From the NCBI GenBank assembly GCA_029552545.1, contig JAKPDO010000006.1, positions 1 through 64,000 of the forward strand: a DNA stretch of 64,000 nucleotides, read 5' to 3'. The position numbers and the translations under genes were made by a program. This stretch comes from Planctomycetota bacterium (GTDB lineage: Bacteria > Planctomycetota > Phycisphaerae > Sedimentisphaerales > Anaerohalosphaeraceae). Position 1 is the stretch's first letter, and each line of letters opens with the position of its first letter. Under the pieces are notes generated by a model. It was not told the DNA's origin. It did not search any database and saw nothing but the letters and a program-made list of their open reading frames with translations. This document shows positions 1-64,000 of this stretch, one piece after another.

Positions 1-1
1 T

Positions 2-589
2 CGGATTCAAAAACAGATTGAACTGATTGAAAGCGACCCGAAAATCGATGTCGTCGGGACCGGAATGTGTTTTCTGGGTGAACAGGACCAGATTCTCGGT
101 TTCAGCAGGGCGATTCAGGGGCATTCAAACATCTGTGCCCATCCGACCCGAACATTTCACATTGCCCACGGAACCATTCTCGGCAAAAGAACCTGGTTCC
201 AAAGGTTTCGCTACGATGAACGCCTGCCGATGGCTGTTGATTTTAATCTCTTTTTGCGAGCCCATCGCGAAAGCATTTATGAAAATGTTCCCGATCCGCT
301 TTACTATTACCGCTTTCATATGAATTTTAATCTCCGAAAGCAGTATATCGCTCGGCGAGCCAGTGCTGCTTTTTTACGGGATTATTATTGGAAACAACGG
401 CAATACAGCCAAGCCGTTTCGGCTGCCCTGGCGCAGTATGTAAAGTTGGGGATAACAGCCGGAATGTTTTCTTTGGGATTGCGACGGGTTTTGATGAAAC
501 AGCGGTTTGGACAGATGAGTGAACAGGAACGGGAGTATTTTCTGGACGAAATATGTCGTATTAAAAATTATTCGCTGCCTGGTTTTTAG
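2..589 (+). CDS. Glycosyltransferase family 2, C-terminal part (5' truncated by window edge)
   Basis: The reading frame is open from the first bases of the window, so this is the C-terminal ~195 residues of a longer protein. It reads through IESDPKIDVVGTGM and YDERLPMAVDFNLFLR, which match the late part of a GT-A (GT2) catalytic domain, where a conserved D follows the acceptor-side loop. The nucleotide-sugar-binding DxD half lies outside the window. The C-terminal ~90 residues are basic and helical, as in many polysaccharide-assembly GT2 enzymes. It ends 12 bases before an acyltransferase gene and heads a run of surface-polysaccharide genes, so a role in building an exopolysaccharide or O-antigen repeat unit is inferred. 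Donor and acceptor cannot be read from the sequence. Confidence 0.7.
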   Translation, partial: RIQKQIELIESDPKIDVVGTGMCFLGEQDQILGFSRAIQGHSNICAHPTRTFHIAHGTILGKRTWFQRFRYDERLPMAVDFNLFLRAHRESIYENVPDPLYYYRFHMNFNLRKQYIARRASAAFLRDYYWKQRQYSQAVSAALAQYVKLGITAGMFSLGLRRVLMKQRFGQMSEQEREYFLDEICRIKNYSLPGF

Positions 590-601
590 TGGGGGAATCT
601 T

Positions 602-1186
602 ATGTTTAAAAGAATTGTTTTTCATCTTTTTTATCAGTTTCGCCGTTCACTTCCGATTTGGCTGGTTCAGCTGCTGACGGACTGGCTGCCGGACAACCGA
701 ATTACGATCCGTCTGCGAGGAGCGATGCTGCGTCCGTTTCTGGGCCGATGCGGCCGGGGTCTTCTTGTAGCCCGCCGTGTGACCTTTCTCAATCCGCACG
801 GTATTCGCATCGGCCGAGATGTCTATCTGGCGACCGGCTGCTGGATTGACGGCATCGGCGGCTTAACCATCGAAGATGAGGTGAAACTCAGTCCCTACGT
901 GGTGATTACAACCAGCTCTCACTGTTTTAAGGACAATTCCGTCTGCGGCGGCGGTTCCCACACCGCCCCCGTGCGAATCGGCCGGGGTTCCTGGCTGGCC
1001 TCTCACGTGGTTGTAGTTACCGGCGTGTCCGTCGGCTCCGGGGTGATTGTCGGGGCCAACGCCGTAGTAACCAGAGATATTCCGAACAATGTTTTTGCCG
1101 CCGGCGTTCCGGCTCGCGTCATCGGTCCTCGGGTTGACCAGACACCCAACATTTTTTCGCGAGAAGATATCCTGAAGGGACAATAA
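602..1186 (+). CDS. Left-handed beta-helix (hexapeptide) acyltransferase, WcaF/maltose-acetyltransferase-like
   Basis: This 194-residue protein has the repeating I-G-x-x-x hexapeptide pattern of LbH acyltransferases (for example IGRDVYLATG, IGRGSWLASHVVV, VGSGVIVGANAVV) and ends in the classical FAAGVPARVIG motif of acetyl-CoA-dependent sugar O-acetyltransferases. The SSHCF histidine in the middle is the likely catalytic base of the family. The N-terminal ~60 residues are hydrophobic and basic. It sits between a GT2 and two GT4 genes, with only 3 bases to the next start, so it most likely O-acetylates a sugar of the polysaccharide assembled by these glycosyltransferases. The substrate is inferred from context only. 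Confidence 0.85.
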   Translation: MFKRIVFHLFYQFRRSLPIWLVQLLTDWLPDNRITIRLRGAMLRPFLGRCGRGLLVARRVTFLNPHGIRIGRDVYLATGCWIDGIGGLTIEDEVKLSPYVVITTSSHCFKDNSVCGGGSHTAPVRIGRGSWLASHVVVVTGVSVGSGVIVGANAVVTRDIPNNVFAAGVPARVIGPRVDQTPNIFSREDILKGQ

Positions 1187-1189
1187 GCG

Positions 1190-2365
1190 GTGAACCAATC
1201 TCCAAAACCGGCTCTATGCATCCTGACCACGGTTTCGGAGTCGATTCGTTTCTTTTACAAAGGGCAGATTGATGCCCTTCTGAAAGCCGGCTTTGATGTC
1301 ACGGTTATCTGCTCCTATGATGAAACCCTTCCAACTGAATTGCCGTCGAATGTTCGGTATCTTCCGGCCGAGTTTTCACGATTGATTACGCCCTGGAAGG
1401 ACCTTCGGGCCTTATGGCGGCTGGTCAGGATTTTTCGAACCCATCGGTTTGCCATTGTCCAATACAGCACTCCCAAGGCCTCACTGCTTGGGTCCATTGC
1501 GTCTTTCCTGACGGGTGTGCCTTGCCGGCTTTATCTGCTCTGGGGGCTTTATTATATGGGCCAGACCGGCGCCCGCCGGCTTCTGTTGAAAACTTTTGAA
1601 AAATTAATCTGTGCCCTCAGTCATCAGGTCCTGCCGATTTCTCACGAAATGGTTGGTTTTCTGGAGCGGGAGCGGATTACCCGCCGTCAGAAGTGCGTTG
1701 TTATTTTAAACGGCAGCGCCTGCGGCGTTGATTTAGCGCGTTTTTGTCCGGATTCGGTCAAAACGTACCGTAAGCAGATTCGAGAACGCTACCAAATACC
1801 CGAGGAGGCTGTCGTCATCGGGACGGTTGCTCGGTTAACCGGAGATAAAGGGATTCACGAGCTGCTGGCGGCTTTTGAGCAGCTCCACCGCGAAAACCCT
1901 TCCGTTTATCTGCTTCTGGTCGGCCAACAGGAGGAAAAAGACAGATTGCGTCCGGAAGCTGAAGAGCTCATTCGTTCTCATCCGGCAATCCGCTGCACCG
2001 GTTGGCAGCAGGACCCTGTTCCCTTTTATGCGGCGATGGACATTTTCTGTCTGCCGACCTATCGGGAAGGATTCGGGGAGGTCAATCTCGAAGCCCAGGC
2101 CATGGCCCTGCCGGTGGTTTCCACGGACGTCATCGGCCCGCGTGAGTCCATTCAGAGCGGCACGACAGGGTTTTTGGTGCCGCCTAAGGAAGTTCCCGCC
2201 TTGAAAGAGGCCCTGACAAGACTGGTTCAGGATGCCTCCCTTCGCAGCCGGATGGGACAGGCCGGACGCCGACGGGTCGAGCAGATGTTCGACCGCAAAC
2301 AGTGGATTGAGGAAATGGTCCGTCATCGCCTGGCTTGTCTGAACCAGATAAACCTTCCTCGCTAA
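1190..2365 (+). CDS. GT4-family glycosyltransferase (GT-B fold)
   Basis: The protein has 391 residues and a GTG start 3 bases after the upstream stop. The N-terminal Rossmann half begins with a strand and a loop (ILTTVSESIRFFYKGQIDAL) typical of WcaL/WbnK-type enzymes. The C-terminal half has VIGTVARLTGDKGIHELLAAF and the nucleotide-sugar-binding EX7E-type motif REGFGEVNLEAQAMALPVVS. It is probably cytoplasmic and peripheral to the membrane, adding a hexose to a lipid-linked oligosaccharide. It is a paralogue-like neighbour of the next gene (shared HTPKA/STPKASLLGS, GSACGVD and EGFG motifs), suggesting local duplication and divergence. Confidence 0.87.
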   Translation: MNQSPKPALCILTTVSESIRFFYKGQIDALLKAGFDVTVICSYDETLPTELPSNVRYLPAEFSRLITPWKDLRALWRLVRIFRTHRFAIVQYSTPKASLLGSIASFLTGVPCRLYLLWGLYYMGQTGARRLLLKTFEKLICALSHQVLPISHEMVGFLERERITRRQKCVVILNGSACGVDLARFCPDSVKTYRKQIRERYQIPEEAVVIGTVARLTGDKGIHELLAAFEQLHRENPSVYLLLVGQQEEKDRLRPEAEELIRSHPAIRCTGWQQDPVPFYAAMDIFCLPTYREGFGEVNLEAQAMALPVVSTDVIGPRESIQSGTTGFLVPPKEVPALKEALTRLVQDASLRSRMGQAGRRRVEQMFDRKQWIEEMVRHRLACLNQINLPR

Positions 2366-2366
2366 A

Positions 2367-3539
2367 ATGTTGGAAAAGACAAAAATTGCTTTTGTTTCCA
2401 CAATCCCGAATACCCTTTTCTTCTATATTGAGCTGCTCAAAGCTCTTCAAAACGCAGGGGCTCGGTTGACACTGATCACGTCGGAAAATCCGTTTTTGGA
2501 AAAATTGACTGCGCAGCTGGATTGTCAGGCCGAGCGTGTGCCGTTCTCGCGTTCTCTTTCCCCGTTTCGAGATTGGCAGACCTTATGCAGACTTACAAAG
2601 CTCTTTCGGACAAATCGTTTTGATTTGGTTCATGCTCATACGCCCAAGGCCGGTTTTCTGTCAATGAAAGCTTCTGCGGCAGCGTCCGTGCCGGTGCGCC
2701 TTTATACCATTCACGGTCTGGTGGGTGATACGGCCTCCTTCTGGAAAAGGCAGATTTTTTCTTTTTGCGAAAAACGGGCCTGCCGGTACGCACATCAGGT
2801 CCTGGCCGTCAGCCCCAGTCTCCGGCGGCAGCTTGTAGAAGAAGGCCTTTGTCCGGCGGGGAAGGTATCGGTCCTTCGGGACGGCAGCGCATGCGGAATC
2901 GATGTGGATGGCCTTTATGTCCCGACCGAAGCAGTTCGGCAGGAAGCACGGCGGATTCGAGAGCATTTTCAAATCCCGGCCGAGGCGGTTGTTCTCGGTT
3001 TTGTCGGACGACTCACCCCTGAAAAAGGCATTCCAATGCTGCTGGATGTCTTTGGGAAATTGGCCCGGAACAATCCGCTGCTTCATCTGCTGATGGTCGG
3101 CAGAATGGATGAAGTCCGTGAAAAACTGGATGCCCGCTCCTTGTCGCTGATTCGCGAACACCCGCGGATTCACTGGGCGGGTCATATTCCCTTTCCCGCG
3201 GCGTATTATGCAGCAATGGATATTTTTGTGATGCCGTCCCGACGCGAAGGGTTTGGAATGTGCAACATCGAGGCAGCGGCGATGGGAGTGCCGGTTGCTG
3301 CTTCCCGCATTACAGGATGTGTGGATTCCGTTCGTGAGAATGTGACGGGTCTGCTTTTTCAAAGAGATGACCCCCAGGATTTGGCCCGATGTCTGATGCG
3401 GCTGATTGATGACCCTCAGCTGCGGAGAAAGATGGGTCAGGAAGGCACCCGCTGGGTGCGGGAACGTTTTTCCTCCCGCCTGCTTGTGCAGGAGCATCTC
3501 CATTTGTACGAATGTCTGCTTGCTCAAAGAGGGAGTTAA
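2367..3539 (+). CDS. GT4-family glycosyltransferase (second copy)
   Basis: This 390-residue protein starts one base after the preceding stop. Features are VHAHTPKAGFLSMKAS in the acceptor half, VVLGFVGRLTPEKGIPMLLDVF at the domain junction, and REGFGMCNIEAAAMGVPVAAS with the EX7E pair. All are hallmarks of retaining GT-B enzymes of family GT4. Its similarity in layout to the previous gene suggests two successive sugar additions in one pathway. The exact donor is unknown. Three bases separate it from the next gene, so co-transcription is expected. Confidence 0.87.
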   Translation: MLEKTKIAFVSTIPNTLFFYIELLKALQNAGARLTLITSENPFLEKLTAQLDCQAERVPFSRSLSPFRDWQTLCRLTKLFRTNRFDLVHAHTPKAGFLSMKASAAASVPVRLYTIHGLVGDTASFWKRQIFSFCEKRACRYAHQVLAVSPSLRRQLVEEGLCPAGKVSVLRDGSACGIDVDGLYVPTEAVRQEARRIREHFQIPAEAVVLGFVGRLTPEKGIPMLLDVFGKLARNNPLLHLLMVGRMDEVREKLDARSLSLIREHPRIHWAGHIPFPAAYYAAMDIFVMPSRREGFGMCNIEAAAMGVPVAASRITGCVDSVRENVTGLLFQRDDPQDLARCLMRLIDDPQLRRKMGQEGTRWVRERFSSRLLVQEHLHLYECLLAQRGS

Positions 3540-3542
3540 AGA

Positions 3543-4565
3543 ATGGCTTTTCTGAAAAACAAGATTTTTCATGTGCTGGCCGTTATTGTGCTGGTTCAAG
3601 TTCTGATTCTGTATCTGAATTATCGTCGGCAGGATCGGATTGTCCTGAAGATTCCCAACAACCAGGGCATTGAGGAGCTGTGGACGCGGGACAGTCATTT
3701 GATTGCCGCAGAAATGGGCCGCGGATTTCACATTTTCGACTGGTCCAATCTTCCGGCGGCCCGCCGCGATTTGCCGGCGGCCTTTTATCCGTTTATTCTC
3801 CTGCCGGATGAACGGATTCTCTCCGTCAAGGACAAGCGCGGTCTGGTGCTGGAGAACTCGCCCGGCCGTTCGCTCTGGCTTCCCCTGTCCGGACAGCCCG
3901 CCGAGGTGCTTTTGGTTTCGGATTCCGCCTGTTCGACCATCATACTGGCCTGCCAATATCTCAATGACCGGAGCAGCGAATATCGCTTCCAAAAAGTCGA
4001 TTTGCAGCAGGAAATCCTCCTGAATCTGGCGGAGCTTCAGGGCGGGCGTGATTTTCTGATTCGGCGGCTTTGTGTGTCCGATGCCCAGGACAAGCTGATT
4101 CTGGCCGGCACCAAAGACAGCAAGGCCTATTTGGCCCTGCTCGATATCCCCGGCGGCCGAGTGGTTTGGGAAAAAATCTATCCGGAGGAGATGGAATTTT
4201 ATTCCGTCTGTTTTCTGGACAATCCACCGCTGATTTTTGCGGGTTCGCGAGATGGAGCAGTCTGCCGGATTGACGCCACTGACGGGCAGCTCCTCAAGAC
4301 TCTCCCGCTGGTTCCTCTGCAGACGGGACAAACCAAACTGCGGACGATTCAGCGGGTGGTGCTCAGCCCCGACCGGAAAACTTTGGCGGCCTCGTGCGAC
4401 CCGTCGTTTTATCTGATTGATGTCCAGACATGGCAGCTGCAGAGGAAAGCGGGAGTCTCCCATAAAATTATCAGCGGGGTGGCTTTTTCGCCGGACGGAC
4501 GGTATCTCGCCACATCGGATATCCGCGGCAGCGGCATTATTGAGATATTTGATTTATCGAAATAA
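3543..4565 (+). CDS. Membrane-anchored WD40/beta-propeller-like protein, function unknown
   Basis: The 340-residue protein has a single hydrophobic segment at residues ~8-26 (VLAVIVLVQVLILYL) and then a soluble domain built of repeated blades. Late blades contain VVLSPDRKTLAASCDPS and VAFSPDGRYLATSDIRG, the FSPDGxxLA signature of WD40-like propellers; earlier blades are degenerate. It is likely exported, with the propeller outside the cytoplasmic membrane. Its position 3 bases after a glycosyltransferase suggests a scaffold or sensor role in the polysaccharide machinery. That is inference; no catalytic motif is visible. Confidence 0.65.
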   Translation: MAFLKNKIFHVLAVIVLVQVLILYLNYRRQDRIVLKIPNNQGIEELWTRDSHLIAAEMGRGFHIFDWSNLPAARRDLPAAFYPFILLPDERILSVKDKRGLVLENSPGRSLWLPLSGQPAEVLLVSDSACSTIILACQYLNDRSSEYRFQKVDLQQEILLNLAELQGGRDFLIRRLCVSDAQDKLILAGTKDSKAYLALLDIPGGRVVWEKIYPEEMEFYSVCFLDNPPLIFAGSRDGAVCRIDATDGQLLKTLPLVPLQTGQTKLRTIQRVVLSPDRKTLAASCDPSFYLIDVQTWQLQRKAGVSHKIISGVAFSPDGRYLATSDIRGSGIIEIFDLSK

Positions 4566-4593
4566 CAGCAGAGACTTTTTTTAGGGAACAAAC

Positions 4594-5883
4594 GTGGAAC
4601 GAACGATTCAGACAGTCGCAGTGCTCGGAGCCAGCGGTACCGTCGGGTCGCTGACGGGCGGACTACTGGCCCAAAACGGTTTGCGGGTGTATTTTCTGAG
4701 CCGCACGCGAGAGGGCTCACAAAAAGGGCTCGAAAAGGCGATTGCTCAGGCCCGCTCGGAAGTCATCGCAGACAATATCATCTGCGGGGATTATGATTCG
4801 ATGCTTTCGGAAGCCGTCCCCAAAGCGGACTGGATTTTGGAGTGTGTGGCGGAGGACCTGTCCGTCAAGCAGGCGATGTATGAGCGGCTGGAACCGCTGC
4901 GCCGGCCGGGCACGATTGTCAGCTCCGTCACCAGCAGTCTGGTACTCGAGGACCTGCCGAAGGGCCGCTCGGAGGATTTTCAAAAGCATTTTCTCTCGAC
5001 CCACTTCTACAATCCGCCGGGCAAAATGTCCGCCTGTGAAATCTGCGGCCAATCGAAGACCGACCCGGCTCTGGTGGAGTTTATGGCGGACTTTCTGCAT
5101 CGCCGGCTGCGGCGTGCGGTGATTCCCGTCCGCCCGACCGCCGGGTTTGCCGGCAACCGCATCGCCTTTCTGCTGTTTGCCCGGATTACGGAGCTGGCTG
5201 CCGAATACGGGGTGGAGATGATGGATTATCTGATCGGTCCTTACACCGGCCGGGTGATGGCTCCGCTGGCGACGATAGACCTGGTCGGCCTGGATATTCA
5301 TAAGGCCATTATCCAGAGTCTCCAGACCCATACTTGCGATGCCCTGCATTCCAAACTGGTGCTTCCGGACTATCTGGAGAAAATGATTGGGCAGGGGCAT
5401 TTGGGCCGAAAGACGCGGGACAAGGGCGGTTTTTACAAGCGCCTCGAGAGCGGCCAATACGAGTATATCGATCCGAAAAGTCTGACCTATATCCCGGCTT
5501 TCCAGCCGCACGTCCGTTTTGTTGAAGAGGCCAAGCAGCTGATTCATATCGGACGCTATCGGGATGCCTTTGAGCATATTCGGGAGGCCAAAGGGACTGA
5601 AGCGGGGCTCGTTCAGGAGATTCTGGCGACCTATATTGCCTATTCCTATATGCTCGTCGGGGAGGTTACGGAGCAGAAATACGGCATCGAGGGCATCGAC
5701 CGTGTGATGATGACCGGCTTTAACTGGGCCTCTCCGAGTCTGCTGGTTTATATGCTCGGCGGCAAAGAGAAAACCGCCGAGCTGCTGGCCTCCAAAGGTC
5801 TGCCGGTGCCCGCTTCGCTGCTGGAGGATACTGTTTGGGAACGCTATCCGTTTAATGCAGGGCGGTATTTTCCTGCCAAGTAA
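4594..5883 (+). CDS. 3-hydroxyacyl-CoA dehydrogenase-family protein
   Basis: The 429-residue protein has a GTG start preceded by an AGGGA ribosome-binding site. The N-terminal Rossmann domain carries VAVLGASGTVGSLTGG, a variant of the usual GxGxMG dinucleotide motif. The catalytic-histidine region THFYNPPGKM and the following domain with TAGFAGNRI match FadB/HBD-type enzymes, which oxidise 3-hydroxyacyl-CoA with NAD. The C-terminal ~110 residues (from AFQPHVRF) are beyond the usual ~290-residue core and are unassigned. The thiolase gene 440 bases downstream suggests a shared pathway interrupted by a small insertion. A chain-modifying or degradative role in the envelope-polysaccharide region is unproven. 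Confidence 0.8.
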   Translation: MERTIQTVAVLGASGTVGSLTGGLLAQNGLRVYFLSRTREGSQKGLEKAIAQARSEVIADNIICGDYDSMLSEAVPKADWILECVAEDLSVKQAMYERLEPLRRPGTIVSSVTSSLVLEDLPKGRSEDFQKHFLSTHFYNPPGKMSACEICGQSKTDPALVEFMADFLHRRLRRAVIPVRPTAGFAGNRIAFLLFARITELAAEYGVEMMDYLIGPYTGRVMAPLATIDLVGLDIHKAIIQSLQTHTCDALHSKLVLPDYLEKMIGQGHLGRKTRDKGGFYKRLESGQYEYIDPKSLTYIPAFQPHVRFVEEAKQLIHIGRYRDAFEHIREAKGTEAGLVQEILATYIAYSYMLVGEVTEQKYGIEGIDRVMMTGFNWASPSLLVYMLGGKEKTAELLASKGLPVPASLLEDTVWERYPFNAGRYFPAK

Positions 5884-5887
5884 TCAA

Positions 5888-6305
5888 CAATGAAGAATGG
5901 AGAATGAAGAATTACGAAAAATGCTGAGAATATTCGAGACCGCAGCTTCGATTTTTCCTGTCGGATTGTGCGTTTGTGCCGGTATTTGATGAAACAGGAC
6001 CGAATGAACGGTCTTTTGTCGGGACAGCTCGTTCGAGCCGGAACTTCGATCGGAGCCAATCTGGAAGAGGCTCAGGCAGCCCAAAGCCGAGCAGATTTTA
6101 TTGCGAAATGTCAGATAGCACTCAAAGAGGCGAGAGAAACAAATTATTGGCTCCGACTGTTTCAATCAACCGGGCTGGTTTCTGAGGACAAGATAGGAAA
6201 TCTGCTGAAGGAATCTCATGAAATCATTTCTATTTTGACTACGATTGTGAAAAATTCAAAACGTGCGAAAGGTTGATTTCTTCATTCTTCATTCGTAATT
6301 CTTAC
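5888..6305 (+). mobile_element. Four-helix-bundle (IVS/S23-type) insertion element with inverted-repeat ends
   Basis: A four-helix-bundle gene is bounded by an exact 12-base inverted repeat: AAGAATTACGAA at 5907-5918 and its complement at 6292-6303. Both ends also carry GAAGAATG-type tracts. The element sits between a 3-hydroxyacyl-CoA dehydrogenase and a thiolase gene whose products would be natural partners, so it reads as an insertion into a pre-existing operon. Members of this protein family were first described inside 23S rRNA intervening sequences, and related Avd proteins occur in diversity-generating retroelements. No reverse transcriptase or transposase is present here, so any mobility would need help in trans. 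Confidence 0.5.
5968..6276 (+). CDS. Four helix bundle protein (S23/IVS family), N-terminus frameshifted
   Basis: The sequence LVRAGTSIGANLEEAQAAQS, followed by DFIAKCQIALKEARETNYWL, is the signature of the TIGR02436 four-helix-bundle family (~120 residues). The first ATG in frame is at 5968, but family members extend further upstream. The missing N-terminus is present: this frame reads NAENIRDRSFDF before 5968, while the expected start (ATG at 5897, MENEELRK) lies in another frame. The two are separated by one base missing from the A-tract at 5917-5921. The gene is therefore either shortened, expressed from GTG 5947 or TTG 5953, dependent on frameshifting, or decayed. Confidence 0.75.
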   Translation: MRLCRYLMKQDRMNGLLSGQLVRAGTSIGANLEEAQAAQSRADFIAKCQIALKEARETNYWLRLFQSTGLVSEDKIGNLLKESHEIISILTTIVKNSKRAKG

Positions 6306-6321
6306 TTAAGGATTGGATCAC

Positions 6322-7554
6322 ATGAGCCGAGAAAACGTTTACCTTTTAGGCGGTTATCAGACCGATTTTGCCCGCAACTGGGCACGGGAAAACAAGCACA
6401 TCAGCGCGATGATGCGGGAGGCCTACGAGGGCTCGCTGGCCGTGACCCGCATAGAGCCGCGGGACATTCAGGCGGCCTTTATCGGCAACTTCGCCGCCGA
6501 ATTGTACTGTATGCAGGGGCATTTAGGGGCCTTTTTTGTCGATTTTGACCCGGCCTTTCGCGGTCTGCCGACCTGCCGGTTTGAAGGGGCCTGTGCCTCC
6601 AGTGCCCTGGCGGCCCTGTCGGCGATGGCTCATATCCAGGCGGGCCTGTATGACTGCATCGCCGTCGTCGGAGTCGAGCAGATGAAGACCGTCTCGCCGG
6701 CCAAGGGCGGCGACTATCTGGGGACGGCGGCCTGGTACGAGCGGGAATCGGCCGGCATTGAGTTTCCCTTCCCCAAACTGTTCGGCAAACTCGGCGATGT
6801 GTATGAGGCCCGCTACGGTCTGGACAATCGGCATCTGGCCCGGATTGCGGCGATTAATTATGCCAACGCCAAGCTCAATCCGAACGCCCAGACCCGCGAT
6901 TGGTTTATGGATTATAACCATGCCTGCCGAACGGGACAGTATAATACCGCCATCGTCGGACGCATCAAAGTAACGGACTGCTCGCAGGTGACCGACGGGG
7001 CTGTCTGCATCTATCTGGCCTCGGAGCGTTTTGCCGCTGAATATGCCCGCCGGCTGGGGCAGACACCGGCGGCGCTGCCGCGGATTTTGGGCTGGGGCCA
7101 TACGACAGCCCCGATGGAGTTTGTGACCAAAGTCGCCGAGTCTGAAGGGCAGCCCTATGTCCTGCCCTGGACCCGCAAGGCGATTACCGATGCCTACCGG
7201 CGGGCCGGACTGAAGGACTGCTGGGATTTGGATGCCATTGAGACGCACGACTGCTTTACGACGTCCGAGTACATGGCGATTGACCACTTTGGGCTGACGG
7301 AGCCGGGGCAGTCGTGGAAGGCGATTGAGGAGGGGGTCATTGAGATGGGCGGACGGCTGCCGATTAATCCGTCCGGCGGGCTCATCGGCTGCGGCCATCC
7401 CGTCGGGGCCACCGGTGCCCGCCAGCTGCTGGATGCTTATAAGCAGGTGACTGAGACCGCCGGCGACTATCAGGTGCCCGGCGCCCGCCGGGTCGCCACG
7501 CTTAATATCGGCGGCTCGGCGACGACCAACGTTGTGTTTATCGTCGGACGATAA
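6322..7554 (+). CDS. Thiolase-family acetyl-CoA acyltransferase
   Basis: The protein is about 410 residues. The start is chosen at ATG 6322 because AAGGA at 6308-6312 is well spaced for it; TTG at 6313 is too close. The nucleophilic cysteine lies in FEGACASSALAALSAM. The catalytic histidine and second cysteine lie in NPSGGLIGCGHPVGATG near the C-terminus, and ETHDCFT matches the SCP2-thiolase-like branch. All catalytic positions are intact. Together with the upstream 3-hydroxyacyl-CoA dehydrogenase it could perform two steps of beta-oxidation or its reverse. Placement inside a polysaccharide gene run is unusual. The acyl chain length cannot be predicted. Confidence 0.87.
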   Translation: MSRENVYLLGGYQTDFARNWARENKHISAMMREAYEGSLAVTRIEPRDIQAAFIGNFAAELYCMQGHLGAFFVDFDPAFRGLPTCRFEGACASSALAALSAMAHIQAGLYDCIAVVGVEQMKTVSPAKGGDYLGTAAWYERESAGIEFPFPKLFGKLGDVYEARYGLDNRHLARIAAINYANAKLNPNAQTRDWFMDYNHACRTGQYNTAIVGRIKVTDCSQVTDGAVCIYLASERFAAEYARRLGQTPAALPRILGWGHTTAPMEFVTKVAESEGQPYVLPWTRKAITDAYRRAGLKDCWDLDAIETHDCFTTSEYMAIDHFGLTEPGQSWKAIEEGVIEMGGRLPINPSGGLIGCGHPVGATGARQLLDAYKQVTETAGDYQVPGARRVATLNIGGSATTNVVFIVGR

Positions 7555-7575
7555 CTTTTTTCAGATTCCTTCTCT

Positions 7576-10083
7576 ATGACGAACGAACAGACAATTCAGA
7601 TTGTACCGATGAAGGCCGAGCATGCACGGGATGTGGCACGCCTTCACATTGAAGGAATTCATCAGGGCTTTATCAGTTCACTGGGGGAGGAATTTGTCAC
7701 GGCGCTGTATGAAACACTGGCGGAAAGCGCTGAGAGTTTCAGTTATGTAGCTGTAGCGGACGGCAGGGTCGTCGGGTTTGCTTCGTTTACGACCAATTTG
7801 AGAAAAGTTTATCATTCTGTGCTTCGCAAACGCGGACTGAAATTTGTCGGCCTTCTGCTTCGAAAGGTTTTTTCTGTTTCGGTGCTTCGCCGGATTCTGG
7901 AAACACTGCTCTATCCTCGGCGAATCGGCCGTCTGCGTCTTCCGGATGCCGAGCTGCTTTCGATCGGGGTGGCCGCAGACTGCCGCGGACAAAAACTCGG
8001 CAATCGTCTGATTGAGCGCGGCTTTCAGGAATGTGCGGCACGGGGAATTGAACGGGTCAAAGTGCTGGTGGCGGATTTTAATGAACCGGCGAATCGGCTG
8101 TACAGGAAAACCGGATTTCGCCTGGCGACTCAGATTGTCAACCACGGCATTGTCAGCAATGTTTATGTGGCGCCCGTCCGGTCTGTTGTTCCCGAAGAAC
8201 ACAGGCTGGTCTTCCGCTCCATGCGGCTGTCTGATGTGGACCAGGTGGTTACGATTCATCGGTTTTGTTTTTCGCCTTCCGTGTCGCTGTTTTCTGTGTT
8301 AAATCCGCGGGTTGCCCGGCATCTGTATGCTCAGTATGTAGAGGAGCCGGACAGCCTGGCGGTGGTGATGTATGATACAGCGACGGGACTTGTGGCAGGT
8401 TATGCCGCCGGAACACTTCGTCCGGGTTTCCAGAAGCGGTTTTTCAAACGGCACTGGTTTTTGGTCGGCTGGTATTTTTTCTGGGCTTTGGCGGCTCATC
8501 CTTCTCTGTTTGCCCGATTGGCTCGAACGATGCTCCGGCGGGAGCGGTTTGACGAATACCGCCGGCATCCTGAACAGTTTGAGAATACGCCGCCCTCCGG
8601 GCCGGTGGGATACTTTATGCCGATTGCGCTGCATCCGGATTATCGGGGCGGAGGCAACGCCGTTCGTTTGGCTCGTGCATTAATGGATGAATTCTTCAAA
8701 CGAGGGGTTGTCCGAATCCGCGGCAACAAAATCGATATAAACAATATCGCCAGCCGCAGACTGTTTGTGGAAAAACTCGGCTGGAATTCCGCCGTCATAG
8801 AAAATGAATCGGTCGCCGTCTGGGTTGACAGACCTGCGGCGGAGGAACCCAAACAGCAGCCGATGTTGCCGCCTGTGCTGCTTTCTTTTTCCCTTCAGCC
8901 GCCGGCGGCGTTCATTACCTACGGCTGGTGCCGTTCCTCCTATGCGGTTCTTTTTTCGCTGGGGCAAAAAGGTATAAATGTTCATGTAGGAGATGCCTCT
9001 TCTTTGGCCATGTGCCGTTTTTCCCGATACAGCCGTTCGTTTATCCGGCTGCCGGATTTCTTTCTGGAACCTGAACGCTACATCGATGCTCTCCTCAAGG
9101 CGCTCGAGCGGTCGGAGGCGGAGATTCTTCTTCCCTGTCATGAAGACATCGGTTTAGTCAGCCGCTTCCGGGACCGGTTTCCCGGGTACATTCGGACTGC
9201 CGTGCCGGCATGGCAAACCTATCAGGCGGCGGAGGACAAGCTGGAATTGATGCGGCAAGCGGCCAACTTCGGCGTTCCGGTCCCGCAGACGTGCTCCGTT
9301 CAGTCAGAACACGAACTGGAAAAGGCCGTACGAGATTTCACCTGGCCGGTGATTCTCAAAACGCGTATCGGCAACAGTGCAAAGGGGGTAGCCGTTACCC
9401 ACAGTTGGGAAGAGTTAAAGCAGCAGTTTCGATATTTGATTGATACCTATGGACTCGAAGAGGGCCGCTGGCCGTTTTTGCAGGAGTATCTGCCCGGAAG
9501 GGCGGCCGGTGTCTGCGCCCTCTATGACCGCGGCAAACCGCTGGCCTTTTTTGCGGAGGAATACCTCCGCTGCAAGGAACCGAATCGATTCGGGACCTCG
9601 ACGATGAGAAAAACACTCGAGGACCCTGTTCTTGTGGGACATGCTCAAAAGCTTCTCGGCGGCCTGGGATGGCATGGTCTGGCTCATCTGGATTTTATCC
9701 AGGATGCGGCGGGAACCTGGCGGCTGATTGAACTGAATCCCCGTCCCTGGGGGGCGATGGCACTGGCTCTGTACGCCGGTGTGGATTTCCCCTGGCTGTG
9801 GTATCGTCTGGCCAAAGGAGAGGAAATGTCCTTTGCGGATTTTAAACCGCAGTCCCTTTTCTGCCGCTGGATTTTGGGAGATTTTTTTGCGTTCGTGGAA
9901 CTGCTTAAGAAGGGACGTTTTGCGGAGGCCGGGCGGGTTTTTCTGCCTTGCCGAAACTGCCGACACGATGATTTTCTGCTGACGGATCCGCTGCCGTTTG
10001 TCTTTCAGCATCTGGACTATTTTGTGAAATTCCTTAAATCCGGCGGCAGTCTGAATCCTGCCACGAAAAATATGGTTCGATAA
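7576..10083 (+). CDS. GNAT-GNAT-ATP-grasp fusion protein
   Basis: This 835-residue protein has three parts. Residues ~1-205 form a GNAT acetyltransferase with the acetyl-CoA loop CRGQKLGNRL (136-145). Residues ~210-420 form a second GNAT-like domain with HPDYRGGGNAVRL (353-365). Residues ~440-790 form an ATP-grasp carboxylate-amine ligase domain with the ATP-binding lysine region VILKTRIGNSAKGVAV and the metal-binding ELNPRPWG (719-726). Such a protein could activate a carboxylate on an amino-sugar or amino-acid substituent and acylate it. The substrate is unknown. It lies 21 bases after the thiolase gene and 22 before a WecA-like gene, suggesting decoration of a lipid-linked saccharide. Confidence 0.8.
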   Translation: MTNEQTIQIVPMKAEHARDVARLHIEGIHQGFISSLGEEFVTALYETLAESAESFSYVAVADGRVVGFASFTTNLRKVYHSVLRKRGLKFVGLLLRKVFSVSVLRRILETLLYPRRIGRLRLPDAELLSIGVAADCRGQKLGNRLIERGFQECAARGIERVKVLVADFNEPANRLYRKTGFRLATQIVNHGIVSNVYVAPVRSVVPEEHRLVFRSMRLSDVDQVVTIHRFCFSPSVSLFSVLNPRVARHLYAQYVEEPDSLAVVMYDTATGLVAGYAAGTLRPGFQKRFFKRHWFLVGWYFFWALAAHPSLFARLARTMLRRERFDEYRRHPEQFENTPPSGPVGYFMPIALHPDYRGGGNAVRLARALMDEFFKRGVVRIRGNKIDINNIASRRLFVEKLGWNSAVIENESVAVWVDRPAAEEPKQQPMLPPVLLSFSLQPPAAFITYGWCRSSYAVLFSLGQKGINVHVGDASSLAMCRFSRYSRSFIRLPDFFLEPERYIDALLKALERSEAEILLPCHEDIGLVSRFRDRFPGYIRTAVPAWQTYQAAEDKLELMRQAANFGVPVPQTCSVQSEHELEKAVRDFTWPVILKTRIGNSAKGVAVTHSWEELKQQFRYLIDTYGLEEGRWPFLQEYLPGRAAGVCALYDRGKPLAFFAEEYLRCKEPNRFGTSTMRKTLEDPVLVGHAQKLLGGLGWHGLAHLDFIQDAAGTWRLIELNPRPWGAMALALYAGVDFPWLWYRLAKGEEMSFADFKPQSLFCRWILGDFFAFVELLKKGRFAEAGRVFLPCRNCRHDDFLLTDPLPFVFQHLDYFVKFLKSGGSLNPATKNMVR

Positions 10084-10105
10084 ACAATTTTTAAGACACA
10101 CCGAT

Positions 10106-11128
10106 ATGGATGGGCTGTGGATTTTTGTTTTTAGTTTGGCTGCGGGTTTGGCCGCCACCTGGCTAAGCCGCCAGCTGGCTTTGCGATTGAATATTGTGGA
10201 CCGGCCGGACAACACCGTCAAAACGCACGGCCGGCCGATTGCCTATCTGGGCGGGCTGGGCATCTGGGTCGGGTTTGCCGTCGGAATGCTTTTGCATCTT
10301 GCGGGGGCGGAAAAATTTGCCGGGCTTGTCTGGTTTCTGGCCGCCTCCGTTTTGATTTGTCTGGTCGGTCTGGCGGATGATATTCTTTCGCTGTCTCCGG
10401 GCCGCAAAATCGCCGGACAGCTTTTGACAGCGGCTTTGGCCGTCTTTTTTCTGAATCCTCATCTAAAGGAAGTTTTTCCGCAGCTGTCAGCCCCCTTTGC
10501 GGCGGCGGTTTCATTCGGCCTTCTTGTCTTTTTTGTTCTCGGGGCCTCCAATTCCGTCAATCTCCTCGATGGACTGGACGGCCTGTGCGGAGGGGTGACA
10601 TTTTTGATTTGTATCGGGTTTTTTCTGCTGGCGGCGATGAGCCGCTCGGTCTTCAGCCCGTTTCAGGAAACGGCGGCTTTGTCTTTGGCTGCCGCCTGTG
10701 CCGGGTTTCTGGTGTTTAATTATCCGCCCGCTTCCATTTTTATGGGCGATGCCGGCTCGCTTCTGATTGGGTTCCTGCTGGCCTGTCAGATAATTTTGTT
10801 TCTGCTGCAGGGCCCGGCGGTTTTTCTGGCATCTCTGTTTATCTTTGGCCTGCCGATTTTAGATACCTCGGTGGCCATTCTTCGCCGGCTTCTGAATCGC
10901 AAGCCCCTTTTTGTCGCTGACCGAGGGCATATCTACGACCAGCTGGTCGACCGGGGCTTTACAAAAACGCAATCCGTCTGGGCCTGCTATCTCCTCACAG
11001 CCCTGTTTTCCGCCGTCGGCCTTCTCGGGTTTCGACTCGGTCTTCGACCGGCCCTTCCACTCTACCTCTTCACCATTCTCATCACCTTCCTCATCATCTG
11101 GAAAAAGGGCTTTCTCCGGAAAGTCTGA
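10106..11128 (+). CDS. Undecaprenyl-phosphate phosphosugar transferase (MraY/WecA/TagO family)
   Basis: The 340-residue polytopic membrane protein has about ten hydrophobic segments. It has the family hallmarks: PDNTVKTHGRPIAYLGG near the N-terminus, LVGLADDILSL with the Mg-binding aspartate pair, NSVNLLDGLDGLCGG, and IFMGDAGSLLIGF, followed by the cytoplasmic HIYDQLVDRGFT loop with the conserved histidine. It would transfer a UDP-N-acetylhexosamine-1-phosphate to undecaprenyl phosphate, starting a polysaccharide repeat unit. Its place at the end of the glycosyltransferase run fits the initiating step. GlcNAc is the most common substrate in WecA/TagO, but the sugar is not proven here. Confidence 0.88.
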   Translation: MDGLWIFVFSLAAGLAATWLSRQLALRLNIVDRPDNTVKTHGRPIAYLGGLGIWVGFAVGMLLHLAGAEKFAGLVWFLAASVLICLVGLADDILSLSPGRKIAGQLLTAALAVFFLNPHLKEVFPQLSAPFAAAVSFGLLVFFVLGASNSVNLLDGLDGLCGGVTFLICIGFFLLAAMSRSVFSPFQETAALSLAAACAGFLVFNYPPASIFMGDAGSLLIGFLLACQIILFLLQGPAVFLASLFIFGLPILDTSVAILRRLLNRKPLFVADRGHIYDQLVDRGFTKTQSVWACYLLTALFSAVGLLGFRLGLRPALPLYLFTILITFLIIWKKGFLRKV

Positions 11129-11303
11129 TTTTTCCTGCCGATGGTTCTGCTGACTTGCTGTCAGATTTCTTTTCGCTTGTAACAAGACAATATAGACACA
11201 CAATGGTGTATTGGTAGATTGTATTGACCTAAAATCGAAGAAAACATTAAAATGGGTTAACTCGAAAAAGCTTGAGAGGAGAAAAAGAAAAGGGGGTATT
11301 TTT

Positions 11304-13298
11304 ATGAAATCGCTGCTTCTTTCCGCATCATTTTTCCTTGCCATGGGTTTGGCGTATTCGGGTCAATCGGGTGATTTAACCGGGGATGGGGTTGTGGACA
11401 TCCAGGACCTTTCCGCACTTTCCCAATACTGGCTGTCTCAGGTTCCGTCTGTTCGACACTATCCGGTTGCCGTGACGGTAGCCGCATCGAATGCTTCGCC
11501 GGAGGACAAGGCCTCCGCGGATTTTGTCTGCGACGGAGTCAATGACCAGGAAGAAATTATGGCGGCCTATCAGGTTATCTTAAGCAGGACGGCGGATGTA
11601 CACATCGGCGGGGCTGTTCGGAATTTATACATCGGCGGCAAGATTGAATTTACGGCGGGGTGGTATAATATTGACGGTGTGATCAACATCACTGGGCCCG
11701 CTCCTGTAACGCTGGAGGGGGTTGGTTTCCAAAGTGATTGGCGCACATCTTCATTCTATGGTGCCGGTACCGTTCTGAAACTGAATTATTTGGGGACCCT
11801 TTTAAACTATACGTATACATCTGACCCGCCTTCCGGCTGGTCGTGCGGGCAAATTCGCGGCATCTGGTTTGAGGGGAACAGCGCGGGTCTTTCCGGCACC
11901 TACGCCAATGCCCCCGGTTTGACTTTCAGTGCAGGCATCCGAATTTCCTCCAAAGGGGATGTGCATATTACCGACTGCATGTTCGCCAATTTTGAACATG
12001 AATGGGTGCTGTATTCAAGTGCCCATGGGATTTGGGTCGATCACTGTGATTTTGAAAACAGTTATCCAATCCGGGGAATTGTTTATTTAGATACATGGTC
12101 CGGGCTGAAACGCGATTGGATCAGCAGCTGTCATTTTGCCCGCTGTGCCCAATCAACCTCTTTTCCGGCGGTATATGGAATTTATGTGAATCATAATATG
12201 GTTTGGATTAGCAGCTGCAATTTTGAACGGATCAGCACGGATTGCTCGGAAACCGTCCCTTACGGGATTTATTTAAATCAGGCCAGGGATGTCAAGATTA
12301 CGAACTGCACTTTTTCCTACGTGTGTGAGCCGACAACCAAACCTGTCCAAGCGGCCGGAGCTGTCATTTATGTCTCACCCAACAGCAGCGGGTCCAAAAT
12401 CATCGGCAATACCTTTGAAAACAGCGCCGGAGCCGTCGGAGCCAAAGTCCTGTCGATTAATGCCCCGGATGTCATCATATCCGGCAACACGTTCAGTGCC
12501 TGCAATCTGACTTCGGATGTGTCTTCAGAGGTCTCCTCCGTCCTCGAACTGCTCTCCAATGCCCGTCGAATCAAGGTTGCTGACAATATTGTGCAGCAGT
12601 GTCTGGATAATCCCGCCGGCTGCGGCATTCGTATCAGCGGGGCCAAACAGATATCCCTAACCGGAAATATCATCAGTTCTCTGCCTTCGGATGCAATTTG
12701 GATTCAAAGCGGCAGCGAGGATATTCTGCTTGAGGGCAACAGCGGGTTTGCCTGGGGAGATGACGGCGCTTTTGTACGCCTGGAGCGAAACACCAGGCAT
12801 CTTTCCATTCTCAGCAATCAGGCCGATGGAACCCTCAGTGCATCAGCCCGCAGCGGGGCTTTTCTCTGGGCGGCCGCCGGCTCGCAGGGATTGGTCGAAA
12901 ATCTCTGCTTATCCGGAAATCATATATACAATGTCGACCATTCTTTTCATCCGAATACGGATTGGGCATCGGTAAGGGATTTTACCGCATCGGCAAACAA
13001 AGGGTTGAATGCAGTTTTCAGCGGTCCTTGCGACAGTGTCTTGCCTCCGCTTCCGATGGCGGCATTCGATACATCTTTCGGCCCCCTCAGTGCGGTGCTG
13101 ATGGATGGTTCCCAACCGGGTGAAATCTGTTACTTCGAGATGAAAGAGGGAGCTGCAGCCGTCAATCTGACAGTCAATCCATCCATTCCTCAGGCAACCC
13201 GCATTTATGTATTTGACGCAATTGGGGAAAATCTAATGGTGCTCTGGAACGGGTCGGTTTGGGTCGAACTCCAAAAAACCTGCGGGCAGATGGATTAA
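11304..13298 (+). CDS. Secreted right-handed beta-helix protein with N-terminal dockerin-like motif
   Basis: The start is set at ATG 11304, preceded by an AGGGGG-type site, giving 664 residues. The upstream in-frame TTG at 11211 would put basic residues before the signal peptide. A signal peptide (MKSLLLSASFFLAMGLAYSG) is followed directly by a single dockerin-like calcium loop, GDLTGDGVVDIQDLSALSQY. From about residue 150, repeated short strands such as ISSCHFARCAQS, ISSCNFERIS, ITNCTFSYVC and IIGNTFENSAG indicate a parallel beta-helix of the pectate-lyase type. No catalytic residues could be assigned. A polysaccharide-binding or surface-attached enzyme is possible. An N-terminal position for the dockerin-like motif is less usual than a C-terminal one. 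Confidence 0.75.
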   Translation: MKSLLLSASFFLAMGLAYSGQSGDLTGDGVVDIQDLSALSQYWLSQVPSVRHYPVAVTVAASNASPEDKASADFVCDGVNDQEEIMAAYQVILSRTADVHIGGAVRNLYIGGKIEFTAGWYNIDGVINITGPAPVTLEGVGFQSDWRTSSFYGAGTVLKLNYLGTLLNYTYTSDPPSGWSCGQIRGIWFEGNSAGLSGTYANAPGLTFSAGIRISSKGDVHITDCMFANFEHEWVLYSSAHGIWVDHCDFENSYPIRGIVYLDTWSGLKRDWISSCHFARCAQSTSFPAVYGIYVNHNMVWISSCNFERISTDCSETVPYGIYLNQARDVKITNCTFSYVCEPTTKPVQAAGAVIYVSPNSSGSKIIGNTFENSAGAVGAKVLSINAPDVIISGNTFSACNLTSDVSSEVSSVLELLSNARRIKVADNIVQQCLDNPAGCGIRISGAKQISLTGNIISSLPSDAIWIQSGSEDILLEGNSGFAWGDDGAFVRLERNTRHLSILSNQADGTLSASARSGAFLWAAAGSQGLVENLCLSGNHIYNVDHSFHPNTDWASVRDFTASANKGLNAVFSGPCDSVLPPLPMAAFDTSFGPLSAVLMDGSQPGEICYFEMKEGAAAVNLTVNPSIPQATRIYVFDAIGENLMVLWNGSVWVELQKTCGQMD

Positions 13299-13424
13299 GG
13301 GTTCATTGGGAGACAATTTTTCGGGAAATTTTGGTTTTTGGCGGCTGAATGTCTGGAGGATTGTTTCGTTTTATGGTAGAATCCTGAAAGAAAACAACAA
13401 TCGCAGATTCCAGAGGGGGTTTGT

Positions 13425-14561
13425 ATGAAGACAGGGAAAGTCCGCTACTGTACAGACATTCGGCAGATTTCTTTTTTGTCCGAAAAAGAAAAAGCCCTTA
13501 TGGAACCAGTCGTCAGGCAATTTCCCTTCCGGGCCAATGACTACTATCTTTCCCTGATTGACTGGAATGACCCCGCTGACCCGATTCGGCGAATGATTGT
13601 GCCCAGCGCCGATGAACTGGAGCCGTGGGGCCGGCCGGACCCCTCTGATGAAAGCGCCTATACCGTGATGCAGGGAGTCGAGCACAAATACAACACCACG
13701 GTGCTGCTGCTGGTCAGCGAGGTCTGCGACGGCATCTGCCGCTACTGTTTTCGCAAGCGTCTCTTTGCCCGCCAAAAGCAGGAAATTCTCCGTGATTTGC
13801 CGGCGGCCCTCGAGTATATCCGTTCGCACACGGAGATTACCAACGTGCTGTTGACCGGCGGCGACCCGTTCGTGCTGTCCACACGCAGGCTGGAACAGAT
13901 TATCGCTCCGCTGCGTCAGATTCCCCACGTGCAGATCATCCGCATCGGAACCCGCATCCCGGTTTTCAATCCGTTCCGAATTCTTGAGGATCATGATTTG
14001 CTCTCTCTTATTGAGAGATATTCGCTGCCGGACAAAAAAATCTACATCATGACTCACTTCTGTCATCCGCGCGAGTTGACGCCGCAGGCCCTCGAAGCCG
14101 CTCATCGGCTTCAGAAGGCCGGAGCCGTTCTGTGCAACCAGTGCCCGCTGATTCGCGGCGTCAATGACAACCCACAAACCCTGGCTCTGCTGATGCGCCG
14201 GTGTTCCTTTGCGGGGATTGTGCCGTATTATCTGTTCCAGTGCCGACCCGCTCTGGGCAATCATGCCTATACCGTGCCGATTGAAGAGGGCTATGACATT
14301 CTCCGTCAGGCCAAGTCAATGGTCTCCGGTCTGGCCAAACGGCTGCGTTTTGTGATGTCTCATTCGACCGGCAAGCTTGAAATCATCGCCAAAACGGGTG
14401 AGTACACCTATTTCAAATATCATCGGGCCGCCAATGATGCCGACAGCAGCCGTGTTCTGATCTGCCGTTCCAATCCAAAGGCCTGCTGGCTGGATGATTA
14501 TGAAGAAGTCATTCACGATTACCCGCCGGAGCGTCCGTATCATTATTACGGCCCGGAGTAA
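13425..14561 (+). CDS. KamA-family radical SAM protein (lysine 2,3-aminomutase-like)
   Basis: The 378-residue protein starts after an AGAGGGGG ribosome-binding site. The radical SAM cluster motif is C-x3-C-x2-C at residues 101-108 (SEVCDGICRYCF). LLTGGDPFVLS corresponds to the SAM-binding GGDP motif. The family's PLP-lysine region near the C-terminus reads SHSTGKLEII, keeping a lysine but lacking the glycine-rich PGGGGK of true lysine 2,3-aminomutase. It is therefore placed in the wider KamA family, with substrate uncertain. It stands alone, convergent with hisF 37 bases away. A lysine or EF-P-directed role (as in EpmB) is possible but unsupported by neighbours. Confidence 0.8.
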   Translation: MKTGKVRYCTDIRQISFLSEKEKALMEPVVRQFPFRANDYYLSLIDWNDPADPIRRMIVPSADELEPWGRPDPSDESAYTVMQGVEHKYNTTVLLLVSEVCDGICRYCFRKRLFARQKQEILRDLPAALEYIRSHTEITNVLLTGGDPFVLSTRRLEQIIAPLRQIPHVQIIRIGTRIPVFNPFRILEDHDLLSLIERYSLPDKKIYIMTHFCHPRELTPQALEAAHRLQKAGAVLCNQCPLIRGVNDNPQTLALLMRRCSFAGIVPYYLFQCRPALGNHAYTVPIEEGYDILRQAKSMVSGLAKRLRFVMSHSTGKLEIIAKTGEYTYFKYHRAANDADSSRVLICRSNPKACWLDDYEEVIHDYPPERPYHYYGPE

Positions 14562-14598
14562 TCGTTGGCCTGATTCACAACAGAAGACAAGAGGACCT

Positions 14599-15366
14599 TC
14601 AGACCGGCCGGATGGGAATCCCCCGTTGGGCCAGATACTCTTTCACCTGCCGGATGGAATAGGTTCCGTAATGAAAAATTGAGGCGGCCAGGACGGCGTC
14701 GGCCCGGCCTGCTTCAATGACCTCGGCCATGCTCTCGAGCGTGCCGGCCCCGCCGGAGGCAATCACCGGAATATCCACCGCCTCCGCAATCGCCCGCGTG
14801 AGGGCCACATCATACCCCGCCTGCGTGCCGTCGGCATCCATGCTGGTCAGCAGGATTTCCCCCGCCCCCAGCTCCTGAGCCTGCACGGCCCATTCCACCG
14901 CGTCCAGCTCCGTCGGCTCCGAGCCGGCCTTGACACAGACATGCCAGCGGTTTGTTTGTCCGGGGGTGCGTCTGGCGTCAATTGCCAGCACAACGCACTG
15001 ACTGCCGAATCGGTACGCCGCTTCCGAAATCAAGTGTGGATTGCGCACCGCCGCCGTATTGATGGAGCATTTGTCCGCACCGCTTCGCAGCAGAAGTCCG
15101 ATTTCATCGGCACTCGATATCCCGCCGCCGACCGTGAAGGGGATAAACACCCGCTCGGCCACCTTTTCCACCATCTCTACGATGGTTTTGCGGGAGCGAA
15201 TCGTCGCCGTAATATCGAGAAAAACCAGCTCATCCGCCCCTTCCTCGCTGTAGCGGGCCCCCAGTTCCACCGGGTCGCCTGCATCCCGCAGATTGACAAA
15301 ATTCACTCCCTTGACAACCCGGTTGTCTTTGACGTCCAGACAGGGGATGATTCGTTTGGTCAGCAT
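14599..15366 (-). CDS. hisF: Imidazole glycerol phosphate synthase, cyclase subunit HisF
   Basis: The 255-residue TIM-barrel protein begins [20 protein letters not shown] with catalytic Asp11. The second catalytic aspartate lies in VVLAIDARR (about residue 130), and the phosphate-binding glycines in FTVGGGIS and IASGGAGT. With HisH it converts PRFAR plus ammonia to imidazole glycerol phosphate and AICAR, linking histidine and purine synthesis. Its start overlaps the end of hisH by 7 bases, so translation is probably coupled. Length and motifs are normal for the family. Confidence 0.97.
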
Positions 15367-15980
15367 ACCGCCTGCTTCTCACAGTACTGCACAAAATTTT
15401 TCAAAAACCGCAGCCCGTCGGCCGCACTCTTTTCCGGATGAAACTGGCAGCCGAAGATGTTCTTTTTCTGCACCGCGGCGGGGATGCGGATTCCATAATG
15501 CGTGCAGGCCGTCAGCGTATCCGGGTCGGAAATCTCTGCATAGAAGGAGTGTGCAAATGCAAAATGCCTTCCCGGCCGCATATCCTCCAGCAGCGTCATC
15601 CCCTCCGGAATCTCCACATAATTCCACCCCATATGCGGAATCGTCAGCCCCAGATTTTGCGGAATCGGCACCACCCTGCCACGGATAAGTCCCAGACAGC
15701 GGTGCACGCCCATCTCATAGGTTTCCTCAAACAGGATTTGATAACCCACGCAGATGCCCAGCAGGGGCTTGCCGGCCGCAGCTTGTTCTTGAATGACGTC
15801 GGCAATGGGGGCGACATTCTGCATTGCATAGCCGCTGGCCCCGACCCCGGGCAGAATCAGCCCGCGGGCCCGTCGGATGTCGGCGGGCTTGCACGAAACC
15901 TCGATCGGGGCCCCAATGTATCGGAATGCATTGATGACACTCCGCACATTCCCCACACCGTAATCAATAATCACCAGCAT
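15360..15980 (-). CDS. hisH: Imidazole glycerol phosphate synthase, glutaminase subunit HisH
   Basis: The protein is about 206 residues when started at ATG 15980, which gives the canonical [15 protein letters not shown]. The longer open frame to 16055 lacks family similarity. The class I amidotransferase triad is present: Cys77 in LLGICVGYQ, and the His/Glu pair in [10 protein letters not shown]; the oxyanion-strand region is [11 protein letters not shown]. It releases ammonia from glutamine and channels it through HisF. It overlaps hisF by 7 bases and lies 77 bases downstream of a tRNA-Ser on the same strand. Other his genes are not in the window. Confidence 0.96.
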
Positions 15981-16056
15981 TTTACGAAACCGCCAAGCAG
16001 GAAAGAATGACTCCCAACGTGAATCCTCAGGGGCAGTCCTGAAGAGAAACAGCAAA

Positions 16057-16144
16057 CGGAGAGGGCGGGATTCGAACCCGCGGTACCCTAAAAGGGCACA
16101 CTGGTTTTCGAAACCAGCTCGATCAGCCGCTCCGACACCTCTCC
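16057..16144 (-). tRNA. tRNA-Ser (anticodon CGA)
   Basis: On the minus strand the acceptor stem GGAGAGG (16144 side) pairs with CCTCTCC, and G57 is the discriminator base, as expected for serine. The anticodon arm CTGGT-TTCGAAA-ACCAG gives anticodon CGA (reads UCG). A long variable arm (TGTGCCC...GGGTACC region) and the T-loop GGTTCGAATCC are present, consistent with a class II tRNA. CCA is not encoded. It lies upstream of hisH in the same direction. Confidence 0.95.
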
Positions 16145-16175
16145 ACGTCCGGCCGCATCGGCCTTCACGGCCTTT

Positions 16176-16204
16176 ACCATATCAACATCAGGTTTTTTTT
16201 GCAA
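16176..16204 (-). promoter_or_regulatory. Probable sigma-70-type promoter for tRNA-Ser (and hisHF)
   Basis: On the minus strand, TTGCAA (16199-16204) is separated by exactly 17 bases from TATGGT (16176-16181), about 30 bases upstream of the tRNA 5' end. This is a moderate match to the sigma-70 consensus. Readthrough into hisH is possible, since no strong terminator is visible between the tRNA and hisH. Confidence 0.4.
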
Positions 16205-16483
16205 TCAGGAACGGCGGTTTTTTGTTCCATGAAAAAGAGAGGCTTGAAAATGGTTATAGGAGAAAAAGGTTTGCCTTTTACAAGAGAAACCATATAGACA
16301 ATGTCGTTATTGTCCGTTTTTCTTTTATCTTTTTTTAACATTCGATTCATTCTTGCCTAACAGCGTCCCATTACAACGTTGCCCGTCTTGACTGCGGTGT
16401 GCGCTGCAGTTCGTGTGTGAAGTGTGTCCAAACCGGTGTGTGTATGAAAAGCAGGGAACGTTTCAGGAAAGAAAGGAAAAGGT
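16205..16483 (+). other. Intergenic leader upstream of the dockerin-bearing secreted protein
   Basis: No convincing ORF lies here. A weak promoter may be TTGCCT (16271-16276), 16 bases, then TATAGA (16293-16298). A small hairpin, GACAAT (16297-16302) / ATTGTC (16309-16314), is followed by T-rich sequence and could be a weak terminator or leader structure. The translation start of the following gene has a good site (GAAAGGAAAAGGT). The leader is AT-rich relative to the genes around it. Confidence 0.35.
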
Positions 16484-18100
16484 ATGAAGAGAATTACAGC
16501 AAGTCTTTTGGTATGTGGGCTTCTGGCGGTCGGCATGGCGCAGGGGGCCGAAATTCTGGTCACCAGCAATATTGCCACTTCGACAACCTGGACGGCCGAC
16601 AACACCTACAATCTGCAAAATCAGATTTATGTTCTGCCCGGTGCCACGCTGACGATTGAACCGGGAACGATTATCGCCAGCACCCCGACGACGAACGGTG
16701 CCGGCTCCCTGGCGGTCTGCCGCGGAGGCAAAATCTATGCAGTCGGAACGGCTCTGAAGCCCATTATCTTCACCTCGAAGAATGATGATTTCAAAACCTG
16801 GCGTCCGGTCTGCAATGAGTGGGGCAATCTGACCATTATGGGCAGAGCCATGATTTCCAACACCAACATTCTCAGTCAGCAGTCCTGCCCCCTCGGCTCC
16901 AATGTTTCCCCGATGGAAGGGCTTGTGGAAGAGTTTCCGGGAGATACGCGGGTTCTTTACGGCGGCAACGATGACAACGACGACAGCGGCTCGCTGATGT
17001 ATGTCTCGATTCGCTACGGCGGTCGCGTGGTCGGTCTGGCCAATGAACTCAACGGGCTTTCGCTGGGCGGTGTCGGCCGTGAAACGGATATTGCTTACCT
17101 CGAAATCATGAACAACGTGGACGACGGCATCGAAATCTGGGGCGGAACTGTCAACCTCAAGTATGTGAGCATCTGGAACGTCGGCGATGACTATTTTGAC
17201 CTCGACCAGGGCTGGAGAGGCAAGGCCCAGTTCGGTTTGGTTGTTCAGGGATACAGTGCGGATGCCGCTCAGGGGTCCGGTGTGTGCGACCACTGCTTTG
17301 AGATGGACGGCGCTGAAAACTCGGACGCCCAGCCTGTAACGACGGCGAACATCTATAACTTTACGGCTATCGGACAGCCCTTAGCCGGTCGGGCCGGTAC
17401 GGCCTGGAGAGGCAATGCCCGCGTCCAGTTCCACAACAGCATTTTTATGGAACTTGGTACGAATTTGGTTCGGTTTGACAACGCCAGCGATAACGACAAC
17501 GGTTATGCCTACAACGGAACTCTCACGTGGGCGGAAACCTGGACGACACCCTATAGTGAAGCATGGAACAAGTCCAACCCCAAGACCGGCGGACACCCGA
17601 ATGTCAGTTGTGCTTCCGAGGCCGACCTGCAGGCGATGTACCAGGCTCAGACCTCCGGCAAGCTGGCTGAAATCAACTACTGCGTATTCTATAACAACCT
17701 GAACTCCGGCGCTTATTCCAACAGCAACGGGTACAACTATGTTGCCGGTCTGAGCGGCAGCAACTGCGTTGGAAATATTTTCGCCACACAGAGCCCGATT
17801 CGTGCTTTGGTTCGCGGGGCGGATGTGACGGCCGGCGGCAAGACCCTCAAGCCGGTTGTGTTCATTGATCCCCGGGCGGTCAACGATGCTTTGACGGCGG
17901 CTCCGGCGGCTCCGGCGGATGGGTTCTTCACCCCGGTTACCTATCGCGGTGCCTTCAGCGCGTACGACAACTGGCTGGTCGGCTGGACAGCGGCTTATCA
18001 GTACGGGATGACCGGTCTGCAGGGTGATGTCACCGGCGATGACCAGGTGAATCTGGATGATATCTCCGTTCTCAGCGAGAACTGGCTCCTGAGTCTGTAA
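16484..18100 (+). CDS. Secreted beta-helix-like protein with C-terminal dockerin-like motif
   Basis: This 538-residue protein has a signal peptide (SLLVCGLLAVGMAQGAE). It then has a repetitive domain with YVLPGATLTIEPGTIIAS, LAVCRGGKIYAVG and GGVGRETDIAYLEIMNNVDD, as in secreted beta-helix proteins often found beside TonB receptors. It closes with a single dockerin-like EF-hand, GDVTGDDQVNLDDISVLSEN. No catalytic motif is recognised. A strong terminator follows at once, so it is its own transcription unit. Its position just before the TonB-receptor operon suggests it may be an abundant surface protein tied to that system; this is inference. Confidence 0.7.
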   Translation: MKRITASLLVCGLLAVGMAQGAEILVTSNIATSTTWTADNTYNLQNQIYVLPGATLTIEPGTIIASTPTTNGAGSLAVCRGGKIYAVGTALKPIIFTSKNDDFKTWRPVCNEWGNLTIMGRAMISNTNILSQQSCPLGSNVSPMEGLVEEFPGDTRVLYGGNDDNDDSGSLMYVSIRYGGRVVGLANELNGLSLGGVGRETDIAYLEIMNNVDDGIEIWGGTVNLKYVSIWNVGDDYFDLDQGWRGKAQFGLVVQGYSADAAQGSGVCDHCFEMDGAENSDAQPVTTANIYNFTAIGQPLAGRAGTAWRGNARVQFHNSIFMELGTNLVRFDNASDNDNGYAYNGTLTWAETWTTPYSEAWNKSNPKTGGHPNVSCASEADLQAMYQAQTSGKLAEINYCVFYNNLNSGAYSNSNGYNYVAGLSGSNCVGNIFATQSPIRALVRGADVTAGGKTLKPVVFIDPRAVNDALTAAPAAPADGFFTPVTYRGAFSAYDNWLVGWTAAYQYGMTGLQGDVTGDDQVNLDDISVLSENWLLSL

Positions 18101-18135
18101 ATTGAACTTCGCACCAGACTGGAAGTAAGGGAAGG

Positions 18136-18169
18136 GGATGGCAGAAGACGGCTTCTGCCATCCTTTTTT
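18136..18169 (+). terminator. Rho-independent terminator
   Basis: A perfect 12-base-pair stem, GGATGGCAGAAG (18136-18147) with CTTCTGCCATCC (18152-18163), closes on the loop ACGG and is followed by six T residues. It lies 36 bases after the stop of the dockerin-bearing secreted protein and separates that gene from the TonB-system operon. Confidence 0.93.
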
Positions 18170-18299
18170 GTTTCAGTCCGTTCGGGTCTAATCGAAACCT
18201 AATCGTTTCCAAATATACCGAACACAAAACCTGTATAAAGTCCCGCGAAATACTCAAAGTCTGTTAGACAAGTCCGGCTTGTCAGAAAAGGATAGACCT

Positions 18300-19559
18300 A
18301 TGAAGACGATTATCCGTTTGCTGTGGATTGGCGTTCTGACCGCCGCTGTTTGCCCAGCGGCAGAAAAGAAGCCCCAACCCTCTGGGGCTGCGAGCGAAGC
18401 TTCGGTGCAGGAATTGCAGGACCAGCCCCTGGAACCCTGGCGGCTTGAACTGCTCGATGTGGCGTTTGAGACCGCTGCAAAAATGCCCATCAAGCCGCAT
18501 TTGAAGGACCGAAGCCGCACTCAGGCTATGGTGGTGGAAACCGCGCTGAAGCTGAACCAGCCCGAACGGGCGCTTCGATACCTGCAGCAAATCGAGAACT
18601 GGAGACGCGGGGCCTGTCTGGCGGACCTGGCCGTATACGCAGCCCGTCAACAGAATGCTCCGCTGGCGGAACAATATCTTCGGCAGGCCCGTGAGATTGC
18701 CGAAAAGGGCCTGTCCGGTGCTCACCAGGAGCCCGTTCAGGAATGGCGGCGGGACCTGATTCAATCCAAAATTGCTCAGGGTTATGCCCAGCTCGGGCAG
18801 CTCGAAACGGCCCTGAAAGCCCAGGAGGGGCTGGAGCCCTCTCAGCGGGGAAAGATGCTGCTCGGCGACTCACAGCTGCAGCAGAAAGACCTGTTCGACA
18901 AGGAGGTACAGCGTCTGGATTCTGAATTGAAACAAAACAATGCAGATGTACGCAACAATGTTCTTTTTTCGTATGCACAAATGTACGAAATGGTGTATGA
19001 CCGACAAGAACAGCGGTCTCAGCTGGAGGAGAAAATCAGGAATTCCTGGTCGCCTTTGCCTGTCTTTCTGCGGATTCAGCTGCTCACACGGCTGACAGAG
19101 GCCGCCCTGGACCATAACGACTCCGCCAAAGCTCTCGAACTGCTCGATGAGGTCCGCCGGTTGATGGAAAAATATCAGTGGCCGGATGAGACGCAGTTTA
19201 CCCTTGGGGCTCCCCTGGCTGCCCTTCGATATCGGGCCGGACAGCCGCAAGAGGCTGAAAAGGAGGTCCAAACGCTTCTGAAAAGCTATGAAGCCAAAAG
19301 GCAGTCCATCTTCAATATCTATCGAGCCGATGCTTTGCGGCCCCTGGCGGAGGCCTATGCACAAATGGATGACAAGGACACCGCGCTGGCTCTTTATAAG
19401 AGAGCGGTCGAAGAAGGAGTCGAAAATCTCAATTCTCGTCCTCGGGCGGAGGATTTGGCGGCAACCTGCTGTTCGATGGTTCTTTTTGCGGTTGAACCGG
19501 ATGCAGAATTGCGGGAACGGATTCGTCAGATTCACAAAGGATTGGGCCAGCCATGGTAA
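18300..19559 (+). CDS. Secreted TPR-like helical repeat protein
   Basis: The start is placed at ATG 18300 with AAAAGGA at 18286-18292, giving about 419 residues. An N-terminal signal segment (IIRLLWIGVLTAAVCPAAE) precedes a long all-helical array with TPR-like pairs, for example ALRYLQQIENWRRGACLADL, PLAEQYLRQAREIA and ALALYKRAVEEGVE. Domain type is inferred from helix periodicity rather than perfect TPR consensus. It overlaps the TonB-dependent receptor gene by 7 bases (ATGGTAA), so the two are translationally coupled and the protein probably works in the periplasm with that receptor. Confidence 0.65.
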   Translation: MKTIIRLLWIGVLTAAVCPAAEKKPQPSGAASEASVQELQDQPLEPWRLELLDVAFETAAKMPIKPHLKDRSRTQAMVVETALKLNQPERALRYLQQIENWRRGACLADLAVYAARQQNAPLAEQYLRQAREIAEKGLSGAHQEPVQEWRRDLIQSKIAQGYAQLGQLETALKAQEGLEPSQRGKMLLGDSQLQQKDLFDKEVQRLDSELKQNNADVRNNVLFSYAQMYEMVYDRQEQRSQLEEKIRNSWSPLPVFLRIQLLTRLTEAALDHNDSAKALELLDEVRRLMEKYQWPDETQFTLGAPLAALRYRAGQPQEAEKEVQTLLKSYEAKRQSIFNIYRADALRPLAEAYAQMDDKDTALALYKRAVEEGVENLNSRPRAEDLAATCCSMVLFAVEPDAELRERIRQIHKGLGQPW

Positions 19560-22500
19560 AACAGACGGCGTGCGGGGCTCTGGTTTGGCTGCTGATGCTG
19601 GCTATGGGACTGCCGGCTCGGGCCGCCGAGGGGATCGGCAGCATTCGCGGAACGGTCTATGACAGCGATTTCAATATGCCCATCGGGGCGGCCTCGATCG
19701 TGATTGCAGAGCTTGACCTTTCCGTCCAGACCAATCAGGACGGCCAGTTTCTTTTTTCGGAAGTGGCACCAGGAACCTATACGCTGATTGTTTCCAAATC
19801 CGGTTATACCCGCCATGTCCGCCCCGATGTGGTAGTGCAGAGCGGCCAAATGACGGAACTGGATGTGTCTTTAACCGGTGATTTTACGGATATTGAAGAG
19901 TTTGTTGTGGAAGACCTGCAGATGGGAGCGGGCACGGAAGCGGCACTGCTGGACCTGCGGATGGAAAGCCCGGCCCTGATGGATTCCATCAGTGCCGACT
20001 TGATGAGTCGAGCGGGTGCCTCCGATGCTGCCGGCGCCCTGCGGTTGGTTGCCGGTGCGACGGTTCAGGATGGGAAATACGCGGTCATTCGCAGTCTTCC
20101 TGACCGATACGTCAATTCCCAGATGAACGGCGCACGTCTGCCCACAGCCGACGCTGACAAACGGGCCGTCCAGCTGGACCAGTTCCCCGCCGCCGCCATC
20201 GAAAACATTCAGGTCAGCAAAACCTTTACACCTGACCAGCAGGGCGATGCTTCCGGAGGAGCGGTCAATATCATCCTGAAGGGTGTTCCGAACGAACGGA
20301 CGCTCAAAGCGGATTATACCGCAAGCTGGGATTATCCTTCTGCGGGGAGCCGCTTTCTTGGCTATCAGGACGGAGGAGTTAACCGATGGGGTAAAGACGG
20401 CGGAGAACGGGATATTCAGTACAATCGGCTGGGAATGAGCTGGAACGGCGCTGTCGGAGTCAGTCCTGAGGAGCAACCGGACGATTACAAATGGTCCCTG
20501 TCCGCAGGGGATAAGTTCGACTTGGCAGACGGAACCCGGTTCGGCGGATTCGGCAGTTTCTTTTATGAAAAAGACAGCTCTTATAAGGAAGGACAGGATG
20601 ATTCGTTATGGGTCCGAAGCCCCGGTCAATCCATGACCCCTCGACAAACGCAAATTGAAGGATGGGATTCCTTTAAAACATCACTCTGGGATATTCGGGA
20701 AAGCACCCAATCCGTTCAGTGGGGCGGTTTAGGCACCGCCGGAATCGAGCTGGAAGACCACCAGTTTTCTATTTTGTATCTTTATACACGCATAGCCGAA
20801 GACACCGCCACACTGGCCGAAAATACACGCGGGAAAAAAAGTCTGCATCGATATTGGCCGGACTTTTTCGGACCTGAGTTTGACAACTATGACCCGTATG
20901 ACCCGGATCATCCCGGCAACTCCGAAGCCCCGGATGCCTCTCCGTATCTGCGTTCCGAAACGCTTGAATATACCGAACGGACCACCCGCACCCTCCAGTT
21001 CAGCGGTCGTCATACTCTGTTTGATTTGGACCTGAGTCTGGGCCGCTGGCTGCGGACTCTGCCGCCGGAGGTGGATTGGAAGATTGCCTACAGTTCCGCC
21101 GGGATGGTTCAGCCCGACAAGCGAATGTTCGGCACCAAATGGTATCCGCTGATTGAAGGCGGACAGGTAGTCGGTCAGCACCAGCCCTTTAAACCCTCCG
21201 CTAATTTTACGATGGGCTATCTCCAGAGAGTCTGGAAACAGATTACGGAAGACAGCGACCAATATCAGGTCAATCTCAAACTTCCGTTTGAACAGTGGGA
21301 CGGTCAGGAGGGGTATCTAAAGTTCGGATTCTTTGAAGACACTGTGACCCGACGATACAATCAGGAGTCATTTGCCAATTTTGCCGATAATCAAATGGGC
21401 CCCAAAAAGCCGTGGGAGTTCTATTGGAGCAGTACATTTCCGACCGAAAATCACCCCATTACGGCCGGTCAGGTCGATGTGGACTATAAAGGCCTGCAAA
21501 AAATTTCCGCCTGGTATTATATGATGGATATGCCCCTGACCTCCCAGTTTAACCTGATTGGAGGAAACCGGATCGAAAAAACCAACCTTGAAATTGTCAA
21601 CCAGCCTGAATCCGAGGTTTTCTGGTATCCTAAAGGTTCTTACACTGCCGTAAAACTCAACCCCGGTGATGCGGATGTCTCCACGCAGCAGACCGATATC
21701 CTGCCCTCTATCGGGTTTCAGTATCGTCCGTGGGACCCGATTACCCTTCGCGGCTCTTACAGCGAAACCATTGCCCGACAAACCCTGAAAGAATTAACGC
21801 CGATTATGCAAAGCGAGTACTTAGGCGGCGATGTCTTTATCGGAAATCCGGACCTGCAGACCAGCTCCCTGAAAAATTACGACCTGCGGCTGGATTACAC
21901 CCCGTATGCGGGCAGTCTCATTTCGCTCTCCTGGTTTCATAAAAAGGTCAAGGACCCCATCGAGTATGTCCAGCGGGTTACGGCCTCGTTCGATTACACG
22001 ACCGCCGTCAATTACCCGGAAGGCCAAATGAGCGGCTATGAACTGGAACTCCGTCAGGACCTGGCCCGTTTTTGGGAAAGTATGAACGGCCTTTCCGTCG
22101 GGGGCAACGCCACGCTGATCAATTCCGAGGTGACGCTTCCGCCTGATGAGGCCGCGCGGTTCAATCATCCCAATGTTCGTGCGCCGATGACCAAGCGGGA
22201 TATGACCAATGCCCCGGCTTATCTTTACAATATCTATCTGACTTATGATGTACCCGAAGTCAAAACGCAGCTGGCCCTGTTTTATACGGTGCGCGGCGAT
22301 ACCCTCGTGGCTGGTGCCAGCCCGGGTGCCGGTCAGACCCGCGTGCTGATTCCCAGTCTCTATGAAACCGAGTACGGCACGCTCAATTTCAGTCTGACCC
22401 AGCCCCTCGGGTCTGTTTGGAAACTGAAGTTTCAGGCCAAGAATCTGCTCGACCCGGAAATCAAAACGGTGTACCGCTCCAAATATATCGGAGACGATGT

Positions 22501-22561
22501 AACCAAAAGTTCGTATCGGAGGGGAATGGAGTTTTCCCTCAGTCTAAGCGCATCTTTTTAG
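19553..22561 (+). CDS. TonB-dependent receptor with carboxypeptidase-regulatory-like domain
   Basis: This outer-membrane protein has 1002 residues. A signal peptide (LLMLAMGLPARAAE) precedes a CarboxypepD_reg-like beta-sandwich at ~28-110 (GSIRGTVYDSDFNMPIGAAS, VAPGTYTLIVSKSGYT). The plug domain follows at ~120-255, with AAIENIQVSKTFTPDQQGDASGG. The rest is a beta-barrel with alternating aromatic strands, ending in phenylalanine (SLSASF) as BAM substrates do. The classical TonB box could not be pinpointed. It starts inside the upstream TPR gene and is followed by the full DUF3450-ExbB-ExbB-ExbD-TonB set. Substrate is unknown; carbohydrate oligomers or metal complexes are both possible. Confidence 0.92.
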   Translation: MVKQTACGALVWLLMLAMGLPARAAEGIGSIRGTVYDSDFNMPIGAASIVIAELDLSVQTNQDGQFLFSEVAPGTYTLIVSKSGYTRHVRPDVVVQSGQMTELDVSLTGDFTDIEEFVVEDLQMGAGTEAALLDLRMESPALMDSISADLMSRAGASDAAGALRLVAGATVQDGKYAVIRSLPDRYVNSQMNGARLPTADADKRAVQLDQFPAAAIENIQVSKTFTPDQQGDASGGAVNIILKGVPNERTLKADYTASWDYPSAGSRFLGYQDGGVNRWGKDGGERDIQYNRLGMSWNGAVGVSPEEQPDDYKWSLSAGDKFDLADGTRFGGFGSFFYEKDSSYKEGQDDSLWVRSPGQSMTPRQTQIEGWDSFKTSLWDIRESTQSVQWGGLGTAGIELEDHQFSILYLYTRIAEDTATLAENTRGKKSLHRYWPDFFGPEFDNYDPYDPDHPGNSEAPDASPYLRSETLEYTERTTRTLQFSGRHTLFDLDLSLGRWLRTLPPEVDWKIAYSSAGMVQPDKRMFGTKWYPLIEGGQVVGQHQPFKPSANFTMGYLQRVWKQITEDSDQYQVNLKLPFEQWDGQEGYLKFGFFEDTVTRRYNQESFANFADNQMGPKKPWEFYWSSTFPTENHPITAGQVDVDYKGLQKISAWYYMMDMPLTSQFNLIGGNRIEKTNLEIVNQPESEVFWYPKGSYTAVKLNPGDADVSTQQTDILPSIGFQYRPWDPITLRGSYSETIARQTLKELTPIMQSEYLGGDVFIGNPDLQTSSLKNYDLRLDYTPYAGSLISLSWFHKKVKDPIEYVQRVTASFDYTTAVNYPEGQMSGYELELRQDLARFWESMNGLSVGGNATLINSEVTLPPDEAARFNHPNVRAPMTKRDMTNAPAYLYNIYLTYDVPEVKTQLALFYTVRGDTLVAGASPGAGQTRVLIPSLYETEYGTLNFSLTQPLGSVWKLKFQAKNLLDPEIKTVYRSKYIGDDVTKSSYRRGMEFSLSLSASF

Positions 22562-22691
22562 GACGCAGCAGAGCCGCAAACTTACCGGAAGCAAACAGGA
22601 TTTTAATAAATCCCTAACAGGACAAAGGTAGAGTCCTCTCGTCCTGACAATGCAAAAAAGAATGAAAACGATTCAGGAAGGATGTTCGTAA

Positions 22692-23522
22692 ATGAACAGA
22701 AGTCTTTCAGAAAAAACAGGCTGCGGAAAAGGGCATCCGAAGTTTTCACCGTCCGGCGTCCGTCGATGGCTGGTCGGGCTGGCTGTTGTCGGCCTTCTTT
22801 TCTCTCCGGTCCGGGCCTCGGACACAGCCGAGATGCTGGAAACCATCCGAACCACCACGGAAAAATGGGTGGAAACCCAACGGATTCTATCCAAAGAGAA
22901 GCGGGATTTCACCCTGGCCAAAGAACTCCTGGCCGAACGGATTGCGCTGCTGGAGCGGGAGATTGAATCGTTTGAAAATAAAATTCGAGAAGCGGACGCC
23001 GGCATTGCCGAAGCCGACCGCAAACGCAATGAAATGCTCGAGGAAAAAGATCGGCTGCTTGATGCTGTTTCTGTACTTAAGAAACTCGTCGACCAGATGG
23101 AAGAGCGGGTTTGCGGTCTGCTGGAGCGTCTTCCTGAACCGCTTCGTGAGCATGTAAAGCCTCTCAGCCAGCGACTCGGCAAAGCAACGGAGTTGTCCCG
23201 TCTGTCTTTGTCGGAGCGTTTTCAGAATGTCATAGGCATTCTGAATGAAGTAGACAAATTTCACAAGGAAATTACAGCTGCCAGCGAAATACGCACACTT
23301 CCGGACGGAACCTCGCAGGAGGTTGCCGCCGTTTACGTCGGCATCAGCTGCGGGTATTTCAGCAATCCGGCCCAGAGCGTAGGCGGATTTGGATTCCCGG
23401 ATGAAAACCGGTGGAACTGGACCTTCAAACCGGAGATTGCTGGCTCCGTCAGCGATTTAATCGCCATATTGAAAAATGAGAAAACCGCTTCTTACATTCT
23501 TCTGCCTTTAACCATTCAGTAA
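22692..23522 (+). CDS. DUF3450 family periplasmic coiled-coil protein of a TonB/ExbB system
   Basis: The 276-residue protein has a signal peptide (WLVGLAVVGLLFSPVRAS), then a long coiled coil rich in E/K/R heptads (residues ~45-130) and a globular C-terminal part (VAAVYVGISCGYFSNPAQS, GFGFPDENRWNWTF). This layout is DUF3450 (PF11932), whose genes stand immediately before long ExbB/TtpC genes in marine TonB loci. The molecular role is not established; it probably contacts the periplasmic extension of the following ExbB-like protein. A ribosome-binding AGGAAGG lies upstream. The gene follows the receptor by 130 bases with no terminator. Confidence 0.82.
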   Translation: MNRSLSEKTGCGKGHPKFSPSGVRRWLVGLAVVGLLFSPVRASDTAEMLETIRTTTEKWVETQRILSKEKRDFTLAKELLAERIALLEREIESFENKIREADAGIAEADRKRNEMLEEKDRLLDAVSVLKKLVDQMEERVCGLLERLPEPLREHVKPLSQRLGKATELSRLSLSERFQNVIGILNEVDKFHKEITAASEIRTLPDGTSQEVAAVYVGISCGYFSNPAQSVGGFGFPDENRWNWTFKPEIAGSVSDLIAILKNEKTASYILLPLTIQ

Positions 23523-23535
23523 ATAAGGAATCAGC

Positions 23536-25389
23536 ATGACACGGTCCTTTCGAACAACCATTCTGCATAGAAGTCTGGCTGGGATTCTCCTTGCGCTGGG
23601 GTTTGTCTCGGTCGGGTACGGACAAAACCAGACGGCGGATGTGAACGCCTCCGTTCAGAAAATTCAGCAGAAACTGGATGACAGTCTGGCCGAACTGGCT
23701 GCCTTCCGGCAGCAGATGGCCGAGGAGCTGCTGCCCCTGAACCGGCGAATCAACGAGCTGGAAAACCGGCTGCTCGAAGTCCGCCGGCAGTACCAGCAGA
23801 CTTCCCGCCTGCTCGACGGGCGCACGCTGGACCTGAGCACCCTCCGCAATGAAATCAAGGCCCGTCAGGAGGAGGCGTCTTATCTGTCCGGCCTTCTGGG
23901 AGAATACATTCGCAATTTTGAATCCCGTCTGCATATTGCCGAACTTCAGCGGTATCGGGCGGTGCTCGAGGAGGCCAAACTGGCGGCGGAAAACCGAACC
24001 CTCAGTCCGATGGAAATTTATGAGGCGCAGGGCCGCCTGCTCCTGACGGCTCTGGACCGTCTGGAAGAAGCCCTCGGCGGGGCCCGTTTTGAAGGCACCG
24101 CTGTAGATTCCAGCGGTCTGGTGCAGAAAGGGACATTTGTTCTGCTGGGGCCGATTGCCCTCTTCCGCTCTCATGACGGGCGCGTGGTAGGCACCGTGGA
24201 ACAGCAGCTCGGCTCTCTCGAACCGACCGTTCTGCCGTTTGAAAATCCGCAGATAGCCCAGACCGCCGCCGAACTGATTGAGACATCTCAGGGGCTTTTT
24301 CCCCTGGACCCGACTCTCGGCAATGCCCGGAAAATTGAGCAGACTCGCGAAACCCTTCTGGAGCATATTCAGAAGGGCGGCCCGGTCATGATACCGATTT
24401 TCGCCCTGGCGGGTGCTGCGTTTCTGGTGGCCCTGTTTAAATGGTTCAGTATGCTCTGGATTCGGATGCCTTCCGCCAAAAAAATCAATGCCTTTCTTAA
24501 GGCGGTTGCAAAAATGGATTCCGCCGAAGCGAAGGAAAAAGCCCGCGTTATCCGGGGCCCGATTGGGCAAATGCTTCGCGTTGGTGCAGAGCACATGAAC
24601 GAGCCGCGAGAGCTCATCGAGGAGATTCTGTATGAAAAAATCCTGGCGGTTCGTCTGAAACTGGAGAGGTTTCTTCCCTTTGTTGCCGTCAGTGCCGCCT
24701 GTGCACCGCTGCTGGGGCTTCTCGGAACGGTGACCGGCATTATCAACACCTTCAAACTGATTACCGTGTTCGGCTCCGGAGACGTCAAAACTCTCTCCGG
24801 CGGCATTTCTGAAGCCCTGATTACAACCGAATTCGGTCTGATTGTGGCGATTCCTTCGCTGCTGATTCATGCCTTTCTCTCCCGCAAATCCAAAGGGATT
24901 CTCAACCAGATGGAAAAGACGGCTTTTGCGTTCCTTAACGAGCTGGCCAAAGCCGCCGCCCATACCCCATCGGTTTCGACGGCTCCGGCGGCTGCCGCCG
25001 AGCCGGTGCAGGGAAAGCCGGCTTTCCAGCCGTCTGTACAAATTCCGCCGTTTGTCCAGGCGGAACCTGAGACCAAAATCGCTGACATTCTCGTGCAGAT
25101 TCTTGCCCTTGAAAACGGGGATTCTCTCGAGCGGATATTTGTTGTGGACAAAGCCGGTAAATATCTTGGTTCCATTCAGGTTCAGGAACTGATGGCCCGG
25201 CCTGTTAATACACCTGTAGAGCATCTGCTTGACCGCAAGGAATCTTTTATTCGAATTGATGCGCATCCCCGACAAGTCCAAAAGGCCTTCGAGCAGCACA
25301 AAGACACGCACCTTCCGGTTTTGGACCATCAGGACCGTCTGGTCGGTCAGGTAAGCCGGAACGCATTGAGTCGTCAGGAGGTCCAGTGA
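23536..25389 (+). CDS. TtpC-like long ExbB/TolQ/MotA proton-channel protein with C-terminal CBS-like domain
   Basis: The protein has 617 residues. It starts with a signal peptide, then has a periplasmic coiled-coil region (~35-130) and an unassigned domain to ~275. The MotA/TolQ/ExbB channel (about 275-460) has [20 protein letters not shown] and [21 protein letters not shown] proline/alanine linker then leads to a tail (~515-617) reading IFVVDKAGKYLGSIQVQEL and THLPVLDHQDRLVGQVSRNA, the pattern of a CBS-domain pair. CBS domains bind adenosine nucleotides or metals and gate channels and transporters. Its stop overlaps the next start (GTGA), so coupling is tight. Confidence 0.85.
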   Translation: MTRSFRTTILHRSLAGILLALGFVSVGYGQNQTADVNASVQKIQQKLDDSLAELAAFRQQMAEELLPLNRRINELENRLLEVRRQYQQTSRLLDGRTLDLSTLRNEIKARQEEASYLSGLLGEYIRNFESRLHIAELQRYRAVLEEAKLAAENRTLSPMEIYEAQGRLLLTALDRLEEALGGARFEGTAVDSSGLVQKGTFVLLGPIALFRSHDGRVVGTVEQQLGSLEPTVLPFENPQIAQTAAELIETSQGLFPLDPTLGNARKIEQTRETLLEHIQKGGPVMIPIFALAGAAFLVALFKWFSMLWIRMPSAKKINAFLKAVAKMDSAEAKEKARVIRGPIGQMLRVGAEHMNEPRELIEEILYEKILAVRLKLERFLPFVAVSAACAPLLGLLGTVTGIINTFKLITVFGSGDVKTLSGGISEALITTEFGLIVAIPSLLIHAFLSRKSKGILNQMEKTAFAFLNELAKAAAHTPSVSTAPAAAAEPVQGKPAFQPSVQIPPFVQAEPETKIADILVQILALENGDSLERIFVVDKAGKYLGSIQVQELMARPVNTPVEHLLDRKESFIRIDAHPRQVQKAFEQHKDTHLPVLDHQDRLVGQVSRNALSRQEVQ

Positions 25390-26063
25390 GCGAGATGAAT
25401 CTTCCAATTCGGGTTTCCGAGATGCTGCGGTTTCTGCCCGAGTCGGTGCAGGCATTCTTTGCGGAGGCCTGGAACATCTGGCTGTCGGGCGGCTGGGCTA
25501 TGACGGCCATTGCCGTCGTCGGCATTGTGATGTTCGGGCTTGGAGTTCATCTGTGGCTTCGTTTTGCGGAAAAAGGATTTTTCCGAATCCGCGAAAACAT
25601 CTGGCGCCAGTGGCTCCGGCAGCCTGAGCTTCGAAGAGGAACCGTCGGGCGAATCTTCGATGAGGTATCCGGTTTTTCCACGCTCAAAGACTGTGTTCGT
25701 TTCTTTGAGGAACTCAAAACAGATGAGCTGGGACCTTTTGAAAGAGACCTGCGGGTGATGAAAATCTGCGTCAGCCTGGCGCCCCTGCTGGGACTGCTGG
25801 GAACTGTAACGGGGATGCTGGCCACGTTTTCGGCACTGGCATCCGGAAGCGGCGGAGAAAAAACCATGGCGATGGTTGCCGGCGGCATTTCCGAAGCCCT
25901 TATCACAACGGAGACCGGCCTGATTATCGCTTTGCCGGGTCTGTTTTTTCACTATCAGCTGGTTCGAAAACAGAACCGATACAAGGCCTTTCTGGCGCAT
26001 TTGGAAACCGTCTGCACCCAGCATCTTTATAAACAAATCCTCCGGTCAAAAGGAGACAACTGA
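25386..26063 (+). CDS. exbB: ExbB/TolQ/MotA-family proton-channel protein
   Basis: The protein is 225 residues from GTG 25386 (an internal ATG at 25395 is an alternative). It has three membrane segments: one near residues 38-58 and two in the conserved channel core, [20 protein letters not shown] and [20 protein letters not shown]. It would form the pentameric channel that couples proton flow to TonB together with the adjacent ExbD. It overlaps the upstream long ExbB by 4 bases and ExbD by 1 base, forming the core of the energising complex. Having two ExbB-type proteins, one long and one short, is typical of TtpC-containing TonB2-like systems. Confidence 0.93.
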
Positions 26064-26476
26064 TGGGACGTTTTCGTTCAATCGCATCCGATGACAATCA
26101 GGATGTCGGGATTGATATTTCCCCGCTGATGGACTGCGTCTTTATTCTGCTGATTTTTTTCATTGTGACGACCACGTTTGTGGAGGAAACCGGAATCGAG
26201 GTGGACAAACCGCAGGCGGCCTCCTCGGTGCGTCTGGAGAAAAACAGCATTCTGATAGCCCTGACCGATAAGGGACAGGTGGTGTACGGGGGACGTGAGA
26301 TCGGCTTTAGCGGCATCCAGCCCCTTGTCAAGCGAATGCTCCAGAAAGAACAGGTGCCTGTGATTATTCAGGCCGATCAGGGGGCTCCCTCCGGCCAGCT
26401 GGTTCGGGTTATTGATGAGGCCAAACTGGCCGGGGCGGTCAAAGTGAGTGTCGCGTCTCGACAAGGCAGCCCGTAA
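26063..26476 (+). CDS. exbD: ExbD/TolR-family biopolymer transport protein
   Basis: The 137-residue protein has a short cytoplasmic N-terminus, the essential aspartate at the start of the single membrane helix in [18 protein letters not shown], and a periplasmic domain ending [17 protein letters not shown]. This is the complete ExbD architecture. The start shares one base with the exbB stop (TGATG). It works with ExbB as proton-driven motor for TonB. Confidence 0.94.
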
Positions 26477-26496
26477 GAGAATCGGATTTTCGGCGT

Positions 26497-27156
26497 ATGC
26501 GTGCACTGTTTCGATGGTTCTGGAAACTGTTTCATCGTCTGGCGGTTCTGCTGGGCGGCATCGGGATGACCCTGCTGTTTTTCCTGATTCTGCCGCTGAT
26601 GCAGACCTTGGCCAAGCCGCCTGCGGCGGACTTGATTCTGCGCCCTGTCGATACAGCCAAACTGGATGCTCCGCCACCGCCGCCGGAGGAAAAGCCGCCG
26701 CAGGAGCCGGATCCTGAAGACAAACCGCCGGAGCTGACCGAAGAGGCGCCGCCGCTGACGCTCGAGCAGCTGACGCTGGCGCTGAATCCGTCGCTCAGCG
26801 GGAGCTGGATGGAAGGAGATTTTGCCGTCTCCCTGCAGAATGTCGCGGCGGAAACCAAAAACGCCGAGGCCCCTTTTTCCATTGCAGACCTCGACCAGAA
26901 GCCGCGTGTGATTTATCAGTCCAGTCCGCTGATGACCAAAGAGCTCCGAAAGAAAACGCCCGGAACGGTGTATATTATTTTTGTCGTCGATGAACAGGGA
27001 CGGGTCGAAAATCCAACCGTACAGTCCAGCACCGACCCGATTTTTGAAAAGCCCGCCCTGAATGCCGTCAAACAGTGGAAATTTGAACCCGGCCGGCGAA
27101 ACGGTCAGCCGGTTAAGTTTCGTATGCGGGTACCGATTACGTTTCCGAAAGGATAA
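26497..27156 (+). CDS. tonB: TonB-family energy transducer
   Basis: The 219-residue protein has one N-terminal membrane helix (VLLGGIGMTLLFFLILPLM), then a proline- and glutamate-rich periplasmic spacer (about residues 45-90, many PPP/KPP runs), and the C-terminal TonB domain with GTVYIIFVVDEQGRVENPTV, ALNAVKQWKFEPGRRNGQPV and FRMRVPITF. The YP-equivalent pairing strand and the W-x-F-x-P motif are intact. It would transmit energy from ExbBD to outer-membrane receptors. It follows exbD by 20 bases. Confidence 0.93.
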   Translation: MRALFRWFWKLFHRLAVLLGGIGMTLLFFLILPLMQTLAKPPAADLILRPVDTAKLDAPPPPPEEKPPQEPDPEDKPPELTEEAPPLTLEQLTLALNPSLSGSWMEGDFAVSLQNVAAETKNAEAPFSIADLDQKPRVIYQSSPLMTKELRKKTPGTVYIIFVVDEQGRVENPTVQSSTDPIFEKPALNAVKQWKFEPGRRNGQPVKFRMRVPITFPKG

Positions 27157-27162
27157 AAAGAC

Positions 27163-28566
27163 ATGGTTTGTGCGATTCGTTGTTCTGCGATTCTGGCTCT
27201 GATGGTGAGTGTATCTCCGTTTTGCGGGGTTCTGTGCCGGGCGGAGGAACCGGCTCAGCCGCTGCCGGAGTCTTTTTTGTCCTTCTGGAATCAGCCGGCT
27301 TTCCAGCAGCGTTTGGCGGAAAGCTACCTGGCGGAAACGGATATTGAACCCCGTCTGACTGTCGAAGAACGCGAACGGCTTCTGAAAATCCTGAATCTGA
27401 TTTCGTCGGATAAGATGAATGATGCGGCTACCGCTCTTCAAAAAGAGCTGGCCCAAAATGCCGCCGCCAGCGCCGTTTTTGATTTTACGCTGGCCAACAT
27501 TTATTTTCAACAGGAGAAACTGAATGAGGCGGCCGCCGCCTACCGGCAGGCCGTTCAGAAGTTTCCGAAATTCCGGCGGGCCTGGCGCAATTTGGGTCTG
27601 ATCTGCATCCGGAACAGCGATTTTGCCGGTGCCGCCGCCGCGCTCACCAAAGTGATTGAGCTGGGCGGCTCCGATGCCGTCACGTACGGTCTGCTCGGGT
27701 TCGCCTATGCCTCGCTGGATGACCATCTGGCGGCCGAGTCGTCCTATCGAATGGCCGTCCTGCTGGACCCGGCTACGATGGACTGGAAAATGGGGCTGGC
27801 ACGAAGTCTGTTCCGACAGGAGCGGTATCCGGAAGCCGCCGCCCTCTGTGAATCGCTGCTTCGGCAGATGCCGGATCGGGCGGATTTGTGGCTCCTTATG
27901 GCCAATGCCTCTCTCGGAATGAACAAACCGCTCAAAGCCGCCGAGATTTTTGAGTGGCTGGACACCCTGGGCCGTTCGACCGCCGAAAGTCTGCTGCTGC
28001 TTGGCGATATTTACATCAATGAGGAACTCTATGAATCCGCTGTCAGGGCCTACACACGGGCCCTCGAGCAGAAACTGTCTGTGCCTGCCGAACGGCTCCT
28101 TCGGGCATCCAGAGCCCTGATGGCGCGCGGAGCTCTGGCGGAAAGCCGGCAGCTGCTGGAGCGGATGCAGCAGGCCTTTGAAGGACAGTTCACGGATTCT
28201 CTGAAGGTGGAAATGCTCAAGCTCCAGGCCCGGATTGCTGTGGCTGAAGGCGCCGGCAGTGAAGAGCAGATTCGCCTGCTGGAGGAAATTATTGCGATTG
28301 ACCCGCTGGACGGCGAGGCCCTCATCCTGCTCGGACAGCACTGGGGGAAAATGCAGAATCCGGAAAAGGCGGTCTTTTACTTCGAGCGGGCGGCGGCTAT
28401 CGAGAAATACGAAGCCCAGGCCCGAATCCGCCATGCCCAGCTGCTGGTGCAGCAGGGCAAGTATGAAGAGGCCATTCCGCTGCTTCGGCGGGCTCAGCAG
28501 ATTGACCCGCGGGACAACGTCCGCGAATACCTCGAGCAGGTGGAACGGGCCGCCAAAACCCGCTGA
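27163..28566 (+). CDS. Secreted TPR-repeat protein of the TonB locus
   Basis: The 467-residue protein has a signal segment (ILALMVSVSPFCGVLCRAEE) and then about ten TPR units. Clear ones include ANIYFQQEKLNEAAAAYRQA, AWRNLGLICIRNSDFAGAAA, LGDIYINEELYESAVRAYTR and AQLLVQQGKYEEAIPLLRRA. TPR proteins stand next to TonB2/TtpC-type gene sets in other bacteria and probably scaffold the periplasmic part. It follows tonB by 6 bases. No enzymatic motif is seen. Confidence 0.85.
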   Translation: MVCAIRCSAILALMVSVSPFCGVLCRAEEPAQPLPESFLSFWNQPAFQQRLAESYLAETDIEPRLTVEERERLLKILNLISSDKMNDAATALQKELAQNAAASAVFDFTLANIYFQQEKLNEAAAAYRQAVQKFPKFRRAWRNLGLICIRNSDFAGAAAALTKVIELGGSDAVTYGLLGFAYASLDDHLAAESSYRMAVLLDPATMDWKMGLARSLFRQERYPEAAALCESLLRQMPDRADLWLLMANASLGMNKPLKAAEIFEWLDTLGRSTAESLLLLGDIYINEELYESAVRAYTRALEQKLSVPAERLLRASRALMARGALAESRQLLERMQQAFEGQFTDSLKVEMLKLQARIAVAEGAGSEEQIRLLEEIIAIDPLDGEALILLGQHWGKMQNPEKAVFYFERAAAIEKYEAQARIRHAQLLVQQGKYEEAIPLLRRAQQIDPRDNVREYLEQVERAAKTR

Positions 28567-28577
28567 TTGCTGTTCCA

Positions 28578-29618
28578 ATGAATTGTATCCGGTTTTGCGG
28601 AATTCTGCTTGCCGCCGAATGGCTCTTGGGAGCCGGCCTGTGCGCTTTGGCCCAGAACGCTGCGGACAACTCGGAGACGGCCGTACTCATTCAGCAGGCA
28701 CAATCGGGAGATGCCGGAGCCCAGTATCTGCTCGGCTTCCTGTATGCCGAAGGCCGTCAGCTTCCTCAGGATTGGTCCCAGGCTGCTTATTGGTATCGGG
28801 CGGCAGCCCTTGCCGGGGATGCGGATGCTCAAATTGCTCTGGCGGCTCTGTATGAAGAAGGCAGGGGAGTCCCGCACAATCCTGAAAAAGCCCTGTTCTG
28901 GTATCGGCAGGCGGCTCTGTCGGCCAACGGCTGGGCGCAGCTGTTCCTCAGTCTTCGACTGGCGGAAACCCAGCCCGTTTCCTCTTATCTGTGGGCCCTG
29001 CTGGCGGAGCTGAACGGGGTCGATGTCTCCGAGCAGAAAAAGAATCTGTTGGCTAAGAAAGAACAGGATCTCTTTGTCGATGCACAAGTCCGTCTGGGTG
29101 AAGCTGTTCGCCGACATCCGTATCTGACGGAACGCATCCCGGGGCAGGTCCGATATGTTTCAGAAGAAGAGGGGTTTTCCGTCTTGTTTCCTTCGCCTCC
29201 CGTTCAGCACCGGCTTGAGCATGACCCGAACAGTTCTACCGTTTACTGTCAGGCCGCTGCGGCGGACGGCCGTACTGTTTATCATCTGACTGTCCGGCGG
29301 TTTTTGTCTGATTCGGCCGACAGTCCCTCTTTCCAGCAAATCTTTATTCAGGATTATCTGGCTGCTCGGGCCCGTCTTTCCTCGGACGGCCGTCTTCTTC
29401 GCCAGACGACGCTGTATTTCGGACATCCAGCCGTACTGTTCAAACACACCGCGCCGGCCGCCGAAGGCCGAAGCATTCACCAGGGCCTTCTCGTTTTTGC
29501 CGGAAGGACCTTTTTCGTCCTGACCTGCATCTTTCCGGAAACGGCCCCGCCTCCGGATTTCCAGTCGTTTGTCAACTCTCTTGATTTTCCGCAAATCGGC
29601 TGCGGCCCGCTGCTGTGA
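28578..29618 (+). CDS. Secreted Sel1-repeat protein with unassigned C-terminal domain
   Basis: The 346-residue protein has a signal peptide (ILLAAEWLLGAGLCALAQ). Sel1-like repeats lie at about residues 40-130 (AQYLLGFLYAEGRQLPQDWS, AQIALAALYEEGRGVPHNPE). From about residue 190 a domain begins with VSEEEGFSVLFPSPPVQHRL and ends NSLDFPQIGCG; this resembles small beta-rich periplasmic domains of unknown function. It follows the TPR gene by 11 bases and is probably the next member of the TonB operon. Sel1 repeats mediate protein contacts; partners are unknown. Confidence 0.78.
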   Translation: MNCIRFCGILLAAEWLLGAGLCALAQNAADNSETAVLIQQAQSGDAGAQYLLGFLYAEGRQLPQDWSQAAYWYRAAALAGDADAQIALAALYEEGRGVPHNPEKALFWYRQAALSANGWAQLFLSLRLAETQPVSSYLWALLAELNGVDVSEQKKNLLAKKEQDLFVDAQVRLGEAVRRHPYLTERIPGQVRYVSEEEGFSVLFPSPPVQHRLEHDPNSSTVYCQAAAADGRTVYHLTVRRFLSDSADSPSFQQIFIQDYLAARARLSSDGRLLRQTTLYFGHPAVLFKHTAPAAEGRSIHQGLLVFAGRTFFVLTCIFPETAPPPDFQSFVNSLDFPQIGCGPLL

Positions 29619-29748
29619 GCCAGGCCCGCACCTGTTGCATCTGCCCATCCGGTCTCTGAGACGGCTCTTTATGAAAATTTAACTTAACCGCCCCGGCCCG
29701 CTCGCCGATGGCTTGCTCCGGAAGCAATCTTTTTCAGGAGCACAAAAT

Positions 29749-31188
29749 ATGGCGGACATCTTTGAATTCAGTTGCAGGGCGGAAAACGGCACAAATCGGT
29801 TCGGCGGGATGCTGATAGGGGCGTTTTTATCGGTCTTTGCTGTCGGCTGCAACGGTTCGTTCGAAAAGGGATGGAGTGCGTATCAGCGAAAGGAGTATGA
29901 TGCGGCAGCGGAGATTTGGAGTCAATCCGCTGAATCCGGAGACCCGCGGGCTCAATTTTATCTGGGCCTGATGTACGAAGAGGGACTCGGTGTCGAACAG
30001 GATACCCAAAAGGCCGCTTACTGGTATGGGTTGTCCGCCGAACAGGGGTTTTCTCCTGCACAAAACAATCTCGGCCTCTGCTACTGGAATGGACAGGGAG
30101 TCGAGCGGAACCCCGACCGCGCTGCGGAATTGTTTGCGACCGCCGCCCAAAAGGGTTACCCCTGGGCCCTGCAGAATTATGGTCTGCTGTCGTTGCGGGG
30201 CGAGGGAACGGTTCAGGACCCCGTCCGGGCCTTCGGGCTGGTTCGCAGAGCGGCTCTGGATGGAAATCCGCAGGCCCAGTACACACTGGGGATGATGTAT
30301 CGGGAAGGCCTGGGCACCAAACAGGATGTTCGAAAGGCCGCCAAATGGATGAAGCAGGCCGCCAATCAGGGCTATGCGCCGGCCCAGAATATGCTCGGGC
30401 TTCTGTATGAGGATGGACAGGGAGTCATTCAGTCCTATCCGCGGGCGGTCTATTGGTATGAACAGGCCCACAAACGCAATCTGCCCGCTGCTGCCAACAA
30501 TCTGGCCCGTATGTATCTGAAAGGCCGCGGTGTCAAACCGGATTCGCAGAAAGTCCTTGACCTGCTTCGCCCGCTGGCCGAAGCCGGAATTCCTCAGGCC
30601 CAGGCCGGATTGGGCATCCTGTATCTGGAACAGGAATCCCCGGATTATGCCCAGGCGCTTTCCTGGCTTCAGCCCGCCGCCGAGCAGGGGGTTTCCGCCG
30701 CCTGTCATGCACTGGGGCTGATGTATGCCAACGGCCAGGGGGTCCCGCAGGATTATCCGCAGGCCGAAAAGTGGTATCGAACTGCCGCCGAAAAAGGATT
30801 TGCACCTTCTCAGAACAATCTGGCCCTGATGTATTATCAGGGTTTGGGGGTTGAGCGGGATTATCGTCAGGCGGCCGAATGGTTTCGGAAAGCCGCTCAG
30901 CAGAATGCCGCCCCCGCCCAATATGCCCTCGGCTGGCTGTATTACAGGGGCTGGGGAGTTGAGCAGGATTTCAACGAGGCCGCCGAATGGTTCCGGCGTG
31001 CGGCCGAAAACGGATTCCCCCGGGCACAGGCCGCCTTGGGCAAAATGTACCTGAAAGGGCAGGCCGTACCGAACAATTCATCCGAAGCCCAAAAGTGGCT
31101 CCAGGAGGCCGAGCGGTCGGCGTCCGCACAAAAGGAGCCCGACACCCGCGCGGGTGCCTGGGCCTATGCGAAGACCGAATCGAGGTGA
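29749..31188 (+). CDS. Sel1-repeat protein, possible lipoprotein
   Basis: ATG 29749 is chosen because CAGGAG lies 8 bases upstream; the in-frame TTG at 29713 lacks a site. The result is about 479 residues. A hydrophobic segment ends in FLSVFAVGCNGS, which fits a lipobox if translation began at the ATG at 29809 instead. The body is at least ten Sel1 repeats of about 36 residues with the ARxxLGxMYxxGxGVxxD pattern (for example AQFYLGLMYEEGLGVEQDTQ, AQNMLGLLYEDGQGVIQSYP). It is separated from the previous Sel1 gene by 130 bases and ends 13 bases before the convergent nikM. Function is inferred as a periplasmic scaffold. Confidence 0.82.
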   Translation: MADIFEFSCRAENGTNRFGGMLIGAFLSVFAVGCNGSFEKGWSAYQRKEYDAAAEIWSQSAESGDPRAQFYLGLMYEEGLGVEQDTQKAAYWYGLSAEQGFSPAQNNLGLCYWNGQGVERNPDRAAELFATAAQKGYPWALQNYGLLSLRGEGTVQDPVRAFGLVRRAALDGNPQAQYTLGMMYREGLGTKQDVRKAAKWMKQAANQGYAPAQNMLGLLYEDGQGVIQSYPRAVYWYEQAHKRNLPAAANNLARMYLKGRGVKPDSQKVLDLLRPLAEAGIPQAQAGLGILYLEQESPDYAQALSWLQPAAEQGVSAACHALGLMYANGQGVPQDYPQAEKWYRTAAEKGFAPSQNNLALMYYQGLGVERDYRQAAEWFRKAAQQNAAPAQYALGWLYYRGWGVEQDFNEAAEWFRRAAENGFPRAQAALGKMYLKGQAVPNNSSEAQKWLQEAERSASAQKEPDTRAGAWAYAKTESR

Positions 31189-31201
31189 TGCGGCGCTGGA
31201 T

Positions 31202-32236
31202 TTACGAGGTCCGGATGTCCGGCTTGCGATGAGCCGCTTTGATTGCTGCGGCAATCCCCGCGGTCAGCACCAGCGTCAGAAGACCGCCTACAATGCCGGA
31301 TACGCTTGTGCCGACATCGACGGCAGGCCAGCGAGCGTCCTCGGATTCTTCCGGATGAGCGGTCTTAAAACTGTAATCCGGCAAAATCGCTGTTTTTTCC
31401 TGAATTTGAGCCAGCGAAGAATGAATGCCTTTTTCCGGTGATTCCAGTTCTTCTTTGCCCGATACCCGTGCCGTTGACCATTCCAGTCCGTCCGGATAGG
31501 TGGAGGCAAACCAGCTGGCCGCTCCGCCCAGCACAACGGCCGCCGTCAAAAACACCAAAGCCGTTCTGCGAATGGAAGGAGCCGGCAGGGCGGTTTTCGG
31601 CGAAAGGATAATTTGCGGTTTGTTTTGCAGGACAAACAGGACAACCGCCGACGTCGCAAGCCCTTCCACGATGCCGATTGCCAGATGAATCGGCTGCATC
31701 GCCAGCACAAACAGCCCAAAGGGCAGCTCGCTGATGCCGGACAAAACTGTTTCTATCACGACGGAAAAAGCCCCCAGCTGAAGACCGACAACCGCCGCAA
31801 GCATCGAACCCCAAAGGATACGTTTTCGAGTCGGGTTCTTTCCGGCAATCGGCTGGTAAATCAGCGGATAGGCAACAAAACAGGTCCAGAAACCCAGATT
31901 AAAGATGTTGCACCCGAGGGCCAGCAGTCCGCCGTCTGCAAAAAACAATGCCTGAATGACCAGAATTGAGGCCATCGTCACGAACCCCGCCCAGGGACCC
32001 AGCAGAACAGCCAGCAGCAGTCCGCCGCCCAGGTGCCCGCTGGACCCGGTGCCCGGAATCGTAAAGTTGAGCATCTGGGCCGCAAACACAAACGCCCCGG
32101 CCACCCCCATCAGCGGGATTTTGCTTTCCTGAAACTCCTGCCGGATTTTTCTGCAGGAATAGCCCAGCAGTCCGGCGCTGACGGCCCACATCGTCCCGCC
32201 GACTGCCGGCGACAGCAGCGCATCCGCCATATGCAT
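31202..32236 (-). CDS. nikMN: NikM/CbiM-type ECF permease fused to a PDGLE (CbiN/NikN-like) domain
   Basis: The 344-residue protein begins MHMADALLSPAVGGTMW, keeping the Met-His N-terminus that coordinates the metal in NikM/CbiM. About seven membrane helices follow, with IPGTGSSGHLGGGLL and CNIFNLGFWTCFVAYPLIY. The C-terminal part has the PDGLE motif (STYPDGLEWS) and a last helix, the NikN/CbiN-like component. It would bind and import Ni2+ (or Co2+). Nickel is favoured because nikR lies 1.4 kb away. The ATPase (NikO) and T-component (NikQ) expected for an ECF importer are absent from the window. It lies 17 bases after the porin gene, in one operon. Confidence 0.9.
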   Translation of the reverse strand: MHMADALLSPAVGGTMWAVSAGLLGYSCRKIRQEFQESKIPLMGVAGAFVFAAQMLNFTIPGTGSSGHLGGGLLLAVLLGPWAGFVTMASILVIQALFFADGGLLALGCNIFNLGFWTCFVAYPLIYQPIAGKNPTRKRILWGSMLAAVVGLQLGAFSVVIETVLSGISELPFGLFVLAMQPIHLAIGIVEGLATSAVVLFVLQNKPQIILSPKTALPAPSIRRTALVFLTAAVVLGGAASWFASTYPDGLEWSTARVSGKEELESPEKGIHSSLAQIQEKTAILPDYSFKTAHPEESEDARWPAVDVGTSVSGIVGGLLTLVLTAGIAAAIKAAHRKPDIRTS

Positions 32237-32253
32237 GCAAAGCCCTCCGTTTC

Positions 32254-33513
32254 TTAGAACGTAATCACAGTCCGCACACCCGCTACGACGGCATCCTTTG
32301 ATTCACCCATCCCGCCCGGATTGGTTACATACTGAATCGACGGCGTGATGGTCATCCAACCGGCTGCTTTCCAGGCGTAGTACGCTTCCAGCACACTTTC
32401 AAAATCTTCCGTAAATGGGCTTCCGCTGCGGTCGCTTAAAACCCCGTGTGCATAGCCGATGCCCAGCACATCCGCATCGCGTCCCTCCAAAAGCCCTTCA
32501 TACTGGATGCCGCCGCTGTAAAAATGGCTGACGGCGTTCGACCGCCCATTCGCATAGCCGTAGCGGAAAAAGGTTCCGAGTCCCTGGCTGTCGTCCGGGC
32601 TGCTGTTTTCTTTGCAAAGCATCTGGTCAAAGCTCAGATAAAAGCCCGTATCGTCCCGATAGAATCGGGTTTCATCCAGAGCGGCCTTCGGCTGCGGGTC
32701 GTACCATACACCGACGCGATACGCTCCCGGCAGGGCCCCATTGGCCGAATTCAAGGCAGGTGTCAGTCCCGTCTCGGCCATATACACAAAGTAGTCTTCC
32801 TGATGAAAGGCAGTATTCAGGCCCGTTTCCCGCTTGTCCGCCTGGGCGTCCGCCGCTCCGAAGGAGATATACCACAGGTCAGAAGGCGCCCACAGCACGA
32901 TTGCTCCAATCCCGTAATCCGGAAACGGAATCGTCGGGTTGTTCACGAGGGCCGAGTTGAGGAACTGCGTGTTTTCGTCATTGGCATAGCGGCTGCAGTC
33001 AAACGAGACCGGACAGCCCCGGCATTCAAACCCGCCGGTCATGTCAATTTTCCCAAACCGTACCTGAAGCGTATCGTCCCAGAGATTCTGCTGATACCAC
33101 AGTTCAATCAGGTTCAGGGCCTCGCGCGGGGTAAAATCTCCGTTGACACCGAAGAGCGACTGAACGGAGGTTTCGTCAAGACCCCGCCGGGGCCAGGTGC
33201 CTTCGGCGTGCAGATACAGCGTACCGCCTGTCAGACCGGCCAGCCGCTCCATATCCGTGTCCAGTTCGAGGTCATAACTGCCCGACCAGCGTCCCTGATG
33301 CCGATGCGTGCTGATTCCCCCGCGGGCATTCTGCTGGTAAATGCTTGTCAGACTCAGCCCGAGCTGAATTCCCGACGGCTCCCAGAGTTCATTCAGGCCC
33401 GCAAATCCGTCCGTCAGCGACTCTCGCTGCCAGAGACTTTCAGTTCCTTCTGCAAAAGTTAACGAAGCAATCAGCAGGATAAATCCTATGAATCCCACAA
33501 ACAGGTTCCGCAT
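32254..33513 (-). CDS. OprB-like outer-membrane porin, probable nickel-regulated
   Basis: The start at ATG 33513 follows a strong AAGGAGGG site and gives 419 residues; the frame extends upstream but without a signal peptide. The signal sequence is NLFVGFIGFILLIASLTFAE. The body resembles carbohydrate-selective porin OprB: LQVRFGKIDMTGGFECRGC, IGAIVLWAPSDLWYISFGAA, LPGAYRVGVWYDPQP and the terminal strand DAVVAGVRTVITF, ending in phenylalanine. It is the first gene of a two-gene unit with nikMN, divergent from nikR, so it may admit nickel chelates across the outer membrane. The substrate is inferred from this context. Confidence 0.82.
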   Translation of the reverse strand: MRNLFVGFIGFILLIASLTFAEGTESLWQRESLTDGFAGLNELWEPSGIQLGLSLTSIYQQNARGGISTHRHQGRWSGSYDLELDTDMERLAGLTGGTLYLHAEGTWPRRGLDETSVQSLFGVNGDFTPREALNLIELWYQQNLWDDTLQVRFGKIDMTGGFECRGCPVSFDCSRYANDENTQFLNSALVNNPTIPFPDYGIGAIVLWAPSDLWYISFGAADAQADKRETGLNTAFHQEDYFVYMAETGLTPALNSANGALPGAYRVGVWYDPQPKAALDETRFYRDDTGFYLSFDQMLCKENSSPDDSQGLGTFFRYGYANGRSNAVSHFYSGGIQYEGLLEGRDADVLGIGYAHGVLSDRSGSPFTEDFESVLEAYYAWKAAGWMTITPSIQYVTNPGGMGESKDAVVAGVRTVITF

Positions 33514-33574
33514 GAACCCTCCTTTCTCGATAAGCAAAGAAAGTTTAGATAAATCGTAAGAGACACGGCGCATA

Positions 33575-33603
33575 AAAATATATAATTCGTGCTACTGCGT
33601 CAA
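33575..33603 (-). promoter_or_regulatory. Candidate promoter of the porin-nikMN unit, overlapping the nikR promoter region
   Basis: On the minus strand TTGACG (33598-33603) is followed after 17 bases by TATTTT (33575-33580). On the + strand TATAAT (33581-33586) may be the -10 of nikR, with no good -35. An imperfect inverted repeat (CACG at 33564-33567, CGTG at 33588-33591) covers both and could be a NikR operator. No enterobacterial GTATGA/TCATAC site is seen. Confidence 0.4.
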
Positions 33604-33670
33604 ATAAAAATTTCTTTTTTTTTGGATGGAATACAATTCGGTTGAAAACGCCTTTGGAGAGAGTTGGAAT

Positions 33671-34084
33671 ATGGGGAAAATTGAACGCGTGGGAATCTCG
33701 CTGGAGCAGGAATTGCTTGCCAAGTTTGACGCCCTGATTGAAAAGCAGGGGTATCCGAACCGCTCCGAGGCCGTGCGCGACCTGATTCGGGCGCGGCTGG
33801 AGCAGGAGTATCTGGCCGACCCCTCGTCAGATGCCGTGGCAGCGATTCTCTTAATTTATGACCATCATCTGACCGGTCTGACCACCAAACTTACCCATCT
33901 TCAGCACAGCCACCTTCTCCATATTATCACCACGACCCACGTGCACCTGGACCATCACAATTGCCTGGAGGTTATAATTCTCAAAGGGAAAGTAAGGGAA
34001 ATTCAGTCGCTGGCGGATCGAATGACCAGTCTGAAGGGGGTCAAGTTGAGCCGTGTGAACATTATGTCCGCAACGGGAGCCTAA
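33671..34084 (+). CDS. nikR: Nickel-responsive transcriptional regulator NikR
   Basis: The protein is 137 residues from ATG 33671, which gives the family start MGKIERVGISLEQELLAKFD; the ORF could extend to 33626, but those residues are not family-like. It has an N-terminal ribbon-helix-helix domain (NRSEAVRDLIRARL) and a C-terminal ACT-like nickel-binding domain. The square-planar Ni ligands of E. coli NikR (H76, H87, H89, C95) are matched by H79, H90, H92 and C98 in THVHLDHHNCLE. It represses nickel uptake when nickel is plentiful, so the divergent porin-nikMN unit is the obvious target. It converges on argS. Confidence 0.96.
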   Translation: MGKIERVGISLEQELLAKFDALIEKQGYPNRSEAVRDLIRARLEQEYLADPSSDAVAAILLIYDHHLTGLTTKLTHLQHSHLLHIITTTHVHLDHHNCLEVIILKGKVREIQSLADRMTSLKGVKLSRVNIMSATGA

Positions 34085-34096
34085 GGAAGCCGGCGG

Positions 34097-35863
34097 CTAC
34101 ATCTGTTCAGGAGTTTCTATCCCCAAAAGGTCCTGCATTCCGTGCCGAATGACCCGTGCGGTCAGTTCGCACAGGAGCAGACGGCTGGGACGCACATCCG
34201 CCGGCGCCCCCAGCACCGGACAGGCGTTGTAAAACCGGCTGAATGACTGCGACAGGTCGTACAGGTAGGCCGTCAGCAGATTCGGCCGGTAGGAGGCCGC
34301 CGCCGATTCAATCGCCTGCTCATAGCTGATGAGTTTCTTGGCCAGTTCGATTTCCGCCGCATCCGACAGGACAACCCGCTCGATTCCCGCCAGTTCCCGC
34401 TCCACATCCACTTCTTTGCCCGCCGCCTTGCGCTCGATGGAGCGGATGCGGGCGTAGGCATACTGCATGTACGGGGCTGTGTTGCCGTCCATCGCCAGCA
34501 TCTTGTCGAAGCTGAACACGTAGTCCGTATCGCGGTTGTTGGCGTAGTCGGCGTATTTGACCGCCCCGATTCCCACCGCCCGCGCGATGGCCGCCTTTTG
34601 TTCGGCGGGCAGAGAAGGATTTTTCTCCTCCACCACCGCCCGCGCCTTTTCCACGGCCTCTTCGAGCAGGTCCTTGAGTTTGACCGTACCGCCTTCGCGT
34701 GTCTTAAACGGCCGCCCATCCGGCCCGAGCATTGTGCCGAACGTCACATGCACCAGCTCCACCCGGCTGTCTGTCCAGCCCGCCGCACGGGCCGTCTCGA
34801 ACAGCATTTGAAAATGGAGCGTCTGCCGTGCGTCCGTCACATAGACAATCTTGTCCGCTCCGAGATGAGCAATGCGGAACCGCAGTGCCGCCAAATCCGT
34901 CGTCGCATACAGATACGCTCCGTCGGATTTCTGAATAATGAACGGCAGGGGGGCGCCGTCCTTGCCGACAAATCCCTTCGGAAATACGCATACCGCCCCC
35001 TCCGAATCGACCGCCAGCCCTTTCTGCCGCAGTTCCTTGACCACTTCCGGCAGCATTGCCGCATAAAAACTTTCTCCCCGCTCATCCTCCCGCTTCAGCG
35101 TTATATTCAACAGGGCATAAATTGGCTGATAGTGCCGACGCGACTGCTCGACAATGTGCTGCCAGAGCCGAATGGTTTCCGGGTCGTGATTGTGCAGCTT
35201 GACCACCTCTGCCCGGGCCGTCTTTTCAAACTCTGGGTCCTGTTCGCTTCGCTGCTTGGCGTTTTGGTAGAAGACCTCCAAATCCGCAATCGCCGCCGAA
35301 GAGGGATTGTCCAGCACGTGCAGATATTCGGCCTTCAGGTACGCCGTCAGCATCCCGAACTGTGTTCCCCAGTCACCGATATGATTCTGTCGGATGACGC
35401 GATGTCCTTCAAAGTCGTGGACGCGGGCGATCCAGTCGCCGATGATAGTGCTTCGCAGATGGCCGACGTGCATTTCTTTGGCGATGTTCGGTCCGGAGTA
35501 GTCCACCACGATGGTTTTCGGTTTTTCCGCCGGCTCCATACCCAGTCGAACCGGGTCGGTGAACATTCCCAGCAGCCGCTGCTCCAGCAGAGAAGGTTTC
35601 AGACGCAGGTTGATAAAACCCGGGCCGGCAATCTCGACGGTTTCGCACAGGTCGTTGATTTGCAGAAGCCGGACGACCTGCTCGGCTAACTGTCTCGGAT
35701 TCGTTTTGAGCTGCTTAGCGGCGGCCATCACCCCGTTGGCCTGGTAATCCCCGAAGGCCGGGTTTTTCGACGGGCTCACCAGTGCCGCCGCCTCCGCCGG
35801 ACCGCCGGCCTTCCGCAGGGCCTCCGAAATCCGCTCCTCCAGAATCGTCAGCAGATTTTTCAT
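34097..35863 (-). CDS. argS: Arginyl-tRNA synthetase
   Basis: The protein is about 588 residues from ATG 35863 (MKNLLTILEERISEAL). It has the class I HIGH-type motif AKEMHVGHLRSTIIGDW preceded by DYSGPNIAKEM. The N-terminal Arg-specific domain has NPAFGDYQANGVMAAAKQL, and the C-terminal anticodon-binding DALR domain has MQYAYARIRSIERKA and LLCELTARVIRHGMQDLLGI. It charges tRNA-Arg with arginine. Its start overlaps the rsfS stop in an ATGA arrangement. It converges on nikR, with 12 bases between the stops. Confidence 0.97.
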   Translation of the reverse strand: MKNLLTILEERISEALRKAGGPAEAAALVSPSKNPAFGDYQANGVMAAAKQLKTNPRQLAEQVVRLLQINDLCETVEIAGPGFINLRLKPSLLEQRLLGMFTDPVRLGMEPAEKPKTIVVDYSGPNIAKEMHVGHLRSTIIGDWIARVHDFEGHRVIRQNHIGDWGTQFGMLTAYLKAEYLHVLDNPSSAAIADLEVFYQNAKQRSEQDPEFEKTARAEVVKLHNHDPETIRLWQHIVEQSRRHYQPIYALLNITLKREDERGESFYAAMLPEVVKELRQKGLAVDSEGAVCVFPKGFVGKDGAPLPFIIQKSDGAYLYATTDLAALRFRIAHLGADKIVYVTDARQTLHFQMLFETARAAGWTDSRVELVHVTFGTMLGPDGRPFKTREGGTVKLKDLLEEAVEKARAVVEEKNPSLPAEQKAAIARAVGIGAVKYADYANNRDTDYVFSFDKMLAMDGNTAPYMQYAYARIRSIERKAAGKEVDVERELAGIERVVLSDAAEIELAKKLISYEQAIESAAASYRPNLLTAYLYDLSQSFSRFYNACPVLGAPADVRPSRLLLCELTARVIRHGMQDLLGIETPEQM

Positions 35864-36294
35864 CGCCTGCCCGGCTCCTCCAGCTCCAGCCGCTGGGCAT
35901 CCCCCCAGAGCATCTCCAGATTGTAATACGCCCGCGTTTCCGCGTTGAACAGGTGCACCACCACATCCACAAAATCCAGCAGAATCCACCGTCCCTGTTC
36001 ATAGCCGGCCCGCCCGAACCGCGGATAATTGAACCGCTCGCCTGCGTCCGAAATCTCATCGGCGACGCTGCGGGCCTGCCGGTCGCTGGTGCTGGTGGCA
36101 ATCACGAAATAATTCGTTGCCGGACTGATAGTCCGCAGGTCCAGAATCACAATATCGCTGCAGTGCCGGTCCCTCGCGATTGCCGCCGCCGTCATCGCAA
36201 ACTGCCGGTCCGGTGAAACGGGCTCCTTTTTGGTTTTTCGCCTGGCCGGTGCTTTCTCGGCCGGCTTCTTTTTTGACGTTTTTTTTGCTGCCAA
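35860..36294 (-). CDS. rsfS: Ribosome silencing factor RsfS
   Basis: The C-terminal ~110 residues match RsfS/Iojap: CSDIVILDLRTISPATNYFVIATS, ARSVADEI, EQGRWILLDFVDVVVHLF and the closing YYNLEMLWGDA. RsfS binds L14 of the 50S subunit and blocks subunit joining under starvation. The start is set at TTG 36294 with GAGGA six bases upstream; the frame stays open to 36438 but crosses a terminator hairpin. From the TTG there is a lysine/alanine-rich N-terminal tail (KKTSKKKPAEKAPARRKTKK) not typical of RsfS, possibly an RNA-binding extension. It is coupled to argS by a 4-base overlap. Confidence 0.88.
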   Translation of the reverse strand: MAAKKTSKKKPAEKAPARRKTKKEPVSPDRQFAMTAAAIARDRHCSDIVILDLRTISPATNYFVIATSTSDRQARSVADEISDAGERFNYPRFGRAGYEQGRWILLDFVDVVVHLFNAETRAYYNLEMLWGDAQRLELEEPGRR

Positions 36295-36325
36295 AGCAGA
36301 TTCCTCGCGAGTTTTTGCTCCATTC

Positions 36326-36357
36326 AAAAAACAGGGGCGACCATCAGGCCGCCCCTG
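36326..36357 (-). terminator. Rho-independent terminator downstream of hppA
   Basis: On the minus strand an 8-base-pair GC-rich stem (36332-36339 with 36350-36357, CAGGGGCG/CGCCCCTG, and further inner pairing) is followed by six T residues (36326-36331). It lies 41 bases after the hppA stop and about 30 bases before the proposed rsfS start. It should separate the hppA message from rsfS-argS, or attenuate readthrough. Confidence 0.88.
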
Positions 36358-36397
36358 CAGGATACGTTCGTGGAAAGGATTCGTCAAGGATGCCGCG

Positions 36398-38824
<2,427 letters not shown>

Positions 38825-38977
38825 CTGTTCATCCTTTCCAGAATCTGTATCCTAAATTCCCTATTGTATGAAAATTGTAAACAGTGTATCGGTTTTTGGG
38901 GGTTTTTCAACCCCCAAATTCAAGGTTTCCATGCCCGTTTTTCAGCGGTCGGACTCCCAAGGGATTTGGGGAATCCC

Positions 38978-40180
38978 TTATGTGTGGTAATCCGCATTAA
39001 TCGTTATGTATTCACGACTTAAATCGCATCCCATGCAGAAATCGCTGTGGATGCCTGCGCCCAGATATACCGTGATAGTATGTTCTTTCTGGGCGATAAT
39101 CCGCGAGACCTTTTTGGGATCGAATCGTGCGGGTTGACCGTTTCGAAATACAGTAATTTGCCCAATTTTGCAAGTTAATTTTTCCGGATTTAACCGAACG
39201 CCGCTGGAGCCGACGGCGCAGATAATCCGTCCCCAGTTTGGGTCTGCGCCGTGCACCGCACATTTGACCAAATCATAGTTGGCGACTGCACGGGCGGCCT
39301 GACGGGCTTCGGCTGCCGAAGCCGCTCCCTCAATAACGACCGTAAACATTCGGGTCGCCCCCTCCGCATCCAGGGCCATCTGTCGGGCCAGGTCCAGGCA
39401 CAGCTCCGTCAGTGCGGTTTCGAATCGATGATAGGCCCCGTCCTGTTTCTGAATCATCCGATTGCCCGCCAGACCGGAGGCCAGAATCATTGCTGTATCG
39501 TTGGTGCTTTGATGTCCGTCCACCGTCAGCCGATTCAGCGACTGGTCCACGGCCGTGCGGAGTGCTTTTTGCAGAAGCGGTTTGCGAATCGCTGCATCCG
39601 TCGTCAGAATGCAAAGCGTGGTAGCCATGTTCGGCCCAATCATTCCGGCCCCTTTGACGGTTCCGGCCAGCGTCACGGTTTTGCCGTTCAGTTTGACGGT
39701 TCGGACGGCGTTTTTGACTTTTGTGTCCGTTGTCAGAATGGCCTTGGCAAAATTCAATCCCGCGGCGGCTCCTTCTCCGAGGCGGGCGGCGGCCTTGCGG
39801 AGGCCTTCGCAGACGGTTTGAATCGGCAGGGGGTGTCCAATAATCCCCGTCGAGGCAATCAGAACCTGTTCCGGTCGAATCCCCAGCAATTCCGCACTGG
39901 TTTGACACATCTTTTGGGCGTCGGCAATCCCTTTTTGCCCCGTGCAGGCGTTGGCGTTGCCGCTGTTGATGACGGCGGCAAAGGTGCGTCCGCTTCGAGC
40001 GTGCTCCCGACAAACCGTCACAGCCGCAGAAACAATTTTGTTGGTGGTAAAGACAGCCGCCGCCGCTGCACCGTTCGGACAGTACAGCAAAGCCAGGTCC
40101 GGTTTGCCGCTGGCCTTAATGCCGCAATGCAGCCCGGCCGCCAGAAACCCTTTTGGGGCTGTAATCGTCAGGTTTTTCAT
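38978..40180 (-). CDS. argJ: Bifunctional ornithine acetyltransferase/N-acetylglutamate synthase ArgJ
   Basis: The 400-residue protein has the autoproteolysis/nucleophile motif KGAGMIGPNMATTLCILTTD, where the second threonine of MATT becomes the N-terminal nucleophile of the beta chain. INSGNANACTGQKG is the oxyanion region, and SDFCMGCDLSREYITINADY is the canonical C-terminus. It transfers acetyl from N-acetylornithine to glutamate in the cyclic arginine pathway. The start has a good AAGGAAGGGAAC site. It lies upstream of hppA in the same direction, 153 bases away. Confidence 0.97.
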   Translation of the reverse strand: MKNLTITAPKGFLAAGLHCGIKASGKPDLALLYCPNGAAAAAVFTTNKIVSAAVTVCREHARSGRTFAAVINSGNANACTGQKGIADAQKMCQTSAELLGIRPEQVLIASTGIIGHPLPIQTVCEGLRKAAARLGEGAAAGLNFAKAILTTDTKVKNAVRTVKLNGKTVTLAGTVKGAGMIGPNMATTLCILTTDAAIRKPLLQKALRTAVDQSLNRLTVDGHQSTNDTAMILASGLAGNRMIQKQDGAYHRFETALTELCLDLARQMALDAEGATRMFTVVIEGAASAAEARQAARAVANYDLVKCAVHGADPNWGRIICAVGSSGVRLNPEKLTCKIGQITVFRNGQPARFDPKKVSRIIAQKEHTITVYLGAGIHSDFCMGCDLSREYITINADYHT

Positions 40181-40371
40181 CTTTGTTCCCTTCCTTGTTG
40201 TATCGTTCGAATGGATAAGTCAAAATTCAGTAAAGTATTGTATTCAGAAAATGCAGTTTTTCCAAAGAAAACCGGTCGAGGGCAATGAAGAAAACGGCTC
40301 TTTTTTATCAGGATAAAAGGGGGGCTTCCAAAGCAGAAAACACAGAAAGAGACACATCGTCATCCTGTGTA

Positions 40372-41223
40372 TTATAGAACAGTTCGATTTTGTGAACGTT
40401 CATCTTCCATGTCGCCTGGGCCGTTGGTAAGAATCCCCCGAATGGCCAAATCGCGGAAGGGGGCTGCCGGGTCATAAAAGGTTTGGTTCAGGTCAACAAG
40501 ATTCAGAATCAGCCCTTCCTGATGTTCCGGACACTGAGCGATGATTCGACCGTCCGGCTGGATAAAACAGGACGGATACGGACAATACCAGCCGCAGGAG
40601 TTGGACATGCTCACCCAGAAGCCGTTGTCGGCCGCATTCGCCTGCATCGTCTGCCGCATAATCTCCGAATGGATGCTCGGACCCTGCTGGCGGGCATTAT
40701 AAAAAGATTGAAAAATTACCTTGACCCCTTCCTTGTACAAAGCCCGGTACAGTTCCGGAAACCGCAGGTCAAAACAAATCAGCAAAGAACATTTTATCCC
40801 GTGAATGTTAAAATAGACAAAATGGTTGCCGGGTGTGTAGTATTTCAAATCCCATTCCGTACAGAACCGTTTGTCATAGCGGTCGGCAATTTTCCCTTCC
40901 GGACTAATCAAATAAAGACTATTGTGCGGTTTATGGGGGGCAGTCAGCCGGTGGCTTGAGCCCAGGACCACCCAGAGTTTTAGCTCACCCGCCAGCGCCA
41001 TAAGGTCCAGCATCTTGCTTTTCAGCAGGTCCCAGTCAAAGTTTTCAAAAGACTCAAAGTCCACACTCGCATAGCCGCTGAGGGCACATTCCGAAAAGTG
41101 AACGATGTCGGCCTTTTCCCGGGCGGCCTCTTCCATCAGCGAGGCAATATGGGCGGCATTGGCGGCAATATCCGCACAAACCGGAAACTGACAGGTGGCA
41201 ATCCGCAGCTGACCTGAATTCAT
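40372..41223 (-). CDS. Carbon-nitrogen hydrolase (nitrilase superfamily)
   Basis: The protein is about 283 residues from ATG 41223 (a TTG at 41241 would add six residues). The Glu-Lys-Cys triad of the superfamily is present: glutamate in IVHFSECALSGY, lysine in IADRYDKRFC, and cysteine in KCSLLICFDLRFPELYR. The protein hydrolyses a carbon-nitrogen bond; it resembles amidases such as N-carbamoyl hydrolases, but the substrate cannot be named. It lies divergent from a deaminase gene 160 bases away, suggesting shared nucleobase or amino-compound salvage. That link is inference. Confidence 0.87.
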   Translation of the reverse strand: MNSGQLRIATCQFPVCADIAANAAHIASLMEEAAREKADIVHFSECALSGYASVDFESFENFDWDLLKSKMLDLMALAGELKLWVVLGSSHRLTAPHKPHNSLYLISPEGKIADRYDKRFCTEWDLKYYTPGNHFVYFNIHGIKCSLLICFDLRFPELYRALYKEGVKVIFQSFYNARQQGPSIHSEIMRQTMQANAADNGFWVSMSNSCGWYCPYPSCFIQPDGRIIAQCPEHQEGLILNLVDLNQTFYDPAAPFRDLAIRGILTNGPGDMEDERSQNRTVL

Positions 41224-41382
41224 CGTTTCTCGCCCGGACAATTCCGAATAAAAAAAGTGCTTGCGTTGGACTCCGAAATCCTCAAAACTGGCTGACTGAC
41301 AGGAAATACCCTATCATTCAGCAGGATGAAATCAAGGAAAAACCGTTCTGGAGTCGGCCCGACGGCCGGAAAGGAAAAGTCA

Positions 41383-41946
41383 ATGGAAACCGGATTTTCT
41401 GTAGTGCTTCCCCCGTGGATGCAGGGTTTTCTGCGTTCCGGAAAGGGCCCTTTTTCCTCTCCCGAAGAGAAAATGAGATGGGTGATAGACCTGTCCCGGC
41501 TGAATGTCGAATACAAAACCGGCGGGCCGTTTGCTGCGGCGGTTTTTGAACAAAACAGCGGTCGATTGGTTGCCGCCGGTGTCAATCTTGTGCTCGTTTC
41601 AGGTTTGAGCATTGCCCATGCAGAAATCACAGCTATTTCTCTGGCTCAAAAAATCCTCTCCGAGCATCGGCTGTCCTCTCGTTCCGGCGGACAGTATGAA
41701 TTGTATTCTTCCTGTCAGCCCTGCGCGATGTGTTTAGGGGCAATCCCTTGGTCAGGCATATCCGTTCTGGTCTGTGCCGCCCGCGAGGAGGATGCACGAC
41801 GGGCCGGCTTTGATGAAGGAGACAAACCTTCGGATTGGTGTGCGGGTCTGGAGAAGAGGGGAATCCGGGTTCATTTGGATCTGCTTCGGCAGGAGGCCGC
41901 TGCGGTGATTCAACAGTATGCCGCCGAAGGGGGAATCTTGTATTAG
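41383..41946 (+). CDS. CMP/dCMP-type deaminase (guanine deaminase-like)
   Basis: ATG 41383 is preferred to 41326 because AAGGA lies just upstream and the protein then has 187 residues, close to guanine deaminase/tRNA deaminase length. The zinc site is complete: histidine and catalytic glutamate in SIAHAEITAISLAQ, and two cysteines in SSCQPCAMCLGAIPWSGI. The DEGDKPSDWCAGLEKRGI region is similar to guanine deaminases of the GuaD type. Deamination of guanine, cytidine or a related base is expected; the exact substrate is uncertain. Confidence 0.82.
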   Translation: METGFSVVLPPWMQGFLRSGKGPFSSPEEKMRWVIDLSRLNVEYKTGGPFAAAVFEQNSGRLVAAGVNLVLVSGLSIAHAEITAISLAQKILSEHRLSSRSGGQYELYSSCQPCAMCLGAIPWSGISVLVCAAREEDARRAGFDEGDKPSDWCAGLEKRGIRVHLDLLRQEAAAVIQQYAAEGGILY

Positions 41947-42020
41947 TTCTTTATTGACAAGAACTTATAAAACATTCTGTTCTGAGATGCTTCCGCGTAA
42001 CTTTTGGGCAATCCGTCCGC

Positions 42021-42061
42021 AAAACAAAAGAGGGTTTTGCAGTTTCTGCAAAACCCTCTTT
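42021..42061 (-). terminator. Rho-independent terminator of the lysine-rich small gene
   Basis: A perfect 16-base-pair stem (42027-42042 with 42046-42061) closes on a 3-base loop. On the minus strand it is followed by TGTTTT. It begins 23 bases after the stop of the 28-codon gene. It may also stop + strand transcription from the deaminase gene. Confidence 0.85.
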
Positions 42062-42083
42062 GTGCGCCACAGTGTTGTGGATG

Positions 42084-42170
42084 TTATTTTTTCTTCTTGG
42101 CGACTTTCTTCTCGGCTGTTTTCTTGGCTGTCTTCTTGGCGGTTTTTTTCTTTGCGGCTTTCTTTGCCAT
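42084..42170 (-). CDS. Very small lysine/alanine-rich basic protein (28 residues), histone-H1-tail-like
   Basis: The gene has ATG at 42170, 28 codons and TAA at 42084. The product is almost entirely Lys, Ala and Thr in AKKxAKKTAKK-type repeats, like the C-terminal tails of histone H1/Hc1-type proteins, and should bind nucleic acid or acidic polymers. It is preceded by a near-perfect ribosome-binding site (AAAGGAGGTGA, 42178-42188), a consensus-like promoter about 80 bases upstream, and a strong terminator downstream. Those signals make it a real, probably highly expressed gene despite its size. A longer antisense-frame ORF over the same bases lacks such signals. The function is unknown. Confidence 0.75.
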   Translation of the reverse strand: MAKKAAKKKTAKKTAKKTAEKKVAKKKK

Positions 42171-42257
42171 TCTTCAGTCACCTCCTTTCGGATTGGTCTG
42201 TACTTTTCTCTTTTCTTTGCTGTCTTGGCTTTGACAAAGAGCATTTCATCGATGATG

Positions 42258-42287
42258 ATTATACAGAATTATCGACAAAAAGTTCAA
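42258..42287 (-). promoter_or_regulatory. Strong sigma-70-type promoter for the lysine-rich small gene
   Basis: On the minus strand TTGAAC (42282-42287) and TATAAT (42258-42263, a perfect -10) are 18 bases apart. The predicted transcript starts near 42251, has a leader of about 80 bases, and would end at the hairpin near 42021, giving an RNA of roughly 230 bases. Confidence 0.65.
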
Positions 42288-42614
42288 TCTTCCTTCATTT
42301 TTTTTTCATCTTCATTTTGTCATCCGCTCTCTCCGGCGGCTCCTGAGGACAGAAGCCAACCGGCCGAACCGCTGGAAACAGCTGCTGTGCTCCAAGGGAA
42401 GTCGGAGGAAATTGTATTTCTTAAAATGCATTAAAACCCTTCTTTCGCCGCAAAATAAAGAAGAGTTTAAAAAGAACGCTTTCGATGCTTTTTGGGGGCT
42501 CCGCCCATGCGGCTCTTTCCTAAGACCGGGAAATCTTCACGCGAGAAAAATTTCTGTTTTTGAAAAAAAATTCCTGCAGTATGATGTCACAGCGGAAGGT
42601 TTCCACAGGTTGTT
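42288..42614. other. Intergenic region between the small lysine-rich gene and nadD
   Basis: No supported gene is seen. It is AT-rich, with short ORFs only and no coding-like composition. It presumably holds the nadD promoter; no clear -35/-10 pair was identified for nadD. Confidence 0.4.
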
Positions 42615-45507
<2,893 letters not shown>

Positions 45508-46152
45508 TTGGCACAACGTCGAAATCAGCGTGCGCTGGCTGTTATTCGAGCCCTTCGCTCCCGCCAGCGTCGGCTCAATCAGCAGATAGAAATCCTCTGT
45601 CAGGACATGGTGGCCGCCCACGGCCAATTCGCCCAAAAAATCGCCCGGCTGACCTTTGCCGCCGGTTTTTATGAAACGCTTTTGAGCTGCGGCACACTCG
45701 AAACCCTGCTCGACAAGGCCGCCCAGTCCATCCGTTCACGGATCCCTGATGCGGGGGTGGCCGTGTTTCTGCTCGAAAAGCAGGGCTTTGACATCCATAT
45801 TGCCGCCGCCCCGCAGGGGACTTTCGCCGTCGGACGCGACGAACTGCAGCAGTGGTTTACTGTTGAGACCGCAACGGCCGTTGCTCTGGCCGGACGCATC
45901 TGTTCAGCCAATCGGCTTCTGTCGCTGGGGATGCAGGCCCCGCCCGGCGTGCTTAAACAGCTCTCGCCGGCTGCGGTTCCGCTGGGGGTGCTGGGCTGTG
46001 CCGTCGGGTTTGTGCTGGTTTGGCGAACGGCCGACAATCCCATCCGGCCCGAGCAGCTGGAAGCCCTCGCCGCCGCTGCCGCAGGACTCCGCGCCGCCGT
46101 TTTGGCGCACCGCAGCGCCGCCGACCTTAAACCCAAATGCCTGCCCTGCTGA
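45508..46152 (+). CDS. Protein of unknown function, coiled coil plus GAF-like domain
   Basis: TTG 45508 is the likely start, with CAGGAG seven bases upstream (214 residues). Residues ~1-40 are basic and helical with coiled-coil spacing. Residues ~45-205 alternate helix and strand (AGVAVFLLEKQGFDIHIAAA, AVPLGVLGCAVGFVLVWRTA, LEALAAAAAGLRAAVLAHRS), the plan of a GAF sensor domain, though no ligand motif is identifiable. No output domain is attached. It is monocistronic and divergent from ligA. Function is unknown; a signalling adaptor is one possibility. Confidence 0.55.
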   Translation: MAQRRNQRALAVIRALRSRQRRLNQQIEILCQDMVAAHGQFAQKIARLTFAAGFYETLLSCGTLETLLDKAAQSIRSRIPDAGVAVFLLEKQGFDIHIAAAPQGTFAVGRDELQQWFTVETATAVALAGRICSANRLLSLGMQAPPGVLKQLSPAAVPLGVLGCAVGFVLVWRTADNPIRPEQLEALAAAAAGLRAAVLAHRSAADLKPKCLPC

Positions 46153-46181
46153 AGGGGATGAGAGGAAATCATTTCTTGCTT

Positions 46182-46922
46182 TTACACGCTTTTTAAAATA
46201 AGCAAGGAGGATAATCCAAGCAGGGGACCCAAGCTCATAATCTTGTTTGATTTTTCCAAATTGTGCTTGGCGCAGAGAATCCGTACATTGTCGGCTGTAA
46301 TACTGCTGCCCCCTTTGGAATAAGGAATGTCATGGTCAAAATGTAGGTTCGTCGTGGCCCCACAGAGTACACAACGCCCCTTGTCCCGTTTCCACACTTG
46401 CACCTTCACAGGTGTAGGAATTGTCCGGGTTTCTTTTAAAAAGGGTTCGGTTTCTTTTGGACCGGCACAGGGCCGCAAGAAGAATCGAAAAACATTCCTC
46501 CGGCCATCATAAACAATCTTGGCGTCAATCAATTCGAAACGCCCTTGGTCGCACCAGACGCCTTGGCTGATTTTTTCATAGACTTGGACGATTTCCGGCT
46601 CTTGCTTGCCTTCTTTGTAGGCCATGACGGCTTGATAAAACTTGCCGTTTTCGGTTAGATTTCCTTTGGGGGTCTTCATTGGTTGATCAATCGACTTGAC
46701 ATTCACCGAGCGATTTTTTCGGCGGGATTCATCGTGGCCTTCATACTCCAGCAAGCCCAGGTCCTCGTGCCATCTGTCGTTATAAGGGGCCCCTTTGCGA
46801 ACGCTCATCAAAAGAACCGAGTAGGTGGGATGAAGCCGGAAATTCATCCCTTTCTGAATCATCATCCCCTCCCGACGAATAATCTCCGTATAGGGGATAA
46901 TACTTTGATAAGTCCTGGACAT
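46182..46922 (-). CDS. HNH endonuclease with N-terminal SRA-like modified-DNA reader (McrA-like)
   Basis: The 246-residue protein has an N-terminal region with LGLLEYEGHDESRRKN, then VQVYEKISQGVWCDQGRFEL and RRNVFRFFLRPC, a pattern resembling SRA/YDG-type modified-base readers. The C-terminal HNH nuclease has RCVLCGATTNLHFDHDIPYS, the asparagine in ITADNVRILCAKHN, and paired cysteines that could hold zinc. Such an architecture is typical of type IV restriction enzymes that cut methylated or otherwise modified DNA. It lies 50 bases downstream of a SNF2-Mrr gene on the same strand and may belong to one defence unit. The SRA assignment is tentative; the HNH domain is secure. Confidence 0.8.
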   Translation of the reverse strand: MSRTYQSIIPYTEIIRREGMMIQKGMNFRLHPTYSVLLMSVRKGAPYNDRWHEDLGLLEYEGHDESRRKNRSVNVKSIDQPMKTPKGNLTENGKFYQAVMAYKEGKQEPEIVQVYEKISQGVWCDQGRFELIDAKIVYDGRRNVFRFFLRPCAGPKETEPFLKETRTIPTPVKVQVWKRDKGRCVLCGATTNLHFDHDIPYSKGGSSITADNVRILCAKHNLEKSNKIMSLGPLLGLSSLLILKSV

Positions 46923-46972
46923 AATTCAATTTTTATCTTGTCGAGTTACTTAAGGAAATCACAATAAAAGAA

Positions 46973-49252
46973 CTATTCTAAAATTGCTATATTTAAATTT
47001 CTAGCAAGTTTTATGATTTCTTCTCGACCAATAAGAGTTATCCTCTTGCCGGATGCAAATTCTTTTGCTTCTGAAGTAAAGTCTGAACTCGTTACAAAAT
47101 CTCCCCTGGTAATGCTTTGATCGGAAGAAACTATTCCCCAAAACTGTTGTACAACAGGCCGTCCTACATTTGCTTTTTGGTGTTTGCATTGTATTACAAC
47201 TTTGTCTCGAGCAGCACCGGTCAATTTTTCCGCAAGAATATCGATTCCCATGTCATGGCTACCCGCTGTAATTCTAATATTATAGCCTTGTTTTTCATAG
47301 ATATTTGCAATAAGGTTTTCAAATTGCTGAGGTGATAGGTTATCAAAAATCAATGATATGAGGGCTTCTTTCTTCTCTTGGCCTTTAGGTTTAATTTTGA
47401 GGTTAAACAGAGAAAAGATTTCTTCTTCGGATAGACCCATGCTTTCTTCGATCTTATTTTCGTCAATAACCTGGCGGAAAAGGCATCTTTTTTCCGACAG
47501 TTTTCTAAGAATCCTCTCCTCAATTGTGTTTTTACAATAAAATTTACGAACAAATACCTTCTGAGTCTGGCCGATTCTATGAGCTCTTTTGATTGCCTGA
47601 TCTTCGACAGCAGGATTCCACCACCGATCGAAAAGATAGACATAATTAGCTTTTTGTAAGTTGAGCCCCACACCTCCAATAGTGTAATTAAGGAGTAAAC
47701 AGGCTACTAAATTGTCATTGAGGAATTCTTCTTTTACGTCATCACGTTTACGTGGGGAATACTCCCCATGAAGTTGAAGGGCTCTGAAATTTTTCTTTTC
47801 TAGTTCCTTCGCGATACGTTTTATGCCATACTCTTCGCTAACGAACTGCGAAAAGACTAAGACTTTTCTTTTATTTTCTACAATCTCCTCAAGATCTTCT
47901 ATCAATCTTTCTGTTTTGGCACTGAATCCATTTGTAGGACAAAAATTGCATATTTGTCTAAGCCGATTAATCAAAGCAAAAACATGTGTAACCGTTATCG
48001 ATTCTCCCTTTTCCTTCAATTCCACAACGCCTTCCTCCTCCATTTGTTTATAGACACCAAAATGCTCAGGGTCAAGATCAATGGCAACGTCTTCTTCAAT
48101 CTTTTCAGGCAGGTCGATATTGACTTCTTCAACACGTCGTCTAAGAATGTAAGGTTTAACTTTTGTTGAGATTGTAGACTGTTGCATGTTGTTGTTAACT
48201 AGCCCTGGAACTAAAAAATCAAAAATGGATACTAAATCATCAATCTTGTTTTCAAGCGGTGTTCCTGTTAAGGCCCAACGACGAGATGCTTTCAGTAATT
48301 TAACAGCTTGTGAAATTTTTGATTTTGGGTTTTTAATACGTTGTGCCTCATCAATAATAACTAAATCGTGAGAGAATTTCTGGTCTTTAAGCCATGCTAA
48401 TTCACGAGCAAGAGACTCGTAGTTCATAATTTTGACAATCACATTCGCCATTCCCATTCTTAAGAAAAACTGTCTATCTCTTCCTACAATCGCAATATTT
48501 CCCTCAATGTTTGGCCACCATTTATTTATTTCAATTTTCCAATTCGAAATCAATGTTTTTGGGCATATTATGAGAATTTGATTAATAGTTTTCTGTTTCC
48601 ACAGCAGTCTCGCTGCGATAATCGCTTGCATCGTTTTGCCCAGACCCATCTCGTCGGCAAGAAGAGCTTTTTCCCTATCAAAAAGCCATTTAACTCCAAA
48701 AGACTGAAAACGATACGGTCTTTCAGGAAGATATAATTGTGGATCTAATAAAATATTGTTTATGGGTGGAGTGAGAATCCACTTAAGTCGCTCTTTCAAC
48801 CCTTTTTCTTCAAAACCTGGTGGTTTTGGTGGTCTTGGATGTGAAACTCTACCTCCATATGTGCGGATAATTCTTGGATAGGGAAAATTTTTTAGTAATT
48901 CAGACCTCTCTTTCTCAAAATCAATCCTGTTTATGTTAATTCTGATTGATAATGGGATTGCAAGGCATTTCAAAATAAGATAGACTTCTGTTAAATTCAC
49001 TATCTTGAGGTTGAATGAAATCATGATGGAGTTTTTGTCTTGGAGAACAAACTCAACATTTTTGACTATTATCGGTTTTGTGAGGAAAAAATTTAAAGGT
49101 GAATTATTAATGATAGGATTAATGCTTAATTGGGAGTGTTTTATATTTTCGATATTAGCAACTTGTTGAATGATTTCCGTAAGAGAGATTATTTCAATCT
49201 TTCTCTTGAGTTTTTCAAGTATTTTTTTCTTTTTATTATTTACACCAAACAT
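46973..49252 (-). CDS. SNF2-family helicase/translocase fused to a C-terminal Mrr-type restriction endonuclease
   Basis: The protein has 759 residues. Residues 1-170 are an unassigned lysine/isoleucine-rich N-terminus. The SNF2 core follows: Walker A ADEMGLGKTMQAI (~199-211), Walker B IIDEAQRIKNPKSK (~299-312), ALTGTPLENKIDDLV, and motifs V/VI TIGGVGLNLQKANYV and AIKRAHRIGQTQKV. Residues ~640-759 form an Mrr-like nuclease with LSPQQFENLIANIYEKQGY, the catalytic D of HDMGIDILAEKL and QCK in VVIQCKHQK. DNA translocation coupled to cleavage, as in defence systems, is expected. The base composition is strikingly AT-rich compared with its neighbours. The start is 2 bases after the orf180 stop. Confidence 0.9.
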   Translation of the reverse strand: MFGVNNKKKKILEKLKRKIEIISLTEIIQQVANIENIKHSQLSINPIINNSPLNFFLTKPIIVKNVEFVLQDKNSIMISFNLKIVNLTEVYLILKCLAIPLSIRININRIDFEKERSELLKNFPYPRIIRTYGGRVSHPRPPKPPGFEEKGLKERLKWILTPPINNILLDPQLYLPERPYRFQSFGVKWLFDREKALLADEMGLGKTMQAIIAARLLWKQKTINQILIICPKTLISNWKIEINKWWPNIEGNIAIVGRDRQFFLRMGMANVIVKIMNYESLARELAWLKDQKFSHDLVIIDEAQRIKNPKSKISQAVKLLKASRRWALTGTPLENKIDDLVSIFDFLVPGLVNNNMQQSTISTKVKPYILRRRVEEVNIDLPEKIEEDVAIDLDPEHFGVYKQMEEEGVVELKEKGESITVTHVFALINRLRQICNFCPTNGFSAKTERLIEDLEEIVENKRKVLVFSQFVSEEYGIKRIAKELEKKNFRALQLHGEYSPRKRDDVKEEFLNDNLVACLLLNYTIGGVGLNLQKANYVYLFDRWWNPAVEDQAIKRAHRIGQTQKVFVRKFYCKNTIEERILRKLSEKRCLFRQVIDENKIEESMGLSEEEIFSLFNLKIKPKGQEKKEALISLIFDNLSPQQFENLIANIYEKQGYNIRITAGSHDMGIDILAEKLTGAARDKVVIQCKHQKANVGRPVVQQFWGIVSSDQSITRGDFVTSSDFTSEAKEFASGKRITLIGREEIIKLARNLNIAILE

Positions 49253-49254
49253 TT

Positions 49255-49797
49255 TTAATGTGGGTTTGGAGCCTTAAGCGTTTCTTTGATAGCCTGTTTT
49301 ATCCGTTCAAATGGTTCGATTAAATCGATTAAATGTTCCAAAGAGGTTAAATACTCACTGATAATATTTTCAGTATCTAGATTGGGATTGGTTTTGTAAG
49401 CAATGGTTGAAATGCTGTTGGGATCGCTTCCCGATGATTTTTCAATAAATGCTATTGGTACTTTTATATGGCTTTCAGCATGAAGCAAAATATGTTCATC
49501 TACCAGTAACAAATTAGGTTTACGTGGAATCTCTGAGAACAATCCTTTCGCTATCACCTCAACCTTGATATGTTCATTCAATGTCTTTCCGAAAAGAATT
49601 CGTTGATAAAGTGTTGGCCGTATTGGAGATATATAAGAAAAATGGAATGGCCGAGTGAGATAGTCTGTTATCATTATGGCGCCGAGATAGGCCCCAGATG
49701 CATCAACAGGGCAAGTCAGATATCCAAGGATTATAGATTTGATTTTTTCTTCATGATTGCTTAAGTTTTGACTGAATGTATCATTTTCACCGTTCAT
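49255..49797 (-). CDS. Unknown 180-residue protein, first gene of the SNF2-Mrr cassette
   Basis: I do not recognise this family. The protein has 180 residues with no signal peptide or membrane segment. Notable stretches are LGYLTCPVDASGAYLGAIMI, SPIRPTLYQRILFGKTLNEH, LLLVDEHILLHAESHIKVP and an acidic C-terminal helix. It is AT-rich like the following SNF2-Mrr gene and ends 2 bases before it, so the two are almost certainly co-translated. A sensor, adaptor or nuclease-control subunit for the helicase is a reasonable guess, but nothing in the sequence proves it. Confidence 0.65.
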   Translation of the reverse strand: MNGENDTFSQNLSNHEEKIKSIILGYLTCPVDASGAYLGAIMITDYLTRPFHFSYISPIRPTLYQRILFGKTLNEHIKVEVIAKGLFSEIPRKPNLLLVDEHILLHAESHIKVPIAFIEKSSGSDPNSISTIAYKTNPNLDTENIISEYLTSLEHLIDLIEPFERIKQAIKETLKAPNPH

Positions 49798-50848
49798 TTC
49801 TGGTTCTCCTCTTCCTTGTTGTTTCCCTTTCCATCTGCGAATACTGGTCTTGGTGGTGAAAATCTTAGCCGAAAAATCCTTCTATTTTTATGAAACCTTT
49901 GTTTATTCTATCCAAAAAATTCCCCTCTTTTCAACCCTTTTTTCCGGTTTTGGGGGTCTTTGGCCTTCGGCGGAAGTGTTTGGAGTTTCGGATTTCGGGC
50001 TTCGGATTTCTGCTCGCTGCCGCCCGCTCTCTCTTCCTTCTTCATTCTTCATCCGCTCCTTCGCTGGCCGCTGGAGTCCGGCTGCTTTTTCATTTCTTAA
50101 ATCCGTGGGTCTCAAATCCGTGTAATCTGTGAAATCCGTGGTTAAAAATATGTCCTCTGCGCAATCCGTGGTTCCATAAAGTCGGCGGTTGCTTTTTCCC
50201 CTTCTTTCTGCTATAATAGCACTCAATGATAGAAGGAGGAACAAAATGGGCTGCAAAGTTTCGAACATCTTCACCCGCCCCCACATTACCTGTATTCTTG
50301 TATCCCTGTTTCCCTATCCTTATTCCTGTCTTTCTTCTTTTTGAATTTCGGGCTTCGAATTTCGAGTTTTCCCCTTTGCTGTTCACTGGCCGCTGGAAAC
50401 TGGTTGCTGGAATCTGCGTAATCTATGGTCATATCTTTATGCAATCCGTGTAATCCGCCCGCCGTGCTGCGCCCGTCGCGGCAGGTGTCCATCCATGGTG
50501 AAATAATCTGTGTAATCGGTGTAATCTGTGGTGAAAGAATCTCTTTGTAAATCCGTGTCCATCCGTGGTTAAAAAACTCTTTTCCATCTCGTTTACTGCA
50601 CGTTTGCAGCGCGTTTGGGCGCGTTTCAATCAGTACTTTCCCCGATGTTTTTCCACCCAAAACACCCTTTTTCGCTCAAAAACCCGCAAAATCCCCATCC
50701 CCCGATTTTTTAAATCGTACAATTTCTCATATGCCGAATGTCCAGGATACGGCAAAATCACCTTCGATGAATCGTCTGTTTCCCTCCTCTTCAGCCTGTC
50801 TGCCGCCGTCACTTTTCCCACCCGCTGCCGGCCGTTGGATTTTTCCTT
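49798..50848. repeat. Non-coding kilobase packed with degenerate intergenic repeats
   Basis: No supported gene is seen. Two repeat types are visible. Type A is an AATCCGTGTAATCTGTGGT-like string, in variants at 50100-50150, 50162-50176, 50411-50460 and 50487-50576, often ending GGTTAAAAA. Type B is TTTCGGGCTTCG(A/G)ATTTC followed at some distance by CTGGCCGCTGGA, at about 49986-50085 and 50343-50405. CTTCATTCTTCAT near 50040 echoes the ends of the four-helix-bundle element at 5.9-6.3 kb. The short ORFs here are repeat translations. Confidence 0.65.
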
Positions 50849-52042
50849 TCACGAATGGCTGCGATGGACCTGGCGGTATTTGTGCGGCAGCATTCCCGTG
50901 ATCTCCAGAAACGCCCGCCGCATATTGGAGGTGTAATGAAATCCGGAGCGAATCGCAATAGTCTCAATCGGCAGATTGGTCTCGACCAGCAGCGTACGGG
51001 CCAGTTCAAAGTGGGCCCGGATGATTTCATCGTGGATAGAGCGGCCCAGGGCCCGCTGGAACTTCATCTGCAGCGTCCGCTTGCTCAGGCACAGCTGTTC
51101 GGCGATGTCATCCACCTGCAGCGGCTGCGACGCATGGCTTCGGATGTACCGCAGCGCCTTGATGAGCTCCTCATCCTCCAGCGCATACATATCCGTCGAG
51201 CCGCGCTCCCGCACGCCCGCCGGCTGGATGCGGATCCATTGCCCCCGCATCCGCTCTTTTCCGCTGATGATGTCATCCATCAGCCGGGCCGCCTCATATC
51301 CGGCCGTTTTGAAGTTAAACGCAATGCTCGACAGCGGCGGAGTGCACAAACTGCAGATGGCCTGGTCATCATCCACCCCCAGCAGGGCTATCTCCTCCGG
51401 AATCCGAAGCCCCGCCTCCGCCGCCACATTGCTCAGATGACAGGCCAGCACATCGTTGCTGACCAGGACGGCGATGGGTTTGGGCAGCTGCCTGAGCCAG
51501 TCTATCAGGGGCTGCTGACCTTTCTGAAGGATGGTGTCGATCCACAATTTGGCCGCGGGCACCGATTCGCTTCGAATCGGGCGCGGACTGCTTTGGAAGG
51601 TATGGAGTGTCCCCCCATCCTGCTCGACACACCGCCGGAACGATTCCATCCGTTCCATCGACCAGCGGGCCTCGCTGATTCCGAAAAAGGCAAATTGGGT
51701 AAACTTTTTGCTCTTAAAATAGTCGTAGGCCGTTTGAGCTATCTGGTCCGGGTCGGCACTGATATACGGAATCGAAAGCAGATTTTGCAGGGTTGAAAAA
51801 GCGATAATCGGCATCCTGATTTTGAGGATTTGCTGGGCCATCATCGAGGTTTGAATATTGGCAAAGGCCCCGCGGCAGCCGCGTTCTTTCAGAAATTCAA
51901 TAGATTCAAAAGAAGAGTCTGCCCAGATTATCAAATCCCAATCGCCCTTGTCCCGAATGTACTCCGTGATGCCGGACATGATTCCCTGGGTGTTGTGGGT
52001 GATATTGCTGTAGGCAAAGGCAATTTTGGTTTTTGGTTTCAT
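50849..52042 (-). CDS. XylR-like transcriptional regulator (LacI-type sensor plus AraC HTH)
   Basis: ATG 52042 gives about 397 residues (MKPKTKIAFAYSN). Residues ~5-280 form a periplasmic-binding-protein-like sensor: LLGVDDDQAICSLCTPPLSS is the classic VDDD...PPLSS signature. Residues ~295-397 form an AraC-type DNA-binding domain with two helix-turn-helices (VDDIAEQLCLSKRTLQMKFQ, IAIRSGFHYTSNMRRAF). This architecture senses a sugar and activates catabolic genes. It stands divergent from a run leading to three pectin-degrading multi-domain enzymes, so it is the likely local regulator. Confidence 0.9.
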   Translation of the reverse strand: MKPKTKIAFAYSNITHNTQGIMSGITEYIRDKGDWDLIIWADSSFESIEFLKERGCRGAFANIQTSMMAQQILKIRMPIIAFSTLQNLLSIPYISADPDQIAQTAYDYFKSKKFTQFAFFGISEARWSMERMESFRRCVEQDGGTLHTFQSSPRPIRSESVPAAKLWIDTILQKGQQPLIDWLRQLPKPIAVLVSNDVLACHLSNVAAEAGLRIPEEIALLGVDDDQAICSLCTPPLSSIAFNFKTAGYEAARLMDDIISGKERMRGQWIRIQPAGVRERGSTDMYALEDEELIKALRYIRSHASQPLQVDDIAEQLCLSKRTLQMKFQRALGRSIHDEIIRAHFELARTLLVETNLPIETIAIRSGFHYTSNMRRAFLEITGMLPHKYRQVHRSHS

Positions 52043-52340
52043 TTGGCGGCCGACAATATTTGTTTTTGCGCAAAATAAATGACCGATAGACAAAATATAC
52101 GTTTGAACTGTGAGAATGTCAATGAGAAAAACGGTAAATAGAGATGGATTGACTCCTGAAAAGATGGACAAAAATCGTCTTTTCTATCCTATCTCTATGA
52201 AATACAAGCCGTTGCGCAAAATTGTCTTTTTTTAAGCGCGAGATTGCCTTGTTCATTCTCGCTCTAAAATCGAAAATGAAAAGGTCAGGCGGACCGTATG
52301 AAACAAGGTTGAAAAACTTGCGGGGAAAAAGGGGAACATT
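52043..52340. promoter_or_regulatory. Divergent promoter region with repeated TTGCGCAA palindromes
   Basis: The region between the regulator and the pseudopilin-like gene contains two palindromes: TTTTGCGCAAAA at 52064-52075 and TTGCGCAA at 52212-52219, about 148 bases apart. They could be operators for the XylR-like regulator or for autoregulation. No consensus promoter is clear. No small gene is seen. Confidence 0.4.
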
Positions 52341-53150
52341 ATGAAACGAAAGGCATTTACCCTGATTGAGCTGCTGGTTGTCATTGCGATTATCGCGCTG
52401 CTTTTGTCGATTCTGCTGCCGGGGCTTAAGACCGCCAAAGACATTTCCAAGCGCGTGATATGTGCCTCCCGTCTTCGTCAGGTGGGAGTGGCGATGCGCT
52501 CGTATTCCCAGTCGTATGAAAATCTGCCGGATGCGGTGGACCGAAACGGCAAGCAGGAATCGGGACATGGTTATGCAGTGTATCGCGGCGATAAGCCCGA
52601 ATGGATTGATGCCAACGGCAAACCGATTCCGATTCGCTGGGCGAAATTGTATGAGAGCGGCTTTATGGAGGAGCCGAAGATTTTTTACTGTCCGGGCAAT
52701 CGTCTGGAACTGTATAAGTATGAGTCATACTGCCAGCCGGCCCCGTGGGGCACTTTGCCGCAGGATTTCAATACGCGGAACGGAAGCAACCAGTGGGTCC
52801 GCATCGGCTTTACCTATTTTCCCATCGCCCGCAATCCGGTGATGTCCACCACCATCTTTGCGCCCGCGCAATTCCCGAAGAAATTTACGGATTTGCATCC
52901 GTCTCTGCCGTATGCGACGGATGTCTTGTGGGGGCGAAAGAACCTCAGTCATCAGCGTCTTCAGGATTCCGGTTCGGAGTATAAGGCATCCAATAATTAT
53001 TCGGTCAATGCCCTTTTTGCGGATGCTCATGTGAGCAACTGCAAGAATCCGGAGGTCTTCAAGCATCCGGTTTGGGACCGGTTTGACAGCAGCCAGGTGG
53101 ATTATAATGAATACTATTACACCGTGTTTCGTCTGATCGGCGGGATGTAA
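52341..53150 (+). CDS. Pseudopilin-like protein with prepilin N-terminal methylation motif
   Basis: The 269-residue protein begins with the type IV prepilin/pseudopilin leader KRKAFTLIELLVVIAIIALL (processing after the A before FTLIE) and one hydrophobic helix. The rest resembles planctomycete/lentisphaera DUF1559-like pseudopilins, with CASRLRQVGVAMRSYSQSY and a C-terminal SVNALFADAHVSNC in place of the usual FxDGHV motif. These proteins are very numerous in such genomes and are thought to be exported at the cell surface. A GGGGAAAAAGGGG site precedes the start. It is the first gene of the region facing the CAZymes. Confidence 0.85.
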   Translation: MKRKAFTLIELLVVIAIIALLLSILLPGLKTAKDISKRVICASRLRQVGVAMRSYSQSYENLPDAVDRNGKQESGHGYAVYRGDKPEWIDANGKPIPIRWAKLYESGFMEEPKIFYCPGNRLELYKYESYCQPAPWGTLPQDFNTRNGSNQWVRIGFTYFPIARNPVMSTTIFAPAQFPKKFTDLHPSLPYATDVLWGRKNLSHQRLQDSGSEYKASNNYSVNALFADAHVSNCKNPEVFKHPVWDRFDSSQVDYNEYYYTVFRLIGGM

Positions 53151-53218
53151 TCTCTTTGCCCCTTGCGGGTTCCAGCAAACACAGTCGGGAAACAGGAAAC
53201 AAGGAAGAAAATCTGAAT

Positions 53219-54437
53219 ATGATTCCGGTTGCCGTCATCGGTACAGAGGGGTATGCATATAAGCAGCTGGAGCGGATTTTCTTTTTAAATACCTGCTTTG
53301 ATGTGGTAGGGGTCTGCAGCGAGCCGAACCGGCGCGAGCAGGGCTACCGGATGTGTGTGGAGCGCGGCATAGAAGTTTTTGACGATGTGAAAAGTTTGCT
53401 GGAGGCGGTGCGTTCGCGGGCGCAGGCGGTTTTTGTTTTCACCGGGATTGACAGCCATTATCAGTATGCCCGGCAATGTCTGGAGCAGGGGTTTTGAGGT
53501 CTTTCTGGAAAAGCCGCCGGTGCCGACGATACAGCAGATGGATGATTTGATTGAGCTGGAAGAGCAGACCGGACGGCGGGTAGCGGTGCTGTTTCAATAT
53601 TTGTACAGCGGGATTGTTCAGACGCTCAAGCGCCGGATTGTCTCGGGCGAGTTCGGGCAGGTTCGGCGGGTTCGTTCTTTGGCGGCATGGCAGCGGCCGG
53701 ATGCCTATTTTCGGCGGAATCACTGGTGCGGCACGGTGCGAACCTCCTGCGGGGAGTGGGTGCTGGACGGGACGCTGAACAATCCACAGGCCCATGTGTT
53801 GAGTAATTCGCTGTATCTGGCGGGTTCGCAGGCGGACCAGATGGCGTATCCGCTGGTGGTGGAGGCGGAGCTGTACCGTGTGCATGAGATTGAGTCCGAG
53901 GATACCAGCAGCATGCGGATTGTGTGTGAGAACGGCTGCGTTCTGATTCACAATACCACGCTCTGTTCGGCCTCGGAGGTGCGCAGCGAGACGGTCGTCG
54001 AGTGTGAGCGGGCGACGATTACGTATCGCAATTTCAATCAGGCCCAGATTGTGTTCAAGGACAGCCGTCAGGCGGAGTTTCTCGAAGAGTCCGAAGACCC
54101 GCGGATGGAGATGCTCAGGGATGTGGCGTTCTGCTTTGAGACGGGCCGTCCTTATAAGGTACCGCTGTCGCTGTGCCGGCCGTTTACGCTGTGTGTGAAC
54201 GGGGCGTTCGATTCGAGCGGGGAACCGGCGGATATTGACCCGGCCCATGTGGTCAAAAGCCGTCATAACGGGCTTCCGATTACGCTGATTAAGGATATTG
54301 TGCCGATTATGCAGCGGGCCCATTCGAGCTGCCAGCTGCTTTCCGAAATCCAGGTGCCCTGGGCACGTCGGGGGCGTCCGATTGTGATGAAGGAATATTC
54401 GAGTTTTCCCGGTCAGCGCGTGTCTTGGGAAAGCTGA
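53219..54437 (+). CDS. Gfo/Idh/MocA-family oxidoreductase, interrupted by a frameshift
   Basis: Two frames together make one protein of about 405 residues. The first (ATG 53219, AAGGAAG upstream) has the nucleotide-binding start MIPVAVIGTEGYAYKQL and runs to TGA at 53495-53497. The second continues at the same point with EVFLEKPPVPTIQQMDDLIE (the EKP motif) and TLNNPQAHVLSNSLYLAGSQ, ending at 54437. Removing one base from the GGGGTTTT run at 53488-53495 restores a single frame. The family oxidises or epimerises sugars with NAD(P). The stop context (GGGG TTT TGA G) resembles a +1 frameshift site, but an indel or sequencing error is equally possible. Confidence 0.75.
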
Positions 54438-54622
54438 CGCCGCCGACCGCGGCTGTCTGTGCTTTGATTTCTTCTTGGATGGATGGAGGGGGTGTTGTTG
54501 TCTCTGTTCGGGTCATTGGAAAACACAAGGCGGCCTAAAAGAAAATGGTGCTGTCTGGCGGGAAAGGTTAGGCGAGGATATACTGGATTTGTGTTTACGC
54601 ATCTGTGCAAGGTAGAAAGGCA

Positions 54623-57600
54623 ATGAAAACAAAGAATCCATCCTTCGGAGGCAATCTGCTTCGAAAGAGTTTGCTCGTATGGTTCGGCTGTCTTCTGTGC
54701 AGTGAGATTTCTCATGCGACGGCCTCGGCAGGGCTGCAGACGGATATTCTCTATGGGAAGGCGGGCGGACAGGAGCTGCGGTTGGATGTCTGTGTGCCGC
54801 CGGGTCAGGGGCCATTTGGGATTGTTCTGTATGTGCACGGAGGGGGCTGGAGCAGCGGCGATAAAACGCAGGACCGGGATGAACTGCTGGAGGTCTTTAC
54901 GAAGGCGGGGTGGGTGTGGGTTTCCGTGGATTACCGGCTGGCGCCTGCGCATCGGTGGCCGGCGTGTCTGGAGGATGTGCAGACGGCGATTCGCTGGGTA
55001 AAACAGCATGCGGCCGATTACAACGGCGACCCCAATCGGATTGTGCTGGCCGGATACTCCGCCGGAGGGCATTTGGCCTGTTCGGCGGCGATTTGGGCAA
55101 AGGAGGATACGAGGGTTCAGGGGGTTATCGGTTTAGCGCCGCCGGTGGATATGGTGGCGGACAACCAGCGCCGCGGCGGGTTGAGCACCTCGATGCAGAA
55201 CCTGCTGGGATTGGGGCCGGAACTGAACGAAGAATCTGCGGCGGTTTTGAAAAAGATTTCTCCGATTTGGGATGTTCGGGCCGGGCTGCCGCCGTGTCTG
55301 CTGGTTCACGGTACACGCGACCAGAGTGTACCCTATCAGCAGTCGCTGGATTTGAAGGCGGCCCTCGAACGGTGCGGCGTGCCGTGTGAACTGATCACCA
55401 TAGAGGGCGCCGGGCATCGTCTGACGGAATGGGAGCGGTTTGAGCCGCACTGGAAGGAAAAAATAACCGATTGGCTCCAGAGGACTTTCGGCCCTTCTTC
55501 CTCCGTTTCCGGCCGGCGGATTGTCGTCAGTGCGGATGGGAAGGGAGATTATTCTTCCGTTCAGGCAGCGATTGATTCAATCCCGTCGGGCAATGCCGAG
55601 CTGGTTGAGATTTGGATTCGACCGGGTGTGTATCGGGAACGGATTGTCATACCGGAGGGCAAGCGGCTGATTCGAATGAAGGGGGAGGATGCCCGCACAA
55701 CGATTCTGACCTATCATTTGTATGCGGCGATGCGGGATGAGAGCGGCAAGGAAATCGGCACGTTTGCGACGCCTTCGGTGACGATTCGGGCGGACGATTT
55801 TGCCGCGGAAGACCTGACGTTTGAGAATACGGCCGGGCCGGTCGGGCAGGCGGTGGCACTGGCGGTCTTCGGCGACCGATGCGTCTTTCGGCGGTGTCGG
55901 TTTCTGGGCTGGCAGGATACGCTGCTGGACCACCGCGGGCGGCATTATTATGAGGACTGCTACATTGCCGGTCACTGCGATTTTATCTTCGGCAGCGGCA
56001 CGGCGTTTTTTGAACGATGTCATATCCATTGCCTGGAGGCCAGCTATATCACAGCCGCCTCGACCCCGCCGGAGCAGAAGTGGGGTTATGTCTTTTCCAA
56101 CTGCCGGATTACGGGGGAACCGGCAGGGCGGGCCAAGACCTATCTGGGGCGTCCGTGGCGGGATTATGCGAGTGTGGTTTTTCTGAACACGGAGATGGCG
56201 GACATCATCCGTCCGGAGGGCTGGCACAACTGGAACCAGCCGGCACGGGAGAAGACGGCGCGGTATGCAGAGTATCAGAGCCGCGGACCCGGGGCCAACC
56301 CGGCGGCGCGTGTGTCGTGGTCTCGGCAGCTGACGGAAGAAGAGGCCCGACAAATTACGGTGCCTTCTGTTTTGGGTGGTCAGGACGGATGGAATCCGAA
56401 GGCGGCGGGCGGTGCGGCTCGGATGCCGAAACAGGAAGAAGGCCTGCGGCTGTGGTACACGCGTGCGGCGCAGGAGTGGACGGAGGCCCTGCCGATTGGA
56501 AACGGGCGTCTGGGGGCGATGGTGTTCGGCGGGACGGCTCAGGAGCGGCTTCAGTTTAATGAAGATACCCTTTGGAACGGCGGACCTCATTTCTACCATC
56601 GCGAAGGGGCGGTTCAATACCTGCCGCAAATCCGGCAGCTGCTGGCGGAAGGCAGGCAGAAAGAGGCGGAGGAGCTGGCGGCCCGGGAGTTTATGAGTGT
56701 GCCGCTGCGTCAGAAGTCGTATCAGCCGTTTGCGGATTTATTTCTGCGGTTTGACGGCCATCAGGAAGTTTCCGATTACCGGCGGCAGCTGGATTTAGAG
56801 TCCGGCGTTGTAAAAATTCAGTATCGGCTGGGGGATGTAAAGTTTGAACGAACCTTTTTCAGCAGTTATCCGGACCAGGTGATTGTCGGAAAAATCTCAT
56901 CGGACCGGCCCTGGCAGGTTTCGTTTACGGCTTCTCTTCAAAGCCCTCACGAAGAGATTGCCGTCCGGCGAATCGATGACGGTCAGGTCGAGATGACCGG
57001 CCGGGTAAAGGACGGACAGCTGCGGTTTGCAGCTCGGCTTCGCATTTGGAGTGAGGCCGGAACAGTTAAGGTTCAGGAGGACGGGTCGATTGCAGTGGAA
57101 CGGGCGGATGCGGCCTTTTTTGCGCTGACCGGCTTTACGAGTTTCAAGAACTTTGAGGATATCAGCGGCGACCCGTCGGCCAAGTGTGCCCAGAGCCTCG
57201 AAAAAACGGCCGGCAGAACGTATGCAGACCTTCTGTCCGCTCACCGGGCGGATTATCGCAATCTTTTTGGGCGTGTTCGGCTTGATTTGGGACAGGCAAC
57301 GGCGGAACAACCGACGGATGAGCGGCTTAAAGACCCGCAATCCGACCCGGCCCTGGCGGCCCTGTATTTTCAGTATGGGCGGTACCTGCTGATTTCCAGT
57401 TCTCGTCCCGGCAGCCAGCCGGCCAATCTGCAGGGCTTGTGGAATGACCAGATGAATCCGCCGTGGGGCAGCAAGTACACGGTGAATATCAATACGGAGA
57501 TGAATTATTGGCCGGCGGAAGTCTGTAATCTGTCCGAGTGCCATCAGCCGCTGTTTGATTTGATTGCGGACTGTGCGGTCACCGGCCGCAAGACCGCCCA

Positions 57601-58684
57601 GGCCCACTATGGAGCCCGCGGGTGGGTGCTGCACCATAATACCGATTTGTGGCGGGGCACGGCACCCATCAATGCCGCCGACCACGGAATCTGGGTGACG
57701 GGCGGGGCGTGGCTGTGTCATCATTTGTGGGAGCATTATTTGTTTACCCAGGATGAGCGGTTTTTGGAGAAGCGCGCCTATCCGCTGATGAAAGAGGCCT
57801 GTCTGTTTTTTGTCGATTTTCTGACGGAGGATCCGAAAACGGGTTGGCTGATCAGCACGCCGTCTAATTCTCCGGAACATGGGGGGCTTGTTGCCGGCCC
57901 GACGATGGACCATCAGATTATCCGCTCGCTTTTCGAAGCGACAATTCAGGCGGCCCGACTCTTAAAAAAGGATGAGGAGTTTGCTGCTCAATTAACGCAA
58001 TTAAAAGGCAGAATTGCTCCCAACCAGGTCGGGCAATACGGTCAGCTTCAGGAGTGGCTGGAGGATAAAGACAAGCCCGAGGATACCCACCGGCATTGTT
58101 CGCATTTGTGGGGTGTCTATCCCGGCTGGGATATTACTCCGCAGCAGCCCAAGTTGTTTCAGGCGGCCCGTGTATCTCTTCAGGGACGGGGAGACGGCGG
58201 GACCGGCTGGGCGAAGGCCTGGAAGATGAATTTGTGGGCGCGGTTTGGGGAGGGCGACCATGCTCATCAGCTTTTGTTGGATGCGCTCCGCAACAATACC
58301 TATCCCAATTTGATGGATGCTCATCCTCCGTTTCAGATTGACGGCAACTTCGGCGGCACGGCGGCGATTGCGGAGATGCTGCTTCAGAGCCATCTGGACC
58401 GGATTGACCTGCTGCCGGCCCTGCCGAGCGCCTGGCCGAACGGTTCCGTTTCGGGCCTGCGGGCGCGCGGCGGCTATGAGGTCGGTATCGAATGGGAGAA
58501 CGGCCGGCTGAAGCGAGCCCGGATTCGCCCCTCCAAAGCAGGGGTCTGTCGAGTCAGGACGTCGGTGCCGGTTGAGGTTGCCTCCGGTTTTCAGCAGGTT
58601 GATTTCAGACAGAAAGAAGCGGCTGTGATTGAATTCGACGTACAACCGGCAAAGATTTATACCGTGACCGCAAAAGCGTCTTAA
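54623..58684 (+). CDS. Triple-domain CAZyme: alpha/beta-hydrolase esterase - pectin methylesterase (CE8) - GH95
   Basis: ATG 54623 follows AAAGG; the protein has about 1353 residues with a signal peptide. Domain 1 (~35-290) is an alpha/beta hydrolase with the oxyanion HGGGW (72-76), nucleophile GYSAGG (Ser146) and a later histidine in GAGHRL, as in acetyl-esterases. Domain 2 (~299-595) is a CE8 pectin methylesterase with [24 protein letters not shown] (catalytic aspartates about 432 and 453) and GRPWRDYA. Domain 3 (~606-1353) is a GH95-type alpha-L-fucosidase/galactosidase with [40 protein letters not shown] and [14 protein letters not shown]. Together they would deacetylate, demethylate and debranch pectin. 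Confidence 0.9.
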
Positions 58685-58733
58685 AGCCATAAGCGGTCCG
58701 GAAAGGAACAATAAGAGTCGAAAGGATTTTTCA

Positions 58734-61229
58734 ATGAAGCAGAAACGAATGCTCGGAAGCGGGCGGTTTCTTTTGACGGTTTTTGCAGTCTTTTGGATTT
58801 GCGGCTTTCCGGCTGCTGCGTTGACGGAGGAAGAGGGCTGGCAGAGTGTGCCGGAGATCCTGGCCCGCATTCAGCCGCCGACCTTTCCCGAACGGGATTT
58901 TGTGATTACGGATTACGGAGCAGTCGGCGATGGGAAAACGTCTTGTACGGAGGCCTTCCGCAAAGCGATAGCGGCCTGTCATCAGGCCGGAGGCGGACGC
59001 GTTGTCGTGCCGGAAGGGACCTTCCTGACCGGACCGATTCATTTGAAAAGCGGGGTTAATCTGCATCTGAAGGAAGGGGCGGTTGTCCGGTTCTCCACCA
59101 ATCCGGCGGATTACCTTCCGGTGGTGTTTACCCGGTTTGAGGGGACGGAGTGTATGAATTATTCGCCCCTGATTTATGCCTTTGAGCAGGAAAATATTGC
59201 GATTACCGGCAGCGGGGTTCTGGACGGCAGCGCGGATGAAAAGACCTGGTGGCCGTGGAAGGCGACGCAGAAGACAGATGTACAGAATCTGGTCAAACAG
59301 GGAGAGCAGGGCGTTCCGGTGGCCGAGCGGGTGTACGGCGAGGGTCATTATCTGCGTCCGAATATGATTCAGCCGTATCGCTGCAAGAATATTTTGATTG
59401 AAGGCGTGACGATTCGCAACAGTCCGATGTGGCATATTCATCCGGTGCTCAGTCAGAATATCACCGTACGAAATGTCAAAGTCATCGGGCACGGACCGAA
59501 CAATGACGGCTGCAATCCGGAATCCTGCCGGGATGTGCTGATTGAGGGCTGTTATTTTGATACCGGCGACGACTGCATTGCCATCAAATCGGGCCGCAAC
59601 AACGACGGCCGCCGCGTGAATGTGCCGTCGGAAAACATTATTGTCCGCAATTGTACGATGAAGGACGGGCACGGCGGGGTTGTGCTGGGCAGTGAGATTT
59701 CCGGAAATGTTCGGAATGTCTTTATTGAAGATTGTCTGATGGATAGTCCCAATCTCGATCGCGGCCTTCGCTTCAAAACCAATTCCGTGCGCGGCGGGGT
59801 GATTGAGCGGATTTTCATGCGCAATGTGGAGATGAGACAAGTTCGGGAGGCGGCGCTGAAGATTGACTTTTATTATGAAGAAGGAGACGGCGGGCCGTTT
59901 AAGCCGATTGTCCGCGATATTTTTATGACCAACGTGGTCTGCCGCAAGAGCAAGTATCCCTGGCACATCCGCGGCTATCCGCACAGTCCGGTTCAAAATG
60001 TGGTTTTGAAGGGGTGCGTGTTTGAAAATGCAGAAAAAGAGGGCGTGGCGGAGGCGGTTGAGTCGTTTCTTGTTCTGCCCAAGGATAAACCGGCGGCCTC
60101 GACGGAGCGCTGGTCGGAACGGATGATTCGCTCCGAGATGACCCGCAACCCGCAGTCGTGGATGATTGATTTTTCGCCCAAGCCGCGATGGAAGTATCCA
60201 AGCGGGCTGATGATGAAGGCCATCTGGACGGCCGGGATTCTGTATGACAAGCCGGAGTATCTGGAGTATGTCAAGAGTTATTACGACACGCTGATAACCG
60301 ACGACGGGCAGATTCTGACGTATGATGCGGCCACCTATAATATTGACAACATCAATCCCGGCAAGACGCTGATTGATGTGTATTTGCGGTCTCCGCAGGC
60401 CAAGTACCGCAAGGCGATTGAGGCCCTTCGGGAACAGATGCGAACGCACCCCCGAACCTCGGAGGGCGGCTTCTGGCATAAGAAGATTTATCCGCATCAG
60501 ATGTGGCTGGACGGGTTGTATATGGGGGCGGCGTTTCTGGCCCAGTATGCGGCGGTGTTTGAGGAAAAGCCGCTCTTTGATGATGTGGCACTGCAGTTTG
60601 TTTTGATGGAAAAACATGCCCGTGACCCCAAAACGGGGCTGTTGTATCACGGCTGGGATGAGTCCCGCACGCAGAAATGGGCGGACCCGGCAACGGGCTG
60701 TTCGCCGCATTTCTGGGGACGCTCGCTGGGCTGGTATGCAATGGCCGTGGTGGATACGCTGGATTATTTCCCGCCGGACCATCCGCAGCGCAAAGAACTG
60801 GTGGGTATCCTGAACCGCCTGATGGAAGCTGTGGTCAAGGTCCAGGACCCCAAGACAGGAGTCTGGTATCAAATTGTGGATAAGCCGAACGAAAAAGGAA
60901 ATTATCTGGAATCGTCCTGCTCCGCGATGTTTGTCTATACGATGCTCAAAGGGATTCGCAAGGGATATCTGCCTTCGAGTATGACGGAGGCGGCCGAGAA
61001 GGGGTATGCCGGCATTTTGAAAGAGTTTGTGGAGGTTGCGGCGGATGGGCAAGTGCATCTGCATAAGGGCTGTGCCGTCGCCGGGCTGGGGGGCAGTCCG
61101 TATCGGGACGGTTCGTTTGACTATTACATCAGCGAGCCCGTTCGAAGCAATGACCCCAAGGCCGTCGGACCGTTTATTCTGGCTTCCCTCGAAATGGAAA
61201 TGAAAGCAGGCCTGATTGCCGCCAAATAA
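58734..61229 (+). CDS. GH28 polygalacturonase - GH105 unsaturated rhamnogalacturonyl hydrolase fusion
   Basis: This 831-residue secreted protein has a signal peptide (FLLTVFAVFWICGFPAAAL). GH28 (~50-445) starts FVITDYGAVGDGKTSCTEAF and has the catalytic set Asp258 (NNDGCNPESC), Asp279/Asp280 (DTGDDCIAIKSG), His313 (DGHGG) and Arg346/Lys348 (LRFKT). GH105 (~460-831) has MIRSEMTRNPQSW, HKKIYPHQMWLDGLYMG, LYHGWDESRTQKWADP and HLHKGCAVAGLGG. GH28 cuts galacturonan backbones and GH105 removes unsaturated uronic acid ends made by lyases. It follows the triple fusion by 49 bases. Confidence 0.93.
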   Translation: MKQKRMLGSGRFLLTVFAVFWICGFPAAALTEEEGWQSVPEILARIQPPTFPERDFVITDYGAVGDGKTSCTEAFRKAIAACHQAGGGRVVVPEGTFLTGPIHLKSGVNLHLKEGAVVRFSTNPADYLPVVFTRFEGTECMNYSPLIYAFEQENIAITGSGVLDGSADEKTWWPWKATQKTDVQNLVKQGEQGVPVAERVYGEGHYLRPNMIQPYRCKNILIEGVTIRNSPMWHIHPVLSQNITVRNVKVIGHGPNNDGCNPESCRDVLIEGCYFDTGDDCIAIKSGRNNDGRRVNVPSENIIVRNCTMKDGHGGVVLGSEISGNVRNVFIEDCLMDSPNLDRGLRFKTNSVRGGVIERIFMRNVEMRQVREAALKIDFYYEEGDGGPFKPIVRDIFMTNVVCRKSKYPWHIRGYPHSPVQNVVLKGCVFENAEKEGVAEAVESFLVLPKDKPAASTERWSERMIRSEMTRNPQSWMIDFSPKPRWKYPSGLMMKAIWTAGILYDKPEYLEYVKSYYDTLITDDGQILTYDAATYNIDNINPGKTLIDVYLRSPQAKYRKAIEALREQMRTHPRTSEGGFWHKKIYPHQMWLDGLYMGAAFLAQYAAVFEEKPLFDDVALQFVLMEKHARDPKTGLLYHGWDESRTQKWADPATGCSPHFWGRSLGWYAMAVVDTLDYFPPDHPQRKELVGILNRLMEAVVKVQDPKTGVWYQIVDKPNEKGNYLESSCSAMFVYTMLKGIRKGYLPSSMTEAAEKGYAGILKEFVEVAADGQVHLHKGCAVAGLGGSPYRDGSFDYYISEPVRSNDPKAVGPFILASLEMEMKAGLIAAK

Positions 61230-61245
61230 ACAAATTCGGTTTTCT

Positions 61246-64000
61246 ATGCATTGTTGCCGTTTTACAGGCGGTTCTCTTCTTAGCCGAAGCATCCTGATGT
61301 TGGGGATGCTTACGGCCGGAGTCGTCCAGAGAGTTTCCGGTGAGGAGTATAATCCGCCGGAACGTGTTCTGGCCGAACGTCCGACGATGGAAGGACACAC
61401 GGCCCGGCCGCTTCGATACCGTCCGGAGGGACGGGATTTTGTGATTGAAAACGGCCCGGAGTTCTTTAATCGTCCTTTGTACGGCGGCAATACGGCCTTT
61501 CGGGCGGATGCGGGAGACAAGCCGGAGATTTCGCTGTATCTGCCCGGCCATGGGGGCAATGTCCGCTTTGGAATCCGCACAAAAGACGGCATTCGCTGTC
61601 TGAATGAGGCCCGGCGAATCGTCAGCCGCTACCGGGCCGGTTCCATGGTCTATGAAATCGAAGACCCGCTGCTTCCAAACGGTTCTCTGGTTTTGACCGT
61701 ACTGGCCCTTTATGAAAAGGAAGGGATTTTGGTCAAGGCGGAATTGCAGGCAGAGGCGGAACCCTGTGAATGGCTGGCGGCTGCCGGCGGAGCAAGCGGC
61801 CGGCGCGGACGCCGCGGCGGGGATATCGGCTGTGAAACGGAGCCGGTATCGGAATTTTTCCGGTTTCGTCCGGAGTTCTGCCGCGAGAATGTGTTCTCAA
61901 TTCGGGAAAACTCCTTTGTTCTGTCCGGCCGGGTCGGTTCCCTGGCGGGATTTTTTTCACCGAAGGCGGCCGTTCAGACGGCGGACGGCCGGCACTGGGA
62001 CAACCTGGAAGAGTTGGCGGCCTCCGGAGGCGGGGCTTCCGAGACTCCTGTGGCTTTTGCGGCGGTTCCGCTTCAGAAGGGAAAGGCCGCCTATTTTCTT
62101 TTGTATCGGGTTGCGTCCGGAGAGCAGGCGGAGTTTTCCGGGGATTTAGCATCGCTGTTTGAGCGGACCGAACAGCATCGCAGACAAATTGCCGGCCGGG
62201 TGCTGGCGGATACGCCGGATCCGTTTCTTAATGCGGCGGTTTCGGCCCTTTGTGCGGCGGCGGACGGCATTTGGGATGAACCGCAGGGCGCGGTGATGCA
62301 CGGTGCGGCGGCCTGGCGGACGGCCCTGGCGGGCTGGCGGGGGGCCTATGCCAACGATGCCCTCGGCTGGCATGAGCGGGCCCGGCGGTACCTGCGATAC
62401 TGGGCTCAAAGGCAGAATCTGCAGGAGGCGGCGGCGGAGCCCGGGCCCGACCCGGCTTCGAATTTGTCCCGCAGTCATCCGGCCAAGCAGAGCCGCGGCG
62501 ACATCGGCGGCCGGCACTACGATATGAATCTGGTCTATGTGGACGCCCTGTTTCGGCATCTGATGTGGACGGGGGATTTGGCGCTGGCGGAGGAGGAGCT
62601 CTGGCCGGTGCTCGAGCGGCATTTTGAGTGGGAGCGTCGGCTGTTTCGCCGTCCCTTCGGGCCGGAGCGTCTTCCGCTTTACGAGGCGTATGCGGCCATC
62701 TGGGCCAGCGATGACTTGCAGTACAGCGGCGGAGGGGTCACGCACGCCTCCGCTTACAATTATTATCACAATCGGCTGGCGGCACGGCTGGCCCGACGGC
62801 TGGGCAAATCCCCTCGGCCTTATGAACGAGAGGCCGAACAGATTCTCAAGGCCATGCGGAGGTATTTGTGGCTTGGAGAGGACGGCTGGTATGCCGAATG
62901 GAAGGACTGGCTGGGCCTCCAGCAGACACATCCGAGCGCGGCGCTGTGGACGTTTTATCATACGATAGACTGCGGGGCGGCGGACCCGATGCAGGCCTGG
63001 CAGATGAGCCGTTTTGTAGATACGCAAATCGCCCATATTCCCATCCATGGCCCCCAGATTCCCCAAGGGCTCTACTATACGCTGCCGACGACAAACTGGA
63101 TGCCTTATACCTGGTCCACCAACAATGTGGTGATGGCGGAAACGGCGCATACAGCCCTGGCCTACTGGCAGCTCGGCCGGCCGGAGAAGGCCTTTTCCCT
63201 GCTGAAGGGATGCATCCTCGACAGTATGTATATGGGGCTTTGTCCGGGCAATCTGGGGATGACAACTTATTTTGATATGGCCCGGGGGGAAGCCCAGCGG
63301 GATTTCGGCGATGCCGTGGGGATTGTCAGCCGGGCGGTTATCGAAGGTCTGTTTGGGATTCGCCCCAATGCGCTGGAAGGACGATTGGTCATTTGTCCGG
63401 GGTTTCCGGCGGAGTGGGAATGGGCCCGGCTGCGGCATCCGGACGTTGTCTTTGCCTATCAGCGGAAGGGTTTTGTGGAGACCTTCAGCATTCGTCCGCT
63501 GTTTTCGTGTCCGCTCAACCTGATTCTGCAGATTCCGGCCCGCGGTACGGATATAGAACAGGTCTCCGTAAACGGCCGTTCGGCTTTGTGGAAGGTTCTG
63601 GAGGATTCTGTAGGGGCCCCAACGATTGAGATTACTCCCCGTCCGGCGGATGCGTATGAGGTGCAGATTGTCTGGAAAGGCCCGGTGCCGGTGCGGGCAC
63701 AAACAGATTCCGTCGCTGCGCAGGGGGAGGAATGGACGGCCAAGATTGACTCGGCGAAATTTCAGAAGGTTTTCGACCCGCAGGGGGTGTTGGACAAAAT
63801 TCGGGTTCGTGGAACAGCGCTGGAGGGCCGAACGGTCGGAAAAGAAGGCCGTCGGACGGTTTTTGCGGAGGTGCAGCAGGGCCGGATGAAGTGGCTGGAA
63901 CCGCTTGCTTTGGAAGTGCGGCCCGCTGTGGAGATTATTCCCTCGGTCAATCAGGAACCCCGGAGCATTCGGTTTCGCATCCGGAACAATACGGGCTATG
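61246..64000 (+). CDS. DUF4450-like glycan-processing enzyme, 3' end beyond window
   Basis: ATG 61246 opens a frame that stays open to the end of the window (918 codons). A hydrophobic signal peptide (SILMLGMLTAGVVQRVSG) is followed by RPLRYRPEGRDFVIENGPEF, RPLYGGNTAFRADAGDKPEI and LPGHGGNVRFGI, which I recall as typical of DUF4450 proteins of pectin loci. The middle is an (alpha/alpha)-barrel-like region with AAWRTALAGWRGAYANDALG, SRGDIGGRHYDMNLVYVDAL and LPTTNWMPYTWSTNNVVMAE. It is 16 bases after the GH28-GH105 gene. The linkage cleaved is not known to me. Confidence 0.75.
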   Translation, partial: MHCCRFTGGSLLSRSILMLGMLTAGVVQRVSGEEYNPPERVLAERPTMEGHTARPLRYRPEGRDFVIENGPEFFNRPLYGGNTAFRADAGDKPEISLYLPGHGGNVRFGIRTKDGIRCLNEARRIVSRYRAGSMVYEIEDPLLPNGSLVLTVLALYEKEGILVKAELQAEAEPCEWLAAAGGASGRRGRRGGDIGCETEPVSEFFRFRPEFCRENVFSIRENSFVLSGRVGSLAGFFSPKAAVQTADGRHWDNLEELAASGGGASETPVAFAAVPLQKGKAAYFLLYRVASGEQAEFSGDLASLFERTEQHRRQIAGRVLADTPDPFLNAAVSALCAAADGIWDEPQGAVMHGAAAWRTALAGWRGAYANDALGWHERARRYLRYWAQRQNLQEAAAEPGPDPASNLSRSHPAKQSRGDIGGRHYDMNLVYVDALFRHLMWTGDLALAEEELWPVLERHFEWERRLFRRPFGPERLPLYEAYAAIWASDDLQYSGGGVTHASAYNYYHNRLAARLARRLGKSPRPYEREAEQILKAMRRYLWLGEDGWYAEWKDWLGLQQTHPSAALWTFYHTIDCGAADPMQAWQMSRFVDTQIAHIPIHGPQIPQGLYYTLPTTNWMPYTWSTNNVVMAETAHTALAYWQLGRPEKAFSLLKGCILDSMYMGLCPGNLGMTTYFDMARGEAQRDFGDAVGIVSRAVIEGLFGIRPNALEGRLVICPGFPAEWEWARLRHPDVVFAYQRKGFVETFSIRPLFSCPLNLILQIPARGTDIEQVSVNGRSALWKVLEDSVGAPTIEITPRPADAYEVQIVWKGPVPVRAQTDSVAAQGEEWTAKIDSAKFQKVFDPQGVLDKIRVRGTALEGRTVGKEGRRTVFAEVQQGRMKWLEPLALEVRPAVEIIPSVNQEPRSIRFRIRNNTGY

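Follow-up and report, generated by a model that had tools for sequence, protein, structure and literature searches.

Gene row around the CBS-tailed protein

The window, which denotes the whole analysed stretch of 64,000 nucleotides, contains a gene row composed of a TonB-dependent receptor, a DUF3450 protein, a TtpC-type gene encoding 617 aa, ExbB, ExbD, TonB and a TPR protein (Table 1), in which the start of the second ExbB overlaps the stop of the 617-aa gene by 4 bases. From DUF3450 (TtpB) to the TPR protein (TtpD), this order is shared with the TonB2 set of V. vulnificus, which is described in passages of PMC6957404 as TtpB2 (DUF3450), TtpC2, ExbB2, ExbD2, TonB2 and TtpD2 (TPR), with TtpB2 and TtpD2 being needed in this system. 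The ExbB channel core is likewise common to the TtpC of the Vibrio TonB2 set and the window protein. A matching gene row was recognized in a Pseudoalteromonas locus (L102), for which the ORF translations were judged by eye, and the product of its gene in the TtpC position matched the 617-aa protein with 6e-35 in BLASTP, the alignment running from residue 243 onward. The Pseudoalteromonas protein comprises 455 aa and stops after the channel domain, whereas the window protein continues into a CBS pair. Judged from gene order and alignment, the operon is of the DUF3450-TtpC-ExbB-ExbD-TonB-TPR type, and the 617-aa protein constitutes its first, TtpC-type ExbB.

Table 1. Genes of the TonB operon and parts of the 617-aa protein, with positions in the window.
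Feature	Position	Strand	Basis
TonB-dependent receptor with CarboxypepD_reg domain	19553..22561	+	PF00593, PF13620; TIGR01782 below its cut-off
DUF3450 protein (TtpB position)	22692..23522	+	PF11932, 1.6e-25
CBS-tailed TtpC-type ExbB-family protein, 617 aa	23536..25389	+	Exact ORF; Pfam; operon position; similarity to Pseudoalteromonas
N-terminal part (residues ~30-280) following the signal peptide, predicted periplasmic, coiled-coil-like helix	23623..24375	+	Sequence; ExbB-family topology
MotA/TolQ/ExbB channel domain, three TM, residues ~283-475	24382..24960	+	Pfam; alignment
Variable linker, residues 476-505	24961..25050	+	Alignments
CBS1, residues ~506-556	25051..25203	+	Single-sequence and profile searches; alignment
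CBS2, residues ~560-611, ending past the last strand, without MgtE plug helix	25213..25368	+	Pfam; profile
Second ExbB, 225 aa, without CBS	25386..26063	+	PF01618, 3.7e-23
ExbD	26063..26476	+	PF02472, 2.5e-27
TonB	26497..27156	+	PF03544, 9.9e-17
TPR protein (TtpD position)	27163..28566	+	TPR families

In the 617-aa protein, MotA_ExbB (PF01618) matched residues 342-460 with 8.8e-30 and 103.5 bits compared to a cut-off of 22.9. The proton path of E. coli ExbB involves T148, E176 and T181 in TM2 and TM3. Their aligned counterparts T398, E426 and T431 were invariant across a 10-row alignment. While the channel core and these three residues are common to E. coli ExbB/TolQ and the window protein, the latter additionally has the long predicted periplasmic N-terminal part and the CBS tail. 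Because of the operon order, the Pseudoalteromonas alignment and the kept proton-path residues, the body of the protein is regarded as a TtpC-type ExbB whose channel seems to be intact. Following the general topology of ExbB, the tail would be located in the cytoplasm. A long ORF opposite the gene (23449-25455, minus strand) was considered mechanical and given no weight.

Upstream of the receptor, 16484-18100 (plus strand) encodes a secreted protein of 538 aa with a dockerin-like end and no Pfam match at 1e-4. An alignment of 305 columns (2e-37) showed 34% identity to a Pseudoalteromonas protein of 917 aa (L102:9889-12642), which sits after a TonB operon of the same type. This may be a secreted protein family travelling with this TonB module between phyla.

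The tail as a CBS pair and its relation to MgtE

The first-pass annotation had proposed an ExbB-type channel with a C-terminal CBS pair similar to that of MgtE, and both sequence strings quoted for it were found within the 617-aa ORF. In Pfam, CBS reached 34.2 bits (cut-off 24) over two stretches, the better one comprising residues 571-611, so that MotA_ExbB and CBS are both above their cut-offs. In a single-sequence search, residues 479-617 matched T. thermophilus MgtE at 2.4e-7, spanning both CBS motifs. CBS was detected in all 14 related tails, and the matches of a profile of these tails were headed by MgtE structures (2yvy with 8.4e-27; the top five are all MgtE). At the level of sequence profiles, the C-terminal tail is confirmed as a true tandem CBS pair, and the proposed combination as well as its likeness to MgtE hold. 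The weaker half in the window protein is CBS1, which has lost the entry motif DSAGGxM present in most relatives. AlphaFold2 gave a pLDDT of 42.6 for the window tail as a lone sequence, which is too low to inform on the fold.

The origin of the tail was addressed by a tree of 39 CBS regions. It included 20 MgtEs of the window's order (Sedimentisphaerales) chosen by their match to the tail profile, with L201 dropped as a duplicate of L161. In this tree, the 14 tails form one clade (92/91), which is nested in the MgtE clade of the order (99/98). The two MgtEs encoded by the window genome itself lie apart from this clade, as do those of T. thermophilus and E. faecalis. MgtE ORFs of the order match the tail part at about 1e-31 to 1e-42, and a block EDSAGGxMD...VRxLLTRPE is common to the tails and these MgtEs. 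Among the 14 tails, the top identity to an MgtE of the order ranged from 0.28 to 0.57, the lowest value belonging to the strongly diverged window tail, whose genus forms a very long branch in the tail tree.

The homology to the cytosolic CBS domain of MgtE covers the whole CBS pair and extends in relatives to the end of the N domain. In the alignments, the linker of the relatives, corresponding to residues 476-505 in the window protein, matches the final stretch of the MgtE N domain together with EDSAGG. In four tails (L027, L029, L032 and L028) the linker preceding CBS1 still resembles the N-domain end (LAEMPAAVAREV...), and therefore more than the CBS pair was captured. The transmembrane domain of MgtE, its plug helix and most of its N domain are, in contrast, missing from the tailed protein. 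Tree and alignments together identify the tail as a fragment captured from an MgtE of the order, for which a single capture represents the simplest reading.

Distribution and selection

In a survey of 161 genomes of the order, a close TtpC homologue (E at most 1e-50) was found in 20, of which 14 carry the full tail and 6 are untailed. In a sample of 397 genomes of the class, all 12 full-length matches lay within the order, and 15 genomes outside of it matched the channel part only or little more. Among 392 genomes sampled from the phylum, the four full-length matches again belonged to the order, while 29 genomes outside the class matched up to model position 155 of 263 and no further. The tail profile was furthermore compared with six-frame translations of 124 loci outside the order, 80 of which come from several phyla and represent the best 80 of 541 relatives; no segment was obtained at E values up to 1. 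A scan of viral contigs for tail relatives also gave none. Taken together, the tail was found within the order, in 14 of 20 genomes with a close homologue, while the samples outside of it gave negative results. This agrees with the claim that the combination is rare, as far as the samples searched are concerned. Some TtpC-type proteins outside the order (L207, L209, L171, L174, L178 and L179) show another short conserved C-terminal motif, similar to DPELVREQVNEILxDLLGPL.

A grouping of the tailed bodies as one clade was not retained, since the tree of the ExbB bodies needs five changes and the constrained grouping was weakly rejected (p-AU 0.03). In this tree, 5 of 18 outgroup loci (L051, L152, L154, L156 and L166) had been removed by a motif filter. 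The single tail clade combined with the scattered tailed bodies may reflect one capture followed by several losses or exchanges of the tail. An HMM scan in three frames behind seven untailed genes detected no relics of a lost tail (best E 1.2). Since the tailed bodies do not form one clade and 6 of the 20 genomes are untailed, the basic system can do without the tail.

The six untailed genomes as well as the very long branch of the window genus would fit a functionless tail that is tolerated as a passenger. The substitution rates (NG86) speak against this. For the CBS pair, comparison of three genomes from the window's genus gave dN/dS values of 0.083, 0.107 and 0.172, and for two further genera the values were 0.043 and 0.109. 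In these five comparisons from three genera, the channel part showed 0.036-0.098 and the linker 0.053-0.346. The values of the CBS pair are thus similar to those of the channel and periplasmic parts and lie below the adjoining linker in four of the five comparisons. With a dN/dS of 0.04-0.17, the CBS pair is kept by purifying selection, and a mere passenger is considered very improbable.

Ligand sites and possible role of the tail

The first-pass annotation had further proposed that the CBS pair could gate proton flow by energy state, CBS modules being sensors of adenine nucleotides or metal ions. In the first case, binding of ATP, ADP or AMP would open or close the proton path of the energiser according to the energy state of the cell. 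CBS pairs commonly bind adenine nucleotides, although the canonical nucleotide motif of Ser/Thr and Asp is not universal among them. According to passages of PMC5529423, the CBS domain of T. thermophilus MgtE binds ATP via Y170, R187, D188, N203, V207 and F227, and an F227A mutant does not bind it. At these positions, the window protein has R, Q, E, D, S and D. Among the 14 tails, R187 is kept in nine, N203 in two and V207 in one, whereas Y170, the ribose Asp D188 and the adenine-stacking F227 are found in none. The CBS ligand motif, a Ser/Thr and an Asp after each Gly, is complete in neither half of any of the 14 tails, the Ser/Thr being present in 1/14 for CBS1 and 7/14 for CBS2 and the Asp at its canonical place in 0/14 for both. 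Despite the frequent R187, a gate of this kind is therefore judged improbable, and the proposal is not borne out, above all with regard to D188, F227 and the canonical Asp. Y170, D188 and F227 are also missing in all 20 sampled MgtEs of the order (L159, L160, L182-L199). The parent was therefore already without them, and their loss is not specific to the tail. This suggests that MgtE gating in the order proceeds without ATP.

In the second case, the tail would sense cytoplasmic Mg2+ or another divalent ion like its MgtE parent, a Mg2+-gated channel, and adjust uptake. The Mg2+ sites 2-7 of MgtE are given in passages of PMC5882242 as E258, D259, D91/D247, D226/D250, D95 and E59. The tails stop 7-19 residues past G241, so that D247, D250, E258 and D259 of the plug helix are absent, as is E59, and in the two best-aligned tails D95 was found by eye to be lost. 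Half of the tails (7 of 14) retain D226 (Mg5), which would agree with metal sensing, as would the origin from a Mg2+-gated channel, but the window protein has a Lys at this position. Gating by metal is accordingly as improbable as gating by nucleotide and could not be upheld either. Lacking the ATP residues and most Mg2+ ligands of MgtE, the tails argue by these residue counts against MgtE-style sensing of ATP or Mg2+ as the leading reading.

Non-canonical ligand binding is frequent among CBS pairs, and together with the purifying selection this would be consistent with the sensing of a different small ligand and a real allosteric control of the energiser. A conserved pocket was, however, not recognized in the tails; their conserved new feature is an end motif R-N (R in 13/14, N in 12/14) and not a cleft. 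The sensing of a different ligand is thus unlikely, even if it ranks next after the self-association described below. The related idea that the captured MgtE CBS pair was re-tuned to a new cytoplasmic ligand, which decides whether proton flow drives outer-membrane uptake, is regarded as doubtful. If true, the TonB energiser would respond to a signal from the cytoplasm, and the ExbB family would have a ligand-gated member.

To the explanation by a cytoplasmic, self-associating CBS module that tunes or tethers the TtpC/ExbB assembly we give about an even chance. CBS pairs self-associate via CBS-CBS contacts in MgtE. In the proposed course of events, a Mg2+ channel of the MgtE type from the same order would have donated its CBS pair, which was fused once onto the cytoplasmic C terminus of a TtpC-type energiser, the partner of an ordinary ExbB-ExbD-TonB set. 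The cut falls just past the last CBS strand, leaving out the plug helix and nearly the whole N domain of MgtE. On the cytoplasmic face, the CBS pair would then associate with itself and tether or tune assemblies of TtpC and ExbB, whose conformation presumably affects energisation, and it would work without the ATP or Mg2+ sites known from MgtE. Since ExbB-family channels are pentamers, CBS dimers are a poor fit. Formation of a heterodimer with MgtE as the purpose of the tail is disfavoured, 3 of the 14 tailed genomes (G056, G127 and G130) being without a PF01769 match.

Control of energised outer-membrane uptake is usually ascribed to gene expression. A conserved domain of a cytoplasmic regulatory type on an ExbB-family protein would make direct post-translational control of a TonB motor testable, for which the natural tailed and untailed pairs within one order and the known parent domain represent ready controls. 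No report of a fusion of ExbB, TtpC, TolQ or MotA with CBS was found in the titles or abstract openings of papers retrieved by full-text searches of the open-licence literature, and in PMC12204202 on force transducers the terms CBS and TtpC do not occur.

Some further genes of the window were noticed. At 31202-33573 (minus strand), not far from the TonB operon, a CbiM with a PDGLE domain adjoins an OprB-type porin, and the two may form a pair for the uptake of cobalt or nickel. A membrane pyrophosphatase of the H+ type is encoded at 36398-38824 (minus strand; 865.7 bits), and an SNF2-type helicase with a C-terminal Mrr-like nuclease domain at 46973-49252 (minus strand) is a possible defence gene.
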